This document shows positions 1-64,000 of a DNA stretch of 64,000 bases, piece after piece. The DNA is from Pedobacter suwonensis. GTDB taxonomy: Bacteria > Bacteroidota > Bacteroidia > Sphingobacteriales > Sphingobacteriaceae. Both the position numbers and the translations under genes were made by a program. A model generated the notes under the pieces. That model had not been told where the DNA came from. It did not search any database and worked only from the letters and a program-made list of their open reading frames with translations. The stretch is from NCBI RefSeq assembly GCF_900111825.1, contig NZ_FOJM01000006.1:158506-222505 (forward strand), read 5' to 3'. Each line of letters begins with the position of its first letter. Positions within the stretch are counted from its first letter, which is position 1.

Positions 1-330
1 AAGATGGGGTATGTAAGATGGATGATGTTGCAAGACCGCTTTCGATAGATAAAAATCTGATTACCTTTTATGTAAGATTGGGTTATGTAAGATGGATGAT
101 GTTGCAAGGCTGCTTTCGATAGATAAAATCTGATTACCTTTTATGGAAGATGGGGTATGTAAGATGGATGATGTTGCAAGACTGCTTTCGATAGATAAAA
201 TCTGATTACCTTTTATGGAAGATGGGGTATGTAAGATGGATGATGTTGCAAGACCGCTTTCGATAGATAAAAATCTGATTACCTTTTATGTAAGATGGGA
301 TATGTAAGATGGATGATGTTATGCGACTTT
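1..330. repeat. Tandem repeat, 73-bp unit, four full copies plus a partial one
   Basis: Copies begin at 1, 74, 147, 219 and 292, so the period is 73 bp with one 72-bp copy. Each unit opens with heptamer-like words (AAGATGG, GGTATGT, AAGATGG, ATGATGT), then TGCAAGA, a CTTTCGATAGAT block and TGATTACCTTTTATG. Copies differ at only a few positions. The last copy breaks off after about 30 bases at GATGATGTT. The array touches the window edge, so the true copy number is unknown. There are no unique spacers, so it is not a CRISPR array. No reading frame of interest spans it. Confidence 0.93.
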
Positions 331-544
331 CTTATTTTCATTTTCTTCTCTCAATTCGCTTTCCATCTTCCATTTTCCGTCTTCCCTTTACCATTTTCCT
401 TCATCCATTTCCTTCATCCGTTTTACCTCAATGTTTGTCAGGATATAAAATCCAATTAATCATTTGATTTTAAGAAATATATTATTACTTTTGCAACCCC
501 GTAATATACCTCGGGATTAAAAAATTAAAAACATAATTATAACA
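331..544. other. Pyrimidine-rich heptad tract and rpsF upstream region
   Basis: From 360 to about 408 the sequence runs in 7-nt steps on the theme TTTCCAT, CTTCCAT, TTTCCGT, CTTCCCT, TTACCAT, TTTCCTT, CATCCAT. This is the complementary sense of the GATGG words in the 73-bp repeat just upstream. After 420 the region becomes the AT-rich promoter and leader of rpsF. No gene was seen. Confidence 0.6.
463..493 (+). promoter_or_regulatory. Bacteroidota-type promoter of rpsF-rpsR-rplI
   Basis: TTTG at 463-466 and TACTTTTG at 486-493 are separated by 19 nt, matching the Bacteroidota sigma-factor consensus TTG-N19-TAnnTTTG. The start site would be near 499-501, giving a leader of about 45 nt with no Shine-Dalgarno sequence before rpsF. 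Confidence 0.75.
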
Positions 545-901
545 ATGAATCAGTACGAAACTGTTATCGTTCTAACCCCGTTGTTATCTGAAGAGGCTGC
601 GAAAGAGGCATTAGCTAAATTCAAAGCAGTTCTAACTGATAACGGAGCCGAAATTATCCAGGAAGATAATTGGGGTTTGAGAAAATTAGCGTATCCAATT
701 GCAAAAAAATCAAATGGATTCTTCAACTTAACTGAATACAAAGCTTCAGGAGATTTGATCGCAAAATTAGAGCTTGAATTAAAACGCGATGAGCGTGTGT
801 TACGTTTCTTAACTATCCGTTTAGACAAACACGCTGTTGCTTACAATGAGAAAAAGCGTAGTGGTGCTTTTAACAAAAAAACTAAGGAGGTTGCAGCGTA
901 A
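545..901 (+). CDS. rpsF: 30S ribosomal protein bS6
   Basis: This 118-aa protein is a small-subunit ribosomal protein that binds 16S rRNA as a heterodimer with bS18. It opens with the typical strand [17 protein letters not shown] and contains the conserved [17 protein letters not shown] and [17 protein letters not shown] segments. It is first in the order rpsF-rpsR-rplI. Its stop codon shares one base with the rpsR start (TAATG), so the two are translationally coupled. No Shine-Dalgarno sequence precedes the ATG, unlike the next two genes. The C-terminal lysine-rich tail is normal for the family. Confidence 0.97.
884..890 (+). promoter_or_regulatory. Strong Shine-Dalgarno site of rpsR
   Basis: AAGGAGG lies inside the end of rpsF, 10 nt before the rpsR ATG. 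It is notable because most genes in the window, rpsF included, have no such motif. Confidence 0.75.
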
Positions 902-1164
902 TGGCAAGAGAACAAATACAATACGTAACTGCCCCTAAAGTAGAGGATAACCGTAAAAAATATTGCCGTTTCAAGAAAAACGGAATTAAATACATCGATT
1001 ACAAGGATGCAAACTTCTTGTTGAAATTTATTAACGATCAAGGTAAATTGTTACCACGCCGTTTAACCGGTACTTCGTTAAAATTCCAACGTAAAGTGGC
1101 TCAGGCTGTTAAACGTGCCCGTCATATCGGTTTGTTACCTTTTGTTGCTGATCAATTAAAATAG
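901..1164 (+). CDS. rpsR: 30S ribosomal protein bS18
   Basis: This 87-aa protein is the partner of bS6 on the 30S platform. The conserved segments [31 protein letters not shown] and [16 protein letters not shown] identify it. The ATG overlaps the rpsF stop and is preceded by AAGGAGG at 884-890. In Flavobacterium ribosomes bS6, bS18 and bS21 have been reported to form a pocket that hides the anti-Shine-Dalgarno tail, so a strong Shine-Dalgarno site on this particular gene may be regulatory; that link is inference. Confidence 0.97.
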
Positions 1165-1168
1165 GAGG
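1163..1168 (+). promoter_or_regulatory. Strong Shine-Dalgarno site of rplI
   Basis: AGGAGG overlaps the rpsR stop codon and lies 8 nt before the rplI ATG. It is the second strong site in this operon. Confidence 0.75.
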
Positions 1169-1176
1169 CTAGAGAT

Positions 1177-1620
1177 ATGGAAATTATTTTAAAACAAGAT
1201 ATTAAAGGCCTTGGTGAGAAAGATGATGTAGTTACAGTAAAGCCAGGTTTTGGCCGTAACTATTTAATCCCTCAAGGATTTGCTGCATTAGCTACTTCTT
1301 CTGCTAAAAAAGTATTGGCAGAAAACTTAAAGCAAGCTGCTTTTAAACAAGATAAAATTAAGAAAGATGCTGAAGGTGTTGCTGAGCGTTTAGCTGAGGT
1401 TAAACTTTCAATCGGTGCCAAAGCAGGCGAAAGCGGAAAAATCTTCGGAGCGGTTAACACCATCCAGATTGCTGAAGCATTAAAAGCCCAAGGCTTTGAT
1501 GTAGATCGTCGCCGTATTACTTTTGAAACTGAACCTAAGTTTGTTGGCGAATATGTTGCTAACTTAAACTTACACAAAGAAGTTAAAGTTCAGGTTCCTT
1601 TTGAAGTAATCGCTGAATAA
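1177..1620 (+). CDS. rplI: 50S ribosomal protein bL9
   Basis: This 147-aa large-subunit protein has the bL9 layout. An N-terminal rRNA-binding domain carries the family signature around GFGRNYLIPQGFA (residues 24-36). A lysine/alanine-rich connecting helix follows, then a C-terminal domain with GKIFGAVNTIQIAEALK. It lies 12 nt after rpsR and closes the operon; a strong hairpin terminator follows at 1638-1676. Confidence 0.97.
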   Translation: MEIILKQDIKGLGEKDDVVTVKPGFGRNYLIPQGFAALATSSAKKVLAENLKQAAFKQDKIKKDAEGVAERLAEVKLSIGAKAGESGKIFGAVNTIQIAEALKAQGFDVDRRRITFETEPKFVGEYVANLNLHKEVKVQVPFEVIAE

Positions 1621-1637
1621 GCATTCTTTTAATCAAT

Positions 1638-1676
1638 AAAAAAGGCCTCTAGATTTTCATCAAGAGGCCTTTTTTA
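1638..1676 (+). terminator. Rho-independent terminator after rplI
   Basis: The stem AGGCCTCT (1643-1650) pairs with AGAGGCCT (1663-1670) around a 12-nt loop. Flanking A and T tracts make it usable from both strands. Confidence 0.9.
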
Positions 1677-1817
1677 TTGGATGTAAGAGGTAAGAATGTG
1701 AGATGGATGATGGTGAAGATTAATTTAGCCATAATTACTGATCTATTACGTTTTATTCAATAAATTGTTTAAACTTAACTACATCTTCCTTTTTCCATCA
1801 CACATCATCCTTCCTTT

Positions 1818-2516
1818 TTATCCTTTCGGTGCAGTAGGTCTGATTTCCACCTTGCTGGGCAGCGTTCTTGCCGGCATGGCCAATAAATCAACAATCAGTT
1901 TACCCATATCCTCTGGCTGGATTTTCCAGGCATCGTTTTCACTGTCAGGCTGATGATCATTAAAGTGGCTCGCAACCGATCCAGGCATAATGGTGCTTAC
2001 CTTAACACCATACTTTCTTAAATCAAGCATCACTGATTGGGTAAAGCCTGTTAAGCCGAATTTACTGGCATTATAAGCAGATCCTCCTGCAAAAAAGTTT
2101 GTGCCTGCCAGGCTCGAAATGGTAAATATATGGCCCCTGGTCTTTTTAAGCTCTTCAACTGAAGCTTTGATACTATAGAAAACACCCGTTAAATTAGTAT
2201 CAATCGTTTCTTTCCACAAATTAATGTCTAATTCGTCAACCGGTGCAAAATGACCAATACCAGCATTGGCAATCAGTACATCTAATTGTCCCCATTTTTC
2301 GAGTATCAGATTTACAGCATCCTGCTGAGATTTAAAATCTACAACATCTGCTTCAATAGCCAATACATCTCCATGTGCTACCAATTGAGATGCAGCCTGA
2401 TTTGCGCTGGCAATCGTTCTGCTTGTAATGGCTACCTTATAGCCTTCTTTTAAAAGTGATTCGGCAATGCCGAAACCAATTCCTTTGCTTCCGCCTGTAA
2501 TTAATGCAACTTTCAT
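1818..2516 (-). CDS. Short-chain dehydrogenase/reductase
   Basis: This 232-aa cytosolic NAD(P)-dependent oxidoreductase is a classical SDR. The cofactor motif TGGSKGIG is at residues 7-14, NAGIG at 84-88, and the catalytic residues are Ser135, Tyr148 and Lys152 (YNASK). It resembles 3-oxoacyl-ACP reductase-like proteins, but it is not next to fatty-acid genes and the substrate cannot be told. The ATG gives a normal SDR N-terminus. It is separated by 30 nt from the lipoprotein gene at 2547 on the same strand and lies downstream of it. Confidence 0.9.
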   Translation of the reverse strand: MKVALITGGSKGIGFGIAESLLKEGYKVAITSRTIASANQAASQLVAHGDVLAIEADVVDFKSQQDAVNLILEKWGQLDVLIANAGIGHFAPVDELDINLWKETIDTNLTGVFYSIKASVEELKKTRGHIFTISSLAGTNFFAGGSAYNASKFGLTGFTQSVMLDLRKYGVKVSTIMPGSVASHFNDHQPDSENDAWKIQPEDMGKLIVDLLAMPARTLPSKVEIRPTAPKG

Positions 2517-2546
2517 GTTGTTGTAACGTATGATATTGAAAAATGT

Positions 2547-3356
2547 TTACTTAGATTTTTTCAAATTGTGGTGAGGAAGTTCCATGATCTGGATATCTTT
2601 AAAATCGACAGGCTGACCTTCGCTTTGTAAAGCAATAAAACCAGATTGAATTGCTTTGCCATCTATTTTAATTTGGGGGTCGTAACGGTTAGCCACCTCT
2701 CCACCAATTTGGGGTTTGCTATATTGTAACACCGTATCGCCATTGATGACATGCGTAACCAGCGAATCGCCAAGCACAATCAGTTCAGCAGATACCCACT
2801 GGTCACCATCGTATGTTTTTGATTTAGAATCCAGGCAATGGCCATCATACAATTTACCTTTATAAAAAATATCGGTACCTGGCGAACACATATTTCCTGT
2901 CGGGCGCGGCCTACCGTCGCTCAAACCACCTAAAAACTGCATTTCAATCGAAATTGGCCAGTCTTGTTCCTTAGGCATTGTTTTCGGATCCTGCGAATGG
3001 AACATTAAACCGCTATTACGCAGCGTATAACTGGGTGCCCCTTTTTGCAACTCACCTACAAAACGGTACTTTAACTTTAAATGGTAATAGGAGAAAGGCG
3101 TTTTGTAGTAAAGATGGCCAAACTGATCATTGAAATCACCATATTGGTCGTACCGCACCTGTATTATACCATCAACCACCCTAAAAGTATTTCCAAAATT
3201 TACATTGTAATCGTGGTGGTGGATTTTAACATTCCAGTCTTTAATGTCTTTTCCATTAAAAAGTGTTATCCACTTTTCAGGTTTGTTATTGTTGTTTTTA
3301 ATGGTACTGCAGCCCCATAGGGTAACTGCAAAAATAAGATAACTTAGTTTTTTCAT
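2547..3356 (-). CDS. DUF1080-type lipoprotein (3-keto-disaccharide hydrolase-like)
   Basis: This 269-aa protein starts with a lipoprotein signal whose lipidated cysteine would be Cys16 (LWGC). The mature part matches the DUF1080 / 3-keto-disaccharide hydrolase fold, a concanavalin-like sandwich common in Bacteroidota. Diagnostic stretches are WITLFNGKDIKDWNVK near the N-terminus, NSGLMFHSQDP in the middle, and GFIALQSEGQPVDFKDIQI at the end. The protein is probably surface or periplasmic and acts on carbohydrates; the exact substrate is unknown. No sugar-uptake genes adjoin it. Confidence 0.87.
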   Translation of the reverse strand: MKKLSYLIFAVTLWGCSTIKNNNNKPEKWITLFNGKDIKDWNVKIHHHDYNVNFGNTFRVVDGIIQVRYDQYGDFNDQFGHLYYKTPFSYYHLKLKYRFVGELQKGAPSYTLRNSGLMFHSQDPKTMPKEQDWPISIEMQFLGGLSDGRPRPTGNMCSPGTDIFYKGKLYDGHCLDSKSKTYDGDQWVSAELIVLGDSLVTHVINGDTVLQYSKPQIGGEVANRYDPQIKIDGKAIQSGFIALQSEGQPVDFKDIQIMELPHHNLKKSK

Positions 3357-3406
3357 TTGGTTAAAATTGATTTCCGGAATTTATGTTGGAGCTGTTATAA
3401 TTTTAT

Positions 3407-4117
3407 TTATTGCTTTGGTTTCTTAATAAGTTTACAGCAATTACCATCCTTATTCATAAAATGGGAAAGGTAAACGCCATTTTTCCTTATATCCGCCTTT
3501 TTTGCTAGCAAGCTATCAAATTTGACTGTGCCATTTCTGATTTCATAGAATTCGGATGGATTGTAATAAATAGAGTCGGGATGCTCAGGAATCTCAATGA
3601 GGTCGAAACCGCCGTATTCCAGGACCCCATCATGATCAATGTCGGTAAATGGAACTGGCCCACCTCCTTGATTTTTATCATTATATACACAGTCTGCAAT
3701 AAACATTACCTTATTATCTTTCGCAATAGAGTATGCTGTAATGTAATTGAAATTAGGTCTTCCATCGTTTTCCAAAAAAAGCAGCAATTTATCATTGCTT
3801 TTGATTACCCTATTGTATTTACTTTTGTAAATAAAGTAATGTGTAGTGTCTAGATAAATCTGTTTGCCGTTGAGTGAAATTGCCTCATGGTAGTAATCGT
3901 GATTTTTACTATTAAAATATACTCTACTTATCCTGATACTATCTTTGCGATCTATTTTAATAGTGAGTGGACTGTAAGCCGTATCAATTTTATTTGAATC
4001 GGGTAATTTATTATTAATTGCGGAAGAAATAGGGTTGATTTTGACCTGTTCTGTTGGTTTTGGATTTCTGCATGCAATGGAGCATAAGCTTACAAGGATG
4101 AAAATCATTCTTATCAT
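3407..4117 (-). CDS. Hypothetical lipoprotein
   Basis: This 236-aa protein has a hydrophobic N-terminus ending in a plausible lipobox (SIAC, Cys16), so it is predicted to be a lipoprotein. The mature part is of a type I do not recognise. It has one calcium-loop-like motif, DIDHDGVLEYGG, similar to the loops of EF-hand or FG-GAP repeats. It lies 50 nt upstream of the DUF1080 gene on the same strand and may be co-transcribed with it. Function unknown. Confidence 0.75.
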   Translation of the reverse strand: MIRMIFILVSLCSIACRNPKPTEQVKINPISSAINNKLPDSNKIDTAYSPLTIKIDRKDSIRISRVYFNSKNHDYYHEAISLNGKQIYLDTTHYFIYKSKYNRVIKSNDKLLLFLENDGRPNFNYITAYSIAKDNKVMFIADCVYNDKNQGGGPVPFTDIDHDGVLEYGGFDLIEIPEHPDSIYYNPSEFYEIRNGTVKFDSLLAKKADIRKNGVYLSHFMNKDGNCCKLIKKPKQ

Positions 4118-4183
4118 AAAACTAAGATAGGAAAATGAAGTAGGATTAGTTTATATTCTGCTTTTGAAGGCTAAAAAATATAA

Positions 4184-4228
4184 TCTCTTATCTCTATTTC
4201 ACATCTTCCGTCCCTTTAATTACCTTTG
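4184..4228 (+). promoter_or_regulatory. Heptad tract and -7 box before mtgA
   Basis: TACCTTTG at 4221-4228 is a perfect TAnnTTTG box ending only 5 nt before the mtgA ATG, so the mRNA would be leaderless or nearly so. The preceding TCTCTTA, TCTCTAT, TTCACAT, CTTCCGT steps (4184-4211) continue the 7-nt-periodic intergenic pattern. Confidence 0.55.
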
Positions 4229-4233
4229 CACCC

Positions 4234-4962
4234 ATGGCAAAAACACGGGCAACCAAGACCAAAAGCAAAGCAAAACATCCCCTGCTCAAGAGGATTACTA
4301 ACGTGGCTACAAAAGTATTTATATATTTTTTATTGGTTTCTGTGTTTTGGGTCATTGCCCTTCGCTTCATCAACCCGCCTATTACCCTTTTAATGGTACT
4401 GCGGAATATTGAGCGTAAAGCAGATGGAAAACCTTTTAAAACAGAAAAAAAATGGGTAAAATTTGATGATATTTCTGATAACATGAAAAGGGCTGCCGTT
4501 TCTGCAGAAGATCAGCTTTTTTTAACCCATATCGGTTTTGATATGAAAGCCATTGAAAAAGCTTTTGCCAGTAATGCCAAAGGGAAGAAGATAAAAGGTG
4601 GAAGTACCATTTCACAGCAAACTGCTAAAAATGTTTTTCTTTGGCCTGGCCGATCGTGGATCAGAAAAGGTTTTGAAGCTTATTTTACTTTATTGATAGA
4701 ACTGTTCTGGAGCAAAGAGCGAATATTAGAAGTTTACCTGAACGTCATTGAAATGGGCGACGGGATTTATGGTGCCGAAGCTGCCGCCCGGGAGTATTAT
4801 GGCAAATCGTGCACAAAATTAACCAAAAAACAAGCTGCTTTAATTGCTTCCTGTTTTCCAAACCCCAGAAGATGGACGCCTAAAAATGCAACCCCATATA
4901 TCAGACACCGTCAATACCTGATTTTAAGAAATATGAACAGGTTGGGACCGCTTGATTTTTAG
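4234..4962 (+). CDS. mtgA: Monofunctional peptidoglycan transglycosylase
   Basis: This 242-aa GT51 enzyme polymerises lipid II into glycan strands at the inner membrane. A basic N-terminus is followed by one membrane helix (about residues 27-46). The catalytic motif SAEDQLFLTHIGFD carries Glu92. Other family motifs are GGSTISQQTAKN (122-133) and WSKERILEVYLNVIEMG (159-175). There is no transpeptidase domain, so this is the monofunctional form. The start sits right behind a -7 box, which fits a leaderless message. It converges with the AsmA-like gene across an inverted heptamer array. Confidence 0.93.
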   Translation: MAKTRATKTKSKAKHPLLKRITNVATKVFIYFLLVSVFWVIALRFINPPITLLMVLRNIERKADGKPFKTEKKWVKFDDISDNMKRAAVSAEDQLFLTHIGFDMKAIEKAFASNAKGKKIKGGSTISQQTAKNVFLWPGRSWIRKGFEAYFTLLIELFWSKERILEVYLNVIEMGDGIYGAEAAAREYYGKSCTKLTKKQAALIASCFPNPRRWTPKNATPYIRHRQYLILRNMNRLGPLDF

Positions 4963-5036
4963 TCTGAAGTTTAAAGTCCTGAGTCTTCAGTCCATTTTTC
5001 GACTTAGGACTTTAGACTTGAGCCTATGGACTAACA
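4963..5036. repeat. Inverted heptamer array between converging genes
   Basis: The left half repeats AGTCNNN in 7-nt steps (AGTCTGA, AGTTTAA, AGTCCTG, AGTCTTC, AGTCCAT). The right half repeats the complement (GACTTAG, GACTTTA, GACTTGA...). The arms AAGTTTAAAGTCCTGAGTC (from 4968) and GACTTAGGACTTTAGACTT pair almost fully, giving a long hairpin between mtgA and the AsmA-like gene. It could end transcription from both sides, although it lacks a clean T-tract. Confidence 0.75.
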
Positions 5037-7448
5037 CTAGTCATGATCTTTGTTCCATCTGATTTTTATTCCGCCTTTTTCGTCGTCAATGGCTTTCAGG
5101 TGCAAAACGATGCCACGCATACGGGCTTCTCTTCTTTCTGATCTGGTTAGGTTTTCATCTCCCTTTGGATTTCTGAGTGGAATGTCCATCTGAACATTTG
5201 TACCGGTACCCAAAGCATAAATACCCTTTACATTAAAGTTTAAAGCACTGGAGTTGATCTGCATCGGACTGATTTCTACCTTATCGCCACGGATATTAAG
5301 GGTTCCATCAAGATTTTTGATCTCCACATTTGATAGGTTCCTGTTGGCAAAAGCAAATTTACCTACCTTAACCATCGGCTCGAAATTAACCAGGGCAGCA
5401 TTGTTCAGGTTAAATACCACTTTACCATTGATTGATCGCGGAAGAATTTTTCCTGCGTGCGATATTCTTCCCGAAATGTTAACCAACGATGATAAGTAAC
5501 CTTTTAAATTTTTATTGGTAATGGTATTTTGACCGAAGTTATCAAACGAATAGAAAAAATCTTTCACGCTTACATGGCCGATCTTTGAGTTGACCTTAAA
5601 ACTATTTGATGCCGCTTCCTGCATAATATTTCCATTTAGGGATAACTGACCTCCTGCATGCATCACACTGATTTTGTTAAAAAATATGCCTCCGCCACGT
5701 AGCGAAATGTTGGCATCAAGATTTTTGGCCAAAAAATGGTCATAAATGGCTTTATCTACCGTTAAGCGGATATCCATTTTAGAAAGTTCCAGCACATTGC
5801 TTAGTTCTTTCGAAACAACTTGTTTATTGCTGCCCGATTTTTTCTTAGCCGTTCTCGGACCTAAGAAAGGTAAAAACTCTTTTAGGTAAAGCTGCGGGCT
5901 CGACATTTTTAAGTTCACCAATATTTTTTCAGGTGCTGTATAATAGAGGTTGGCAAAATTGGCGATACTACAGCTCACATTCAACTCACTTTTGCCCAAT
6001 TGAAAATGTCCATTTTGTATGGATAAATCATTTTGGTTAAAATCGATATTTAAAGCGCTCTTTACTAAATGAAGTTTTCTTGGGATATAAACGATATCGG
6101 CGTCTGCAATTCGTATTTTACCGGAAACCACCGGTTTGGTGAACCTGAAATTATCAATATCGGCCTTGCAATAAAGTCTTAAGTCGGCTGTTCCACTTTT
6201 AAAATCGAAGTCGTTCGTACCCAATGAATGGTTTAAGTTCGTTAGTGGAAATTGCGAGGTAACCAATCCGGTTGCAATAGGGCGGGAGAGATTGTTAACT
6301 GTAAACGTATCGATCTTAAGCGGTGCATTAAAATATTTTGCCGTAAGCCTGTGAAATTTGATGGACGAGTTTTCATCGCCAATAATGCCGCCAACGGTAT
6401 CACGGTTGGTGAATGAACCATCGAAATTACACGCTGTTAGTTTACCCGCCGGGATGGAAACCACATTATCCCTCACGGTTATGCCTACATTGATCAAAGG
6501 ATCTCCATATTTTCCTGATCCGTCATCAACAATATTTCCGCGGATATTGATCGGTTTTTCAATTCCAAATTTTAGCAGTTTGGAAGAAATGTTGGGTGAT
6601 AAGAGTAAAGCAACGTCTCTGAAGAGGATATCATCAACAGCAATGCTAATGGCAAAAGCAGATTTAGCGAGTTCTATTTTGGCGCCAATTTTAAAAGGGT
6701 GACCACCAATGTTAAGGATTTCGGGACTCAGGATTATCGCATCCAGATCTCTGCTATAATGTGCATTTAAAGTGCCTTCCAGGGTTTTGTCTTTTAAAAA
6801 GCTACCTTTTCGGGTATTAAAGGCAAAACTGTTTACTTTGGTTATTAACTTAATGTTACCCGTCCAGCCGCTATCCGGATATTCCATCCTGCCCTTAATC
6901 TGATCAATATTAAAATTAAACAGCTTAAATCTTTTCTTATTATCTAAAACCAAACTCACCTTGTTAAAATCAATTTTTTTCACCTCAAGTGCTGAAGATT
7001 TCGTTGACGGTTTTTTATCGGTTTTAGGTTTGCTTTTAAAGATACTGGTATTGCTATAGCCTGTTGAATCAGTATAGATATAAATAGACGCATTGTTAAT
7101 GGAAATCTGTCTGATATTGATGTTGCCTGTAATAAGGGAGAGTATGTTTAAAGATACATCAATATCCTGTGCCTTTAACAGGTCGTGTTTGTGCTGCGCC
7201 CACAGGCTATCCCTTAACAAAACGCCATTCAAAGAAACAGAAACCCCCGGAAAGCTTTTCAAAAGCGTAGGCTCCATGCTGGTGGCGGTAATCTGTCCGT
7301 TTAAGTTTTTATTTAATTGCGAGAGGATAGAAGCCAATACTTCTTTTTTATTTCTGCTGATGTAAAAAGCACCCGCCAGCCAGGTTAATATAATCAGTAC
7401 AACTAAAACCGATACAATTTTTAAAGAGATTTTAAGCCAGCGCTTCAT
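5037..7448 (-). CDS. AsmA-like inner-membrane-anchored protein
   Basis: I place the start at the ATG at 7448 (803 aa), where MKRWLKISLKIVSVLVVLI begins a normal basic-plus-hydrophobic membrane anchor. An in-frame ATG at 7541 would add 31 residues and a second hydrophobic stretch right after the upstream gene, which is less likely. The rest is a large periplasmic protein rich in beta strands and asparagine, typical of the AsmA/TamB-like bridge-type lipid transport superfamily. The ending, with PLRNPKG, RSERREARMRGIVLHLKA and GGIKIRWNKD, is common to Bacteroidota AsmA-like proteins. Function is probably outer-membrane lipid homeostasis; this is inferred from the family. Confidence 0.88.
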   Translation of the reverse strand: MKRWLKISLKIVSVLVVLIILTWLAGAFYISRNKKEVLASILSQLNKNLNGQITATSMEPTLLKSFPGVSVSLNGVLLRDSLWAQHKHDLLKAQDIDVSLNILSLITGNINIRQISINNASIYIYTDSTGYSNTSIFKSKPKTDKKPSTKSSALEVKKIDFNKVSLVLDNKKRFKLFNFNIDQIKGRMEYPDSGWTGNIKLITKVNSFAFNTRKGSFLKDKTLEGTLNAHYSRDLDAIILSPEILNIGGHPFKIGAKIELAKSAFAISIAVDDILFRDVALLLSPNISSKLLKFGIEKPINIRGNIVDDGSGKYGDPLINVGITVRDNVVSIPAGKLTACNFDGSFTNRDTVGGIIGDENSSIKFHRLTAKYFNAPLKIDTFTVNNLSRPIATGLVTSQFPLTNLNHSLGTNDFDFKSGTADLRLYCKADIDNFRFTKPVVSGKIRIADADIVYIPRKLHLVKSALNIDFNQNDLSIQNGHFQLGKSELNVSCSIANFANLYYTAPEKILVNLKMSSPQLYLKEFLPFLGPRTAKKKSGSNKQVVSKELSNVLELSKMDIRLTVDKAIYDHFLAKNLDANISLRGGGIFFNKISVMHAGGQLSLNGNIMQEAASNSFKVNSKIGHVSVKDFFYSFDNFGQNTITNKNLKGYLSSLVNISGRISHAGKILPRSINGKVVFNLNNAALVNFEPMVKVGKFAFANRNLSNVEIKNLDGTLNIRGDKVEISPMQINSSALNFNVKGIYALGTGTNVQMDIPLRNPKGDENLTRSERREARMRGIVLHLKAIDDEKGGIKIRWNKDHD

Positions 7449-7545
7449 AAACAAGATTTGATTAAACCAATATAATGTTTTCTGCCAGCTAATTGTTTGG
7501 CTAACAATAAAAATAGCTGTAATAGTAACAGCTATTATCAATCAG

Positions 7546-7833
7546 TTAGCCCAGAAGAGATTCCAGATCCGGGTGGTATTGTGATGTAAGGAAATGCGTA
7601 ATCTTGAAATCGGCCAAACGGTGCTTATAAAAGGGGTCTTCCATCAGGATTTTCTTTAATTCAGCCTCATCTTTGGCAATTGCCAAAATGATTCCACCGG
7701 TTCGCGGAACCTTTCTGCCCGAGGCCACAAAAACGTTCTGTTTATAATATTTTTTAAGGTACCGAACATGTGCCCCCATATGCTCATCCAGTTCTTCTAA
7801 AGGAACAATATATTTCAGATCAACAATAAACAT
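7546..7833 (-). CDS. YciI-like protein
   Basis: This 95-aa protein has the YCII-type ferredoxin-like fold pattern. It opens with MFIVDLKYIVPLEELDEHMG, where the conserved His/Asp-type residues lie in DEHMGAHVRYLKKYY, followed by GGIILAIAKDEAELKKIL and DPFYKHRLADFKITHF. Related proteins are small dimeric enzymes or stress proteins of uncertain role. It follows the gene at 7839 by only 5 nt and precedes the AsmA-like gene, so it probably sits in an operon. Start ATG is unambiguous. Confidence 0.85.
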   Translation of the reverse strand: MFIVDLKYIVPLEELDEHMGAHVRYLKKYYKQNVFVASGRKVPRTGGIILAIAKDEAELKKILMEDPFYKHRLADFKITHFLTSQYHPDLESLLG

Positions 7834-7838
7834 AATAC

Positions 7839-8318
7839 TTATAACAAATGCGCAAAAACGGTAGAATGCCAGCTGTTTTTAAAGGGAACTTCCCACTTCG
7901 TTTCCAGCTCGGCCAGGTTTTGTACCATATTGTTGAATACGGTAGTTTCTGGTGTAACCTGTTTAATATTTACCAAAGTTTCAAAGTCCTCTTTGTTGTT
8001 TACCACTACCTCTCCATTTACTTTATAGGCAATATTGAAACGGTTAAAAAGATCCACATGGTATTCCTGTTCAATTTCTTTCATTAAGCGAACAGAGCTA
8101 TCAATAGAGCAGCCGGTAACGCCAGCCCTACTCTCATCAACGATCAGAATGATAAAAAAGCCATAGCGTATTTCTGCCTTGGCTAATAACTCATTTCCAT
8201 GTGCTTTCCACTGGTTAGTAAAGGCGGTTAGCTTGTTTAAGATCTCAGTTTCTTCGCCTGAAGTAAATTTGCGATCGCTTTGGTATATCCAAACTCTTGA
8301 TTGTGGAGAAAAACTCAT
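7839..8318 (-). CDS. Conserved Bacteroidota protein of unknown function
   Basis: This protein of about 159 aa opens with MSFSPQSRVWIYQSDRKF. Homologues in Bacteroidota are, as I recall, often labelled ABC transporter ATPase, but no Walker A, Walker B or signature motif is present, so that name is unsupported. A conserved-looking stretch is GVTGCSIDSSVRLMKEIEQ. I chose the ATG at 8318 instead of 8324 because a perfect -7 box on this strand (8322-8329) lies directly upstream. Transcription would start at about the codon itself, giving a leaderless message. Confidence 0.75.
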   Translation of the reverse strand: MSFSPQSRVWIYQSDRKFTSGEETEILNKLTAFTNQWKAHGNELLAKAEIRYGFFIILIVDESRAGVTGCSIDSSVRLMKEIEQEYHVDLFNRFNIAYKVNGEVVVNNKEDFETLVNIKQVTPETTVFNNMVQNLAELETKWEVPFKNSWHSTVFAHLL

Positions 8319-8321
8319 ATA

Positions 8322-8329
8322 CAAATTTA
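8322..8329 (-). promoter_or_regulatory. -7 box of a probable leaderless gene
   Basis: On the minus strand TAAATTTG fits TAnnTTTG exactly and ends 3 nt before the ATG at 8318. This position overlaps the alternative ATG at 8324 and so argues for the shorter start. No convincing -33 TTG was seen. Confidence 0.5.
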
Positions 8330-8368
8330 CGATTTTAATTAAATTGCTGTGTTAAAAACGCTAGCCCG

Positions 8369-8854
8369 ATGAAAAAGTTTACATGCTGCTTGAAAATATC
8401 CCTTATTTCGGCTTCTTGTCTGTTTTTATGCTCTTTTTCTGACCCCGAATCCATGGAGCAATGTGCCAGCTATCTTCAAAAAACCTTTACCGACCACTAC
8501 GATAGCAGCCAGGAAAGTGACCGGATAAAACGCTACGAATTAAATGTTACCAACAACGGCTTTTGCCGGTACAAGCGATATTTTAATAACGGTAAAACGG
8601 AGTATTTCGCATTTAAGCTGTCGAAATTTAAAGATGTGGACTATTATGGTACGACCACCGCAGGAAAATTATATATCCATACCAGAGGTGATGATGTGAT
8701 TGTGCAGACTTATAAAGACAGGGGAGGTGATGTAGACTCGATGGCGACACAGATTATTATTCCACTAAAAAATATTGAAGCCGAAGATTTAAACCTGATC
8801 CGCGATAACCTGAATAAAATTAATGCAGAGGTTTCGATTCTTCAGAAGCCATAG
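8369..8854 (+). CDS. Hypothetical secreted protein
   Basis: This 161-aa protein has an N-terminal signal-like segment (ISLISASCLFLCSFSDPE, about residues 10-27) and then a mature region I cannot assign to a family. It is rich in Tyr, Lys and Asp and has strand-forming stretches such as YELNVTNNGFCRYKRYF. It ends with a likely helix, EDLNLIRDNLNKINAEV. It is divergent from the operon on its left, and its right flank is a long gene-free repeat region. Function unknown. Confidence 0.7.
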   Translation: MKKFTCCLKISLISASCLFLCSFSDPESMEQCASYLQKTFTDHYDSSQESDRIKRYELNVTNNGFCRYKRYFNNGKTEYFAFKLSKFKDVDYYGTTTAGKLYIHTRGDDVIVQTYKDRGGDVDSMATQIIIPLKNIEAEDLNLIRDNLNKINAEVSILQKP

Positions 8855-8929
8855 GTAAAGAATTAATATTGGTGATATTACAATTGCTTTGAAAGAATAA
8901 ACATGAGTTAAATGGCGATGTAAAGATTT

Positions 8930-9223
8930 TTGATTGTTTTTGGAGCGCAGTGTCATTCGCTTTTTTTAAAGTTATTCCTGCTCTACGCTTTATCCCGATG
9001 AGACCTGTGAAACAAGCTAGCACACAAGAAAACAATAATTAACAGTGCTAAAAATCGGGGATGCCGCTCCGATCAGGGCTATAAACTTAAGCTTCTGGCA
9101 CGGAAAACCGACATAGTAGCAAAAAAATGAGTAAATTAAACCTGATCGAACGGATGCCATTTTTCATGGCAGGAGGTAGAGCAGGAAGAAATTAGCCTAT
9201 GGATAACTGCAATTGCTTTCCTG
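8930..9223. repeat. Duplicated intergenic element, copy 1
   Basis: Copy 1 matches copy 2 at 9285-9578 with roughly 90 percent identity by eye; the offset is about 356 bp and the spacer about 61 bp. It contains an inverted pair ATTCCTGCTCTAC (8974-8986) and GTAGAGCAGGAA (9176-9187). Reading the minus strand gives a short ORF-like peptide (ACFTGLIGIKRRAGITLKKA) that is preserved in both copies, but no start context or domain supports a gene. Confidence 0.85.
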
Positions 9224-9284
9224 AAAAGTAAGGAAGCACTAAACCTCTTGTTGGTCAAAAATTAATAAATAAAAATTAGAATTG

Positions 9285-9578
9285 TTGATCGTTTTTTGGA
9301 GCGCAATGTCATTCGCTTTTTTTAAAGTTATTCCTGCTCTCCGCTTTATCCCGATGAAACCTGTGAAACAAGCTAGCACACAAGAAAACAATATTTAACA
9401 GTGCTAAAAATCGGTGATGCCGCTCCAATCAGGGCTATAAACTTAGGCTTCTGGCACGGAAAACCAACATAGTAGCAAAAAATGAGTAAATTAAACCTGA
9501 TCGAACGGATGCCATTTTTCATGGCAGAGGTAGAGCAGGAATAAATTAACCTACGGAATACTGCTATTGCTTTTCTGG
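9285..9578. repeat. Duplicated intergenic element, copy 2
   Basis: Copy 2 has the same order of blocks as copy 1, with scattered substitutions and 1-nt indels. Its inverted pair is ATTCCTGCTCT from 9330 and GTAGAGCAGGAAT at 9530-9542. The divergence shows the duplication is not a recent assembly artefact. Confidence 0.85.
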
Positions 9579-9825
9579 AAATAAAGCAGCAGATGATAAT
9601 TTTAAGATAATTGTTTGTTTTTGGAGGACAGTCTCGCAGGGCGTCATTCTTCGCGCAGGCGGGTATCTTAAAACATTTGCATTAAGATTACTCATTAATT
9701 TTTTGTTTTGAATTAGTGCTAATGAGTATTAAAAGGGTCCAAATCGGGGTAGGAATGACAAAACCTAACCCCTGGGATGACAATTACGCTAATAATACAG
9801 CTTGGTAACGTAGGTTCAACAATGG

Positions 9826-10614
9826 TTACAGTCCGTTTGCCCTTGCCGTAATCTCCGCAATATCCAACACCTTCACTTCCTGTTCTTTATCTTTTAATTT
9901 AACACCATCACTTAGCATCGTCATACAGAATGGACATCCTGCGGCAATAACCTGTGGGCCGATTTCTAAAGCCTCGTCAATACGTTCTACGTTGATGTCT
10001 TTATTTCCCTTTTCTGGTTCTTTAAACATCTGGGCACCGCCGGCACCGCAACATAACCCATTGCTTTTGCAGCGTTTCATTTCTACCAGCTGCGCATCAA
10101 GTACCTCTAAAGCTTTTCTGGGCGCTTCGTAAATTCCATTCCCCCGGCCCAGGTAACATGGATCGTGGTAAGTAATTTTTTTGCCTTTGAAACTTTCACC
10201 ACCTTCGGCTTTCAGTTTGCCCTCGTTAATTAAATCCTGTATCAATTGCGTATGGTGAATCACTTCGTAAGCGCCACCTAAACCCGGATATTCGTTTTTA
10301 ATGGTGTTGAAGCAATGCGGGCAGCCTGTAACAATTTTTTTGACGTTATAAGCATTCAATACCTCAATATTGGCCATGGCCTGCATCTGGAAAAGAAATT
10401 CATTACCAGCCCTTTTAGCGGGATCACCGGTACAACTCTCTTCTGTTCCTAAAACCGCATATTTAATGCCTACATGATGTAAGATCTTGCAAATGTCGCG
10501 GGTAATTTTCTGCGCTCTTTCATCATAACTTCCGGCACAGCCTACCCAAAATAATATTTCCGGTTCTTCACCTGCGGCCATCAACTCGGCCATAGTAGGG
10601 ACTTTAAATTCCAT
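9826..10614 (-). CDS. Fe-S oxidoreductase with two CCG domains
   Basis: This 262-aa protein (start at 10614) carries two cysteine-rich CCG-type domains as in HdrB, GlpC and LutA. Cysteine clusters are VGCAGSYDE, SCTGDPAKR, TGCPHCFNT, YHDPCYLGR, GLCCGAGGA and AGCPFCMTM. Such proteins bind an unusual [4Fe-4S] cluster and move electrons between a soluble donor and quinone or thiol partners. It lies just downstream of the membrane iron-sulfur gene at 10733 and probably works with it. An in-frame ATG at 10656 would add 14 residues encoded by AGTATCA heptamers, so I reject that start. Confidence 0.87.
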   Translation of the reverse strand: MEFKVPTMAELMAAGEEPEILFWVGCAGSYDERAQKITRDICKILHHVGIKYAVLGTEESCTGDPAKRAGNEFLFQMQAMANIEVLNAYNVKKIVTGCPHCFNTIKNEYPGLGGAYEVIHHTQLIQDLINEGKLKAEGGESFKGKKITYHDPCYLGRGNGIYEAPRKALEVLDAQLVEMKRCKSNGLCCGAGGAQMFKEPEKGNKDINVERIDEALEIGPQVIAAGCPFCMTMLSDGVKLKDKEQEVKVLDIAEITARANGL

Positions 10615-10627
10615 TTGTCTATTATCT

Positions 10628-10662
10628 AGTATCAAGTATGAAGTATCGGGTATCAAGACTTC
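10628..10662. repeat. Heptamer array AGTATCA
   Basis: The consecutive 7-mers are AGTATCA, AGTATGA, AGTATCG, GGTATCA and AGACTTC. The array abuts the start of the Fe-S gene. A related complementary-sense array precedes pheT at 61748-61775. Confidence 0.75.
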
Positions 10663-10682
10663 ATGTAATTATTTAATTTATT

Positions 10683-10738
10683 GCCAACTGAAAACTGCCA
10701 ACTGCGAATTGCTAACTGAAAACTGTCAACCGCTAACT
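10683..10738. repeat. Heptamer array GCCAACT, eight units
   Basis: Eight perfectly phased 7-mers occur in a row: GCCAACT, GAAAACT, GCCAACT, GCGAATT, GCTAACT, GAAAACT, GTCAACC, GCTAACT. The last unit contains the stop codon (complement CTA, 10733-10735) of the upstream iron-sulfur gene. Confidence 0.85.
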
Positions 10739-12028
10739 CTCCTGCGCCCAGTTAAAACGATCAGCAGGGGAGTATTTCCAAGGGGCCTGGTTATTCTCAA
10801 TATTGCCCAGCATCGCATTAATACTGCCTGGTGCCTGCGATTCTTCCATCACAGCAAAACGGCGGAGCTCCATAATAATCTGTAAGGGATCAATATTTAC
10901 CGGACAGGCTTCAACACAGGCATTGCAGCTGGTGCAGGCCCAGATTTCTTCCCTGCTGATGTAATCGTCCAATAACGATTTTCCATCCTGGTGTTCTGCA
11001 CCGTGTTTATCAATGTTCTGGCCCACTTCGGTGATCCGGTCGCGGGTATCCATCATAATTTTTCTTGGCGATAAAAGTTTGCCCGTAATATTTGCAGGAC
11101 ATACTGAAGTACATCTTCCACATTCAGTGCAGGTATAGGCATTCATCAGGTTTACCCAACTTAAATCAGTTACGTCTTTTGCACCGAATTTACCTGCTTC
11201 TGTTTCTGCCGGTATAAAAGAAGGATCGAGCATTGCTTTTACCTCATTGGTAACCGAAGCCATATTGGTAAACTCCCCCTTAGGTTCCAGATTGGAAAAA
11301 TAGGTGTTTGGAAAAGCAAAAAGGATATGGAAATGTTTTGAATACGGCAGGTAATTTAGAAAGGCCAGGATACCTATAATGTGAAACCACCAACAGCTGC
11401 GTTCTATCATGATTAGGGCACTTTCTGATGCTGGCAAAATGTTCATTAAATACTGGCTTACCGGAAATGCACCAGCAGTGACATAATGGCTGGCGCCCAT
11501 AACCTGGAGTTTTGCGTCTGCTGCATTCATGAACAGGAAAGCGCTCATTAATAAAATTTCGGTGATGAGGATATAGTTGGCATCAGATTTTGGCCAGCTT
11601 TTCATCTCTACGCCACTAAAGCGTTTGATTTTCAGAATATTCCTGCGTACCAGAAAAATAGCACAGGAAACCCAAACGGTAAAGGCCAGGATTTCGAAAG
11701 ACCCGATCAGAAAATTATATAAACCGCCCAAACCATTAAAAATACGATGAGTGCCGAATAACCCGTCAATCATGATCTCCAATACTTCGATGTTGATAAT
11801 GACGAAGCCGATGTAAACAAAAAAATGGAGAAAGGCAGGGATAGGGCGAACAACCATTTTAGACTGCCCAAAAGCAACCCGAAGCATGGTCAATAATCTT
11901 TTTTGCGGTTGATCTTGTCGATTTACCGGTTTGCCCAGGCGGATATTGCGAATTATTTTACGCAGGTTAACTGTAAACAGCGCAATTGCTGCAAGTGTAA
12001 GTACTAGAAAAATGATCTGTGCTACCAT
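10733..12028 (-). CDS. Membrane-bound iron-sulfur electron-transfer protein (HdrC/NarI-like)
   Basis: This 431-aa protein begins with about five membrane helices in the first 240 residues, resembling the cytochrome-b-like gamma subunits of nitrate or heterodisulfide reductases. A C-terminal ferredoxin domain follows with two [4Fe-4S] motifs, CTECGRCTSVCP and CTSCNACVEACP. Together with the CCG-domain protein at 9826 it forms a pair similar to HdrC/HdrB and to proposed ETF:menaquinone oxidoreductases. A role feeding electrons into the quinone pool is inference from those families. The pair is separated by 118 bp filled with two heptamer arrays. Confidence 0.87.
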   Translation of the reverse strand: MVAQIIFLVLTLAAIALFTVNLRKIIRNIRLGKPVNRQDQPQKRLLTMLRVAFGQSKMVVRPIPAFLHFFVYIGFVIINIEVLEIMIDGLFGTHRIFNGLGGLYNFLIGSFEILAFTVWVSCAIFLVRRNILKIKRFSGVEMKSWPKSDANYILITEILLMSAFLFMNAADAKLQVMGASHYVTAGAFPVSQYLMNILPASESALIMIERSCWWFHIIGILAFLNYLPYSKHFHILFAFPNTYFSNLEPKGEFTNMASVTNEVKAMLDPSFIPAETEAGKFGAKDVTDLSWVNLMNAYTCTECGRCTSVCPANITGKLLSPRKIMMDTRDRITEVGQNIDKHGAEHQDGKSLLDDYISREEIWACTSCNACVEACPVNIDPLQIIMELRRFAVMEESQAPGSINAMLGNIENNQAPWKYSPADRFNWAQES

Positions 12029-12211
12029 GCAATATTAGATTGTAATGCTAAAATAGGATATTAATCCAAATAAATTACTATGCATGCATAAAAAAATGGT
12101 AAAAAATTTTTGTTTGTATTCATTCTAAGCAGAGATGATCTTATAGATTTTGAAAAATTGAAAATTAATTAATTGATAATCAGCTTTACAGTTAAATAAT
12201 GGAAAAAAAAT

Positions 12212-12241
12212 TTTGCTTTTGAAAAAAGAACACTACATTTG
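12212..12241 (+). promoter_or_regulatory. Promoter of first tRNA-Phe
   Basis: TTTG at 12212-12215 and TACATTTG at 12234-12241 are 18 nt apart and precede the tRNA by 15 nt. Confidence 0.65.
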
Positions 12242-12256
12242 CAATCCCAAACGGAT

Positions 12257-12329
12257 GGTGCCATAGCTCAGTCGGTAGAGCAAAGGACTGAAAATCCTTG
12301 TGTCCCTGGTTCGAATCCAGGTGGCACCA
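12257..12329 (+). tRNA. tRNA-Phe (GAA), copy 1
   Basis: This is a 73-nt cloverleaf. The acceptor strands are GGTGCCA and TGGCACC with discriminator A; the anticodon stem AAGGA/TCCTT encloses loop CTGAAAA, giving anticodon GAA at 12290-12292. The T arm is CCTGG-TTCGAAT-CCAGG. The 3' CCA is not encoded. A T-rich hairpin follows at once. Confidence 0.97.
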
Positions 12330-12333
12330 CTTC

Positions 12334-12366
12334 CAAAAGCCTTTCAGAAATGAGAGGCTTTTTTGG
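12334..12366 (+). terminator. Terminator after tRNA-Phe copy 1
   Basis: AAAGCCTTTC pairs with GAGAGGCTTT around AGAAAT, with a run of T following. One mismatch distinguishes it from the copy after the second tRNA. Confidence 0.85.
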
Positions 12367-12515
12367 TTTTTGACGGTTTTTGAAATACGAAATACATATT
12401 CCCTGGCACAAAGAATTTTACATAAATGAATAAAAATATTTGTAATATATCTTTCTGCTTATCAAAAAGTTGACGTTTTATCTTTGCGTTTGTATAAAAA
12501 AAACTGAAATCCTTT

Positions 12516-12546
12516 TTTGGATTTGAGAAAAAGAACACTACATTTG
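12516..12546 (+). promoter_or_regulatory. Promoter of second tRNA-Phe
   Basis: TTTG (12516-12519) and TACATTTG (12539-12546) are spaced by exactly 19 nt, a textbook Bacteroidota promoter. Confidence 0.75.
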
Positions 12547-12561
12547 CAATCCCAAACGGAT

Positions 12562-12634
12562 GGTGCCATAGCTCAGTCGGTAGAGCAAAGGACTGAAAAT
12601 CCTTGTGTCCCTGGTTCGAATCCAGGTGGCACCA
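12562..12634 (+). tRNA. tRNA-Phe (GAA), copy 2
   Basis: The sequence is identical to copy 1, including anticodon GAA and the unencoded CCA. The copies lie 305 nt apart. The flanks from the -7 box through the terminator are also nearly identical, so the whole transcription unit was duplicated. Confidence 0.97.
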
Positions 12635-12639
12635 CTTCC

Positions 12640-12669
12640 AAAAGCCTTTCAGTAATGAAAGGCTTTTTT
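12640..12669 (+). terminator. Terminator after tRNA-Phe copy 2
   Basis: AAAGCCTTTC and GAAAGGCTTT form a perfect 10-bp stem around AGTAAT, followed by T residues. Confidence 0.88.
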
Positions 12670-12693
12670 GGTTTTAATATGTTTCTGTAAATC

Positions 12694-13116
12694 TTATCGC
12701 CCGGCTATTTCTTTTACTTTTGCTAAAGCTTTTGGCCATGTTTCCTGAAAAAATTCTACCCATTCTTCAACCATATCCATATCGATCAGTAGTTCAGTTT
12801 CGCCATTTTTTTCGTTCAAGGTATAATTTTCGAAAGCTTCGCCCCAATTGTGCAATGCTTCTTTACCATCTCTGATTTCGCCAATATGTTTGATAGACAG
12901 GTGTTGATTGGGTATGTTTTCGTGGATCACCGCAAGCATCCCATTTCCTTTGCCATCTCCAAAAATGGCCCGGCTTCCTTTTTTCCAGTCGGTTTCCACT
13001 TGCGATCCTTCAGCAAATACAGCAGTCCACTCAGGGTAGGTTTTTAAACCAAAAAGTACCTCCCAAACTCTCTCTCTCGGAGCATTAATCGTGATTTTAA
13101 ATTGAGTTTTTTCCAT
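12694..13116 (-). CDS. SRPBCC / AHSA1-family protein
   Basis: This 140-aa protein has the START-like SRPBCC layout. The opening strand QFKITINAPRERVWEVLFG is followed by YPEWTAVFAEGS and a long C-terminal helix, ETWPKALAKVKEIAG, that closes the ligand cavity. Such proteins bind hydrophobic ligands; the ligand here is unknown. It is a single-gene unit flanked by a tRNA terminator and a 360-bp gap. Confidence 0.87.
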   Translation of the reverse strand: MEKTQFKITINAPRERVWEVLFGLKTYPEWTAVFAEGSQVETDWKKGSRAIFGDGKGNGMLAVIHENIPNQHLSIKHIGEIRDGKEALHNWGEAFENYTLNEKNGETELLIDMDMVEEWVEFFQETWPKALAKVKEIAGR

Positions 13117-13479
13117 AAGTTGTAGTTTAAGTTTTGTGATTCTTTACTAAATTTAATTAAGAATGTATTCAGTATGGTTGACTATTAATTTGTTAGCTCA
13201 AATCTGCAACTAAACGGTCTGATTATAGCGGTGCAAAGGCGACAATTTAGGGGGCATAAGGAATAACATTCTTGGTACTTCTTTAAAATATCTTCCTAAA
13301 TTTAATAATTATCGTTGTGGAAAGTAATTTAATCGGTAGATTTACGTAGTTCATCAATAGCTGGGCATGAGTACACGATATTCTGCATGGGAAGGAGCTG
13401 TGGATAGATAAAAGTTTGTTTTGGAACAACCCTAACATTGCCTAATCCGTATATTGAACATTATATTATAATAATTTCT
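13117..13479. other. Intergenic region with promoter of the S41 protease gene
   Basis: About 360 bases without a gene. TTG at 13315-13317 and TAGATTTA at 13337-13344, spaced 19 nt, form a plausible promoter for the protease; the leader would be about 130 nt. I saw no hairpin or repeat in the rest. Confidence 0.45.
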
Positions 13480-15081
13480 ATGAGAAATAAGAGATTCCTT
13501 CATCTGGCTGTACTAAGTTTTCTAAGTTTTATAGCCGTTAGTGGCTGCAAAAAGAGCAGTACAGTTCCTGAAGAGCCTGAAACACCTCCCGTTGTAACAA
13601 CGCCTACTGGAACGCGGGATGAATTGACCAAAGATTCTATCTTTTTATACGGAAAGGAACTTTATTACTGGAATACTTCGCTCCCAACCTATGACGTATT
13701 TAATCCAAGGAGATTCAGTTCAAATGAGGCTGAACTATACGCCATGACACAGTATTCCTTAGATCCGGCCACAGGCAAGCCATATGAATATGTAAACAAT
13801 TCTGGTGAACCTAAATATTCGTTTTTCGACTATACTTCAGCTACAACAGGAAAAACAGGGACACTTAAAGCCGATGTAAATGGCTCGGCAAATGATTATG
13901 GCTTTTCTGTTCAGTATAATTATGATAGCACTACAGATTTAAGGGTAAAATATGTATATCCAAACTCGTCAGCGGCATTGCAGGGTTTAACACGGGGTTG
14001 TAGGATAACCAGCGTAAACGGAAGAACCGATCTGACCTATCCAGGTGCGGTTAATTTTTTAAACAATGCTATTTTTGGTGCAAATGCTACGGTTACTTTA
14101 GCATTTAATGATTTAGCCGGCAATCCGAAAACAGCTGTTGTAACAAGCGGTATATACACGGTTAATCCGATATTGTTTACAAATGTTTATACCGTTGGTA
14201 CAAAGAAGGTGGGCTACATTGTATTTAATAGTTTTACCAATAATGCCTCTTCAGCCATAAATGCGGTTTTTTCTAATTTTGCTACGCAGGGCGTAAGCGA
14301 AGTGGTTGTTGATTTACGCTATAATGGCGGTGGTTATGTTTCTACAGCTATTGAAATGATCAATCTGATGGCGCCAGTGGGAGAAAACGGTAATACGATG
14401 TTTACTTCTTATTATAATAACTATTTGCAAAACATTACTACTGCCCAGCGCAAAGCATCCGTTCTGGCGCACCAACCCCTGTTGGATGATGCAGGTAAAT
14501 TGCAGACTTTTACCACGGGGGTAAACGGAAAATATGCTACCTATGCTGATTTAAATTACTCGCCAACAGCTGCAGACAATGTTGAAAAATTTGCAAAATC
14601 AGGTAGTTTAACGTTGAATAGAATCTACTTCATCGTAACGGGCGCTACTGCATCGGCCAGCGAACTCACCATTAACAGCTTAAAACCAGTAATGGATGTA
14701 AAGTTGATTGGGCGAACAACTTATGGTAAACCAGTGGGCTTCTTTCCCATCAGGATAGACAAAGTAGATATGTATATCCCTGAATTTGAAACCAAAAATA
14801 AACTTGGTGAAGGTGGCTATTATAGTGGTCTTATGGTTGATAAAGAATCGCCGGAGGATTTAAGTAAGGCATGGGGCGATGAAACCGAGACTTTGCTCAA
14901 TTACGCTTTGACTTATGCGAAGAACGGCAATTTCGTGATTACAGCGAAAAAGACATCCAGTTTAAGTACAACCACTACAGCAGTGCCCAAATTGTCAATA
15001 GCTCAATTAAGGGAGTTGGATGAACAACTGGATCCAAATGGCTTTAAAGGAATGGTGATGACACCTCACAAGAAATTTTAA
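13480..15081 (+). CDS. S41-family (C-terminal processing type) peptidase lipoprotein
   Basis: I choose the ATG at 13480 (533 aa) because MRNKRFLHLAVLSFLSF begins a lipoprotein signal ending in VSGC; the in-frame ATG at 13438 adds 14 unhelpful residues. After a proline-rich linker comes a short N-terminal domain and a PDZ-like region (SAALQGLTRGCRITSVNG). The S41 catalytic domain follows, with VVVDLRYNGGGY and the nucleophile serine in TGATASASELTINSLKP. It probably cleaves proteins at the periplasm or cell surface; targets are unknown. A strong terminator follows. Confidence 0.9.
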   Translation: MRNKRFLHLAVLSFLSFIAVSGCKKSSTVPEEPETPPVVTTPTGTRDELTKDSIFLYGKELYYWNTSLPTYDVFNPRRFSSNEAELYAMTQYSLDPATGKPYEYVNNSGEPKYSFFDYTSATTGKTGTLKADVNGSANDYGFSVQYNYDSTTDLRVKYVYPNSSAALQGLTRGCRITSVNGRTDLTYPGAVNFLNNAIFGANATVTLAFNDLAGNPKTAVVTSGIYTVNPILFTNVYTVGTKKVGYIVFNSFTNNASSAINAVFSNFATQGVSEVVVDLRYNGGGYVSTAIEMINLMAPVGENGNTMFTSYYNNYLQNITTAQRKASVLAHQPLLDDAGKLQTFTTGVNGKYATYADLNYSPTAADNVEKFAKSGSLTLNRIYFIVTGATASASELTINSLKPVMDVKLIGRTTYGKPVGFFPIRIDKVDMYIPEFETKNKLGEGGYYSGLMVDKESPEDLSKAWGDETETLLNYALTYAKNGNFVITAKKTSSLSTTTTAVPKLSIAQLRELDEQLDPNGFKGMVMTPHKKF

Positions 15082-15093
15082 TGAAGCTTTAAT

Positions 15094-15135
15094 AAAAATG
15101 CCCGCTTGACTAAATATGTTAAGCGGGCATTTTTT
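15094..15135 (+). terminator. Terminator after S41 peptidase gene
   Basis: AAAAATGCCCGCTT and AAGCGGGCATTTTTT form a long stem with T-tract. It can also serve the converging lipoprotein gene on the other strand. Confidence 0.92.
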
Positions 15136-15149
15136 GTTTAAGATCATAT

Positions 15150-15761
15150 TTACAACAGTATTTTACTGCTGATATCTTTGTTAATGGTAATATAACCCGG
15201 ATATTTAACGGGTGTATTGCCCAGCATAAAAGTCGGTCGTATTTTAATAGTTAACAAGCCTAATTTTTCATCTTTTGATGATGATCCTTTTTGAGCCGCC
15301 TTTATTATATCGTTAAAAACATTCCCATTAGAAATCAATCCGTAGATATTACTCATCAACTGTACCGGAACAGTAACGGTTTGACCTTGTGCAATGCTCA
15401 CATTTTGATTAACAATGCCTTCTGCCAGATCGGTATTATTAACCAGTATTTTATATTCAAACTGGTTGATGGCTGCTAAATTGCCTGACGGGTTGGTTAT
15501 TTCCAAATTCAGGTTTGCTTTTAGAGGAATGTCTTTTCTCAGCAAGCCTAAGGCCACCCCGGGTAAGCTGGTTAGGCTGAAGCTTTGCTGATCCATTAAT
15601 TTTTTTACGTCTGTTCCTGCTATTGTTACCTGCTTTACTCCGGTAATTTTATAGGTACAGTCTTCCAGGGCTTTTATCTGTTGTGCCTGCCTGTTTATTC
15701 CGCAGCCAAAAATGCTTATGGTCAACAAGAAAAGCAATACTTTATTTTTCATATCATTCAT
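15150..15761 (-). CDS. LEA14-like lipoprotein
   Basis: The protein is 203 aa, or 200 if the second ATG at 15752 is used. It has a lipoprotein signal ending in IFGC. The mature region resembles the LEA type 2 / WHy fold: IPLKANLNLEITNPSGNLAAI is followed by YKILVNNTDLAEG and TVTVPVQL, the typical order of strands. Proteins of this kind occur widely in Bacteroidota without a known function. It is transcribed toward the S41 terminator. Confidence 0.78.
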   Translation of the reverse strand: MNDMKNKVLLFLLTISIFGCGINRQAQQIKALEDCTYKITGVKQVTIAGTDVKKLMDQQSFSLTSLPGVALGLLRKDIPLKANLNLEITNPSGNLAAINQFEYKILVNNTDLAEGIVNQNVSIAQGQTVTVPVQLMSNIYGLISNGNVFNDIIKAAQKGSSSKDEKLGLLTIKIRPTFMLGNTPVKYPGYITINKDISSKILL

Positions 15762-15816
15762 AACGGCAAAATACTAAAACTATTTCAGCCACAATATGGG
15801 TTTAACCAAAATTAAC

Positions 15817-16092
15817 TTAAGCGCTTGGGGTAGTGGTTTCAATGTCATCGCGTTTTTCCTCATCGTCTGTTTTACTTTTTTCAACCGGTTTTTCCGTCAT
15901 GTCTGCTTTTTCAGCCTGATCATCTGGTTTTGCTTTTTCGTCAACTTCATCTTCTCCGGTTTTTTGCTCTTGTTCGTTTGGTTGAACTTTTTCCTTTTCA
16001 GTTGAAGGCGTAACGGTTTCTATTTCCAGTTGTACATCATCTGTTGGTTTCGGATGATCACTGTTTGGCGTCATTGCTTTTTTATTTTCCAT
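15817..16092 (-). CDS. Small acidic low-complexity protein
   Basis: Starting at the ATG at 16092 this is a 91-aa protein made almost entirely of Glu, Asp, Lys, Pro, Thr and Gln (for example KAKPDDQAEKADMTEKPVEK). It has no signal peptide or membrane helix and would be intrinsically disordered. A longer start at 16128 adds 12 residues. No family recognised. The skewed composition of the frame and lack of other ORFs make it plausible but not certain. Confidence 0.55.
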   Translation of the reverse strand: MENKKAMTPNSDHPKPTDDVQLEIETVTPSTEKEKVQPNEQEQKTGEDEVDEKAKPDDQAEKADMTEKPVEKSKTDDEEKRDDIETTTPSA

Positions 16093-16171
16093 GGTATAAA
16101 TCTGTTTTATAGTTATAATGGAATTCAATTGTATTTTGTTTGCTTTTATTTTAAAACAACTGGTCGTTTGT

Positions 16172-16179
16172 TAATTTTG
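16172..16179 (+). promoter_or_regulatory. -7 box of GNAT gene
   Basis: TAATTTTG fits TAnnTTTG and lies 16 nt before the ATG. No clear -33 element. Confidence 0.45.
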
Positions 16180-16195
16180 CACAAAATGATAAGAT

Positions 16196-16678
16196 ATGGC
16201 CATAACCATTAGGAAGATAACACCAGCAGATAATATTGCTACAGCTTCAATGATCAGAACGGTGTTAAGGGAATTTAAAGTAGACAGGCCAGGCACTGTT
16301 TATACCGATCCGACAACCGACGAATTGTCCACACTTTTTGAGCAACCTAAATCGGCTTACTGGCTTGCGGAAGAAGGCGGAGCTATTATTGGTGGCTGCG
16401 GCATTTATCCAACAGATGGCCTGCCGGATGGTTGTGTTGAACTCGTAAAATTTTATGCCCTTCCAGCTTCACGTGGCAAAGGCATCGGTAGGATGCTGAT
16501 GGAAAAGAGCATAGAATCTGCTCAGCAATTTGGTTATAATGAGATTTATCTGGAGTCTTTTCCGGAACTGGCCAAAGCCATCACCATGTACGAAAAGGCT
16601 GGGTTTAAAAAACTCGCAGGTCCGATGGGTAATTCTGGCCACTACGCCTGTAATATTTGGATGTTACTGGTTTTGTAG
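16196..16678 (+). CDS. GNAT-family N-acetyltransferase
   Basis: This 160-aa enzyme transfers an acetyl group from acetyl-CoA to an unknown amine. The acetyl-CoA-binding motif A is LPASRGKGIGRMLMEKSI, followed by motif B YLESFPELAKAITMYEKAGF. It is a monocistronic gene that converges with the outer-membrane receptor gene across an inverted repeat. Confidence 0.9.
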   Translation: MAITIRKITPADNIATASMIRTVLREFKVDRPGTVYTDPTTDELSTLFEQPKSAYWLAEEGGAIIGGCGIYPTDGLPDGCVELVKFYALPASRGKGIGRMLMEKSIESAQQFGYNEIYLESFPELAKAITMYEKAGFKKLAGPMGNSGHYACNIWMLLVL

Positions 16679-16698
16679 CTGGTTTACTGTTGGAAATG

Positions 16699-16751
16699 GT
16701 TAATCGGTTAACAGCATAAATGAATAAATTCACCTCCATTAACCGATTAAC
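16699..16751. terminator. Inverted repeat between converging genes
   Basis: GTTAATCGGTTAA (16699-16711) is perfectly complementary to TTAACCGATTAAC (16739-16751); the loop is 27 nt. It is placed between the 3' ends of the GNAT and receptor genes. It contains the same TTAACCG words seen at 21221-21318. It may act as a weak bidirectional terminator. Confidence 0.6.
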
Positions 16752-16767
16752 ACTTTATCTTCATTTT

Positions 16768-19185
16768 TTAATTTTTGCCAACCCTGTTTTCTTCTTCGCT
16801 GGTTCCGGTTTGTCTTTTGCGGGCGGTTTTGATTTTCATATTTCCGAATTTATAAGTGAAACTTAGGTTCACCCTCCGGCTTTCCCATTCATTTTGCCAG
16901 TAGGTTTTAATGTTGTTGTACTCCAGGTTTGCCCTGAATTTACTCGTATTAAAAATATCGTTTACTTTTAGTGCCAGTGTAGCATTTTTGTTCCAGAATA
17001 ATTTTTTAACACCAATATTGAGCTGATAACTTTCTAAGTTGCGAAAAAGACCATTAACCGATGGGGAATCGTAAAAGGCATAGGTGGTTAAGCTATAGTT
17101 TTTAGGTAAAGTAATGGTATTATCCATAACCACCGACCAGTTCCAGGAGAAAGCATTAAATCCGTTACCTTGTACAGCTGATTCGGTTCGGTTAAATCCC
17201 GCCGAAACTTCGGTACTGTTGTTCCACCATTTGGTTATATCGAAAGGATTCCCCGTTGCCATGTAAAAGTTTGTGGTACGGTTCAGGTTTTCTGGTCTGG
17301 AAATGCTTTCTTTCGTAATATCGTTCTGATAAACCACCTCCGATATCGAACCATTGTTAACCGAATAACTTAAAGTCAATATCCTGAAGTTTTTAATGGA
17401 ATAATTCAATTCGAAACTATTTGCGTAAGAGGGCTGTAGTAACGGATTTCCCTGTAGGGCAGTATAGGGATCGGAATAAAATGTAAACGGATTTAAGCTG
17501 CTGTATGATGGTCTGTTAATACTCTTACGGTATGTAGCTGTTATCAGGTTGTTTGAGTCGAGTTTTAGGGATACAAAAACTGTTGGAAAAAGCTTCCAGT
17601 ATTTTCGGTTGATCAGGGTATTGGTACCGGAAGAACTGCCATTGCCTAAAGTCTGTTCTGCACGTAAACCGGCTTTGATCTGTAGATTTTTAAAATTTTG
17701 ATCAAGGGAAAGATAACCTGCATTAATGTTTTCGTTGTAAGAAAAGGCGTTGGTTCTGCGGGGATCGGTGATCCAGCCAGCGGTTTTGAGCGAATCGAAA
17801 CGAACATCGCTCTGCGATTCTACCCAGCTGCTTTTCCAGCCGGTTTCCATTTTTAATGTTTTTGAAAAATTTAGGCTATAGTCGGCCTTGATCGAATAGA
17901 TAGAAACGTTTCCCATCCCTTTGTTACGCAAATCGATTGTATTGTCGATCAGCTGTTCATTTGCATCAAGATAATTATTGGTAAAAGTTTCGTTTTTGGT
18001 GTTATCGAACCTCACATAATCAGCATCAAAGCCTAATTCTCCGCCAAGTGTATCCGTTTTAAAACGGTAGTTCAGGTTAAATGCATGGTTTTTTTCGGTA
18101 TTGCTTTGTGGGTTGAACATTGATGTACTGCCCATTTTTGCACCTGCAGCATTATAATTTACCGAATTGCTATTAACCTTTGTTTCCTCAGGAGCCGTGA
18201 AGCCTTTTACCATCAGCCCTAATGTATGTTTCCCGTTGATGAAATAATCGGCACCGGTAGAATAATTTAAGCTGTTGGTTACCGGATGCCAAAAATTAAG
18301 CTGATTATACTGTTCATCGCCTATGGTTCTGTTTAACGTTAGCCTGTTATAGGAGTTATAATGTCCGGCGTCTAGGCGCAGATAAGTACTTACCTTGCCG
18401 ATATTGTAATTCAGGTTGGTACCTCCAAAAACTTTTTCATAACGCCCATAACCACCGCCCAGATTCATGTTTCCGTTAAATCCCTGCATTTTATTTCTTT
18501 TCAGTTTGATATTAATGATGCCTGCTGTACCCGCGGCATCAAAAGAAGATGGGGGATTAGAAATCAATTCTAATTTGCTTAATACAGATCCGGGCAATGA
18601 TTTTAGGTAAGTGGTCAGTTCCAGGCCCGTCATATAGCTCATCTTACCATCAATCATTATAATAATGCCTTTCTTACCTTTAAGTACGATGTTATCGTCT
18701 TTATCCAGTTTTACGCCTGGCGACCTGCTGATTACTTCCAATGCATTATCGCCAGCGGTATTCATCTGTTCTACATTTACAATCACCCGGTCTGCCTTTT
18801 GGTCAATTACAGGCATTTTTGATATAATATTTACTTCTTTCAGGTTTTGAGTTTCATCTGCCAGTACAATTAATGGGACTTTTACGGCCATATCTTTTAC
18901 TTCAAATGGTGCAGACAGGGCTTTTCTATAACCCATCATTAAAGCTTTAATAAGATATCTGCCTGGTTTAACATTACTAAATTCGTATAAACCTTGCTGG
19001 TTGGTAACCTGTAAAGTCACCGAAGAAGAATCGGGTAAGTGGATTAAAGCTACTGAAGCATAATCAAGGGCTTTATCTCTTTTATCGGTAATGGTTCCTG
19101 ATACCTTAGTGTTTTGAGCAAGAGTAGTTTGAAAATTGAAAATAAATAGAACAAGAAGTAGAGATTTAAAAAAGAGGTTCATCAT
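16768..19185 (-). CDS. Outer-membrane beta-barrel receptor (CarboxypepD_reg N-domain)
   Basis: I start at 19185, where MMNLFFKSLLLVLFIF begins a signal peptide (805 aa); the in-frame start at 19254 lies inside the upstream control region. The mature protein opens with a carboxypeptidase-regulatory-like domain (VSGTITDKRDKALDYASVAL). A plug-like region (VEQMNTAGDNALEVISRSPGVKLD) and a long barrel of aromatic strands follow. This is the outer membrane beta-barrel family common in Bacteroidota; the ligand is unknown. It is divergent from a LytS-like kinase, with candidate LytTR operators between them, suggesting control by that system. Confidence 0.9.
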   Translation of the reverse strand: MMNLFFKSLLLVLFIFNFQTTLAQNTKVSGTITDKRDKALDYASVALIHLPDSSSVTLQVTNQQGLYEFSNVKPGRYLIKALMMGYRKALSAPFEVKDMAVKVPLIVLADETQNLKEVNIISKMPVIDQKADRVIVNVEQMNTAGDNALEVISRSPGVKLDKDDNIVLKGKKGIIIMIDGKMSYMTGLELTTYLKSLPGSVLSKLELISNPPSSFDAAGTAGIINIKLKRNKMQGFNGNMNLGGGYGRYEKVFGGTNLNYNIGKVSTYLRLDAGHYNSYNRLTLNRTIGDEQYNQLNFWHPVTNSLNYSTGADYFINGKHTLGLMVKGFTAPEETKVNSNSVNYNAAGAKMGSTSMFNPQSNTEKNHAFNLNYRFKTDTLGGELGFDADYVRFDNTKNETFTNNYLDANEQLIDNTIDLRNKGMGNVSIYSIKADYSLNFSKTLKMETGWKSSWVESQSDVRFDSLKTAGWITDPRRTNAFSYNENINAGYLSLDQNFKNLQIKAGLRAEQTLGNGSSSGTNTLINRKYWKLFPTVFVSLKLDSNNLITATYRKSINRPSYSSLNPFTFYSDPYTALQGNPLLQPSYANSFELNYSIKNFRILTLSYSVNNGSISEVVYQNDITKESISRPENLNRTTNFYMATGNPFDITKWWNNSTEVSAGFNRTESAVQGNGFNAFSWNWSVVMDNTITLPKNYSLTTYAFYDSPSVNGLFRNLESYQLNIGVKKLFWNKNATLALKVNDIFNTSKFRANLEYNNIKTYWQNEWESRRVNLSFTYKFGNMKIKTARKRQTGTSEEENRVGKN

Positions 19186-19246
19186 TGTGTTTGTTTTATA
19201 TTGACGATTCAAAGATGAAGTGCTGGTGAGGTGTTTGAAATTATAT

Positions 19247-19329
19247 AATCCCAACCCTTTAAAATATTATCCCAATCCATTTTTAGGGAATAAATGGCAT
19301 TCATCCTTAATTTACCCGGGTTGGGATAA
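19247..19329. promoter_or_regulatory. Candidate LytTR operator: two direct and one inverted ATCCCAA sites
   Basis: AATCCCAACCC at 19247-19257 and TATCCCAATCC at 19268-19278 are direct repeats spaced 21 bp, which is two helical turns. The complement of TTATCCCAA recurs as TTGGGATAA at 19321-19329, forming a 9-bp perfect inverted pair with 19267-19275. LytTR domains bind paired sites about two turns apart, and a LytTR gene lies just downstream. Binding itself is inferred. Confidence 0.6.
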
Positions 19330-19390
19330 TTATTTGCACGTTTGGAATAAGAAAATAGGTGGATAAGAAAGCTTTATATAGTTTTAGGGC

Positions 19391-20398
19391 ATGAAAACAA
19401 TTAAAACCATTTCTATTCATATTTTATGTTGGCTGCTAGTATTGGGTTATTTCTACGGAGGCGCCTTAATTTCCGGAACTACCTTTACCAAGGTTGCATT
19501 TAATGTCTCCATGAATTTTATCCAGCTGATCGAATTTTATATCTGCTACCTCTGGGTTTATCCGCGTTTTTTGAAAAAGGGTAAGGTATTGCAACTAATT
19601 GGTGCTATTCTGTTTACTATAGCATTATTTATTTCGCTGCGTTACTTAATAGAAGAAGTGCTTTACTTAAAATGGTTTGGTTTCCATAATTATAGTGATG
19701 AAGTTACTGCCTGGGGATATATATCTGACAATATTTATTGGAGTATAGCTTTTATTGTGGTGCCAGCTGCTGCATATGGTATTGAGCAGAGCTTTAAATC
19801 AGAGCAGGCTAACCGAAAACTTAAAGAAGAAGTGGTTAAGGCGGAACTTTCCTTTTTGAAGTCGCAGATCAATCCACATTTTCTATACAATACTTTAAAT
19901 TATGTTTATTCGCTGGCTATTCCTGTTTCCGACAAGCTGGCCAATGCTGTTTTGCGTTTGTCAGACCTGATGCGTTACACCTTGAACGACAGCCCGGATG
20001 GTAAAGTAGGTTTAGATAAAGAAGTTGAGTATTTGGAGAGTTATGTGGCGTTGTTCAGGATGCGTTTTGAACCCAATTTTTATGTCGATTTTATTGCAGA
20101 TGGCATCGCTGATCAAAAAATAGCTTCGCTAATATTGATCCCGTTTGTTGAAAATGCTTTTAAGCATGGCGTGGTTAATGATGCGGCGCAGCCAGTACGC
20201 ATCAGGCTGAAGGTGCAACAAAAAAGACTGAGTTTTGAAGTGAGTAATAAGATCAGCCATGCGCAGAAAGACCACTCAAGCGGTGTAGGTATGGTAAATA
20301 TCCACCGTAGGTTAGATCTGATTTATCCCGATAAGCATGAGTTGTTAATTTCAAACAACGGCAATACTTACAAAAGTACTTTGATCTTAAATCTCTGA
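19391..20398 (+). CDS. LytS-like sensor histidine kinase
   Basis: This 335-aa membrane kinase has about four membrane helices in the first 145 residues and no obvious extracellular sensor domain. The cytoplasmic part has the His_kinase phospho-acceptor motif SQINPHFLYNTLNYV, then the N-box LILIPFVENAFKHGV and G-box GVGMVNIHRRLDLIY of an HATPase. It is of the type that phosphorylates LytTR regulators; its partner starts 72 bp downstream. The divergent receptor gene is a likely target. Confidence 0.93.
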   Translation: MKTIKTISIHILCWLLVLGYFYGGALISGTTFTKVAFNVSMNFIQLIEFYICYLWVYPRFLKKGKVLQLIGAILFTIALFISLRYLIEEVLYLKWFGFHNYSDEVTAWGYISDNIYWSIAFIVVPAAAYGIEQSFKSEQANRKLKEEVVKAELSFLKSQINPHFLYNTLNYVYSLAIPVSDKLANAVLRLSDLMRYTLNDSPDGKVGLDKEVEYLESYVALFRMRFEPNFYVDFIADGIADQKIASLILIPFVENAFKHGVVNDAAQPVRIRLKVQQKRLSFEVSNKISHAQKDHSSGVGMVNIHRRLDLIYPDKHELLISNNGNTYKSTLILNL

Positions 20399-20424
20399 TG
20401 TATAATTTGTATCATTGAAAACTA

Positions 20425-20470
20425 TGCTAATGTTAACTCATGCTAATCGCTAACCGCTAAACCCTAACCC
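20425..20470. repeat. Heptamer array TGCTAAT/CGCTAAC
   Basis: TGCTAAT, GTTAACT, then after a 2-nt slip TGCTAAT, CGCTAAC, CGCTAAA, CCCTAAC. It fills most of the gap between the kinase and regulator genes and ends at the regulator's ATG. Confidence 0.65.
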
Positions 20471-21199
20471 ATGATCCGTTGCCTTGCCGTTGATGATGAA
20501 TCATATGCTTCAGATATTATTGCTAGCTTTATCAGCAAAACCCCATTTTTAGATTTGGTTGGAACCACTACCAATGCTTTTGAAGCACTTAATCTCGTTC
20601 AGGAGGGTAAGGTAGACCTTGTTTTCTTAGATATACAGATGCCAGAGTTAACAGGGATCCAGTTTTTGAAGATCTGTGGTGGTAAATGCAAAGTGATTTT
20701 AACCACGGCCTACCCCGAGTACGCTTTAGAGGGGTTTGATCTTGATGTGGTAGATTATCTGCTTAAGCCGATTTCCTATGAACGTTTTTATAAGGCTGCT
20801 ACGAAAGCACAACAGATTTTAATGCCTGTAATGCCTGCTCAGCAGGAAACTGCTTTAAAGCCGGTAACCCAGGGGAATGATTTTGTTTTTATCAAGGGAG
20901 ATACTAAAAACAAGTTTATTAAGGTTAATTATGAAGATATTCTTTATATAGAGGGTTTAAAAAACTACGTTTCGGTTTATACCGCCACTCAAAGGGTTGT
21001 CACTTACCAGGCTCTGCGCGAGCTGGAAACCGAACTGCCTCAGCCACCCTTTTACCGTATCCATAAATCATATATTATTTCTCTTGAAAAAATCAAGATG
21101 ATAGACGGCAATACAGTTTATATCAACGATCAGGCTATCCCCATTGGTGAAACTTATAAAGAAGAATTTTTTAAAGTGGTGAGGGAAGGGAAGAAGTAG
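20471..21199 (+). CDS. LytTR-family response regulator
   Basis: This 242-aa regulator has a receiver domain (residues 1-120) with acidic pocket Asp8-Asp9 and phospho-acceptor Asp54 (FLDIQMPELTG), plus the conserved LLKPISYERF lysine. A LytTR DNA-binding domain follows from about residue 140 (FIKGDTKNKFIKVNYEDILY; RIHKSYIISLEKI). It pairs with the upstream kinase. Candidate operator sites at 19247-19329 suggest control of the receptor gene and its own operon. Confidence 0.95.
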   Translation: MIRCLAVDDESYASDIIASFISKTPFLDLVGTTTNAFEALNLVQEGKVDLVFLDIQMPELTGIQFLKICGGKCKVILTTAYPEYALEGFDLDVVDYLLKPISYERFYKAATKAQQILMPVMPAQQETALKPVTQGNDFVFIKGDTKNKFIKVNYEDILYIEGLKNYVSVYTATQRVVTYQALRELETELPQPPFYRIHKSYIISLEKIKMIDGNTVYINDQAIPIGETYKEEFFKVVREGKK

Positions 21200-21518
21200 G
21201 GTAGTTTGGTTAATTATATAAATCGGTTAACTGGTTAAATGAGGAATTTAAATATCGTTGAATTGTTAGATTGCTAGGATTCATCTTTCAATTAACCAGT
21301 TTGAACAATTAACCGATTAACCATTCTGAACAGTTTTCGGTTGGCAATTCGTAGTTAATCACTTAGCAATGCAACAATTGAACAATCTTTTGGCAATTCA
21401 TAATTGCAGTTGGCCAATTTAAACAGTTAGCCGGTTAGCCGACCTGTGTATAAATTCTCCCCAATATTTCTTTGGTTTTTTTTAAGTTTGCTGCATAAAG
21501 ATCAAATCAATCACCATC
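21200..21518. other. Intergenic region with inverted TTAACC words
   Basis: About 320 bases without a gene. AATCGGTTAA (21221-21230) and AACTGGTTAA (21229-21238) are complementary to TTAACCGATT (21309-21318) and TTAACCAGTT (21292-21301), so a bulged hairpin can form after the regulator gene. Looser heptad-like words follow to about 21445. TAAGTTTG at 21483-21490 is a -7 box for the next gene. Confidence 0.6.
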
Positions 21519-21986
21519 ATGCAAGAAACCAATTCGCTAAATCAGGTTGCAGAATTTCACACTACGTTTAAACATCCCATTTTGGAAAATCCGATAATTC
21601 CTTCAAAGCAGCGGGCAAATTTGCGTATTTCGCTTTTAGCAGAAGAACTGAGAGAATTGCAGGAAGCGGTAGAAAATGACGATCTGGTAGAGGTTGCCGA
21701 TGCCCTTTGCGATTTGCAATATGTTTTGGCAGGTGCTATCCACGAATTTGGTTTGGGTGGAAAATTTAAAACTTTGTTTGACGAAGTTCACCGTTCTAAC
21801 ATGAGCAAAGCTTGTAAAACAGTAGAAGAGGCTGAGCAAACCATCCGGTTTTATTTAGAAAAAGATGGGACCGAATCTTATTATAAAGAAGTAGATGGAC
21901 TGTTCCTGGTGTTCAGAAAATCTGATGACAAGACTTTGAAATCAATTAATTATTCGCCAGCTGATTTAAAATCACATTTGGTTTAA
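21519..21986 (+). CDS. MazG-like nucleotide pyrophosphohydrolase
   Basis: This 155-aa protein has the all-alpha NTP pyrophosphohydrolase signature. LLAEELRELQEAVENDDLVE is followed by VADALCDLQYVLAG, giving the EExxE...ExxD metal-binding acidic residues. Such enzymes hydrolyse non-canonical nucleoside triphosphates or related phosphates. Its C-terminal part (about 95-155) lies outside the core motif region. It precedes an alpha/beta hydrolase by 17 bp and is probably co-transcribed with it. Confidence 0.87.
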   Translation: MQETNSLNQVAEFHTTFKHPILENPIIPSKQRANLRISLLAEELRELQEAVENDDLVEVADALCDLQYVLAGAIHEFGLGGKFKTLFDEVHRSNMSKACKTVEEAEQTIRFYLEKDGTESYYKEVDGLFLVFRKSDDKTLKSINYSPADLKSHLV

Positions 21987-22003
21987 CTACAGATTAGTTA
22001 CCG

Positions 22004-22849
22004 TTGAAAAGGCTAAAACAAATCGTAAATGAACTTAAACTAACACAGGCCGGACCTGATGCTGCTTTAATGCGCGAGTTTATTTTTTACTCGCCTAAAA
22101 TGCCTTTACGCCTGCATCAGGAACAGCTTATTGCCGAATCAAAACAATTTAGCCTTCAGGTTTTTGATACCTATTTTACCAAAGCCAACCTAATCATTAA
22201 CTGTTTTAGCTGGGGAAATGGAAAACGCAAAGTGTTACTAACACATGGCTGGGCCTCTAAAGCCTTAGATTTTTATGAGCTGATTATTGAACTCCGAAAA
22301 ATAGAAGACCTGGAAATTATTGCCTTTGATGCTCCTGGTAACGGGAGTTCAATTTCAGAGTTTTCCAACCTGATGTTATATGCAGATTCGGTAAAAGCGA
22401 TTTCTTTAAACTATGCGCAGCCTGATGTTCTTATCGGGCATTCGCTTGGTGGCATGGCCAATGTAATTGCTTTACAGGAATTAGAGATAACTCCTGAATT
22501 GCTCGTTAGCATTGCACCATTGATCAGGCTGAAAGAGAACTTTGAACAGAGCTTACATTCGGTAAACGTAGTTGCAAAAGATCAGGACATTTTTTTTAGC
22601 AACTTTGCGAAAGAATTTCCAGTTCCGGCTGAACACTTTAACCTAACCGAACTTTATCAGCCAGGTACTGATTTAACACACTTTTTGGCTTATGATCCAG
22701 CCGATCATATTTCAACCCATCAGTTTCTTAAAGAATTCTTAGATAAAAATCCTGCAATAAACGCTAAATCATTTGAGGAGGTAGGACATTATAAAATACT
22801 CAGATCGGTTGACGTGATTGAAGCTATTATGGAGAGAATTAATAAATAA
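22004..22849 (+). CDS. Alpha/beta hydrolase
   Basis: This protein of up to 281 aa starts at a TTG at 22004; the first ATG would be 22070 (259 aa). The longer start is favoured by the short spacing to the previous gene but is not certain. The fold is shown by KVLLTHGWASKALDFY (oxyanion segment), FDAPGNGSS, and the nucleophile elbow IGHSLGGMA. A late histidine, in EVGHYKILRS, would complete the triad. Substrate unknown. Confidence 0.87.
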   Translation: MKRLKQIVNELKLTQAGPDAALMREFIFYSPKMPLRLHQEQLIAESKQFSLQVFDTYFTKANLIINCFSWGNGKRKVLLTHGWASKALDFYELIIELRKIEDLEIIAFDAPGNGSSISEFSNLMLYADSVKAISLNYAQPDVLIGHSLGGMANVIALQELEITPELLVSIAPLIRLKENFEQSLHSVNVVAKDQDIFFSNFAKEFPVPAEHFNLTELYQPGTDLTHFLAYDPADHISTHQFLKEFLDKNPAINAKSFEEVGHYKILRSVDVIEAIMERINK

Positions 22850-23205
22850 ACGTCATTTCGACTGAAGCGTAGCGGAATGGAGAAATCTTTTAATGCCAAA
22901 ACAATCATCTGCGCTTATCTTCTTCAATTCGTTAATAACTATAACACCATTTTGGCCCGTAGATTTAGGTAATCAACGCAGACCAAAATCTTCATTTAAT
23001 TGGAAAATGCACTAAGGTTAATTTTTTACTAACTATTGCTCCCAACCCCTGTCTTCGGCCTCATCTAATTCCATCGTCCATCCTACATCTTCCATCATCA
23101 TTCTACATCTTCCATCTGCCATATTATTTCTCATTCATAACAGTGCATAACAGTTAAAGTTGGTGTATATCCTATTTTTAGCGCAACCAAATATACAATC
23201 AGCAC
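22850..23205. other. Intergenic region before the rhamnose operon
   Basis: About 350 bases without a gene. It starts with a dispersed REP-like element (22851-22888), then heptad words on the theme TCCATCN from about 23066 to 23125 (TCCATCG, TCCATCC, TACATCT, TCCATCA). TATTTTTA at 23173-23180 is a weak -7-like box ahead of rhaT. Confidence 0.55.
22851..22888. repeat. REP-like dispersed element
   Basis: It begins CGTCATTTCGA and ends GAGAAATCT, matching elements at 34561-34598 and 39811-39908. The centre differs between copies. Confidence 0.7.
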
Positions 23206-24300
23206 ATGCAGGCAATTTTAGGTGTAATTTTTCATTTTTTCGGCGGGTTTGCCTCTGGAAGTTTTTATATCCCTTACAAAAAAGTCAGAGGCTGGGCATG
23301 GGAAAGTTACTGGATCGTTGGCGGAATTTTCTCCTGGTTAATCGTTCCTCCATTGGCTGCTTTTTTAACCATCCCAAATTTTACGGCAATTATTGCCGGC
23401 ACTAACGGAAGCATTTTATGGCTGACCTATTTTTTTGGCGTGCTTTGGGGCATTGGTGGCCTAACCTATGGTTTAGGCGTTCGTTATTTGGGCGTGTCGT
23501 TGGGCAGTAGCATCATTCTTGGACTATGTATGGTCCTGGGCTCTATTTTACCTTCCATCTATTTTGATTTTTTTCCACAGGCAGGTAAAGATACTTTTAC
23601 GATGTTTTTGCATACCGATTGGGGGCGGATGGTACTGTTGGGGCTTTTGGTGTGCATAGTTGGAATCGTCATCTGTGGTAAAGCAGGTATGATGAAAGAA
23701 AAAGAGATAAAATCTGTTGTTGCTGATCCGCATGGTATGGAGGTTAAAACCGAATACAAATTCGGGCTGGGCTTACTTGTAGGGATTGTTTCGGGTGTTT
23801 TAAGTGCTTGCTTCAACTTTGGTATCGAAGCGGGAAAACCAATGGCTGATGCAGCCAACTCGATTTGGAAAGCGGCAAATCCTGCTGAAAACGGTAATTT
23901 TTTATTTCAGAATAATGTTACTTATGTAGTTGTGCTTTGGGGCGGTTTAACCACCAATTTTATCTGGTGTATGGTGCTAAACGCCAGGAATAAAACTTTT
24001 AGCGATTACACCAATGCAAAGAGTCCGCTGATTAAAAACTATGTTTTTTCCGCACTGGCAGGTACCACCTGGTTTTTGCAGTTTTTTTTCTATGGTATGG
24101 GCGAAAGCAAAATGGGTAATGGAGCCAGTTCTTGGATATTGCATATGGCCTTTATTATTTTAATTGCGAATGTTTGGGGGCTGATATTAAAAGAGTGGAA
24201 AGGTGTATCTCGTAGAACACTGATAACGATTTTGGCTGGCATTTTAACCATCATCATTTCGGTGTTTATTGTGGGTTATGGTAATTCAATAAAAAATTAA
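23206..24300 (+). CDS. rhaT: L-rhamnose/H+ symporter
   Basis: This 364-aa protein with about ten membrane helices belongs to the RhaT branch of the drug/metabolite transporter superfamily. Recognisable parts are the N-terminus with GGFASGSFYIPYKKVRGWAW, the segment GVRYLGVSLGSSIILGLC and FGLGLLVGIVSGVLSACFNFG. It imports L-rhamnose across the inner membrane. It is the first gene of the rha cluster, 21 bp before the aldolase gene. Confidence 0.93.
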   Translation: MQAILGVIFHFFGGFASGSFYIPYKKVRGWAWESYWIVGGIFSWLIVPPLAAFLTIPNFTAIIAGTNGSILWLTYFFGVLWGIGGLTYGLGVRYLGVSLGSSIILGLCMVLGSILPSIYFDFFPQAGKDTFTMFLHTDWGRMVLLGLLVCIVGIVICGKAGMMKEKEIKSVVADPHGMEVKTEYKFGLGLLVGIVSGVLSACFNFGIEAGKPMADAANSIWKAANPAENGNFLFQNNVTYVVVLWGGLTTNFIWCMVLNARNKTFSDYTNAKSPLIKNYVFSALAGTTWFLQFFFYGMGESKMGNGASSWILHMAFIILIANVWGLILKEWKGVSRRTLITILAGILTIIISVFIVGYGNSIKN

Positions 24301-24321
24301 AATTTAAACAAAAATATAAGA

Positions 24322-26442
24322 ATGTCAATCAATACGAAAAGTTATAAACACGTAAGCTATCTGTGGGATGAAGAGGAAGCCGCGAAACTGGCTGGCGATG
24401 AAGTTGCCCTCTTGATATATCGCTCTAATTTATTGGGTGCAGATTTACGTCTAACCAACTATGGTGGCGGGAATACCTCATGTAAGCTATTGGAAAAGGA
24501 TCCGCTTACCGGTTTAGAAACAGAAGTAATGTGGGTTAAAGGTTCGGGAGGAGATTTAGGTACCTTAAAGAAAAACGGGCTTGCAGCATTATATGTTGAT
24601 CGTTTACGTAGCCTGAAAAATATTTACCGTGGTGTAGAACATGAAGATGAAATGGTTGAACTATTTAACCACTGCATTTTCGATTTAAGTTCTAAAGCAC
24701 CATCAATAGATACACCTTTGCATGGTTTTCTGCCATTTGCACACATCGATCACCTGCATCCAGATGCGGCCATTGCTATTGCGGCTGCTAAAGATGGTAA
24801 GCGCATTACTCAGGAATTGTTTAATGGTACGATTGGCTGGGTAGAGTGGAAAAAACCTGGTTTCGAACTGGGCTTGCAGTTAAGGCAGTGTTTAGACGAA
24901 AATAGAGGTATCCGTGGTATTATGCTCGGATCGCATGGTTTGTTTACCTGGGGTGATACGGCTTACGAAAGTTACCTGAATACCCTGGAAGTAATCGAAA
25001 TCTGTTCAGAGTACCTCCATCAGAATTATGGCAAAAAAGGGCCTGTTTTCGGTGGACAGAAAATAGAAAGCGCTGAAGCCGGTAAACGTAAAAAACAAGC
25101 GGCTGCAATAGCACCTGTACTAAGGGGGCTGTGCTCTTCAAAACAACACATGGTTGGTCATTTTACTGATGATACCCGTGTTTTAGAATTCATCAATTCT
25201 AATGATTTGGATCGTTTGGCACCAATGGGTACGAGCTGTCCTGATCACTTTTTACGTACTAAAATAAGTCCCCTGGTTTTAGATTTAGCCAGCGATGCCG
25301 ATTTATCAGATATTAAGGCATTGAAAGTTAGCTTGACACCTGCTTTTGAAGCTTACAGGGCGATGTACACTGATTATTATGAAAGCTGTAAGCATCCAAA
25401 CAGTCCGGATATTCGCGATACCAACCCGGTGGTAATTTTATATCCGGGTATTGGGATGTTTACTTTCTCGAAGGATAAACAAACGGCGAGGGTTGCGGCA
25501 GAATTTTACATCAACGCAATAAACGTAATGAAAGGGGCTGAGGCCATTTCGGCATATACATCTTTGCCGCACCAGGAAGCTTTTAATATCGAATACTGGT
25601 TACTGGAAGAAGCAAAATTACAGCGTATGCCCAAACCTAAACCGCTTACCGGTAAAATTGCACTAATTACAGGTAGCGCCGGAGGTATTGGTAAAGCGAT
25701 TGCTAAAAAGTTTGTGGCAGAAGGTGGCGTAGTGATTTTAAATGATATGAATGCCGAGCGTCTGGAAGAAGCGGGTAGGGAATTTGAAGGCCTGTATGGT
25801 AAAGATTCGTACAGTACTGTTATTTTAAACGTAACCAGTGACGCCGCTATTAAAAATGCATTTGATGCCGTTGCACTGGCATTTGGGGGGGTAGATATTG
25901 TGGTAAATAATGCAGGATTATCCATTTCTAAAACCATTGCCGATCACACTGAAAAAGATTGGGATTTATTATATGATGTTTTGGTAAAAGGCCAGTTTTT
26001 TGTAACCCAGGCTGCAACAAATACGATGCAAAAGCAGGATATTGGTGGCGATATCATTAATATTGTAAGTAAGAATGCTTTGGTAAGTGGACCAAATAAT
26101 GCAGGTTATGGCAGTGCAAAAGCTGCACAGTTACATTTAAGCAGATTAAACGCGGCTGAACTAGGTGCTGATAATATCCGCGTAAATGTGGTTAACCCTG
26201 ATGCAGTGATTAGCGATAGCAATATATGGGCTGGTGGCTGGGCCGAAGGCCGTGCAAAAGCTTACGGCGTTACGGTTGAAGAACTGCCGGCTTATTATGC
26301 AAAACGTACCTTATTGAACCAGATCATATTACCAGATGATATTGCCAATGCCTGTTTCGCTTTTGTAGGTGGTTTGTTGCAAAAATCAACCGGAAATGTT
26401 TTAAATGTTGATGGCGGTGTGGCCATGGCATTTGTGCGGTAA
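24322..26442 (+). CDS. rhaD: Bifunctional rhamnulose-1-phosphate aldolase / short-chain alcohol dehydrogenase
   Basis: This 706-aa two-domain enzyme has an N-terminal class II aldolase domain (about 1-430), with NYGGGNTSCK and metal-binding histidines in LHGFLPFAHIDHLHPDA and GSHGLFTW. An SDR domain (about 437-706) has ITGSAGGIGKAIAKKF, VNNAGLS and YGSAKAAQLH. It would split rhamnulose-1-phosphate into DHAP and L-lactaldehyde and oxidise or reduce the latter. Fusions of this kind are widespread in bacterial rhamnose pathways. Context (rhaT, rhaI, kinase) supports the assignment. Confidence 0.93.
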   Translation: MSINTKSYKHVSYLWDEEEAAKLAGDEVALLIYRSNLLGADLRLTNYGGGNTSCKLLEKDPLTGLETEVMWVKGSGGDLGTLKKNGLAALYVDRLRSLKNIYRGVEHEDEMVELFNHCIFDLSSKAPSIDTPLHGFLPFAHIDHLHPDAAIAIAAAKDGKRITQELFNGTIGWVEWKKPGFELGLQLRQCLDENRGIRGIMLGSHGLFTWGDTAYESYLNTLEVIEICSEYLHQNYGKKGPVFGGQKIESAEAGKRKKQAAAIAPVLRGLCSSKQHMVGHFTDDTRVLEFINSNDLDRLAPMGTSCPDHFLRTKISPLVLDLASDADLSDIKALKVSLTPAFEAYRAMYTDYYESCKHPNSPDIRDTNPVVILYPGIGMFTFSKDKQTARVAAEFYINAINVMKGAEAISAYTSLPHQEAFNIEYWLLEEAKLQRMPKPKPLTGKIALITGSAGGIGKAIAKKFVAEGGVVILNDMNAERLEEAGREFEGLYGKDSYSTVILNVTSDAAIKNAFDAVALAFGGVDIVVNNAGLSISKTIADHTEKDWDLLYDVLVKGQFFVTQAATNTMQKQDIGGDIINIVSKNALVSGPNNAGYGSAKAAQLHLSRLNAAELGADNIRVNVVNPDAVISDSNIWAGGWAEGRAKAYGVTVEELPAYYAKRTLLNQIILPDDIANACFAFVGGLLQKSTGNVLNVDGGVAMAFVR

Positions 26443-26455
26443 TATTTAATTACCA

Positions 26456-26550
26456 GGTCTGTGTCCCTGTAAACCGAAACTTAATAAAGATGGTGGTCTG
26501 TGAGGACACAGACCACGTCGGTAGAGACTATCGGTTGGTCTCTCACCGAC
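26456..26550 (+). promoter_or_regulatory. Two adjacent hairpins with an alternative pairing partner
   Basis: GTGGTCTGTG (26493-26502) pairs perfectly with CACAGACCAC (26507-26516). GTCGGT-AGAGAC (26517-26528) pairs with GTCTCTCACCGAC (26538-26550) with one bulge. GGTCTGTGTCC (26456-26466) is an exact 11-bp complement of 26504-26514 and would compete with the first stem. It may be a dispersed palindromic element or an mRNA processing/attenuation site between rhaD and rhaI. Confidence 0.65.
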
Positions 26551-26644
26551 CGAAAAAGAAGTAATCCCTTTGTAAAAACGGGGATGAGCGAGAATGGCGA
26601 TTGCATCGTCCCAATAATTAACCTGAAAAAAACTAAATACCCTC

Positions 26645-27925
26645 ATGAATATTGAGCAGAACCAAATAGAAAAACATAACGATTCTCTTTTAACGGCGCA
26701 TCAACGCAGATTTGCTTTTTTACAAGAGGAATGGGAGCATGTTGATCTCGAAAGCGTAATCCAAAAACTGGTTGATTTTCAGATTGCCATTCCAAGCTGG
26801 GCATTAGGTACAGGTGGAACACGCTTCGGCCGTTTTGCCATTGCCGGTGGTGAGCCGCGTAATATCGAAGAAAAAATTGAAGATGTGGGGCTGCTACATG
26901 CGCTAAATGGTTCAAGTGGCGCTATTTCACTTCATATTCCTTGGGATATTCCACAAAATGCAGAAGAATTAAGGCAACTGGCTTCGGGTTATGGCCTTAA
27001 GTTCGATGCCATGAATTCGAACACCTTTCAAGATCAGGCCGGTTCAGCACATAGTTACAAATTTGGTTCACTGCAAAATGTAAATAAAGATGTCCGTAAG
27101 CAGGCCATTGAACACAATATTGAAGTAATTAAGCACGGTATTGCGCTTGGTTCTGACGCATTAACCGTATGGCTTGCAGATGGATCTTGTTTCCCTGGTC
27201 AGCTTAATTTTCGCAGGGCTTTTGAGAATACATTAGAGAGCCTGCAAGAAATTTATTCAGCTTTGCCTGAGGATTGGAAAATGTTTGTAGAGTACAAGGC
27301 TTTTGAGCCTAACTTTTATTCAACAACAGTTGGTGATTGGGGTCAATCGTTATTATATGCCAGCAAGCTGGGTAAAAAAGCTTACACGCTGGTTGATTTG
27401 GGTCACCATCTGCCTAATGCCAACATTGAGCAGATTGTTGCTTTATTGTTGATGGAAGGAAAATTAGGTGGTTTCCATTTCAACGATTCTAAATATGGTG
27501 ATGATGACCTGACTGCCGGAAGCATTAAACCTTACCAGTTGTTCTTGATTTTTAACGATCTGGTAGAAGGTATGGATGCAAAAGGCATGAACCATGCAAG
27601 AGATTTAGGATGGATGATCGATGCTTCACACAATGTGAAAGATCCATTAGAAGATTTATTGCAATCAGTTGAAGCCATTATGATTGCCTATGCACAAGCG
27701 CTATTGGTTGATAGAAAAGCATTAAGCGAAGCACAGCAGAATAACGACGTAGCCAAAGCACAGGAAATTTTGCAAAATACTTTCCGTAGCGATTTAAGGG
27801 CATTAGTGGCCGAAGCCAGGTTAAGAGCAGGTGCAGCTTTATTGCCAATTGGTTTATACCGTTACTTGAATGTACGCAATACTTTGGTGAATCAACGTGG
27901 TAAAACTTCTGCTACCGGTTTATAA
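26645..27925 (+). CDS. rhaI: L-rhamnose isomerase, RhaI type
   Basis: This 426-aa TIM-barrel isomerase converts L-rhamnose to L-rhamnulose in the cytosol. It is of the RhaI type (as in Pseudomonas), not the E. coli RhaA type. Landmarks are SWALGTGGTRFGRFA near the N-terminus, VWLADGSCFPGQ, VEYKAFEPNFYST, the metal/substrate region LVDLGHHLPNAN, and HFNDSKYGDDDL. It lies 12 bp before the kinase. Confidence 0.92.
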   Translation: MNIEQNQIEKHNDSLLTAHQRRFAFLQEEWEHVDLESVIQKLVDFQIAIPSWALGTGGTRFGRFAIAGGEPRNIEEKIEDVGLLHALNGSSGAISLHIPWDIPQNAEELRQLASGYGLKFDAMNSNTFQDQAGSAHSYKFGSLQNVNKDVRKQAIEHNIEVIKHGIALGSDALTVWLADGSCFPGQLNFRRAFENTLESLQEIYSALPEDWKMFVEYKAFEPNFYSTTVGDWGQSLLYASKLGKKAYTLVDLGHHLPNANIEQIVALLLMEGKLGGFHFNDSKYGDDDLTAGSIKPYQLFLIFNDLVEGMDAKGMNHARDLGWMIDASHNVKDPLEDLLQSVEAIMIAYAQALLVDRKALSEAQQNNDVAKAQEILQNTFRSDLRALVAEARLRAGAALLPIGLYRYLNVRNTLVNQRGKTSATGL

Positions 27926-27937
27926 AGAGAGATAGAA

Positions 27938-29323
27938 ATGCCTAAACCTGTTATTGCGATATTTGACGTTGGGAAAACGAATAAAAAACTCTTTCTGATC
28001 GATGAAAATTACCAGATCGTTTACGAGCGTTCTGCGCGTTTTGTAGAAACTGTTGATGAAGATGGAGAACCATGCGAGAATCTTGAGAGCCTGCGTTCTT
28101 CTGTTTATGATTCCTTGCATCAGGTTTTGCAGTTAAAAGAGTTTGATGTTAAAGCCGTTAATTTTTCTACCTATGGGGCCAGTTTTGTGTACCTTGATGA
28201 AAATGGTGAACCGTTGACCCCACTTTATAACTACTTGAAATCGTACCCCGAAGCACTTAAGAATTCTTTGTATGTAAAATATGGAGGTGAAGAGAAGGTT
28301 TCGTTGGAAACCGCTTCGCCGGTTTTAGGTAGCTTAAATTCCGGTATGCAATTGTACCGATTGAAAAATGAAAAGCCCGAAATATTTAACAGCGTGAAGT
28401 GGGCTTTACACCTGCCTCAGTATTTAAGTTATTTGATTACAGGCAAGGCTGTAGCCGATATCACCAGCATTGGTTGCCATACGCAGCTTTGGGATTTTAA
28501 TAAAAACCAATACCACGAGTGGGTTTCTGCAGAAGAGATTGATGGTAAGTTCGGGACCTTTGCGCCTGCCGATTCGAGTCTGAAAACTGATTTTGAAGGA
28601 AAAAGTATTCAGGTTGGAGTAGGCCTGCATGACAGTTCTGCAGCATTGATCCCTTATCTGGCCAATTTTAACGCGCCGTTTGTACTTATCTCAACCGGTA
28701 CCTGGTGCATCAGTTTAAACCCTTTTAATCAGGAACCTTTAACTGCCGAAGAGCTGAAACAGGATTGCCTGTGTTATATGCACTTTAAAGGTAAGGCAAT
28801 TAAGGCCTCGCGAATTTTTGCTGGTTACGAGCATGAGGTTCAGCTTAAGCGCATTGCCGGGCATTTCGATCGTGCGGCTTATTTGTTCAAACATTTGAAG
28901 TTTAATCCTGCCGTTATTTTGAGGCTGGCCAATAAAATTCCTGAAAACTCAGTCGAACAGCAAGAGTTTTCCGCAAATTCCGCGTTTCCGGCTCGTGATC
29001 TCAGCCTCTTCCAAACTGCAGAGGAAGCCTATCACCAACTGATTTTCGACCTTATCAAACAGCAGGTTTATTCGTTAAAACTTGTTTTAAATGCTGGGGT
29101 GAAAAGAGTTTTTGTAGATGGTGGCTTCGGAAAAAATGCCATATATATGCATCTTCTGGCTATCGCTATCCCCGAAATTGAGGTTTATGCCTCTTCCGTT
29201 TCGCAAGCTACGGCAATAGGTACAGCTTTAGCAATAAATGATGCATGGAACAAAAATCCTGCTCCAACGGATATGATCCAGTTAAAATATTATTCGGCGA
29301 TACAGCGTACTACACATGTTTAG
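27938..29323 (+). CDS. FGGY-family carbohydrate kinase, probable rhamnulokinase
   Basis: This 461-aa kinase of the FGGY family has the first phosphate-binding loop FDVGKTNKKLFL at residues 9-20. The second-domain glycine motifs are LISTGTWCISLN and VFVDGGFGKNA. Position in the operon implies phosphorylation of L-rhamnulose to rhamnulose-1-phosphate; the sequence is distant from E. coli RhaB, so the substrate is inferred. The start ATG follows an AGAGAGATAGAA leader. Confidence 0.88.
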   Translation: MPKPVIAIFDVGKTNKKLFLIDENYQIVYERSARFVETVDEDGEPCENLESLRSSVYDSLHQVLQLKEFDVKAVNFSTYGASFVYLDENGEPLTPLYNYLKSYPEALKNSLYVKYGGEEKVSLETASPVLGSLNSGMQLYRLKNEKPEIFNSVKWALHLPQYLSYLITGKAVADITSIGCHTQLWDFNKNQYHEWVSAEEIDGKFGTFAPADSSLKTDFEGKSIQVGVGLHDSSAALIPYLANFNAPFVLISTGTWCISLNPFNQEPLTAEELKQDCLCYMHFKGKAIKASRIFAGYEHEVQLKRIAGHFDRAAYLFKHLKFNPAVILRLANKIPENSVEQQEFSANSAFPARDLSLFQTAEEAYHQLIFDLIKQQVYSLKLVLNAGVKRVFVDGGFGKNAIYMHLLAIAIPEIEVYASSVSQATAIGTALAINDAWNKNPAPTDMIQLKYYSAIQRTTHV

Positions 29324-29365
29324 GAATTTACTTATCTTAGAATTTGCAATATCCATACCGCCATT

Positions 29366-30397
29366 TTGAAGCCAGAAGATTTAATCCCCTACCTTAATGT
29401 TGACGAATATTCGTCTACGCCAAAATATAAGCAATTAACCAATGCCATTTTTGCGGCCATTGAAAGTGGTAAATTGCTTAAAAATAGTTTGTTGCCTTCT
29501 ATAAATGAATTGAGTTTTAGCCTGGAAATATCAAGAGATACTGCTGAAAAAGGCTATCGTAACCTGAAGAAACTTGGCGTAGTAGATTCTGTACCCGGCA
29601 AGGGTTATTTTATTGTCAATACCGATTTTTCCCGTAAACTAAAGGTTTGTCTGCTTTTTAATAAACTCAGCACGCACAAAAAGATTATTTACGATTCTTT
29701 TACCAAAACCCTGGGCGAGCGCGCTGCCGTTGATTTTTATATCTACAACAATGATTTTGCCCTGTTTAAAAAAATGATCGTGGCCAAACGTGATGATTAT
29801 TCACACTTCGTAATCATTCCGCATTTTTTGGAGGGAGGAGAAAATGCGCACGAAATTATCAATACCATACCAAAAGAAAAACTCATTATCCTTGATAAAC
29901 TGTTACCTGGTGTAACGGGCGATTATGCTGCGGCCTATGAAAATTTCGCTCTGGATATTTATGCAGCTTTAGAACAGGCTTTAGACCGCCTTTCGCATTA
30001 CCGCACCTTGAAAATTATTTTTCCAAAAAACAGTTATTTCCCGCACGAAATACTCACCGGTTTTTACCGGTTTTGCCAGCAGTATGCTTTTGATCATAAA
30101 GTAATTCATAACATCAAAGACGAGGAAATTAGTCCAGGTGATGTATATATTAACCTAATGGAAGATGATCTGGTGACACTGATTGAACGCTTAATTGCAC
30201 AGCAACTCAGAATCGGGAAAGATGTTGGGGTAATTTCCTATAATGAAACACCTTTAAAGAAGATCATACTGGATGGTATTACCACCATTTCGACTGATTT
30301 TAGCGAGCTCGGTGTTCAGGCTGCTGAGTTTGTATTAAGCGGTAAGACTGAAAGGGTAGAGGTTCCTTTCTATCTGAACCTACGCAAATCGTTGTAA
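29366..30397 (+). CDS. GntR-type regulator with LacI-like effector domain
   Basis: This 343-aa regulator starts at a TTG. Residues 1-75 form a GntR winged helix (SSTPKYKQLTNAIFAAIESG; LSFSLEISRDTAEKGYRNLK). Residues 90-340 form a periplasmic-binding-protein-like sugar-sensing domain (LIILDKLLPGV; DVGVISYNETPLKKI). It is last in the rhamnose cluster and probably controls it in response to rhamnose or a derivative. No operator was identified. Confidence 0.88.
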   Translation: MKPEDLIPYLNVDEYSSTPKYKQLTNAIFAAIESGKLLKNSLLPSINELSFSLEISRDTAEKGYRNLKKLGVVDSVPGKGYFIVNTDFSRKLKVCLLFNKLSTHKKIIYDSFTKTLGERAAVDFYIYNNDFALFKKMIVAKRDDYSHFVIIPHFLEGGENAHEIINTIPKEKLIILDKLLPGVTGDYAAAYENFALDIYAALEQALDRLSHYRTLKIIFPKNSYFPHEILTGFYRFCQQYAFDHKVIHNIKDEEISPGDVYINLMEDDLVTLIERLIAQQLRIGKDVGVISYNETPLKKIILDGITTISTDFSELGVQAAEFVLSGKTERVEVPFYLNLRKSL

Positions 30398-30439
30398 CAT
30401 AGCCAAAATTCTTTAACATAGTAAATTAAACTGAAAAAG

Positions 30440-30470
30440 TTGGAAGTTGTTACCTAATTAGGTAACTTTG
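30440..30470 (+). promoter_or_regulatory. Promoter-operator of the toxin-antitoxin locus
   Basis: A perfect 18-bp palindrome, GTTACCTAATTAGGTAAC, spans 30449-30466. It overlaps the -7 box TAACTTTG (30463-30470), with TTG at 30440-30442 as the likely -33 element. A repressor bound here would block the promoter, as expected for antitoxin autoregulation. Confidence 0.8.
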
Positions 30471-30489
30471 TTTTAGCATAATTTGGGTA

Positions 30490-30842
30490 ATGAAAGAAGG
30501 ATTTATCAGGGATATTCTCTATTTCGAAGCGTATTATTTGGATTTTTATGAAAAGCTAAAGCCGAATGTAAAGAAGAAATTTAACTGGACCTTGCAATTA
30601 ATTGCTACGCTTGAAAAAATCCCCGAAAATATTTTAAGCATATTACTGGATCTACGGGGCTTTTTGAAATTAGGGTTGAAGTTGGTTCTGATATATACAA
30701 GGTGTTCAGTTTTTTTGATAAGGATCAACTGATCATCCTGGTAAATGGATTTCAGAAGAAAAGTCCAAAAACGCCAAAAGGTGAGATCGAATTAGCAGAG
30801 AAACTTAAAAAGAAATATTTCGATGGAAAAGAAAAAGAATAA
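30490..30842 (+). pseudogene. HigB/RelE-like toxin, frameshifted
   Basis: The first reading frame gives KEGFIRDILYFEAYYLDFYE and onward to about residue 47 (EKIPEN). It then loses similarity and stops at 30732. The +1 frame continues the HigB/Gp49-like family sequence from FKHITGSTGLFEIRVEVG through FFDKDQLIILVNGFQKK to KKKYFDGKEKE and a stop at 30840-30842. Adding one A to the AAAA run at 30626-30629 restores a single 117-codon ORF. The restored gene would overlap the antitoxin start by 20 nt, as usual for such pairs. It is a broken toxin, a sequencing error in a short A run, or a slippage site. Confidence 0.88.
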
Positions 30843-31128
30843 ATTGACATCATTTGCTGATCATCTAGACAGCGAATATGGTAAGCGCGGTACTGAAAGT
30901 AGAGAAAATTATGAACAAGAATTCGAAAGTTTTAAACTTGGCGCAATGCTACAGGAGCTCCGAAAGGAAAAAGGTATGACACAGGAGCAACTCGCTGAAA
31001 AATGTGGTACTACAAAAACCTATATTTCAAGAATTGAGAATAACGCAAGCGACATTAGACTTTCCACTTTAATGAGAATTATCAAAGTTGGTTTAGGTGG
31101 ACATTTGGATCTCAGCGTGAGTTTATAA
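30823..31128 (+). CDS. HigA-like XRE antitoxin
   Basis: This 101-aa protein has a helix-turn-helix of the Cro/CI (XRE) type in the C-terminal half: LGAMLQELRKEKGMTQEQLA, then KCGTTKTYISRIENNASDIR. It would neutralise the HigB-like toxin and repress the promoter at 30440-30470. The ATG lies inside the end of the restored toxin frame. The antitoxin frame is intact although the toxin is not. Confidence 0.88.
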   Translation: MEKKKNKLTSFADHLDSEYGKRGTESRENYEQEFESFKLGAMLQELRKEKGMTQEQLAEKCGTTKTYISRIENNASDIRLSTLMRIIKVGLGGHLDLSVSL

Positions 31129-31152
31129 AGTCAATTATCCTATTTTAGTTTA

Positions 31153-34100
31153 ATGAGTGAACAGGTAACAGCACATCCGGTAGCAGAACAAAATCCTTAT
31201 GACTATATTTTAAAGGATTTCAACCTGAAGAATCTGAGCCAGATTGTGATCCTTAAACATTTGAGTGGAATGGTCCATACCGATGTTAAAGGCTTTTATC
31301 AGCTTCATCCGGAACAGATTGAGATTGATTTTGCCGCCTTTAGCGATGAGACTTCTGGACTACATTTTCCGATTGTCCAGGTTCAGCAAAATGAAAATAC
31401 TGTAAAACTCTCCTGCAGATGTACTACACCTAAGCATAAGCTCTGCGAGCACCAGGCGAGGGTTTTGTATAACATCCTTCAAAGGCAGGAGCTGCTCATT
31501 TTTTTCGACAGTAACCTGCGGCAACAAAAGCTTGCCAAAATCGCAATCGATTACGGACTAGAAAAAGAAGCGAATCTTGATCTCCTGTTCAATCTCCGTT
31601 ATGAAAACGGTCAGGTTGCAATCAGGCCCAAAATGGATTCACTCCAGCCATTTAACAAAGAAGTTCAGCAAAATCTACAGGAACTTTTATTGCCAGTAAG
31701 TAAATACAAGGCAAAAGTCCCAATCAAAAACGATTCCGATAAAATGATTCTGGTTTTTGGTCAGCATCGCTATTACAATAATTTAATTGTAGAATTATTC
31801 GAAGCCAACACCACCAAAAGTGGTAAGGTCAAAAATCCTCTTAAAGGAATTAATCCGGCCGATTTGCTGTTCAAAACCAGTGATCTTGACCAGTTAAAGT
31901 TTTATAGTGGCATAACCACTTTTCAGCAGCATTATAATCAAGAACAAAGCGAGGTAGAAATTGAAGCGTTGAAAGCGATTGTGAAAAATCCACTGAAGAT
32001 TCCTTTTTATCTACAGAATAGTAAGCAGTCCGGGACGATTCAGGCCAATACCATCAGCGCAGTTGAGGCATATCTGCTGGATGTGGATTTACATCTTTCG
32101 GTGAACCAACGTGATGATTATTACGAAATTACAGGCAGGTTAATTATTGAGGGAAAATCATACGAGTTGGATAGCCTGGTATTGGTTCACCAGTATTTTG
32201 TAAAACTACACCATCAACTTTATTTAATTGGCAGACTAGATTTTTTGCGGGTAATCGGTTTTTTCAAAAAACAGAGTAACAGGCTTATCCTGCACAAAAC
32301 GAAATATCTGGAGTTTCAAAAAATTATTCTGGTGCCTTTAGAAGGAAGTATCCGCGTGGATTATTCTTATTTAAAGCCCGCCACCAAAAATCAGATTGAA
32401 GAAAAAGGTTTTGATCTCGAAAACGAACAATTGATTTACCTTTCGGAATCTGAAGATTATATTCTCCTTACACCGGTAATGCGTTATGGAAACCTGGAGA
32501 TTCCCGTACGCTCTAAAAAGCAGATTAAGGCACAAGATAAATTAGGGAATCTATTTACCTTGCAACGTGATGAAGCGGCTGAGCTTCAGTTTGTTGGTAA
32601 CGTTTTGAAGCAGCATCCGTATTTCTACGAGCAGGAAACCAATGATTCTTTTTATCTGCACCGCAAACGTTTTATGGAAGAAACCTGGTTCCTTAACGCT
32701 TTTGAAGAATGGAGGAATAAAGGCATTCATATTTTAGGGTTCAATCAACTCAAAAACAATAAACTGAGTGAATTTAAGGCTAAAATTAATATTGAGGTGT
32801 TAAGCGGAACAGATTGGTTCGAAACCAAGGTAAAAGTGAAGTTTGGCAAAAAACAGGTGGCACTTAAATACCTCCATAAATCGATCAGAAACAAAAGTAA
32901 GTTTGTAACACTTGATGACGGAACCCAAGGCATACTGCCACAAGAATGGATAGAGAAATTTGCAGCTTATTTCAGCGCAGGTGAAGTAACGGAAGATGCC
33001 ATTCTCACACCAAAAATTAAGTTTGCTTCAATAAATGAGCTTTACGAGGATGCCTTGTTGGATGGGGAAGTTAAAAATGAATTAATACTGTATAAGCAGA
33101 AATTTGAAGGAAGCAATTCCATCCAGGAGGTTGAGGTGCCGAAAGGTTTAACCGCAAGCTTACGTCATTACCAGAAAGATGGTTTAAACTGGCTCAACTT
33201 TTTAGATGACTTTAACTTTGGTGCCTGTTTGGCCGATGATATGGGATTAGGTAAAACCATTCAGGTTTTGGCTTTCATTTTATCACAGCGTGAAAAAGTT
33301 AAACACAATACCAATCTGGTGGTCGTACCCGCCTCTCTGATATTTAACTGGAAAGCAGAAGTAAAGAAGTTTGCACCATCCATAAAAGTGAAAACCATTT
33401 ATGCTGGTGAAAGGACGAAAACCACGGACACTTTTGATGATTATGAAATTATTTTAACCTCATACGGAACTTTGCTTTCTGATATCCGTTTCCTGAAGGA
33501 TTATCGCTTTAATTATATCTTTTTGGATGAAGCGCAACTGATCAAGAACCCGGATTCGCAGCGTTATAAAGCAGTTAGGATGTTGCAATCCCGTAATAAA
33601 GTGGTAATGACGGGAACGCCTATCGAGAATAATACCTTTGATTTATACGGGCAATTGTCATTTGCCTGCCCGGGTTTGTTTGGAAGTAAACAACAGTTTG
33701 CCGATTTATATTCTACCCCGATCGATCAGTTTAAAGATAGTAAAAGAGCAGAGGAACTCCAGAAAAAAATAAGACCGTTTATTCTGCGCAGAACGAAAGA
33801 ACAGGTTGCGAAAGAGCTTCCGGATAAAACTGAAATTGTGCTGTATTGCGAAATGGGCGAGGAGCAGCGCGAAGTATATGAAGCCAATAAAAAGGAAATC
33901 CAGGATTACATTTTGGGTAAACAGGAAGATGAACTGCCTAAAAGCTCGATGCATGTATTGAAAAGCATCACCACCTTAAGGCAGATCTGCAATTCGGCAG
34001 CTTTACTGGCCGATGGAAAATCTTATTTGCAGGCTTCCTCAAAAATTGATGTGCTGATGGAACAGATCGAAAGTAAGGCCGGAAGACATAAAATTCTTGT

Positions 34101-34539
34101 TTTTTCTCAGTTTGTAACCATGCTCGATCTGATTAAAAAACAATTGGAAAATAAAGGGATCAGGTATGAATACCTTACCGGACAAACGCGAAAAAGAGCT
34201 GAAGCAGTTGCCTCTTTTCAGGAAAATGCAGATATTCCGGTTTTTCTGATCAGTTTAAAAGCCGGTGGTACCGGGCTGAATCTAACTGAAGCCGATTATG
34301 TTTATCTGGTTGACCCCTGGTGGAACCCTGCAGTAGAAAACCAAGCTATCGATAGAGCATACCGGATAGGCCAGCATAAAAATGTTATGGCCGTCCGTTT
34401 AATCTGTCCTGATACTATTGAAGAAAAGATCATGAAACTTCAGGCGACTAAAAAGGATTTGGTTAAGAATCTGATCCAAACAGAGGGTAGTTTCTTTAAA
34501 AATTTAACTAAGAAAGAGCTTTTGGGCTTGTTGAGTTAA
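31153..34539 (+). CDS. SNF2-family helicase with SWIM zinc finger
   Basis: This 1128-aa DNA-dependent ATPase has an N-terminal SWIM-type zinc finger (LSCRCTTPKHKLCEHQ, about residues 88-103), a long middle region, and a SNF2 motor in the last 450 residues. Motor motifs are motif I DDMGLGKTIQVLAF, motif II FLDEAQLIKN, motif III MTGTPIENN, and the helicase C half with LISLKAGGTGLNLTEADYV and DRAYRIGQ. It probably remodels protein-DNA complexes in transcription or repair. It is a single gene beginning 24 bp after the antitoxin. Confidence 0.94.
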   Translation: MSEQVTAHPVAEQNPYDYILKDFNLKNLSQIVILKHLSGMVHTDVKGFYQLHPEQIEIDFAAFSDETSGLHFPIVQVQQNENTVKLSCRCTTPKHKLCEHQARVLYNILQRQELLIFFDSNLRQQKLAKIAIDYGLEKEANLDLLFNLRYENGQVAIRPKMDSLQPFNKEVQQNLQELLLPVSKYKAKVPIKNDSDKMILVFGQHRYYNNLIVELFEANTTKSGKVKNPLKGINPADLLFKTSDLDQLKFYSGITTFQQHYNQEQSEVEIEALKAIVKNPLKIPFYLQNSKQSGTIQANTISAVEAYLLDVDLHLSVNQRDDYYEITGRLIIEGKSYELDSLVLVHQYFVKLHHQLYLIGRLDFLRVIGFFKKQSNRLILHKTKYLEFQKIILVPLEGSIRVDYSYLKPATKNQIEEKGFDLENEQLIYLSESEDYILLTPVMRYGNLEIPVRSKKQIKAQDKLGNLFTLQRDEAAELQFVGNVLKQHPYFYEQETNDSFYLHRKRFMEETWFLNAFEEWRNKGIHILGFNQLKNNKLSEFKAKINIEVLSGTDWFETKVKVKFGKKQVALKYLHKSIRNKSKFVTLDDGTQGILPQEWIEKFAAYFSAGEVTEDAILTPKIKFASINELYEDALLDGEVKNELILYKQKFEGSNSIQEVEVPKGLTASLRHYQKDGLNWLNFLDDFNFGACLADDMGLGKTIQVLAFILSQREKVKHNTNLVVVPASLIFNWKAEVKKFAPSIKVKTIYAGERTKTTDTFDDYEIILTSYGTLLSDIRFLKDYRFNYIFLDEAQLIKNPDSQRYKAVRMLQSRNKVVMTGTPIENNTFDLYGQLSFACPGLFGSKQQFADLYSTPIDQFKDSKRAEELQKKIRPFILRRTKEQVAKELPDKTEIVLYCEMGEEQREVYEANKKEIQDYILGKQEDELPKSSMHVLKSITTLRQICNSAALLADGKSYLQASSKIDVLMEQIESKAGRHKILVFSQFVTMLDLIKKQLENKGIRYEYLTGQTRKRAEAVASFQENADIPVFLISLKAGGTGLNLTEADYVYLVDPWWNPAVENQAIDRAYRIGQHKNVMAVRLICPDTIEEKIMKLQATKKDLVKNLIQTEGSFFKNLTKKELLGLLS

Positions 34540-34560
34540 GTATTGCTATTCTAGATCGAT

Positions 34561-34598
34561 CGTCATTTCGAGCGGAGTGCAACGAAGTCGAGAAATCT
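34561..34598. repeat. REP-like dispersed element
   Basis: CGTCATTTCGAGCGGAGTGC and the following CGAGAAATCT ending match the elements at 22851 and 39811-39908. It is located just after the helicase gene. Confidence 0.72.
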
Positions 34599-34662
34599 AT
34601 TGACCTTAGTTTATTGCTATTTATTCGTGGTGATAATTTTTAGCCTCTTCAACTTACGCGAT

Positions 34663-34776
34663 CGTCATGCTGAATTTATTTTACAAGTAGAAATAGTGTT
34701 TTCAATTGCCTTGTAGCTACTACGTGGTCAGCATCTTTCTTGTAAAATAGACCCTGAAATAAAATTCAGGGTGACG
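34663..34776. repeat. Long imperfect inverted repeat
   Basis: CGTCATGCTGAATTTATTTT... (34663-34687) and CTTGTAAAATAG...TTCAGGGTGACG (34739-34776) are complementary in blocks: ATTTTACAAG with CTTGTAAAAT, and CGTCA-n-CTGAA with TTCAG-n-TGACG. It lies between the ends of the helicase gene and the epimerase-like gene on the other strand. Confidence 0.65.
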
Positions 34777-34793
34777 AACGTGAGAAGAGATTT

Positions 34794-35612
34794 CTAAATT
34801 CTAACTTCATACTTATAGCCCAAATATGCAGGTATATTTAAACTCTCCACAATCTTCCAATTTTTCTTTTCGGCAATAAATTCAGGGATAGCTAAGCCCG
34901 ATATTTTGGCTGCCTCCACATAGAAATCCATTTTTGCAGGATGGTTTGGAGAGCAGGCATTGTATGTTTGGCCGAATGCCTGTTTTTCCAAAAGTTTTAC
35001 CGCAATGCCTGCAGCATCTGCCTGATGAATCAGGTTTACCGGAGCCAAACCATTCGGAGCGTTTGTTTTTCCGGCAAAAAATCTACCTGGGTTACGGTCC
35101 GGACCAATCAAACCTGCAAAGCGGATGATCGTGTGATTTTCCGGAAATTGTTCTTTAAATAACATTTCGGCAGCTAAAACAACCTTTCCTGAATCCGTAT
35201 CCGGAATGGTTTCGCTGCTTTCATTTACTATTTTATTGTCATCAGCATAAACACTCGTTGAACTGATCATTACCACATGTTTTGTTTTTTTTTCCGCTGC
35301 GGCCAAAATAGAATTGATCTTATTTGGATAGTCAAGTAGTTCAGCAGAGTTGCGCTTCGGCGGAATACAGATAAACAGCACATCAGCTTCAAAGAAAGTA
35401 GCATTGGCAACAACCGATTCTGCCGTAAAATTAACAATAAAGGGTTTTATCTGCTCCGCTTGAAGGATTGCTAATTTCTCCTGACTGGTGGTAGAACCTT
35501 TAACGGTATAATTTAATCCGATCAGTTTTTTGGCTAAAGCCAGGCCAAACCAACCGCAGCCCAAAATCGATACGGTTTTAATATTGCTATCCTTTATAAT
35601 ATCTTGAATCAT
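34794..35612 (-). CDS. NAD(P)-dependent epimerase-like protein (YeeZ type)
   Basis: This 272-aa Rossmann protein has a nucleotide-binding segment VSILGCGWFGLALAKKL at residues 14-30. A loop SSTSVYADDNKIVNE resembles the SDR active-site region, but the classical YxxxK is not apparent. The overall sequence resembles YeeZ-like NAD(P)-dependent epimerases. Substrate unknown. TAAAGATA at 35619-35626 (TATCTTTA on the coding strand) is a near-match -7 box immediately before the ATG. Confidence 0.8.
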   Translation of the reverse strand: MIQDIIKDSNIKTVSILGCGWFGLALAKKLIGLNYTVKGSTTSQEKLAILQAEQIKPFIVNFTAESVVANATFFEADVLFICIPPKRNSAELLDYPNKINSILAAAEKKTKHVVMISSTSVYADDNKIVNESSETIPDTDSGKVVLAAEMLFKEQFPENHTIIRFAGLIGPDRNPGRFFAGKTNAPNGLAPVNLIHQADAAGIAVKLLEKQAFGQTYNACSPNHPAKMDFYVEAAKISGLAIPEFIAEKKNWKIVESLNIPAYLGYKYEVRI

Positions 35613-35659
35613 TTGCGCTAAAGATAGGCAGTTAGCGTTATAATTAGCACCTACTTACA

Positions 35660-36592
35660 TTAATTCTGTTTTTTATACATTGTTTTTGATAGTTTTAAAA
35701 TCCCATCATCATAAGGAGTAGGCTTAAAGTTAAAGGCCTTTTCAAATTTGGTAGAATCGAAATGATAATCGTGATCATACTGGTAATACATTTCTACAGT
35801 ACCCGCAACTACTTTTTTAAATAAACCGACCAGGCGTAACATTAGTTTGTTAATGGCTAAATATTGAGGTTTGGTTTCATAAATCTTGGCGGCCATTTCT
35901 ATAAAAGCTTTCCCTTTCATAGGAGCGGCAGTGGGCAGGTGCCAGATCTGGTTGCCCGAATCGGGAGTTTGTCCCAACAGGAATAAAGCTTTTGCTGCAT
36001 CTTCAATATAGGTAAAACTGTGTAGGGTATCTGGGTTTCCGATCCATTGCGCTTTTTCTTTTTTGGCAAACTTATCAAGTACCATCATATCGAAAAAACT
36101 GTTCATTGAATCTGCTCCATAAAAATCTGCAGCACGGGCAATGGTGACGTTTATTTGTCCCATTTTAGCTTCGTTCATTAATTGTTCAGCTATCTTTGCC
36201 CTCACTTCTCCTTTTAAACTGCATGGACGGTAGGGCGTATCTTCTGTCATAGGGCCATTTACCAGGCCATACATATAAACATTATCAAAAAAAATTAACC
36301 TTGCTCCGGTGTGTTTAATTAAGTTAATTACATTTTTAATAATAACCGGCCATTGTTGTTGCCATATTTTGATGTCATAAACCAGACCAGCGCAGAGGTA
36401 GATTACTTTCGAACCTTCAGCTGCTGCGAAAAGTTCTGCTTCATTTAATAAATCAGCCTTAACCCAGCTTACTTTTGGGGTGTTTGTGGCTACTGGTTTT
36501 CGGCTAACTAGTCTAATGGTTTCGTTAGCATGGATTAATTCTTTAGTAAGTGCGTTTGCGATTGGTCCGCCGGCGCCAAGTAACGTATGCAT
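35660..36592 (-). CDS. NAD-dependent epimerase/dehydratase family protein
   Basis: I start at 36592 (310 aa), where MHTLLGAGGPIANALTKEL gives the Rossmann GxGGxxG segment at the very N-terminus. The in-frame ATG at 36679 lies upstream of a -7 box on this strand (36614-36621) and so would not be transcribed from it. The extended-SDR pattern includes FFDNVYMYG and IARAADFYG; the position of the usual YxxxK is not obvious. It is 45 nt downstream of the Crp/Fnr gene's end when starts are corrected further out, and may be controlled by it. Confidence 0.83.
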   Translation of the reverse strand: MHTLLGAGGPIANALTKELIHANETIRLVSRKPVATNTPKVSWVKADLLNEAELFAAAEGSKVIYLCAGLVYDIKIWQQQWPVIIKNVINLIKHTGARLIFFDNVYMYGLVNGPMTEDTPYRPCSLKGEVRAKIAEQLMNEAKMGQINVTIARAADFYGADSMNSFFDMMVLDKFAKKEKAQWIGNPDTLHSFTYIEDAAKALFLLGQTPDSGNQIWHLPTAAPMKGKAFIEMAAKIYETKPQYLAINKLMLRLVGLFKKVVAGTVEMYYQYDHDYHFDSTKFEKAFNFKPTPYDDGILKLSKTMYKKQN

Positions 36593-36613
36593 ATCTTTGT
36601 TTTTTGATTGGTT

Positions 36614-36621
36614 CAAAGTTA
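36614..36621 (-). promoter_or_regulatory. -7 box of the epimerase-family gene
   Basis: TAACTTTG on the minus strand fits TAnnTTTG; the start site would be near 36607, 15 nt before the ATG at 36592. Confidence 0.5.
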
Positions 36622-36723
36622 TGCGACATGGAACGATGAAAACGTTAACAAAAGATAAGGATTCTGGATTATTCAGCATTGAGAACTTCTATAGCTCATT
36701 TGCTAAAAAAGTTGTCCGCGCCT

Positions 36724-37323
36724 TTATTGCAAAAGTGTTCTTTTACGGATACGGGAAAGTGAGACAGGCGTGATACCCAAAAAGTTGGCAATAAAATGTT
36801 GTGGGATGCGCTGGAAAATGTCTTTCGCTGTTTTTTCGAGGATAATGTAACGCTCTTCAGGTGTTTGCGTAATAAAGGCGGTTACGCGGTCTTCGTAACA
36901 GCAGATGTAATATTCAGCAATTAAACGACCAAAACGCTCCATTTTTAAAGCCAATAGCGGGTGATTTAACATTTGCTGAAGATTTTGATAGGAGATCATG
37001 ACCAATGCTGTTTCTTCAAGTGCCTGAATGTAGTTGGTGTTGGGTGTGCGTTTCAGGAAACTTTTATAAGCACTCATCCACTCGTTTTCAAAGCTAAAAT
37101 ATCCGGTAATTTCCTGCCCATCTTTAATATGGTAGTAACGAACGGCGCCACGGGTAATAAAGCACATGTAGTCGCATACTTTTCCTTCAACTGCAAAATT
37201 TTCTTTTTTGCCTAAGCTGGAAAAACTAAGGTACGGAGTAAAAACTTCCCATTCTGTATCGTTAAACGTTACAAATTGGGCAATACCTTTTCTAAATGCT
37301 TCCAGTTGAGCTTGTTTATTCAT
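36724..37323 (-). CDS. Crp/Fnr-family regulator
   Basis: This 199-aa protein has a cyclic-nucleotide-binding-like beta roll in the first 120 residues (KVCDYMCFITRGAVRYYHI). A short helix-turn-helix at the C-terminus follows (IPQHFIANFLGITPVSLSRI). The FNR-type cysteine cluster is absent. Regulators of this small type are common in Bacteroidota and usually sit beside the gene they control; here that is the epimerase-family gene downstream. The effector is unknown. Confidence 0.88.
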   Translation of the reverse strand: MNKQAQLEAFRKGIAQFVTFNDTEWEVFTPYLSFSSLGKKENFAVEGKVCDYMCFITRGAVRYYHIKDGQEITGYFSFENEWMSAYKSFLKRTPNTNYIQALEETALVMISYQNLQQMLNHPLLALKMERFGRLIAEYYICCYEDRVTAFITQTPEERYIILEKTAKDIFQRIPQHFIANFLGITPVSLSRIRKRTLLQ

Positions 37324-37367
37324 ATCGGTAATTAACTGGCTTAAAGATACGGATTAATCAATTATGG

Positions 37368-37949
37368 CTAACCTTTGTCCAGATTATAACAGGCCCTGCA
37401 GCGTGGCTCGTAACTTTCCTTTTCGCCCAATAAAACCGTAGCTTCATCAGCAACTGTGCGGTAACTATAGAGGGCAGGGTTACCACAGCAAACACAAACC
37501 GCGTTTACTTTGGTTACATGTTCGGCAATGGCCATTAAAGCAGGCATAGGACCAAAAGGCTTGCCTGTAAAATCCATATCCAGGCCGGCAACAATAACGC
37601 GTATGCCTTTAAGGGCCAGTTTGTTGCACACCTCAGGCAATTCATTATCAAAAAACTGTGCTTCATCTATACCCACCACCTGGGTATTGGTACCCAATAA
37701 TAAAATGGCCGAAGCGCTATCTACGGGAGTAGAGTTGATCGAGTTTAAATCGTGCGAAACCACAGCTGTTTCATGATAGCGGGTATCGGTACGGGGTTTA
37801 AAAATTTCGACATTGAGTTTAGCAATCTGTGCCCGCTTTAGCCTCCTGATCAGTTCTTCCGTTTTACCAGAAAACATAGAGCCACATACTACTTCTATAC
37901 TTCCTGAAAATTCGCCCCTTCTCCTAAAATTTTGTTCGCTAAATAACAT
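37368..37949 (-). CDS. tdk: Thymidine kinase
   Basis: This 193-aa type II thymidine kinase salvages thymidine to dTMP. The P-loop is [13 protein letters not shown] (Gly23-Thr30), followed by [15 protein letters not shown] with the DEAQF motif. A zinc-binding lasso domain has [13 protein letters not shown] and RCRACYNL. Start and length fit the family. The 560 bp upstream contain no other intact gene. Confidence 0.95.
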
Positions 37950-38511
37950 GCTGCTTTTTATTTCCCTTAGTCCGTTCTATAATTTTAAACCGAACAAATA
38001 TGAGAAATATGCATGATTTTTGGCTACTTAGTTACCAACATGATAGGTTAAAATTTTAATTGTTTCCGCAATAAAGATCTGAAATTATTTTGGGGGAAGT
38101 TGGATCAAATTTTATTAATGCTTTTTAAAGAAAAAGGAAATAATGATAAATGCAATAAGGGGTGTAGTAAGTATCCCCAATAGTATGGAGCCGCCAAAAC
38201 CAAACCAGGTATCTCTTCCATACCTACCCAACGGTTATAAGATAGCGACAGTTATTAAAACAAGTAATATTTCTATTATACCCATAAGCCAAATATAATT
38301 ATTTATGATTATGGTTAATCATTGGCAAACAATAAAAGATATTATTGGGTTTGTGATATATAATGACCTATTTTAGCAAAAAAGATGTTTATTAAAGGTA
38401 CTGAAACATCCCCACGCAAGGATACCAGGGATAAAATAAATATGAAAATTATATCTTATTTTTGAACACATAGTTACCAACATAAATCGACTAAAAATTC
38501 GTTTTAATTTT
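37950..38511. other. Intergenic region with a broken small gene
   Basis: About 560 bases with no intact gene. The 13-mer TAGTTACCAACAT occurs at 38028-38040 and again at 38471-38483, each preceded by a TTTTTG-like box. The interval between them carries the broken 57-codon membrane protein gene. TATTTTTG at 38457-38464 is a -7 box for the gene at 38512. Confidence 0.6.
38115..38285 (-). pseudogene. Small two-helix membrane protein with an in-frame stop
   Basis: Read from an ATG at 38285, the frame gives MGIIEILLVLITVAIL, then a TAA at 38235-38237. It continues in the same frame as PLGRYGRDTWFGFGGSILLG and LTTPLIAF...FFFKKH to a stop at 38115-38117. Both halves look like real protein: two hydrophobic helices joined by a basic loop, with the GFGGSI-x-PLIAFI pattern seen in small Bacteroidota membrane proteins. 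No frameshift is needed, so a single nonsense change would explain it. Whether it is expressed is unknown. Confidence 0.55.
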
Positions 38512-39744
38512 ATGATGAACCAACAAGATATTTTCAGAAAGATCGGTAGTATTTTAACAGAGTTGAATGAGCAATACCAGTTTTTGGCTCAAAACCCTCA
38601 ACAATTAAATGAATTGGAACTGGAACTTTTCCTGGCCAATGCCCATTTCCTTTCTGATCATGTTAACATCGTCAAAAAATTAAATGCCACAATCGAAAAT
38701 AAGCCGACTGAAAATGTAAAGCATACCTTATTGGCCGAACAAAATACCATTGTATTGCCAGAACCTGAAAAAAGTTATGCAAAAGAAGATGAATCTTTCG
38801 ATCCGCAGGAGCTGGAAGAAGTGGTAACGGCAGAGGAAGAGGAGGAACGGATTGATGTAAAACCTGAACAGGAAGTGCTTGATGATGAAATGATTGAAGA
38901 GGAGAAAGCTACCTCGCTTTTGAATGAGGATTTTTTTAAGCCTGACCAGGACGACCATACTTTCGAATTTGTGCTAAATACACATCATAAAAATGATCAG
39001 TTTGATTATGAGGCAAATCCGGTTGCGCATGGATCTGTTGACGAAATTTTTGATCGCCCGCTAAGCAAGGAAGAAGCAGAAATTTTGGCACGTAAAAAGA
39101 TTATTCATGATAAGGAAGCTACCTTAGGGATTCAAGAGGAGCCATTGCAAACTGAAGAAGATGAAATTGGTCCTGAGCCTTTTTTAATTCCGCATGAAGA
39201 AGCAGCCGCTGAAACAATTGCTAAAGAGGAGCCCATCGTGGCTGAAAAGGTGGAAGAGCCTGTTGTGGCCGTTAAAGCAGAAGAACCCATCACGGTAGCG
39301 ACTACCCAGCCAATTGACGCACTAAAGGATGTAAAACTGGATGATCCCATTATTTCGCCTCCGGTAGAAAAGGAGCGCCCCATATTCACACCTGAAGCTG
39401 TTCCTGTAAAACCTGTTCCGCAACCTGAAGTGATTAAGCCAGCACCAAGTTTAAACGATTTGCTTGCCAAAACGAACGCAAAAAGCAATGAGCCTGTTAA
39501 AGCGCCAATTGCCGATTTAAAACAGGCTATTAATTTAAATGAGAAGTTACTTTTTATTAAAGATCTTTTTAACGGTTACAACTTGGCCTATTCGGAAGTG
39601 ATTGATATCATTAACAAAATGAGCAGTTTCGAAGCCGCAGATAGTTACCTGCAACATAATTATGCAGCCAAAAATAACTGGGCCAATAAACAGGCAACGG
39701 TTGATCAGTTTTACGAACTGTTAAATAGAAGGTTTAGTAAGTAA
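38512..39744 (+). CDS. Conserved hypothetical protein with acidic/proline-rich middle
   Basis: This 410-aa cytosolic protein has three parts. The N-terminal helical segment (about 1-65) includes QQDIFRKIGSILTELNEQYQ. A long disordered middle is rich in Glu, Val, Pro and Lys. The compact C-terminal domain (about 340-410) includes AINLNEKLLFIKDLFNGYN and DQFYELLNRRFSK. The C-terminal domain is, as I recall, shared by uncharacterised Bacteroidota proteins. Function unknown. A TAnnTTTG box at 38457-38464 lies 48 nt upstream of the ATG. Confidence 0.75.
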   Translation: MMNQQDIFRKIGSILTELNEQYQFLAQNPQQLNELELELFLANAHFLSDHVNIVKKLNATIENKPTENVKHTLLAEQNTIVLPEPEKSYAKEDESFDPQELEEVVTAEEEEERIDVKPEQEVLDDEMIEEEKATSLLNEDFFKPDQDDHTFEFVLNTHHKNDQFDYEANPVAHGSVDEIFDRPLSKEEAEILARKKIIHDKEATLGIQEEPLQTEEDEIGPEPFLIPHEEAAAETIAKEEPIVAEKVEEPVVAVKAEEPITVATTQPIDALKDVKLDDPIISPPVEKERPIFTPEAVPVKPVPQPEVIKPAPSLNDLLAKTNAKSNEPVKAPIADLKQAINLNEKLLFIKDLFNGYNLAYSEVIDIINKMSSFEAADSYLQHNYAAKNNWANKQATVDQFYELLNRRFSK

Positions 39745-39810
39745 AGCGGCAAGCCATAGGTATTTAGCGGAGGGCGTTTAGAATAAATTTATAATCGTAC
39801 TATTAAAAAA

Positions 39811-39908
39811 AGTCGTTCGACTGAAGCGTAGCGAAATGGAGAAATCTAAATCAAAAGCGCTTTTCAAGATAGATTTCTCGACTGCGTTGCACTCCGCTCG
39901 AAATGACG
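39811..39908. repeat. Two REP-like elements in inverted orientation
   Basis: A left copy (39811-39847, ending GAGAAATCT) and a right copy in reverse (39871-39908, AGATTTCTCGACTGCGTTGC... to GAAATGACG) flank the palindrome AAAAGCGCTTTT. Together they form a hairpin of about 100 nt between the converging genes at 38512 and rodA. Confidence 0.75.
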
Positions 39909-39942
39909 TATTTTAATAAGGGTACTTACGAGTAGGTGTGTT

Positions 39943-39977
39943 GACTACGGACTCTAGACTAAAGACTTCAGACTAAA
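39943..39977. repeat. Heptamer array GACTNNN, five units
   Basis: The perfectly phased units are GACTACG, GACTCTA, GACTAAA, GACTTCA and GACTAAA. The last unit contains the rodA stop codon (complement CTA, 39973-39975). The words are the same family as the array at 4963-5036. Confidence 0.82.
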
Positions 39978-41235
39978 TAAATCCCATCCGGTTAGAATCC
40001 AGTTTCAAAAATATAAACAAGAGGATAGTAAAACTCCATAATGAGGAACCGCCATAGCTGATAAAAGGTAAGGGAATCCCGATTACGGGAATAATTCCGA
40101 TGGTCATTCCGATGTTGATGAATACGTGGAAAAAAAGGATACAGGCCACACTGTAGCCGTAAACTCTTGAGAAAGTAGATCGCTGCCTTTCTGCAAGATT
40201 GATCAACCTGAGCAATAAAAACATATACAAGCCGATTACAACCGAACAACCCACAAAGCCCCATTCCTCACCAATGGTAGAAAATATAAAGTCCGTACTC
40301 TGCGCAGGCACATAACCATATTTAGTTTGTGTACCCTGTAAAAAACCGCGTCCCGTTACCTGACCGGAGCCAATGGCAATCTGCGATTGGATGACGTTAT
40401 AACCAGCACCCTTATTATCGGCTTTAAGGCCTAACATGAGCTCAATCCGGCTACGCTGATGCGGTGCTAAAACTTTTTCATAAGCAATTTTAACTATAAA
40501 TAAATAGGCGATGGCAATAATGGTGACCAATACGGTCGAAATAATAATCTTCTGTTTCCGCCTGTTATTATAGATAAAAAGTCCGCCGATTGTGGTTAGG
40601 ATAAGAATTAAGATGTAAGTTGGTACCAAGAAATCTGCTATAAATAGTACAATCATGCCTAGAAAAATCAGCAGGAAATAACCCGATAACCCCTCCCGGT
40701 ATAATGGGAACATAAAGGCGAGGAAAACCAGTGCAGACCCTGTATCGGGCTGTAGCATAATCAGTAAAAGCGGAGCCAACACGATTAAGCCGGCGATAAC
40801 GATTGATTTTATATCCCTGAATTTTGGATTAAATGTGCTCACATACCTGGCTAAAAGTAAGGCTGTACCAAACTTGGCGAATTCTGAAGGCTGCAGTCTG
40901 AAAGAGCCTATGGGGATCCAGGCCTGGTTTCCACCTACATTTCGCCCTACAAAAAGTACCACAACGAGTAAAAATAAAGTGGCTCCGTAAATAAATGGTG
41001 CAAATACATTAAACAATCTGCCGTCAAACAATAAGATTGATAGACCTAATATTAAGCTGGTAATAACAAAAATTAACTGTTTTCCATAACTGCTTCCAAA
41101 ATCGAATCCTGTTGCTTTATCTGGATTGTAGATAGAAGCATAAACATTGATAAAACCAACTGCACACAAGGCAATATAGATTAAAACAGTAATCCAGTCT
41201 ACATTAAAAAAGAAACGGTTTCCCTGTTGTTGCAT
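39973..41235 (-). CDS. rodA: Rod-shape SEDS glycosyltransferase RodA
   Basis: This 420-aa polytopic protein polymerises lipid II for cell elongation together with PBP2. SEDS landmarks are FRLQPSEFAKFGTALLLARY, LLIMLQPDTGSALVFLAF, QSQIAIGSGQVTGRGFLQGT, STDFIFSTIGEEWGF and GIPLPFISYGGSS. It is last in the mre-mrd operon, 1 nt after mrdA. Confidence 0.96.
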   Translation of the reverse strand: MQQQGNRFFFNVDWITVLIYIALCAVGFINVYASIYNPDKATGFDFGSSYGKQLIFVITSLILGLSILLFDGRLFNVFAPFIYGATLFLLVVVLFVGRNVGGNQAWIPIGSFRLQPSEFAKFGTALLLARYVSTFNPKFRDIKSIVIAGLIVLAPLLLIMLQPDTGSALVFLAFMFPLYREGLSGYFLLIFLGMIVLFIADFLVPTYILILILTTIGGLFIYNNRRKQKIIISTVLVTIIAIAYLFIVKIAYEKVLAPHQRSRIELMLGLKADNKGAGYNVIQSQIAIGSGQVTGRGFLQGTQTKYGYVPAQSTDFIFSTIGEEWGFVGCSVVIGLYMFLLLRLINLAERQRSTFSRVYGYSVACILFFHVFINIGMTIGIIPVIGIPLPFISYGGSSLWSFTILLFIFLKLDSNRMGFI

Positions 41236-41236
41236 C

Positions 41237-43246
41237 TTATTTAGGGGTTACAGGTTTATGGTTTATATCGGGTTGATTTACCTTTAGCTTATTAGCAACG
41301 GTTTGTTTAAGTAAAGCCGGTTTTACTTTGAGGCTGTCTTTAACTTTTTTTAGTGAATCGGCCCTTTTCAGTTTTAAACTATCCAATCTGGTCGGTTTAA
41401 ACTTTTTTGTCTTATCAATTAAAGCCGGTAAAAGATTGGTTTCTGCGAATGCTTTTACCGTATAACCATTCGCGCGTGGCTTAATGCTATCGGTTAGATA
41501 TTTTTCAACAATGAAACTTGATATCGGCGCCGCATAAGAGCCTCCATAGCCTCCATTTTCTACAATTACGGCGATGGCAATTTTAGGATTGTTCATAGGC
41601 GCGAAACCAATAAAAACAGAATGGTTTTTGCCATGTGGGTTTTGCACGGTTCCGGTTTTACCGCACATCAGAATGTTGGGAATCTGCGATTCTTTTGCCG
41701 TTCCCCAAGGACTGTTCACCGCATCCCGCATGCCATCAATTACGATAGGGAAGTATTTTTCATCTACACCCACATAATTTTTAACCACATACTCCTTTTT
41801 TACTACATTTTTATCGCCAATACCTTTAATTAAGTGCGGCTTTAAATAATAACCACGGTTGGCGATAGCTGCCATTACATTGGCCATTTGTAATGGGGTA
41901 GAGGTAATCTCACCCTGACCAATAGCCTGCGAAATTACAGTGGTATATCCCCAGCGTTTGCCATAAATCTTATCGTAATGATCGGCCTGATAGAATATAC
42001 CCTTTTTTTCAAAAGGCATATCGATACCTAATTTCTGGCCAAAACCCCATTTAGAAATCTGCTCATGCCATTTTGCGTAGGTCTGACGCTGGTTTTTCAT
42101 GCCGTTTTTAGTAATGATGTTCTGAAAAACATGGCAGAAATAGGTGTTGCAGGAGCGGGCAATACCACGTTGCATGTTAATGGTACCATCCACGTGTTCG
42201 CATTTTACTTTATGGTTTCCGGCCATGTAATATCCCGGGCAGAAAAAAGTCGTATTTGGATCAATGGCGCCATCTTGCAGGGCAACCAGTGCGTCAACCG
42301 GTTTAAATGATGAGCCAGGAGAATACTGTCCGGCAATAGGCCTTACAATCTGCGGGCGGTAGGGGTTTGCAATCAGGCTCATGTAGTTTTTTCCCCAATC
42401 TTTACCCACTAACTGGTTAGGGTCATAACCCGGGCTGCTCACAAATGCCAGAATTTCTCCTGTTGAAGGCTCAATGGCCACAATAGCCCCAACCTTATTT
42501 TTCATTAATTCTTCGCCAAGGCGTTGGATCCTGATGTCTAATGAAGAAATTAATCGGTCACCTGAAACAGCATTTATATCATATTTACCATTGGCATAAC
42601 TCCCTTGAGCAACATTTTTAGCATCGTACAGTGTATTGATTACGCCTTTCTCACCTCTCAAAAAATCTTCATATGAGCGTTCAAGTCCACTCTTTCCGAT
42701 AAAATCGCCCGGTTTATAATAACCTTCTGATTTTTCAATATCATCCGGACTTACTTCTTTAACATAGCCAAAAAGCTGTCCGGCAATGCTATCAGGATAA
42801 TGCCTGATGGTTCGATCCTGCGTTCTGAAACCCGGAAAACGGTACATGATTTCCTGTAAGCGGGCATAACTCTGTACCGAAATCTGCCTTTCAAAAAATG
42901 TAGACTGGTAAGGGGATTGCGCTTTTGCTTTTTTTAACTTTTTACGCACATCCTCTATTGTAATTTCTAAAGCGTTGGCCAGTCCGAGGGTATCAAAAGG
43001 TTTAACCTCGTTTGGGATCACCATTAAATCGTAAACAGGTTCATTCTGCACAATTACTTTCATGTTCCGATCGAGGATCGCACCGCGGGCAGGGTATTTA
43101 TAAATTTTACGAAGTACGTTACTTTCGGCAGAGCTAAAGGCTTTATCGCTAATAATCTGGATATAGAATAGCTTTCCCAATAAAATCAGGGCAACTACAA
43201 TAAATAATCCCTGAACGATATATTTTCGATTAAATAACTGATCCAT
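41237..43246 (-). CDS. mrdA: Penicillin-binding protein 2 (elongasome transpeptidase)
   Basis: This 669-aa class B PBP has one N-terminal membrane helix (about 10-30), a dimerisation/pedestal domain, and a transpeptidase domain. The active-site motifs are SSFK (Ser312-Lys315), SCN (365-367) and KTG (530-532). It cross-links peptidoglycan during elongation with RodA. The C-terminal 80 residues form a Lys-rich, probably disordered tail. Its ATG directly follows the mreD stop (TAAATG). Confidence 0.96.
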   Translation of the reverse strand: MDQLFNRKYIVQGLFIVVALILLGKLFYIQIISDKAFSSAESNVLRKIYKYPARGAILDRNMKVIVQNEPVYDLMVIPNEVKPFDTLGLANALEITIEDVRKKLKKAKAQSPYQSTFFERQISVQSYARLQEIMYRFPGFRTQDRTIRHYPDSIAGQLFGYVKEVSPDDIEKSEGYYKPGDFIGKSGLERSYEDFLRGEKGVINTLYDAKNVAQGSYANGKYDINAVSGDRLISSLDIRIQRLGEELMKNKVGAIVAIEPSTGEILAFVSSPGYDPNQLVGKDWGKNYMSLIANPYRPQIVRPIAGQYSPGSSFKPVDALVALQDGAIDPNTTFFCPGYYMAGNHKVKCEHVDGTINMQRGIARSCNTYFCHVFQNIITKNGMKNQRQTYAKWHEQISKWGFGQKLGIDMPFEKKGIFYQADHYDKIYGKRWGYTTVISQAIGQGEITSTPLQMANVMAAIANRGYYLKPHLIKGIGDKNVVKKEYVVKNYVGVDEKYFPIVIDGMRDAVNSPWGTAKESQIPNILMCGKTGTVQNPHGKNHSVFIGFAPMNNPKIAIAVIVENGGYGGSYAAPISSFIVEKYLTDSIKPRANGYTVKAFAETNLLPALIDKTKKFKPTRLDSLKLKRADSLKKVKDSLKVKPALLKQTVANKLKVNQPDINHKPVTPK

Positions 43247-43762
43247 TTAGCGTGGTGTTCTTTTATAGAATATAAACTCTACCAGAAAAATAATAAGCAG
43301 TGTAAAGATACAACTTAAGCCGCATCTCATTAAGGTATAACCAATTTCGGTGAGCCTAAATGTTTCCAGAAAAAACAACACCAGGTGGTGTGCTGCAACG
43401 CAAAGAAAAGCATAAAGAGAAAACCACTGGAAACCCATATAACTTAAGGATGGCTCAGGGTCGTCAATAGCATCGCGGTTTAAACTGATGGAAATAAAAG
43501 AAATCCTTACAAACGCCAAAACTACGCAAGCTGTGGCATGTACGCCCATGGTGTCGTAAAAGGCATCAAGTGCCAATCCGGTTGCAAAGGCCAGTACGTA
43601 CAATAAAATATTAGGGATGCCAAATGGAAGCAGAAGTAAAAACAGTACATAGATGAAAGGAGTGGAGAGATCGTAAAAACCCATATTCTTGAGCAGAAAA
43701 ATCTGCACAAAAAGCAGTAAAAACCACCTGATCACATTTACAATTATGATTCTACTATTCAT
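43247..43762 (-). CDS. mreD: Rod-shape-determining protein MreD
   Basis: This 171-aa inner-membrane protein has about five or six helices and carries FGIPNILLYVLAFATGLALD, a segment typical of MreD. It links MreC to the elongation machinery. It overlaps mreC by 8 nt (ATGAATAG) and abuts mrdA, so translation is coupled on both sides. Confidence 0.92.
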   Translation of the reverse strand: MNSRIIIVNVIRWFLLLFVQIFLLKNMGFYDLSTPFIYVLFLLLLPFGIPNILLYVLAFATGLALDAFYDTMGVHATACVVLAFVRISFISISLNRDAIDDPEPSLSYMGFQWFSLYAFLCVAAHHLVLFFLETFRLTEIGYTLMRCGLSCIFTLLIIFLVEFIFYKRTPR

Positions 43763-44594
43763 TCGGTTTAGCCATGCTTTCTAAAGCTTTTTGCTCATCA
43801 GCTCTTTTATCTTTAACCACATATACATATTGCAACGTGCTAAAGTCAGTAAACAAATTTAATTCTGCCGATAAAAAATTATCATTTGTAGCCACATTCG
43901 CCTTGCTGATTTTTCCAACCAGGACCCCTGCAGGAAAGGAGCCATAACCGGAAGTAACAACAGTATCGCCAACGTACATTTTAATATGGTTGGGTACCTC
44001 TTTTACAAATGCCTTTTTAATATCGAAATTCCCGTCGCCCCAAACCAATGAGCCGAGTGCATGGTTCTTTTTCAGGGTTACACTGATCTTGGTATCTTTA
44101 TGCAGTAAAGACTGAATAGTGGCCAAATGTGGGGAAACATCACGGATAAAACCAACTACTCCACGTTGAGGTGCAATAACGGCCATACCACTTTTAATTC
44201 CATCATCCGTGCCTTTGTTTATCGTCATGATGTTATTGCGCAAAGTAACCGAGTTTTTTACCACTTTGGCTGCCAGATAAGTATATTGTTGATTGGTTAC
44301 CGTATCCACCACTTTAACATCTTTGGCTGTATCTACGGTAGTTAATCCCAGTAACTGACTTTTAAGTTTAGCGTTTTCTGCGGCCAGACTATCGTTAACC
44401 ATTCCCAGGTTTAAATACCGTTTAAAAACATTTAGCCTTTCATACGCGGTACCCACGATCTCATTGCTAGAGTTTAGGGTTACGCTCCGCTGATAAGCAT
44501 TGTTTTTAACCGTGAGGTAGATGCCAACGAAGAAAAAAATGATAAACAAGAAAAATGCGTTATATCTGCTGATGAAAATCCAAAGGTTACGCAT
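43755..44594 (-). CDS. mreC: Rod-shape-determining protein MreC
   Basis: This 279-aa protein has one N-terminal membrane helix (about 12-30), a coiled coil (DSLAAENAKLKSQLLGL) and two beta-barrel domains. Signature stretches are VAPQRGVVGFIRDVSPHLAT and YGSFPAGVLVGKISKA. It scaffolds PBP2 and MreD in the periplasm. It is separated from mreB by 85 bp that contain an inverted heptamer array. Confidence 0.95.
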   Translation of the reverse strand: MRNLWIFISRYNAFFLFIIFFFVGIYLTVKNNAYQRSVTLNSSNEIVGTAYERLNVFKRYLNLGMVNDSLAAENAKLKSQLLGLTTVDTAKDVKVVDTVTNQQYTYLAAKVVKNSVTLRNNIMTINKGTDDGIKSGMAVIAPQRGVVGFIRDVSPHLATIQSLLHKDTKISVTLKKNHALGSLVWGDGNFDIKKAFVKEVPNHIKMYVGDTVVTSGYGSFPAGVLVGKISKANVATNDNFLSAELNLFTDFSTLQYVYVVKDKRADEQKALESMAKPNE

Positions 44595-44600
44595 TGCTCA

Positions 44601-44676
44601 TGAGATTTTAGATATAAGATGTGAGATATGAGTTTGACTAATTAGTCGCAAATCTCATATCTCACATCTCAAATCT
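44601..44676. repeat. Inverted heptamer array between mreB and mreC
   Basis: The left part (44601-44635) repeats TGAGATT, TTAGATA, TAAGATG, TGAGATA, TGAGTTT. The right part (about 44650-44676) repeats CAAATCT, CATATCT, CACATCT, CAAATCT. The halves are complementary around a GACTAATTAGTC palindrome, so a long hairpin can form in the mreB-mreC transcript. Confidence 0.8.
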
Positions 44677-44679
44677 AGG

Positions 44680-45702
44680 TTATTGCATTAAAAATTTATA
44701 TCCGCCAATGTTTTTAAGGGCAATGCCGGTGCCGCGCACTACTGCACGAAGTGGATCTTCTGCAACGTGAACAGGTAATTTTGTTTTGGCTGCAACACGC
44801 TTATCCAAACCTCTAAGCAATGCACCACCACCGGTTAAATAAATACCTGTTTGGTAAATATCTGCTGAAAGTTCAGGAGGGGTAATTTCTAAAGCTTTTA
44901 AAATCGCTTCTTCAATTTTAGAGATTGATTTATCTAAACAGTGTGCAATTTCAGTGTAAGAAACAGTAATCTGCTTTGGTACACCCGTCATTAAATCGCG
45001 GCCCTGAACGGCGAAATCAGCAGGGGCATCCTGTAATTCAGGTAAAGCTGCACCAACTTCAATTTTAATTTTTTCAGCGGTACGGTCGCCAATCATGATA
45101 TTGTGCTGACGGCGGATATAATTTACGATATCAGAATCGAAGTTATCTCCCGCAACGCGGATAGACTGATCGCAAACAATACCTGATAAAGCAATAACTG
45201 CAATTTCAGTAGTACCGCCACCTATGTCAATAATCATGTTACCCATTGGCTCTTCCACATCAATCCCGATACCTACGGCAGCGGCCATTGGTTCATGGAT
45301 CAAATAAACTTCTTTTGCACCGGCAATTTCGGCAGAATCGCGCACGGCACGTTTTTCTACTTCCGTAATACCAGATGGAATACAGATTACCATACGCAAA
45401 GAAGGAAACATCCAGCCTTTACCGCCGTTAAGCATACGGATCATTCCCTTAATCATCGCTTCAGCAGCGTTGAAATCGGCAATTACGCCATCTTTTAATG
45501 GACGGACAGTTTTAATATTATCGTGGGTTTTTCCCTCCATTTGCATGGCCTGGCGGCCAATTGCAATAACTTTATTTGTAGTACGATCGAAAGCAACAAT
45601 AGATGGCTCATCTACCACTACTTTGTCGTTATGTATAATCAGGGTATTCGCGGTGCCTAAGTCAATGGCAACTTCTTGCGTAAACCAGTTAAATAATCCC
45701 AT
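44680..45702 (-). CDS. mreB: Rod-shape-determining actin homologue MreB
   Basis: This 340-aa actin-fold ATPase forms membrane-bound filaments that guide cell-wall elongation. Phosphate-binding and related motifs are VAIDLGTANTLI, GVIADFNAAEAMI, IDIGGGTTEIAVIALSG and YLTGGGALLRGLD. Start and length fit the family. It is the first gene of the mre block. Confidence 0.97.
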   Translation of the reverse strand: MGLFNWFTQEVAIDLGTANTLIIHNDKVVVDEPSIVAFDRTTNKVIAIGRQAMQMEGKTHDNIKTVRPLKDGVIADFNAAEAMIKGMIRMLNGGKGWMFPSLRMVICIPSGITEVEKRAVRDSAEIAGAKEVYLIHEPMAAAVGIGIDVEEPMGNMIIDIGGGTTEIAVIALSGIVCDQSIRVAGDNFDSDIVNYIRRQHNIMIGDRTAEKIKIEVGAALPELQDAPADFAVQGRDLMTGVPKQITVSYTEIAHCLDKSISKIEEAILKALEITPPELSADIYQTGIYLTGGGALLRGLDKRVAAKTKLPVHVAEDPLRAVVRGTGIALKNIGGYKFLMQ

Positions 45703-45729
45703 GTATAAGGTATGTTTTCTTTATTTGAT

Positions 45730-45737
45730 CAAATCTA
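45730..45737 (-). promoter_or_regulatory. -7 box of mreB operon
   Basis: TAGATTTG on the minus strand fits TAnnTTTG; transcription would start about 20 nt before the mreB ATG. No -33 TTG was evident. Confidence 0.55.
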
Positions 45738-45924
45738 TACTATTCCTAATGTAAAAATAGGATTTTTATTGTTTTAAGTTTTATTTTCTCCTGTTATTAA
45801 ATTGTTTTTAAGGCAATTAAAATATTGTGAAGATAAAGCTCATCATTTTTAGTTTCGGATTCTTGTGAAGGTAAGGTATGGACATATAACCTTTCGCCTT
45901 CAAAGCCTCAACCTTCTACCTTTC

Positions 45925-47451
45925 TTAGTGTTTAAAGTGTCTTACCCCGGTGGTTACCATTGCAATACCTTTTTCGTTTGCTTTTGCAACAGAATCTGCA
46001 TCTTTGATTGATCCACCTGGTTGCAAAACAGCAGTAATTCCCGCATCGGCAGCAATCTCCACACAGTCCGGGAAAGGGAAGAAAGCATCAGAAGCCATTG
46101 CGGCACCCTTAACGCTGAAACCGAAAGAAGCCGCTTTTTCAATCGCCTGTCTTAAGGCATCAACACGCGAAGTCTGGCCCACACCACTTGCAATTAACAC
46201 ATCATCCTTAACCAAAACAATGGTATTCGATTTGGTGTGTTTTACAATTTTGTTGGCAAAGAATAAGTCTTTCAGTTCTTGTTCGGTTGGCGCTTTATCG
46301 GTAACCGTTGTCATTTGCTCCGGACCTTCGATAATTAAATCTTTATCCTGCTCAATCACACCGTTTAATAAGGTTTTAAATTGTTTTTTGCTCAATTCAA
46401 CCTCATTGCGCTGTAAAATAACACGGTTTTTCTTTTTGCTGAACAGCTCTACTGCTTCTGCCTGATAAGAAGGCGCAATCAATACCTCAAAAAACAGGTT
46501 ATTGATTTCTTCTGCAGTTTCAAGGTCAACTTCAACGTTGGTGATCAGTACCCCACCGAAAGCCGAAACAGGGTCACAGGCTAAAGCGTCAATCCATGCT
46601 TGTTTAACCGTTGGACGTGAGGCAATACCACAGGCATTGGTGTGTTTCAAAATGGCAAAAGTTGGGTCTTCAAATTCATCGATTAAAGCAACAGCTGCAT
46701 CTACATCAACCAGGTTGTTGTAAGAAAGTTCTTTGCCGTTAAGTTTGGTAAACATGGCATCTAAATCGCCATAAAATACACCACCTTGATGAGGGTTTTC
46801 GCCATAACGTAAAGTTTTGGCTTCCGTAACACTCTGTTTAAAAACATCAAGTGGCTCTTCGGTATTAAAATAATTGAAAATGGCAGTATCGTAATGAGAA
46901 GAAGTATGGAATGCTTTTTTAGCATATGCCTTACGCTGTGCTAAAGTGGTTTCGCCATTCTGTTCTGCCAATTGAGCTTCTAAAGTAGGATAGTCATTTT
47001 TTGATGCGATAATCACCACATCATTGAAATTTTTTGCTGCGGCACGGATCAGTGAAATACCACCTATGTCTATTTTCTCGATAATTTCTTCAGGTGTTCC
47101 ACCTGCTTTTACAGTTTCTTCAAATGGATATAAGTCAACAATAACCAGGTCAATTTCAGGAATTTCATATTCGGCAATCTGCTCCTGGTCGCCAGTTAAC
47201 GCCCTACGGTTTAAGATTCCGCCAAATACTTTTGGGTGTAAGGTTTTAACGCGTCCGCCTAAAATAGATGGATAACCGGTTAAATCTTCAACCGCCGTAA
47301 CAGGAAGGTTTAAATCTTTGATGAATTGTTCTGTTCCGCCCGTAGAAAATAATTGTACCCCTTGTGCGGCCAACAATTTTACCAATGGCTCTAAACCATC
47401 TTTATAATATACTGAGATTAAAGCGTTTTTGATTTTAATGGATTGACTCAT
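45925..47451 (-). CDS. purH: Bifunctional AICAR formyltransferase / IMP cyclohydrolase
   Basis: This 508-aa enzyme catalyses the last two steps of purine synthesis. An MGS-like cyclohydrolase domain (about 1-190; LISVYYKDGLEPLVKLL, GGRVKTLHPKVFGGIL) is followed by the AICAR transformylase domain (ILKHTNACGIASRP, DAFFPFPDCVEIAADAGI). I use the ATG at 47451 because a -7 box at 47473-47480 overlaps the alternative start at 47475. It is upstream of mreB on the same strand. Confidence 0.96.
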   Translation of the reverse strand: MSQSIKIKNALISVYYKDGLEPLVKLLAAQGVQLFSTGGTEQFIKDLNLPVTAVEDLTGYPSILGGRVKTLHPKVFGGILNRRALTGDQEQIAEYEIPEIDLVIVDLYPFEETVKAGGTPEEIIEKIDIGGISLIRAAAKNFNDVVIIASKNDYPTLEAQLAEQNGETTLAQRKAYAKKAFHTSSHYDTAIFNYFNTEEPLDVFKQSVTEAKTLRYGENPHQGGVFYGDLDAMFTKLNGKELSYNNLVDVDAAVALIDEFEDPTFAILKHTNACGIASRPTVKQAWIDALACDPVSAFGGVLITNVEVDLETAEEINNLFFEVLIAPSYQAEAVELFSKKKNRVILQRNEVELSKKQFKTLLNGVIEQDKDLIIEGPEQMTTVTDKAPTEQELKDLFFANKIVKHTKSNTIVLVKDDVLIASGVGQTSRVDALRQAIEKAASFGFSVKGAAMASDAFFPFPDCVEIAADAGITAVLQPGGSIKDADSVAKANEKGIAMVTTGVRHFKH

Positions 47452-47472
47452 TCTACTGAAAATTTTGAGCCG

Positions 47473-47480
47473 CAAAGGTA
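47473..47480 (-). promoter_or_regulatory. -7 box of purH
   Basis: TACCTTTG on the minus strand fits TAnnTTTG. The start site would be near 47467, giving a leader of about 16 nt before the ATG at 47451. Confidence 0.6.
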
Positions 47481-47964
47481 GTAAAATCGGATGGTTTTTT
47501 TATTATGTTGGATAGGCAAAAAAACAATAAGGTTTGCCACGGCTGTTTCGGTTTTGTTTAAGGTAGAGTTGATACTAGCTACTTCAAAAACACAGAGAAA
47601 GAAACTGATAGATCAAATGTTTAAAGGGTTACGGTAAACCTTTGAGTTAGATCTATTTTAATAATTGGGAATAGCGGGGCTGTATAGACTTTTTACTAAG
47701 AAAAATTAATAAATAGATTGTAGGGTTTTATTATTCTAAAATTAAGGTTTTCCATAGCCTTATTTTTAGTCAAAATGTTCCATTCGATTGATTAATGCTC
47801 ATTTCTGCCAAATGATAAATATGATAAACTAGTCGATAGGTCATTGGGTTTGAGGCGAAAGTATATTGAAAGTATGGCAGTGGTTTTCAAGCTAATCTAT
47901 ATTGAATAGTATTTACTTTTATAAAAATATTTCAGTATATTTTTATCATCCCAAAAAAAGATAC

Positions 47965-47972
47965 TATATTTG
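47965..47972 (+). promoter_or_regulatory. -7 box before the Abi_2 leader
   Basis: TATATTTG fits TAnnTTTG exactly; the start site would be near 47979. That leaves a 5' transcript of about 150 nt before the ATG at 48128, unusually long for this genome. Confidence 0.6.
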
Positions 47973-47978
47973 TGCTAA

Positions 47979-48075
47979 TAGTACTCGCCACGCTACCCGT
48001 CAGAACAGCGTCCCAGGGCGGGTCTTTTGCTTTTATAGCGTTTTCATTCTTTCGAAATGAACTCCCTGGTTCGGT
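47979..48075 (+). ncRNA. Candidate structured leader or small RNA of the Abi_2 gene
   Basis: CGCCACGCT (47986-47994) can pair with AGCGT (48007-48011) and, after a 5-nt bulge, GGCG (48017-48020). ACCCG (47995-47999) can pair instead with CGGGT (48019-48023), crossing the first stem. CCAGGG (48013-48018) is complementary to CCCTGG (48064-48069). A T-rich stretch follows the first structure at 48024-48033. GC content is well above the flanks. No ORF fits here. I recall reports of conserved non-coding RNAs upstream of AbiF/Abi_2 genes, but could not check. Confidence 0.5.
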
Positions 48076-48127
48076 TTTAAAAGCGTTTTTTAGCGGGTTT
48101 CTATTTTTGTTGTAAAACTATCTCTCT

Positions 48128-49027
48128 ATGATTTATAATAAAAAAACATTTACCATTGAGGAGCACATTGCACAACTTAAAGAAAGGGGATTGGTCATCG
48201 CAGACCATGCCCTAGCTACCCATTACCTGTCGCATGTGAGTTATTATCGTTTAGCGGGCAATTGGTGGCCCATGCAATTGGATAAAGAACAGCATATATT
48301 TAAACCAAATAGTAAATTTGAAGATGTTATTCACCTTTATAATTTTGATAGGGAACTACGGATTTTAATTTTTGACGCGATCGAAAAGATTGAGATTAGT
48401 TTACGTACAAAGTTAATTTACCACTTGTCTCATGAATTTGATCCCTGGTGGTTCCAAAACATAGCTATATTTAAAGATAGCGGCGCTCTTGTAGAAACAC
48501 TTGCCAGTTTGAAAGAGGAAATAGACCGATCGAAAGACATTTTCATCAAAGAACATAAAAAGAAATATAAAGAAGATTTAAGGTTTCCTCCAGCCTGGAA
48601 ATCTTTAGAAATGACCAGTTTCGGTTCACTTTCTAAACTGTATGGCAATCTTAAAAATACTGTCGAATCAAAAGATGTTATTGCCGAAGAATTAGGAGCC
48701 GTAAACCATACTTACCTTCCCAGTTGGTTACAATCTATTGCACAAATAAGAAATTACTGTGCACATCACAGTAGATTATGGAATAAAAATCTTCCTGGAA
48801 CTCCTAAAATATTGTCTAAGCCTCCTTTTCGTTGGCTGATTGATGTGCCAACAGATACACAAAAGTTGTACCTTCATTTATCTATTATCAGGTACATGCT
48901 TAATATCATAGCGCCAGAAAATTCATTTGTGCTAAAAACGAAAGAATTGTTAATCAAATACCCATCGGTAGATCCAAATGCATTAGGCTTTAAGGCAGAT
49001 CGGAAAAACGAAGCACTTTGGAATTAA
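48128..49027 (+). CDS. Abi_2-family (AbiD/AbiF-like) abortive-infection protein
   Basis: This 299-aa cytosolic protein matches the Abi_2 family. It has the N-terminal THYLSHVSYYRLAGNWWPMQ, then IHLYNFDRELRILIFDAIE and a C-terminal QIRNYCAHHSRLWNKNLP. Arg208-x4-His213 is an Rx4-6H motif of the HEPN RNase superfamily to which Cas13 also belongs. A second possible one is Arg93-x5-His99 (RTKLIYH). Such proteins stop phage growth by killing or arresting the host; the trigger is unknown. It is preceded by a structured leader and converges with the RiPP operon. Confidence 0.9.
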   Translation: MIYNKKTFTIEEHIAQLKERGLVIADHALATHYLSHVSYYRLAGNWWPMQLDKEQHIFKPNSKFEDVIHLYNFDRELRILIFDAIEKIEISLRTKLIYHLSHEFDPWWFQNIAIFKDSGALVETLASLKEEIDRSKDIFIKEHKKKYKEDLRFPPAWKSLEMTSFGSLSKLYGNLKNTVESKDVIAEELGAVNHTYLPSWLQSIAQIRNYCAHHSRLWNKNLPGTPKILSKPPFRWLIDVPTDTQKLYLHLSIIRYMLNIIAPENSFVLKTKELLIKYPSVDPNALGFKADRKNEALWN

Positions 49028-49133
49028 ATTGCTAAACAAAGCGAGCAAATGTTAGAAGAACAGTTAATTGCCAATCTGCAGAAGTTTGGTTGCGGTTATA
49101 TTATCATCTTTTTATCTGATCAAAATTTCTACG

Positions 49134-50438
49134 CTAACTTTGGTATCCCAGTAACTTTCTGATTTGGTATAAGAACCGTTCTATTAACCTTAAATCCTGG
49201 GTTACAATTTCTGCATTGCCCTTTAATTCTTTGTCAAAAGTAAGGGTTTTATTATACGAGGTGGTTAAACCTTTTGGTAAGTTCACGTCTACATAGTAGT
49301 TTCCTTTTTCATCTGGGGTGAAAGAAATGTTCTGCACGCTGCCTTCTAAAATCCCATATTCCTGAAAACGGTAATTGTCCAGTTTGATCAGCACTTTTTC
49401 GCCCCGTGCTATTTTACCTGAGTTGGTGGCTGGCACAAGTAGCCTGCCAATGAGCGCCTTTTTATTATCCGGAAGAATGGTTAATATGGCATCGCCCCGT
49501 TTTAAAAATTGATTTTCGCCCCAGAACTGCTGGAAACTTGCGATACCGTCTGTTGATGACGTGATTAAATAATTTTGCTGCCACTGCCTCAACGATTTTT
49601 TTAATTGTTCAAATAACTGTAAGGTTTGTAAAGCAAAATTACTCTTGTCTTTCTCATGATTGATGTTTATTCCACTTCTGGTTTTATTAAGGTTTGCAAT
49701 GGCTTCTTGTGTTTGTGATAGGGAAATTTCTATGTTTTGTATGCTTTGTTCGGCCTGTATAAATTTAATTTTTTCATTTTCGAATTCGGCGGTAGAGATT
49801 ACTTTTTGATTAACAAGCTGCAACGTTCGCTGATAATTTTTCTTAATCAGTTCAAATTTGGCCAGCTCCAGTTTTTTTTGATTTTTTAGCGCAAGTTCCC
49901 TGCTTCTGTTGGCTGTAATATTTTGCTCGGTCGCTTTGTTTTCTGGTTCGTAGGGTTTAAGTGATGCAAATAACTTTTCGTCCTGGAATGCCTTTTCAAA
50001 ACTGTTATAATCGCTTTGGAGCTCGCCCAATTTAAATGTTGATACCTTATTTACCGGAAAAGACGCCATCTGGGCCGGAGGTGTTGAGTCGATTATTCTG
50101 CTGAGTTGCAAAATGTCGTCATAGTTTGCAGTCGATTGCAGCACCATTAAAACCTGATTTTTATGAACCCGTTCGTGATCTTTGATCAAAATTTTTTCCA
50201 GTTTAGAATCTATTCTCGCTTCAAGCTTTTCTGGCGGGTTTTGTGAGGTTATTACAATGGTAGCGGGTACAAATTCCGGGTATTTGATGAAGTAACTCAT
50301 CAGCAAAATCATGAACAGAATACCCAGTATGACCGCATTGCCCCAGCGGAACATCCAATGTGGAGGGTCTGATAATACATCCTGAACAGCTTCAGAACGG
50401 AGCTGTATCTCATCTAGTTTATCTTTTTTAGTTTCCAA
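49134..50438 (-). CDS. HlyD-family membrane-fusion adaptor of the RiPP exporter
   Basis: This 434-aa protein has a membrane helix at about 32-52 (AVILGILFMILLMSYFI). A biotinyl-lipoyl-like half (KLEKILIKDHERVHKNQVLM), a long coiled coil rich in Gln/Lys/Glu (about 180-290) and a beta-barrel half (ALIGRLLVPATNSGKIARGE) follow. It would connect the C39-peptidase ABC transporter to an outer-membrane channel. Its start overlaps the transporter gene by 11 nt. No TolC-like gene is in the operon, so a channel encoded elsewhere is needed. Confidence 0.9.
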   Translation of the reverse strand: METKKDKLDEIQLRSEAVQDVLSDPPHWMFRWGNAVILGILFMILLMSYFIKYPEFVPATIVITSQNPPEKLEARIDSKLEKILIKDHERVHKNQVLMVLQSTANYDDILQLSRIIDSTPPAQMASFPVNKVSTFKLGELQSDYNSFEKAFQDEKLFASLKPYEPENKATEQNITANRSRELALKNQKKLELAKFELIKKNYQRTLQLVNQKVISTAEFENEKIKFIQAEQSIQNIEISLSQTQEAIANLNKTRSGININHEKDKSNFALQTLQLFEQLKKSLRQWQQNYLITSSTDGIASFQQFWGENQFLKRGDAILTILPDNKKALIGRLLVPATNSGKIARGEKVLIKLDNYRFQEYGILEGSVQNISFTPDEKGNYYVDVNLPKGLTTSYNKTLTFDKELKGNAEIVTQDLRLIERFLYQIRKLLGYQS

Positions 50439-52623
50439 GTTCGAGCTGATTTTTGATTAATCGATAATATTCACCTTTTTTTGCCACCAGTTGATGGTGG
50501 TTGCCTTCCTCTACCACTATCCCTTTATCCAGCACAATAATCTTATCGGCATGTTTAACCGTTGATAGGCGGTGTGCAATAACTACCGCAGTTTTTCCCT
50601 TAAAGAACTGCGCTAAATTTTCAATAATGATTTTTTCGTTGTTGGCATCCAATGCACTCGTCGCTTCATCAAAAAAGATATAATCGGGGCTTTTGTAAAC
50701 TGCCCGGGCAATAAATAATCTTTGTTTTTGGCCACCGCTCATGCCAATACCTTCGTTGCCTATTTTAGTGTTGTAGCTTAAGGGTAAATCTTCAATAAAT
50801 TCCTTGATATTGGCTATCTCGACCGCTTTTCTCAGTTTTTGCTTATCGATCATATCTTCGCCAATGGCGATATTATCGGCAATGGTATCATTGAACACAT
50901 AACTTTCCTGCATCACTACGCCGCAGTGCTTTCGCCAATGGCTGGGCGATATACTTTTGAGGTCTGCTCCGCCAATCTGAACATCACCTTTTTCCGGATC
51001 GTAAAATTTGGTAAGCAGTTTTAATAGCGTGGTTTTGCCGCTGCCGCTGGTGCCCACAATTGCTGTGGTTTTTTGATAGGGGATAACCAGATTCAAATCC
51101 TGGAAAATGAATGTATCTGAGCCAACATATCTAAAGGATACCTTATTTAGTGTAATGTCTTTTTGTGGGATTTCTGTAATATATTGCTCATCAGTACTTT
51201 CTTCGTCTTTTTTATCATGAATTTCACCAAGTCTTTCCAAAGATATTTTGGCATCCTGAGTCTGTTTGATAAAATCGATCAATTGTAACAAGGGGCTATT
51301 TAACTGACCGATAATGTATTGCACAGAAAGCATCATACCTAGTGTGAGATTTCCATCCAGTACCAGTTTGGCTGAAAGAAAACTTACTAAAATATCTTTA
51401 ATCTGGTTGATAAAACCACCGCCAACAGATTGCCACTGCTCTAAGGAAAGGGCCTTTATTCTGATTTTAAATAACTTTACCTGTAAAAATTCCCATCCCC
51501 ATCTTTTTTGCTTCTCCGCATTATGCATTTTTATTTCCTGCATGCCGTTAATAAGCTCAATTACTGTGCTCTGCTCCTGCGAAACCTGTGAGAACATTTT
51601 GTAGTCCAGTTCTTTTCTTTTTTTGAGGAAAAAGGTAATCCACGCCACATATAGGATAGCGCCGATTAAATAAACTGCAAAGAGGCGATAATCATACATG
51701 AGCAATACAATGCTGAAAATGATCAGGTTAACCATAGAAAACAGTGTGCTTAGCGAAGAGCTTGTCAGCAATTGTTCTATCCTATGGTGATCGTTGATGC
51801 GCTGCATAATGTCTCCCGTCATTCTGGTATCAAAGAAACTGATGGGAAGTTTCATTAACTTGATGAAGAAATCGGAAACGATAGAGATATTTATTCTGGT
51901 AGAAAGATGCAGTAAAATCCAGCTACGGATAATATCAATACCCATTTTACCTATAAAGAGCATTACCTGTGCCAGCAAAACCAGGTAAATAAAATTGATA
52001 TCCTGATTTTGTATTCCCACATCTACCACACTTTGGGTAAGAAAAGGAAAAATCAGCGATAGCAAACTTCCGGCAAGTAAGCCAAAGGCAAGCTGTATAA
52101 CTAGCGATTTATACTTTAACAGATATCTGGATAGAAAAGCGAAACTTGTCTTCTTTTCTTCATCTTCAAAGTCATCCTGATAGAATGAGGGGCTGGTTTC
52201 CAGAACAAGTGCAACGCCTTCCTCGGTCTCGTCGTTTGCATTTTCACCAATCCAATGTTTAATAAATTCCTCTTTTTTATAAGTAATTAAGCCATAGCTA
52301 GGGTCTGAAATATAAACTTTTTCGGCTTTGTCAATTTTATAAACCACCACATAATGATTTTTGTTCCAGTGTACAATGCAAGGTAAAGGCGCATCTGCAA
52401 CCAGGGTTTTAAAATCTATTTTAACCCCTAAAGTTCTAAAACCTAAACTTTCCGCTGCATTGCTAAGCCCCTGAAGGCCGCTACCTTCTCTGGTTGTTTC
52501 GGTAAGTGTTCTCAGATGCTGAAGCGGAATACTTTTATTATAGTGTTTAGCTATAATACGTAAACAAGTAGGGCCACAGTCTTTTGCATCGGGTTGTTTA
52601 TAAAAAGGGAATTTTTTAGGCAT
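50428..52623 (-). CDS. ABC transporter with N-terminal C39 peptidase domain
   Basis: This 731-aa protein processes and exports peptides. The C39 domain (1-130) has catalytic Cys16 (DAKDCGPTC), His90 (WNKNHYVVV) and Asp107 (ISDPSYG), which cut after GG in leader peptides. A six-helix membrane domain spans about 165-440. The ATPase has Walker A VGTSGSGKTTLL (524-531), signature MSGGQKQR (628-635) and Walker B YIFFDEA. The two precursors at 54909 and 55266 have matching GG leaders. It overlaps the SPASM gene by 8 nt and hlyD by 11. Confidence 0.95.
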   Translation of the reverse strand: MPKKFPFYKQPDAKDCGPTCLRIIAKHYNKSIPLQHLRTLTETTREGSGLQGLSNAAESLGFRTLGVKIDFKTLVADAPLPCIVHWNKNHYVVVYKIDKAEKVYISDPSYGLITYKKEEFIKHWIGENANDETEEGVALVLETSPSFYQDDFEDEEKKTSFAFLSRYLLKYKSLVIQLAFGLLAGSLLSLIFPFLTQSVVDVGIQNQDINFIYLVLLAQVMLFIGKMGIDIIRSWILLHLSTRINISIVSDFFIKLMKLPISFFDTRMTGDIMQRINDHHRIEQLLTSSSLSTLFSMVNLIIFSIVLLMYDYRLFAVYLIGAILYVAWITFFLKKRKELDYKMFSQVSQEQSTVIELINGMQEIKMHNAEKQKRWGWEFLQVKLFKIRIKALSLEQWQSVGGGFINQIKDILVSFLSAKLVLDGNLTLGMMLSVQYIIGQLNSPLLQLIDFIKQTQDAKISLERLGEIHDKKDEESTDEQYITEIPQKDITLNKVSFRYVGSDTFIFQDLNLVIPYQKTTAIVGTSGSGKTTLLKLLTKFYDPEKGDVQIGGADLKSISPSHWRKHCGVVMQESYVFNDTIADNIAIGEDMIDKQKLRKAVEIANIKEFIEDLPLSYNTKIGNEGIGMSGGQKQRLFIARAVYKSPDYIFFDEATSALDANNEKIIIENLAQFFKGKTAVVIAHRLSTVKHADKIIVLDKGIVVEEGNHHQLVAKKGEYYRLIKNQLELGN

Positions 52624-53704
52624 CGTAGTTTAATTGCTGCATGCTGTAACTTTGTATTGCTTTTTGCTTAAGCGGATTTAAGCTCCATTCTTCCCACTGG
52701 CTGGTATAGGGGTTGTAACCACATTTTAAGGGTTTTGAAATGTCTAAGCCATCATTATTTTTATGTGTTTGCTCTGTAAAAGCTCTGCAATCTGTACAGA
52801 TGTTTCGAAACTCGCAGTCTTTGCAAATCTGAATTCCGGACTTGGTTAGGTTCCAGTATTTTTTAAAATCTTCATGGAGGATTGCTTCTTCTAAAGTGGT
52901 CGTGTTGATGTTTCCGAAGCTATTGCACATTGCAGGACAGTTTTTAATATTGCCATTTATATCGATACCTATTTTTTTATGAAGGCAAGAATTATGGTTA
53001 ATGGCTTCTAAAACCTTCAGCATGTTTGTTTCAAAGTATTTTAGATCTACTTTTCCGCAAGAATTTATTTTTAAATGTTGATCGGTAAAAACCAGGTTGA
53101 ATTTAAAAGTATCTGTAACCTCGAAAGCAGCATTATCACATTTATGGAATATCAAGCTGTAGATTCTTAAACATTTTTCATCCAGTTTTTTTACGAAATC
53201 ATCATTTACGTCCTCATGGTACAACGAAAAAATTTCTATGCTTTCTAAGCAAGAGTCGTTAAATGTGTCTTCTAATGTCAAAAAATCCATCAATGAAAGT
53301 TTGCTTTCACAATAGATTACCAAATGTCTTATTCCTAAATTTTCAATAGATTGCACCAACTGTGGCGAAAACATTAAATCAGCAGTTTCGATAAATATAT
53401 TAGAGATGGTGCTGCTATCGCTAAAGTCCGTTTGTAATGGTGGAAAGTTTTCGTCCCAACTGTTTTCAGTAATAAAACCGTACTCTTTTTCTACTAAAAA
53501 GTTCAGGTATTCCTGTAGCATTTCTTTTGATTCCTGATCATAAAGCGCAAATACATCTTCAATGGAATTCGATTTTAACTCTTCAATTATATTATTCAAT
53601 TCTAAAGACTGCAACTCAGAATAGTTACGTTGTAAATCAGAAATTAAGATTCTGTTAACGCCTTTTGTGATCAGGATATCGCTAAATAAGTTGAAGTACC
53701 TCAT
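52616..53704 (-). CDS. gwsS: Grasp-with-spasm system SPASM-domain maturase
   Basis: This 362-aa protein has a SPASM-type iron-sulfur region in its last 125 residues: Cys240, Cys256, Cys260, Cys294, Cys297, Cys303, Cys306 and Cys328 (CPAMCNSFGNI; ICKDCEFRNICTDCRAF). The N-terminal half should be a radical SAM barrel, but I find no CX3CX2C cluster motif anywhere in it. The sequence pattern IGIDINGNIKNCPAMCNSFG marks the grasp-with-spasm maturase family. It presumably acts on the GG-leader precursors with the ATP-grasp enzyme. It starts by ATGA overlap with the 59-aa ORF. Confidence 0.88.
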   Translation of the reverse strand: MRYFNLFSDILITKGVNRILISDLQRNYSELQSLELNNIIEELKSNSIEDVFALYDQESKEMLQEYLNFLVEKEYGFITENSWDENFPPLQTDFSDSSTISNIFIETADLMFSPQLVQSIENLGIRHLVIYCESKLSLMDFLTLEDTFNDSCLESIEIFSLYHEDVNDDFVKKLDEKCLRIYSLIFHKCDNAAFEVTDTFKFNLVFTDQHLKINSCGKVDLKYFETNMLKVLEAINHNSCLHKKIGIDINGNIKNCPAMCNSFGNINTTTLEEAILHEDFKKYWNLTKSGIQICKDCEFRNICTDCRAFTEQTHKNNDGLDISKPLKCGYNPYTSQWEEWSLNPLKQKAIQSYSMQQLNYDA

Positions 53705-53880
53705 AATAATCTGCTAATGGGCTTATATGGTTTTACCAGCATAAGGAAGTTGGTTTGATATCGCTTGCACGTAGCATAAAGCACATCATCACCTTTTTGA
53801 CTATTTTTTTTACCCCTATATTCATCTACAAATTTGAATGTTAGGGGCAGCTTATTTTTATCTTCGATTTTATATCTCAT
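53701..53880 (-). CDS. Small 59-aa protein inside the RiPP operon
   Basis: A 60-codon ORF starts at ATG 53880 and ends at TGA 53701-53703. It begins MRYKIEDKNKLPLTFKFVDE and ends PYKPISRLL, and is strongly basic with no signal peptide. Its start overlaps the ATP-grasp stop (ATGA, 53877-53880) and its stop overlaps the SPASM start (ATGA, 53701-53704). It therefore fills the gap exactly and is coupled on both sides, which is strong evidence for a real gene. I recognise no family; a role as maturase partner or recognition element is only a guess. Confidence 0.78.
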   Translation of the reverse strand: MRYKIEDKNKLPLTFKFVDEYRGKKNSQKGDDVLYATCKRYQTNFLMLVKPYKPISRLL

Positions 53881-54779
53881 AAATATTCGGCTATAGCTTT
53901 CTCTGCACCATAATTACACATGGAGCTGACTCCTAAGAATTGACCAACCGTGTTGACCTCCAAAAAATAAAATTTCTCTTCACTTTTTATGAAATCTATT
54001 GAGCCACAGTTTATATCCAGTAACTCCATTAATTGACGGGTTTTCCTTTCAATTTCTATAGGAAGATTGTATCTGACATTTCGGTTGGGTTTTTCAAGAT
54101 TGTACTTTCTGAAATCGGTTTTGGTTCGCTCATCATTTTGAGAGATTATTGCCGTGGAAAAAAATCTTCCGTTCAGGTAAAAGCTTCTGATTTCGAAATC
54201 CTTTTCAATTTTTTCCTGAAAAAAGGTAATAAAGAAGCTATCTTCTTCCTGGCGATCGATAACATGCGTATACATAATGCTTTCCCCATAATTCTGGTAA
54301 GCGTCAATCGTTATATTTCCGGTCAATGGCTTTATTATTGTTTTATCCAAAACCACATCACACGTATTCTCCGCAAGGTAATATTCGGGAACATCCAGCC
54401 CTGTTTTTTTTGCCTGCTCTAATACAAACAGTTTGTTTACAGCGCTGTTGCTTTGTTTATTGATGTGCTTTTTGGATTCAAGTGTTTTGATTACATAATC
54501 ATGCAGCCAATGTTGGTGCTCCTGCATGTGAATGTTTACCGAATGATTGTCGTAGTGGAAATTTTTAAATTTTAAACCTCCTCTTCTGTACCATACACTA
54601 CTGATTTCATCGAGGTAAAAACAGTTCCTATCGCTTTCTATATAAATCCTTTTCTCTTTGGTTTTGATCTCAAAAACTTCGTCTTCCTGTACCCGGATAA
54701 ATTTTTTACCCATTGCCAAAAGCCATTTGATCACTTCATTGGTGGTGGTCTCCTGTTTCTTGGATATAATTAAAATCAT
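53877..54779 (-). CDS. gwsG: Grasp-with-spasm system ATP-grasp peptide maturase
   Basis: This 300-aa ATP-grasp ligase resembles MvdC/MvdD-type enzymes, which join Asp/Glu side chains to Ser, Thr or Lys in graspetides. It has VWYRRGGLKF early, the core KLFVLEQAKKTGLDVPEYYL, the ATP-binding strand KTIIKPLTGN and the C-terminal metal-binding motif FLEVNTVGQFLG. It lies between the precursors and the SPASM gene. Its stop overlaps the small ORF by ATGA. A lactone or lactam cross-link on the cores is likely but unproven. Confidence 0.92.
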   Translation of the reverse strand: MILIISKKQETTTNEVIKWLLAMGKKFIRVQEDEVFEIKTKEKRIYIESDRNCFYLDEISSVWYRRGGLKFKNFHYDNHSVNIHMQEHQHWLHDYVIKTLESKKHINKQSNSAVNKLFVLEQAKKTGLDVPEYYLAENTCDVVLDKTIIKPLTGNITIDAYQNYGESIMYTHVIDRQEEDSFFITFFQEKIEKDFEIRSFYLNGRFFSTAIISQNDERTKTDFRKYNLEKPNRNVRYNLPIEIERKTRQLMELLDINCGSIDFIKSEEKFYFLEVNTVGQFLGVSSMCNYGAEKAIAEYL

Positions 54780-54908
54780 CTTTATTTAATTGGCCAGTGA
54801 ATGATCTTGATAGGGCGCCCTGTTAAGAAGGCAGCCCATATCTTTTCATAGGATTTGATTAAATGTAATTTCTGCAGAAGTGATAGCAGAAATTACATTT
54901 AAACAATT

Positions 54909-55148
54909 TTAGTAGTTGTGAACAGGTTCACCAGGTGCAAGACGACGGATTTCCCTGTAAATATATCCACCTGTACCATTCGGTCCCTCATAGTGATCAT
55001 ACTCTATACATCCTTCACCCACAAACACATTGGATTGAATAGAGGTGTAGCCTCCCATTGCTCTTCCGCCGTTGGTTGAAGATAAATCAGTAAGTTTTTT
55101 GTTTTCAAGTGAAGAAAAATCTTTCTTCATTCCTTTTAAGTTTTTCAT
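54909..55148 (-). CDS. RiPP precursor peptide 2 (GG leader)
   Basis: Starting at ATG 55148 the peptide has 79 residues. Leader residues 1-28, MKNLKGMKKDFSSLENKKLT then DLSSTNGG, end in a double glycine fitting C39 cleavage; a second GG follows at 32-33. The core contains SNVFVGEGCIEYDHYEG and GGYIYREIRRLAPGEP. It has several Glu/Asp plus Thr/Ser that could be cross-linked. It shares the leader and the SNV, EYDxYE and GG-x-YI-x-R pattern with precursor 1. A longer start at 55205 adds 19 unlike residues and is rejected. Confidence 0.88.
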   Translation of the reverse strand: MKNLKGMKKDFSSLENKKLTDLSSTNGGRAMGGYTSIQSNVFVGEGCIEYDHYEGPNGTGGYIYREIRRLAPGEPVHNY

Positions 55149-55265
55149 TTTACTAGTTTTTATTGTGAGCAGAATCCAAAATCCTGTTCTGCAGATTTTG
55201 TACATTTTCCTGTTAAAACCCAGTCGTTTATAAATGACACGAGTTAAGGCTTAACTTGAATTTGC

Positions 55266-55514
55266 TTAGTTAGCGCCGTTCCAGTTTCCTATGTCAGAAC
55301 TTGGGGCTGAAACAGCAGATTGACATGTTCTTCCGATATACTTGCCGCCATTGCTTTCGTAAGCGTCATATTCCACAGTTTCACTTGGGTATTGGCCCGG
55401 ACAGGCAACGTTTGATCTGATAAGATACAAACCACCTTGTACTGTGCTTAAATCTTGGAGTCTTTTGTTTTCCAAAGAAGAAAGGCTCTTCTGCATTCCT
55501 TTTAAGTTTTTCAT
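55266..55514 (-). CDS. RiPP precursor peptide 1 (GG leader)
   Basis: This 82-aa peptide has leader residues 1-28, MKNLKGMQKSLSSLENKRLQ then DLSTVQGG, ending in GG. The core contains SNVACPGQYPSETVEYDAYE then SNGGKYIGRTCQ and an Ala/Ser/Asn-rich tail. Two cysteines in the core (one in precursor 2) are notable. It is the first gene of the operon. The identical leader MKNLKGM and the shared EYDxYE core motif tie both peptides to one modifying system. Confidence 0.88.
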   Translation of the reverse strand: MKNLKGMQKSLSSLENKRLQDLSTVQGGLYLIRSNVACPGQYPSETVEYDAYESNGGKYIGRTCQSAVSAPSSDIGNWNGAN

Positions 55515-56210
55515 TTTATACAGTTTTATTGATTAGGTAAACACGCCATCTCACCCTGGCGTTTGGGCTTTTGCTTATAAGCTTTATTAATATGATTTGT
55601 ACGTCTACAAAAAATATATACATAGCCTATTTCATTTTGTGATTTGGAAGCAAGCACGCGTTATTGCTTAACCACATTTAAACTTCCCTAAAAAGGAACA
55701 CCGATACAAGGGGGAATTGATATATGGTAGAGTTGAACTTACATTCGTTAATGTTTTAAATAAAAGCGCTAAACATTAAAGAGGTTGTGTTTCCAATTTT
55801 TAATTGGATTAGTTGATCGGGGTAATTGAATCCATTATCGAAAGCCCGCTTTGAAATTTTTCAGTTCTCAGCGAGATTTTTGATTGTTTAAATAGCAGAT
55901 TGCATCGTTCATGCTTATCTACTCTTTTATAGAAGGTGCGGTAGGATTTGCCGGAAAGAAAGACTCGGTTTTAAATGCGATTGGTCATTAATCGTCTTTT
56001 AAGACGACAAACAAAAAGCAATTGTTGCCTGTTGCTGGCACTTACAAATTATAAATTTGAGTATAATTCGGTAAAAGGCGGATGATCAATAAGGCAGGGT
56101 AGTTTCCAGAATGTAAGAAACATGTTGCGGCCAATTAATGATGTATCACATTAAAAACAGTGTTAATTCGGATCTTTTACCAGTACTGTGTTAATGCTTT
56201 AACATCTTAA
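55515..56210. other. Upstream region of the RiPP operon
   Basis: About 700 bases without a recognisable gene. A hairpin ACGCCA (55543-55548) / TGGCGT (55557-55562) lies about 30 nt upstream of precursor 1 and would be in its leader. A palindrome TCGTCTT-TT-AAGACGA spans 55992-56007. No perfect -7 box on the minus strand was found; TATTTTTTG around 55608-55616 is one base off the consensus. No third precursor was seen. Confidence 0.5.
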
Positions 56211-56789
56211 CTATTTGCTGATTTTTTTGACAATGCTTTCCACCACGCGCGGATAATGCAGGTGCTCCAGTTGCTGTCCCTTAAATTTTATCATTTCCAG
56301 ACTGTCGTTTTTGTCTATCCGGTAGCGGGCCTGGTGAATGTACTCGCCTTCATCGTAATTTTCGTTAACATAATGAATGGTTATTCCGCCTTCAGTTTCG
56401 CCAGCAGCCATTACCGCCTGGTGAACATGGTCGCCATACATGCCCTTTCCGCCAAATTTAGGAAGGATTGCAGGGTGGATATTCACAATTCTGCCTGGAT
56501 AAGCATGGATCAGGTTTTTAGGAATCAGCCAAAGGAAACCTGCCAGCACGATAAAATCAATTTCAAGATTTTTCAGCAGGTCTACTACCTCATCGGTTTG
56601 GTAGAACTCATTTCGATCGAAGATATGGGTGGGAATTTCAAAATTATCAGCTCTTTGCAATACATATGCATCGGCATTGTTCGTTAACACCAAAGATATT
56701 TCTATTTCATTGCTCCGCTTAAAATGCTCCATCAGCTTTTGGGCATTAGAGCCGGAACCTGATGCAAAGATGGCTATTCTCTTTTTCAC
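56211..56789 (-). CDS. purN: Phosphoribosylglycinamide formyltransferase
   Basis: This 192-aa folate-dependent GAR transformylase is an early purine-synthesis enzyme. Family motifs are IAIFASGSGSNAQKLMEHF at residues 4-22, LAGFLWLIPKNLI, and the catalytic region IVNIHPAILPKFGGKGMYG with the His/Asp pair (HYVNENYDEG). A -7 box TATTTTTG at 56806-56813 precedes the ATG by 16 nt. It is separated from the other purine gene, purH, by the accessory Abi/RiPP region. Confidence 0.95.
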   Translation of the reverse strand: MKKRIAIFASGSGSNAQKLMEHFKRSNEIEISLVLTNNADAYVLQRADNFEIPTHIFDRNEFYQTDEVVDLLKNLEIDFIVLAGFLWLIPKNLIHAYPGRIVNIHPAILPKFGGKGMYGDHVHQAVMAAGETEGGITIHYVNENYDEGEYIHQARYRIDKNDSLEMIKFKGQQLEHLHYPRVVESIVKKISK

Positions 56790-56805
56790 TCAAAATCGTT
56801 TTGCC

Positions 56806-56813
56806 CAAAAATA
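56806..56813 (-). promoter_or_regulatory. -7 box of purN
   Basis: TATTTTTG on the minus strand matches TAnnTTTG; transcription would start about 10 nt before the ATG. Confidence 0.5.
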
Positions 56814-56949
56814 GTATTTTTAAGACTGTTTTCTCTATGTAAAAGAATTTTTATTCAATCAGGTTAAAGTATTATTAATGAATAATTTTAACTTATTTTT
56901 GCTGTTCGAAAACAGGGTTTGGTTTTAATGAAAAAAAAGTTAAAAGTGT

Positions 56950-56981
56950 TTTGTGATTTAAAAACATTAATCCTATATTTG
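56950..56981 (+). promoter_or_regulatory. Promoter of rpsT
   Basis: TTTG (56950-56953) and TATATTTG (56974-56981) are separated by 20 nt. The start lies near 56988, giving a leader of about 43 nt. Confidence 0.65.
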
Positions 56982-57030
56982 CAACCCGAATTATAGGAAA
57001 CGAATAAGAAAAATAAAAGGCTAAATAGAA

Positions 57031-57285
57031 ATGGCAAATCATAAATCTTCATTAAAAAGAATTAGAGCAAACGCAACAAAACGTTTACGTAACAGATATC
57101 AGGCAAAAACTACGCGTACTTTCATTAAAAGATTACGTGCTGCAGAAGATAAAAAATCTGCATCGGATTTATTGCCTAAAGTAATCTCTATGTTAGATCG
57201 TTTAGCTAAAAAGAACATCATCCATAAAAATAAAGCGGCAAATAACAAATCAAAATTAACGAAATTCGTTAACGGTTTAAAATAA
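57031..57285 (+). CDS. rpsT: 30S ribosomal protein bS20
   Basis: This 84-aa, very basic, all-helical ribosomal protein starts MANHKSSLKRIRANATKRLR and has the conserved KTRTF-like region KAKTTRTFIKRLRAAEDKK. The C-terminus has IIHKNKAANNKSKL. It binds 16S rRNA in the body of the 30S subunit. It is a single-gene unit with its own promoter and terminator. Confidence 0.97.
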   Translation: MANHKSSLKRIRANATKRLRNRYQAKTTRTFIKRLRAAEDKKSASDLLPKVISMLDRLAKKNIIHKNKAANNKSKLTKFVNGLK

Positions 57286-57307
57286 GCCATTTTTTTACGA
57301 TATTAGG

Positions 57308-57343
57308 AAGGCATCCCAACGATAAGTTAGGATGCCTTTTTTT
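57308..57343 (+). terminator. Terminator after rpsT
   Basis: AAGGCATCC (57308-57316) pairs with GGATGCCTT (57330-57338), followed by T residues. Confidence 0.92.
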
Positions 57344-57353
57344 ATCTTCAAAA

Positions 57354-58052
57354 ATGGAAAACTACGAACAGAAGCTAGGTATAAAGTTATGGGCTGAAGA
57401 AGATCGGCCCCGTGAAAAACTTTTGTTGCATGGCAGAAGACATTTAACGGATGCTGAACTCATCGCCATTTTAATTGGCTCTGGTAATAAAAACGAAACC
57501 GCTGTTGATTTAAGTAAAAGAATTTTATCTTTTTACGATAACAATTTAACCAAGCTGGGTAAGGCTTCCATTCTGGAACTTTCGAGGTTTAAAGGAATCG
57601 GTGAAGCCAAAGCATTAACGATTATTGCTGCTTTAGAGCTTGGCTTACGACGGAAAGAAACCACAGAGGAAGTGATTACGCATGTAACGACCTCTAACGA
57701 TGTATATAAATATTTGCATCAAACCTTTGCCAATCTCAATCATGAAGAATTCTGGATATTACTGTTAAATAGGTCCAACCGCGTGATCGGTAAATTCTTG
57801 ATCAGCAAAGGCGGACAGGCTGGTACGGTAGCCGATCCGAAAATTATTTTTAAAACGGCTTTAGAAAACAATGCGGCTAATATTGTGTTGGCACATAATC
57901 ACCCCTCCGGAAATTTAAAGCCCAGCGAGAGTGATGATAAATTGACCAGAGATATGGTCGCTTCAGGTAATTTGTTGAGTTTGTATGTGGTCGATCACCT
58001 GATTTTTGCCAATAACCGCTATTATAGTTACAGAGACGAAGATTTAATTTAA
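57354..58052 (+). CDS. radC: RadC-family JAMM-domain protein
   Basis: This 232-aa protein has an N-terminal helix-hairpin-helix-like part (ELSRFKGIGEAKALTIIAA) and a C-terminal JAMM/MPN+ metal-binding motif, AHNHPSGNLKPSESD. Despite the name, a direct DNA-repair role is doubtful; the biochemical function is not established. It begins 11 nt after the rpsT terminator. Confidence 0.93.
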   Translation: MENYEQKLGIKLWAEEDRPREKLLLHGRRHLTDAELIAILIGSGNKNETAVDLSKRILSFYDNNLTKLGKASILELSRFKGIGEAKALTIIAALELGLRRKETTEEVITHVTTSNDVYKYLHQTFANLNHEEFWILLLNRSNRVIGKFLISKGGQAGTVADPKIIFKTALENNAANIVLAHNHPSGNLKPSESDDKLTRDMVASGNLLSLYVVDHLIFANNRYYSYRDEDLI

Positions 58053-58158
58053 AAGATATTTGGATGTTAAGCTGCAATTAAAGTTAAAATAGTATAATAG
58101 CGGCTCAGAAATAGGTGGTACAATTCACCTTATTAATTAAACAGTGAAATTACATTTT

Positions 58159-58995
58159 ATGAATGCTTTAAAAATCATCCCTATTTTTCTTTTATTAACC
58201 ATTGCGGCTTTTGCTCAGAAAAAAGGCGTTCCAATTAATCTCATTACCTATAATATCCGCTTAAATGTTGCATCAGATGGAATCAATGCCTGGCCAAACC
58301 GAAAAGACAATGTCAAAGCCCTGGTTAAGTTTCACGATGCCGATATCCTTTGCGTACAGGAAGCCCTGCCTGAACAATTTGATGCCCTGCTGGAAAATTC
58401 CAATTTTGATGTAGTGGGGGTTGGGCGCGATGACGGCAAAAGAAAAGGAGAATTTTCGGCAGTTTATTTTGATAAAGACCGTTTCACTAAAAAAGATGGT
58501 GGTACATTCTGGTTATCAGAAACGCCTGATGTGCCTTCAAAAGGATGGGATGCTGCACTCAACCGCGTGTGTAGCTGGGTAAAACTTTACGATAAGCTGA
58601 ATAAAAAGGAATTTATCGTTTTCAATACCCATTACGATCATATTGGGGTGAAAGCGAGAATTGAATCAGCTAAATTGTTGAAACAAAAGATACAGCAGAT
58701 TGCACCAAATTTACCGGTTATTTTTACGGGTGATTTAAACGTGACGCCAGAAACGGAGGCCATTGCAACCATCAAATCTTTTCTCATTGATGCAAAAGAC
58801 GTTTCTGTAGAGCCTCCATATGGGCCAACTGGTACCTTTAATGGTTTTCATTTCGATAGCGACCTGAAAGACAGGATCGATTATGTTTTCGTAAACAAAG
58901 GTTTTAAAGTGCAAAAGTTTGCCGTGTTAACCGATAGTAAGGATAAAAGGTATTATTCAGATCATTTACCTGTTTTTTGCCGGTTATTCTTTTAA
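58159..58995 (+). CDS. Secreted endonuclease/exonuclease/phosphatase-family protein
   Basis: I start at ATG 58159 (278 aa), where NALKIIPIFLLLTIAAFAQ is a signal peptide. An upstream GTG at 58144 is in frame but adds only five residues. The EEP fold is shown by LITYNIRLNV, CVQEALPEQFDALL (metal-binding Glu), FIVFNTHYDHIG, VIFTGDLNVTPET and the final SDHLPVF (catalytic His). It would be a periplasmic or exported phosphodiesterase; the substrate is unknown. It ends 3 nt before the Lgt-like gene. Confidence 0.9.
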   Translation: MNALKIIPIFLLLTIAAFAQKKGVPINLITYNIRLNVASDGINAWPNRKDNVKALVKFHDADILCVQEALPEQFDALLENSNFDVVGVGRDDGKRKGEFSAVYFDKDRFTKKDGGTFWLSETPDVPSKGWDAALNRVCSWVKLYDKLNKKEFIVFNTHYDHIGVKARIESAKLLKQKIQQIAPNLPVIFTGDLNVTPETEAIATIKSFLIDAKDVSVEPPYGPTGTFNGFHFDSDLKDRIDYVFVNKGFKVQKFAVLTDSKDKRYYSDHLPVFCRLFF

Positions 58996-58998
58996 TAG

Positions 58999-59763
58999 AT
59001 GCTGTTAAAATCTGTATCACCATTTCCTTTTCAATTCGGGCTTTTTGGTCATCAATACCATTATCATTACATTTTCGAAACCCTCGCTTTTATCATCGGC
59101 GTGAGGTTATATTACCATTATAAAAAAGGAATTGCAGATCCGATATCTGACGAAAACAGATTATGGATTATGTTAGGGGCCATGCTTGGTGCCCTGGTTG
59201 GCTCGCGGGTAGTGGCCGTGCTGGAAACGCCAGAAGTAGTCAATCATCTTACGTTTTCGGTTCTTTATCAAAGTAAAACCATTGTTGGCGGTTTGCTTGG
59301 CGGCTTATTTGGTGTCGAACTGATAAAAAAGATCATCGGAGTAAATATCGCCTCGGGAGATGTTTACGTGATCCCGATTTTAGTTGCATTGATTATAGGG
59401 CGGATCGGTTGCTTTTCAATGGGAATCGATGAACCGACCTATGGTATTCCTACCCGCTTTTTTATGGGGATGGATCTTGGTGACGGTATACCCAGACATC
59501 CGATCATGCTCTATGAAATGATTTATCTGGTACTTTTGATTTTTCTTTTCAACGGTTTGAAACATAAGGAATTGATTAACGGCGACCGTTTTAAATTATT
59601 TATGGTGCTTTATTTCTTATTTAGGTTTTTGATAGAGTTTATAAAGCCTTACCATTCGTTATTTTTAAATTTAAGCAGCATTCATTGGTCTGCATTGTTT
59701 ATTTTTATTTATTATTATAGATTCATTTTTAGAATTTCTAAAAGAATCTTACCTAACCTGTAA
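58999..59763 (+). CDS. Lgt-like membrane protein (prolipoprotein diacylglyceryl transferase family)
   Basis: This 254-aa polytopic protein has about seven helices. The Lgt-family layout is visible in MLGAMLGALVGSRVV, TIVGGLLGGLFGVELIKK, ALIIGRIGCFSMGIDEPTYG and HPIMLYEMIYLVLL. The Lgt arginine-glycine signature (GRIGCF) is present, but the protein is divergent and may act on another lipid or phospholipid head group. It abuts a radical SAM gene (1 nt between stop and ATG), which is not usual for housekeeping lgt. Confidence 0.85.
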   Translation: MLLKSVSPFPFQFGLFGHQYHYHYIFETLAFIIGVRLYYHYKKGIADPISDENRLWIMLGAMLGALVGSRVVAVLETPEVVNHLTFSVLYQSKTIVGGLLGGLFGVELIKKIIGVNIASGDVYVIPILVALIIGRIGCFSMGIDEPTYGIPTRFFMGMDLGDGIPRHPIMLYEMIYLVLLIFLFNGLKHKELINGDRFKLFMVLYFLFRFLIEFIKPYHSLFLNLSSIHWSALFIFIYYYRFIFRISKRILPNL

Positions 59764-59764
59764 C

Positions 59765-61162
59765 ATGATGGCCAATACCAGAGATTATATATACTACGAT
59801 TACACCAAAAGCCTTTGTCCTGAATGTTTACAGCTTTGCGATGCGAAAATTGTTTTTCAGGATGGTAAGGTGTTTATGCTGAAAAATTGTAGGACACATG
59901 GTGATAGTAAAGTGATGATTGCTGATGATGTTGAATATTATAAACAGATCAGGAATTACAATAAACAGTCTGAAATGCCACTTAAGTTTAATACCAAAGT
60001 GCATTACGGTTGTCCTTACGATTGTGGTTTGTGTACCGATCATGAACAGCATTCGTGTTTAACGGTAATAGAGGTTACCGATCGTTGCAACCTGGCCTGT
60101 CCAACCTGTTATGCCATGTCGTCACCAAATTATGGCAGGCACCGAACTTTGGCGGAAATAGAGCGGATGATGGATGTGGTAGTGGCCAACGAAGGCGAAC
60201 CTGATGTGGTTCAGCTGTCAGGCGGAGAACCAACCGTGCACCCTGAGTTTTTTAAGATTTTAGATCTCGCCAAAACTAAACCTATAAAACATTTAATGGT
60301 GAACACCAACGGTATCAGGATTGCCAAGGATATCAATTTTGTGGAAAAGCTAGCCACTTATATGCCCGATTTCGAAATTTACCTGCAGTTTGATAGTTTT
60401 AATGCTGATGTGTTGACCAAGCTAAGAGGCGAAGACCTTACTGAGGTAAGGAAAAAAGCCATTGATCATTTAAATCAGTTTAATGTATCGACCACCTTGG
60501 TTGTTACTTTGCAAAAAGGATTAAACGATCATGAAATTGGCGATATTTTAGATTATGCGCTCAAACAGAAATGTGTACGTGGGGTTACTTTCCAACCGAC
60601 CCAGGTTGCCGGAAGAAACGATGATTATAATGATCAGCAGGGAAGGATCACCTTAACCGAGGTGCGCAGAAAGATTTATGAGCAATATCCAACCTTCACC
60701 CCACAGGATTTGATTCCCGTACCCTGCAATCCTGATGCATTATGTATGGCTTATGCTTTAAAAATCGGCGATGAAGTCATCCCGATGACACATCTGATCA
60801 ATCCTGAAGATTTGCTCAATAATTCGAAAAATACCATCGTGTTCGAACATGATGAAAAATTGAAAGAACATATGCTCAACTTGTTTAGCACAGGTGTTTC
60901 GGTCGATTGTGCAGAAGACACTTTTGGCGAATTGATGTGCTGCCTGCCAAGAGTAAAATCAGATAGTTTGAGTTACGATAATTTATTTCGGATCATTATC
61001 ATGAATTTTATGGATCCGCTTGATTTTGATGTGCGGGCAGTCAAAAAATCTTGTGTGCACATTGTAAGCGATAAATATAAAATGGTGCCTTTCGAGACCA
61101 TGAATATTTTTTACCGCGATAATAAAATAGATCTGATCAGGGAAAAATTAAATATGAATTAA
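59765..61162 (+). CDS. Tes-like radical SAM protein
   Basis: This 465-aa enzyme has the radical SAM motif CNLACPTC (Cys108, Cys112, Cys115). Additional cysteines ahead are Cys18, Cys21, Cys25, Cys42 and Cys83, Cys87, Cys90, Cys98. The run YGCPYDCGLCTDHEQHSCL, followed by IEVTDRCNLACPTCYA, closely resembles the tetraether lipid synthase (Tes, MJ0619-like) family, which joins lipid tails by carbon-carbon bonds. Other radical SAM parts are VVQLSGGEPTVHPEFF and MVNTNGIRIAKD. Its coupling to an Lgt-like gene suggests a lipid substrate; the exact product is unknown. Confidence 0.88.
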   Translation: MMANTRDYIYYDYTKSLCPECLQLCDAKIVFQDGKVFMLKNCRTHGDSKVMIADDVEYYKQIRNYNKQSEMPLKFNTKVHYGCPYDCGLCTDHEQHSCLTVIEVTDRCNLACPTCYAMSSPNYGRHRTLAEIERMMDVVVANEGEPDVVQLSGGEPTVHPEFFKILDLAKTKPIKHLMVNTNGIRIAKDINFVEKLATYMPDFEIYLQFDSFNADVLTKLRGEDLTEVRKKAIDHLNQFNVSTTLVVTLQKGLNDHEIGDILDYALKQKCVRGVTFQPTQVAGRNDDYNDQQGRITLTEVRRKIYEQYPTFTPQDLIPVPCNPDALCMAYALKIGDEVIPMTHLINPEDLLNNSKNTIVFEHDEKLKEHMLNLFSTGVSVDCAEDTFGELMCCLPRVKSDSLSYDNLFRIIIMNFMDPLDFDVRAVKKSCVHIVSDKYKMVPFETMNIFYRDNKIDLIREKLNMN

Positions 61163-61163
61163 T

Positions 61164-61358
61164 ATGGATGGTTTATTCGGCTTATTTGTGATTTACATTC
61201 TTACTGCAATTGTACTTTTTGTAGTGGGGATCATTCAGATTATCATTAAATCTTCCAGGAACGAACCGGTGAAACCAGGATTGAAACTGCTTATTATTTC
61301 GGTAATAATGGCTGTAATTGGTTTTGGTGCTTGTGCCGTATTGCTTTTTAACAGTTAA
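61164..61358 (+). CDS. Small two-helix membrane protein A
   Basis: This 64-aa protein has two membrane helices (about 4-27 and 41-62) joined by the basic loop KSSRNEPVKPGLK. It starts 1 nt after the radical SAM stop and is 15 nt before a paralogue. The two share the pattern VVGIIQIIIK-x-RN-x-PVKPG and GACAV. Function unknown; association with the lipid operon suggests a membrane-embedded helper. Confidence 0.8.
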   Translation: MDGLFGLFVIYILTAIVLFVVGIIQIIIKSSRNEPVKPGLKLLIISVIMAVIGFGACAVLLFNS

Positions 61359-61373
61359 TCTCAAAACAAGCGT

Positions 61374-61568
61374 ATGGGAATTTTTATTGTATATTGGGTA
61401 ATTGCGGTTTTGTTGTTTGTAATTGGCATTGTGCAGATTATTATAAAAGCTGTAAGAAATCAGCCCGTTAAACCTGGAATTCAGTTAGTTATCGCTTCGG
61501 TTATTATGCTGGTAATAGGAGCAGGGGCATGTGCGGTCATTCTATCCAATCTGAAAATCGGCCATTAG
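61374..61568 (+). CDS. Small two-helix membrane protein B
   Basis: This 64-aa paralogue of the previous gene has helices at about 5-27 and 40-58 and loop KAVRNQPVKPGIQ. The tandem duplication is clear from the shared GIxQIIIK, RNxPVKPG and GACAVxL motifs. It ends the operon; an RTCTCAN heptamer array follows. Confidence 0.78.
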   Translation: MGIFIVYWVIAVLLFVIGIVQIIIKAVRNQPVKPGIQLVIASVIMLVIGAGACAVILSNLKIGH

Positions 61569-61609
61569 TTACTTTTTGGTGTGTTTGCACCATTTTTAGG
61601 TTTTGTTAT

Positions 61610-61672
61610 GTCTCATATCCCACATCTCCAGTCTCACATCTCATATCTCACGTCTCCAGTCTCAAATCTCAA
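61610..61672. repeat. Heptamer array RTCTCAN, nine units
   Basis: Nine phased 7-mers occur: GTCTCAT, ATCCCAC, ATCTCCA, GTCTCAC, ATCTCAT, ATCTCAC, GTCTCCA, GTCTCAA, ATCTCAA. The words are the same family as the right half of the mreB-mreC array (CATATCT/CACATCT). Confidence 0.88.
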
Positions 61673-61747
61673 TAATTAACTTCCTCCTTTGACCTTTAAA
61701 TAATATCTTTGCGTTTTAATAAAATTGATCATCATCCGGGCTTGTCC

Positions 61748-61775
61748 CGATACTTGATACTCATTACTTGATTCT
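61748..61775. repeat. Heptamer array CGATACT, four units
   Basis: CGATACT, TGATACT, CATTACT, TGATTCT run up to 5 nt before the pheT ATG. They are the complementary sense of the AGTATCA array at 10628-10662. Confidence 0.75.
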
Positions 61776-61780
61776 CTAAA

Positions 61781-64000
61781 ATGAAAATATCATATAACTG
61801 GTTAAAGCAATTCGTACAAATTGAAAAAACACCTCAGGAGCTTTCTTTAATTCTTACCAATGTAGGTTTGGAGGTAGAAAGTGTAGAAAAAGTGCAGCCT
61901 GTTGTGGGCGGTTTAGAGGGCTTGGTTATTGGCGAAGTATTAACCTGTATTCAGCATCCCAATGCCGATCGGTTACGTATTACCACTGTAAATGTTGGTG
62001 GTAAAGAAAATCTTCAGATTGTTTGCGGTGCGCCAAATGTAGGCGCCGGCCAAAAAGTGGTGGTAGCTACCGTGGGTACTACGGTATATCCCTTAGAGGG
62101 AGAACCTTTCAAGATAAAAGAATCAAAAATCAGAGGAGAACTTTCGCAGGGAATGATCTGTGCCGAAGATGAAATCGGTTTGGGTAAATCGCATGATGGG
62201 ATTATGATCCTTGCTGAAGATACCGAAGTTGGAATCCGTGCAAAAGATCATTTTAAAATGGATGACGATTTTGTTTTCGAAATCGGATTAACACCTAACC
62301 GTGCCGATGCGGCTTCGCATTTGGGCGTGGCGAGAGATGTTGCTGCTTATTTCAGGAGTGAGTATGAAATGCCCGATATTTCCGCATTCAAAACGGACAA
62401 CGAAAATCTGGTTATTCCGGTTGAAGTAGAAGATTTGGCCGCTTGTCCGCGTTATAGTAGCGTTACCATTTCGGGCGTTACCGTAGCAGAATCGCCTGAC
62501 TGGTTAAAAGACAAATTAAAGGTAATTGGTGTACGTCCGATTAATAATGTGGTAGATGTTACCAATTATGTGCTTCATGGTTTGGGGCAACCATTACATG
62601 CATTTGATGCTGATAAAGTTGCCGGTGGAAAAGTAATCGTTAAAAAAGCGGAAGAAGGAACTCCTTTTGTAACGCTTGATGATGTGGAGCGAAAGTTGAG
62701 TGCAGATGATCTGATGATCTGCAATGCTGAAGCACCAATGTGCATTGCAGGGGTGTTTGGTGGCAAATCTTCTGGTGTAGATACGAGTACCAAAAATATT
62801 TTCCTCGAAAGTGCTTACTTCAATTCTGTTTCTGTGCGTAAAACGTCGAAAAGACATGGTTTAAAAACCGATGCCTCTTTCCGGTATGAGCGTGGTACTG
62901 ATCCTGAGATTACGGTTACCGCATTAAAATATGCAGCCATGTTGATTAAAGAACTGGCTGGCGGCGAAATTTCCTCTCCGGTTGCTGATATTTATCCAAA
63001 CCACATCAAGCCCTTTGAGTTTGAGGTAAGTTATACCAATATCAATAAACTGATCGGTGCAAATATCCCATCTGCCGAAATCAAACACATCATAACTGCG
63101 TTAGGTATTTCCGCTACCAATACCGCTGAGGATACTTTGGCTTTAAGGGTGCCATCATTTAAAGTAGACGTAACCCGCGAATGCGACATTACAGAAGAAG
63201 TTCTGCGTATTTACGGTTATAACAATGTTGAAATCCCTTCAAAGGTAAACGCATCACTTTCTTACAGTGTTAAGCCTGAAAAGGAAAATACACATAACGT
63301 AATTGCAGATATGCTTACCGCGAATGGTTATGCTGAGATTATGTGCAACTCGTTAACCAAATCGGCCTATTCAAAAAATTTAGATGAAGCTGTATTTATT
63401 TTAAATCCGTTAAGCAGTGATCTAAATGTAATGCGCCAGAATTTACTGATGCCGGCGCTGGAAAGTGTAGCATACAATCAAAACCGGAAGAACTCGGATG
63501 TGAAGTTTTATGAATTTGGTAAAACCTATCATTTGATTAACGAAAAGTATGTTGAGCGGCCAAGGTTGTTATTATTGATTGCTGGTGCCAAGCAAAGTGA
63601 GCAATGGAACCACCAGGCTAAACCGGCAACTTTTTATAATTTAAAATCAGCTGTTGATGCAGTTATATCACGTTTGGGGATTGCCAGTTATCAGTCGGAT
63701 GTTTTAAACGATGAAAACTTTGCTTATGGAATTAAATATTTCCGTGGAGATAAAACTTTGGTAAGTTTCGGTGCTGTTTCAAAAGCTGATCGTAAAGTAG
63801 CTGATGTGAATACAGAAGTGTTTTATGCGGATTTTGATTGGGCTGTTTTGTTGGATATTGTAAGGAAAAATAAAATCGTGCACAAAGATGTTGCTAAATA
63901 TCCGCAGGTACGTCGTGATCTTTCCTTATTAATTGACCAAAATGTAACTTTCGATACCTTAAAGGGGATTGCATTTAAAACGGATAAAAAGCTGATTAAG
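61781..64000 (+). CDS. pheT: Phenylalanyl-tRNA synthetase beta subunit, 3' truncated by window
   Basis: The frame is open from ATG 61781 to the window end: 740 codons of an expected 800 or so. Class II beta-subunit order is present. The EMAP/tRNA-binding domain includes VIGEVLTCIQHPNADRLRIT and the GAPNVGAGQKVVVATVGT segment. The B3/B4 editing region contains GLTPNRADAASHLGVARD, with B5 (VDVTRECDITEEVLRIYGYN) after it. The start of the FDX anti-codon-binding domain is visible at the edge (KYPQVRRDLSLLIDQ). It charges tRNA-Phe as part of the alpha2beta2 enzyme. No pheS lies in the window. Confidence 0.96.
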   Translation, partial: MKISYNWLKQFVQIEKTPQELSLILTNVGLEVESVEKVQPVVGGLEGLVIGEVLTCIQHPNADRLRITTVNVGGKENLQIVCGAPNVGAGQKVVVATVGTTVYPLEGEPFKIKESKIRGELSQGMICAEDEIGLGKSHDGIMILAEDTEVGIRAKDHFKMDDDFVFEIGLTPNRADAASHLGVARDVAAYFRSEYEMPDISAFKTDNENLVIPVEVEDLAACPRYSSVTISGVTVAESPDWLKDKLKVIGVRPINNVVDVTNYVLHGLGQPLHAFDADKVAGGKVIVKKAEEGTPFVTLDDVERKLSADDLMICNAEAPMCIAGVFGGKSSGVDTSTKNIFLESAYFNSVSVRKTSKRHGLKTDASFRYERGTDPEITVTALKYAAMLIKELAGGEISSPVADIYPNHIKPFEFEVSYTNINKLIGANIPSAEIKHIITALGISATNTAEDTLALRVPSFKVDVTRECDITEEVLRIYGYNNVEIPSKVNASLSYSVKPEKENTHNVIADMLTANGYAEIMCNSLTKSAYSKNLDEAVFILNPLSSDLNVMRQNLLMPALESVAYNQNRKNSDVKFYEFGKTYHLINEKYVERPRLLLLIAGAKQSEQWNHQAKPATFYNLKSAVDAVISRLGIASYQSDVLNDENFAYGIKYFRGDKTLVSFGAVSKADRKVADVNTEVFYADFDWAVLLDIVRKNKIVHKDVAKYPQVRRDLSLLIDQNVTFDTLKGIAFKTDKKLIK

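Follow-up and report, generated by a model that had tools for sequence, protein, structure and literature searches.

What does a 59-residue protein do between the ATP-grasp and SPASM genes of a graspetide operon? The question is raised by a stretch of 64,000 nucleotides from Pedobacter suwonensis (the window), in which the following features were located.

49134..50438, minus strand: HlyD-type secretion adaptor (TIGR01843, 93 bits, below its cut-off)
50428..52623, minus strand: peptidase-type ABC exporter (strong bacteriocin-export matches, all below cut-off among the matches listed)
52616..53704, minus strand: SPASM protein, TIGR04193 (387 bits, cut-off 175)
53471..53701, minus strand: RRE-like domain of the SPASM protein, residues 2–78 (predicted model)
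53701..53880, minus strand: LPL-family small protein, 59 aa, ATG start
53704..53727, minus strand: C-terminal signature YKPISRLL of the small protein, residues 52–59 (66-member alignment, diverse-set pattern, codon variation)
53830..53850, minus strand: N-terminal signature LPLTFKF of the small protein, residues 11–17, the 'LPL' motif (66-member alignment, diverse-set pattern)
53877..54779, minus strand: ATP-grasp peptide maturase (graspetide synthetase), TIGR04192 GRASP_w_spasm (344 bits, cut-off 230)
54909..55148, minus strand: precursor peptide 1 with a double-glycine leader (TIGR04139 and PF14406, over both cut-offs)
55266..55514, minus strand: precursor peptide 2, TIGR04139-like, with a double-glycine leader (32.6 bits, family cut-off 40)

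The two precursor genes thus lie upstream of the maturation genes and the export pair lies downstream. The sequence SSLENKKL is found in 12 of the 12 leaders shown. The family profile of the ATP-grasp enzyme matches 5ig9, 7m4s and 7mgv. MdnC binds its leader through a helix, and the idea that the ATP-grasp enzyme of the window lacks this helix was dropped: the gap is seen in the window enzyme and not in the family profile.

A conserved small gene and its family

The small protein begins with MRYKIEDKNKLPLTFKFVDE. The ORF calls agree with the original prediction of a reading frame at 53701–53880 that overlaps both of its neighbours: with the end of the ATP-grasp ORF at 53877 and the start of the SPASM ORF at 53704, each junction is a 4 nt ATGA overlap. 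Gene overlap is not peculiar to the small gene, as the SPASM ORF and that of the ABC transporter next to it also overlap, by 8 nt. The protein is basic, as had been stated (14 Lys/Arg against 6 Asp/Glu by direct count), and GG, the double-glycine motif of precursors, occurs nowhere in its sequence.

By sequence alone the protein is matched in eight of 99 genomes of the genus, the window's own included, with identities of 40–86% in the other seven. In this gene the window differs from six close relatives mainly in third codon positions (for example 6, 4 and 21 at positions 1, 2 and 3 in the comparison with L112). The NG86 dN/dS ratio is 0.05–0.17 for the window against each of these six relatives and 0.04–0.36 across all 21 pairs among these seven sequences.

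A wider set was recruited with the SPASM protein. It comprised 555 named loci, of which the best 80, with 82 SPASM units, form the named set; those closest to the window come from a Sphingobacteriaceae metagenome assembly and from Pedobacter species. Of the 82 units, 81 have an intact small ORF, 75 by a profile match with E < 1e-3 and six by position. The sole exception is L183 (Chryseobacterium sp. SN22), where the ATP-grasp gene, the small ORF and the SPASM gene are each disrupted, as though decay had struck the cluster as a single unit. In L159 and L164 the ATP-grasp gene is spread over two frames and the LPL and SPASM genes are open, which may reflect assembly error or decay.

An unnamed, more diverse set of 85 SPASM units, which shares some genomes with the named set, carries an ORF of 53–86 residues picked by rule in 78 units (median 64; for three of the 78 the ORF was assigned manually or under a relaxed rule). 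Seven units fall outside the rule (L041, L046, L101, L074, L081, L080 and L088), and in five of them inspection by eye or of a wider region revealed the ORF. In L041 the LPL gene lies upstream of a lipoprotein-like gene (the wider region is L222), L046 and L101 have the small ORF and a SPASM start that is miscalled or distant, and the frames in L074 and L081 end in KPIS, that of L081 being devoid of a clear start. A small ORF was looked for in L080 and L088 and none was found. Loci L053–L067, with SPASM proteins but no ATP-grasp enzyme, are part of neither the 85-unit set nor the 90-sequence SPASM alignment.

A missing ORF in homologous operons, or a frame that is not conserved, had been named as what would speak against the original prediction; the ORF is present in all units of the named set but one and the dN/dS ratios are low. 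The 59-residue ORF is a real, conserved gene, and these data support a small partner protein, translationally coupled, at a fixed place in grasp-with-spasm loci.

The claim that the protein is unrecognised did not hold, for its family had already been named LPL in PMC8939145 (2022), where it comprises 116 proteins in 41 clusters from branch-5 graspetide loci. Judged by its sequence and place, the 59-residue protein fits the family as described there: its gene lies between those for TIGR04192 and TIGR04193, it has LPL at residues 11–13 and it contains no GG. Among the matches listed, PMC8939145 is the only earlier source to use the name LPL in this sense. Branch 5, with 190 loci, is the largest poorly characterized graspetide group in that paper, and no characterized branch-5 product appears among the matches listed and the passages that accompany them.

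Relatives outside the family were sought by several routes. The 59-residue protein gave no match in NCBIfam, Pfam, PHROGs, PDB sequences or viral contigs. A 66-member LPL alignment compared with NCBIfam and Pfam produced scattered weak matches to one or two members (best E 0.0023), which we take as chance, as we do the onconase chains that this alignment picked up in the PDB with E values of 1.9 or worse. Profile comparison with hhalign against the SPASM alignment, RRE included, gave a probability of 0.4%, and comparison with the ATP-grasp alignment for a split-off or duplicated domain gave nothing. An LPL profile search of 145 genomes of the genus returned 12 strong matches, all at grasp-with-spasm loci and none fused, together with three weak ones (E 0.001–0.006); since the profile is drawn from a single clade and failed to pick up the LPL ORFs of more distant loci, orphans or fusions may exist among distant members. 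The single-chain model of LPL consists of one hairpin and is of low confidence (pLDDT 60, pTM 0.23), which a shallow alignment could explain.

The SPASM protein

The SPASM protein is made up of an RRE-like domain, a degenerate radical-SAM-like barrel without CxxxCxxC and retained SPASM cysteines. The CxxxCxxC motif was sought in the first 250 residues of 90 aligned SPASM proteins and was found in none of them, which bears out an earlier remark that this maturase appears to lack a radical SAM cluster motif. Across 44 members the SPASM cysteines show no or almost no variation; in 59 they are invariant, and some more distant relatives have lost them.

In the predicted model of the SPASM protein (pLDDT 85.7, pTM 0.68), residues 2–78 match 6jx3_B, a leader-bound lasso-peptide B1 protein, with a Z-score of 10.3 and 1.9 Å over 77 residues; 5v1v_A was matched as well. 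The predicted N-terminus has the strand-rich start, the three helices and the winged-helix fold that are expected of an RRE. The remainder of the model resembles radical-SAM/SPASM peptide maturases such as PqqE, TigE, ChlB, SuiB and CteB (5wgg), with Z-scores of 9.4–10.1 and r.m.s.d. values of 4.0–10.5 Å. The protein has 362 residues compared with 440 for the matched chains 5wgg_A and 5v1q_B, and few barrel strands are present in the model.

Given the RRE-like fold of the model and the missing CxxxCxxC, the SPASM protein looks like a pseudo-radical-SAM leader-binding scaffold, of which radical chemistry would then not be expected. This differs from PMC8939145, where it is called a radical SAM enzyme. 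As the modelled SPASM protein has an RRE/PqqD-like fold of its own, the role of a PqqD also looks to be filled.

Gene order and two short motifs

The LPL and SPASM genes overlap by exactly 4 nt in 70 of the 81 units of the named set (best 80 of 555 loci) that have the small ORF, where the start of the search match was used as the SPASM start if the ORF call differed; L114 and L121 each have a second SPASM gene (rows 2726 and 2804), with its LPL 1 and 2 nt ahead of it, respectively. In seven of the 81 units (L130, L132, L133, L147, L154, L159 and L167) LPL is set apart from SPASM. In these seven and in L222 it is found 140–1834 nt from SPASM and either overlaps the ATP-grasp gene or lies no more than 30 nt from it, and in five of the seven as well as in L222 other genes lie between LPL and SPASM. 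No gene was seen between ATP-grasp and LPL in the loci examined. The seven separated loci contradict the statement in PMC8939145 that LPL is always directly upstream of SPASM; the same source reports that 'unrelated' small proteins occupy this place elsewhere.

Two features of these loci are recorded in passing. A predicted lipoprotein-like gene (YYNKVNEIDSIYR-type) lies between LPL and SPASM in L132, L133, L147, L154 and L222; it is possibly cluster 23 of PMC8939145, and the three examples tested had no Pfam match. Loci L123 (773–5080, Chryseobacterium luteum) and L128 (621–5080, C. antibioticum) have two tandem ATP-grasp–LPL pairs and one SPASM gene downstream within the 9 kb fetched, with a protein of about 300 residues without a Pfam match between the pairs.

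Partial distance correlations over 67 loci are 0.41 for LPL and ATP-grasp given SPASM and 0.26 for LPL and SPASM given ATP-grasp, the former being the larger in 92% of half-samples; as the three genes are co-inherited, these correlations are weak evidence. For all 50 of the 50 ATP-grasp enzymes of the genus that exceed the TIGR04192 cut-off, a SPASM match lies downstream at a distance of at most 900 nt. Eight ATP-grasp matches in the genus lack SPASM, and LPL was absent after the ATP-grasp gene in the six of these loci that were fetched; all eight score below the TIGR04192 cut-off and thus belong to other ATP-grasp groups. Weighing the 4 nt overlap with SPASM against the separations and the doubled ATP-grasp–LPL pairs, LPL belongs with both partners, and nearer to ATP-grasp.

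Two short segments of LPL are conserved. Leu11, Pro12 and Leu13 are each kept in at least 90% of 66 aligned LPL proteins; Lys53 is invariant in this alignment, and Pro51 and Arg57 are kept in at least 90%. Among the 78 diverse members, an hP-h pattern is present in 65 (mean 18.6, maximum 29 in 500 shuffles), the strict C-terminal pattern [KR]P[IVL][ST] in 33 (mean 0.5, maximum 3 in 500 shuffles) and a looser C-terminal pattern in 58 (shuffle mean 24). As these patterns were composed after viewing the sequences, the shuffle control is a measure of enrichment and not a blind test. Five of the 78 have neither motif. Six, including a near-identical pair, lack the LPL pattern but carry the strict C-terminal motif, which suggests that some of the 'unrelated' small proteins of PMC8939145 probably belong to the LPL family.

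In the named loci the protein mostly ends in PxKx[LI]xR[LM]L (P in 72, K in 75 and R in 72 of 78 distinct sequences). This C-terminal motif is encoded by varied synonymous codons and persists in the seven named loci in which LPL is not directly followed by SPASM, in one of them with Gln in place of Arg. Synonymous variation and retention away from SPASM together argue that the motif is conserved at the protein level and is not an artefact of the SPASM start site. The loose C-terminal pattern is found in 54 of 61 members whose SPASM protein exceeds the TIGR04193 cut-off and in 4 of 17 below it (Fisher 5e-7), and the strict pattern in 29 of 61 and 4 of 17 (p 0.10, short of significance). Once relatedness is counted, with too few independent pairs, the link between motif and SPASM divergence is unsupported, so docking of the C-terminus on SPASM is a guess.

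Possible role and comparison with known systems

The reading that we prefer, with a likelihood a little short of even, is that LPL acts in graspetide maturation as a non-catalytic and probably obligate bridging subunit of a complex of three proteins. In this complex the ATP-grasp enzyme would form the side-chain ester or amide rings, and the SPASM protein, a putative pseudo-radical-SAM scaffold, would hold the precursor leader in its N-terminal RRE-like domain. LPL would be produced together with the ATP-grasp enzyme, have no stable fold of its own and fold on its partners, after which the ATP-grasp–LPL unit would dock on the RRE–SPASM scaffold, tethered through two docking motifs, the N-terminal LPLxF and the C-terminal YKPISRLL, on either side of a variable hairpin. 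We infer the formation of the complex, the contacts between motifs and partners, the absence of an own fold and the need of the ATP-grasp enzyme for LPL from several lines: the near-universal small ORF in the named set, the placement of LPL beside ATP-grasp when SPASM is distant, the doubled pairs in L123 and L128, the frequent 4 nt overlap with SPASM, and the RRE fold of the SPASM model. A poorly defined hairpin is what is expected for a protein that folds on its partners, although the low-confidence model may equally stem from the shallow alignment. The five diverse members with neither motif do not fit easily, and the 4 nt overlap would suit a subunit of SPASM just as well. A precedent is MirC of the rosaritide system, an RRE-like partner that strictly co-occurs with its graspetide synthetase and is required for its activity (PMC13097080).

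The same precedent, and the genomic pairing with ATP-grasp, would also fit a MirC-like folding or stability factor for ATP-grasp alone, without contact with SPASM. This is unlikely, as LPL is seen only alongside SPASM, every over-cut-off ATP-grasp enzyme of the genus has SPASM nearby and the six SPASM-less loci fetched have no LPL. That LPL is instead a part of SPASM, its strands completing the shortened radical-SAM-like barrel, is less probable still: the 4 nt overlaps, the short SPASM chain with few barrel strands and the strands predicted at low confidence for LPL are in line with it, but in seven of 81 units LPL is apart from SPASM and not from ATP-grasp, and two loci pair a single SPASM with two ATP-grasp–LPL pairs. 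PMC8939145 proposes a PqqD-like chaperone or auxiliary SPASM component, while keeping contact with ATP-grasp possible. LPL would then bind the precursor leader and present it to SPASM, beside which it is encoded in most loci. This proposal seems to us more doubtful again, because the SPASM model already contains an RRE/PqqD-like fold (Z-score 10.3), LPL has neither detectable profile similarity to SPASM nor more than a low-confidence hairpin, and in the exceptional loci it stays with ATP-grasp. The original idea of a partner protein therefore stands in outline as a conserved, coupled small protein, its leader-recognition part being weakened by the RRE-like fold of SPASM itself and by the exceptions in gene arrangement, with a low-confidence model of the 59-residue protein to set beside them.

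A likeness between the LPL motif and a leader motif that these precursors lack is also pointed out in PMC8939145. On a view that we hold as speculative, and lower than any of the foregoing, LPL would be a natural leader in trans, a pseudo-leader with two working ends. PLTFKF would replace the proline-hydrophobic leader motif, which is found in three of 84 precursor leaders, and switch ATP-grasp on, and the C-terminal segment would dock on the RRE of the dead radical-SAM scaffold, so that recognition would be split among precursor, pseudo-leader and pseudoenzyme. The C-terminal segment is similar to the [WYL]xxP ligands that one group of RREs binds (PMC12710340): in 19 of the 33 strict C-terminal motifs, the residue at position −3 from the proline is Phe, Tyr or Leu. 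Least credible are the readings as a peptide with a precursor, immunity or regulatory function, or as a spurious ORF with last codons that merely serve the SPASM start site. The protein is indeed small and basic with a variable middle, but it has no double-glycine site, separate precursors are present, dN/dS is 0.04–0.36, and it is the amino acids of the C-terminal motif that are conserved, with codons that vary, also where SPASM is not adjacent.

If the ring-forming enzyme needs LPL, as in the bridging arrangement, together with a pseudo-radical-SAM protein that bears an RRE, attempts at reconstitution that omit the 59-residue gene, which has no Pfam or NCBIfam match, would fail. A naturally split leader, if true, would offer a way to modify peptides to which no leader is fused.

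The closest known system is the LPL family of PMC8939145 itself, with which our protein shares its small size, the LPL motif, its place in Bacteroidota ATP-grasp/SPASM loci and the absence of a double glycine. Our results differ in the seven named loci with LPL apart from SPASM, in a C-terminal motif that also occurs in small proteins which lack the LPL motif and occupy the same place, and in a PqqD-like role that looks to be taken by SPASM. What is added here is the predicted RRE and the missing radical-SAM motif of SPASM, the pairing with ATP-grasp and the C-terminal motif, the last of which may be visible in Fig. 5D or Figure S2 of that paper. PqqD and stand-alone RRE proteins are, like LPL, small proteins beside a SPASM peptide maturase; no RRE similarity was found in the profile comparisons with LPL, whose low-confidence model (pLDDT 60) shows no confident RRE fold, and its SPASM neighbour has an RRE-like domain of its own. 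MirC, with about 315 residues, an RRE-like N-terminal domain and a SurA-like domain, is far from the 59 residues of LPL, and its counterpart as the RRE-bearing partner in grasp-with-spasm loci would be the SPASM protein (PMC13097080).
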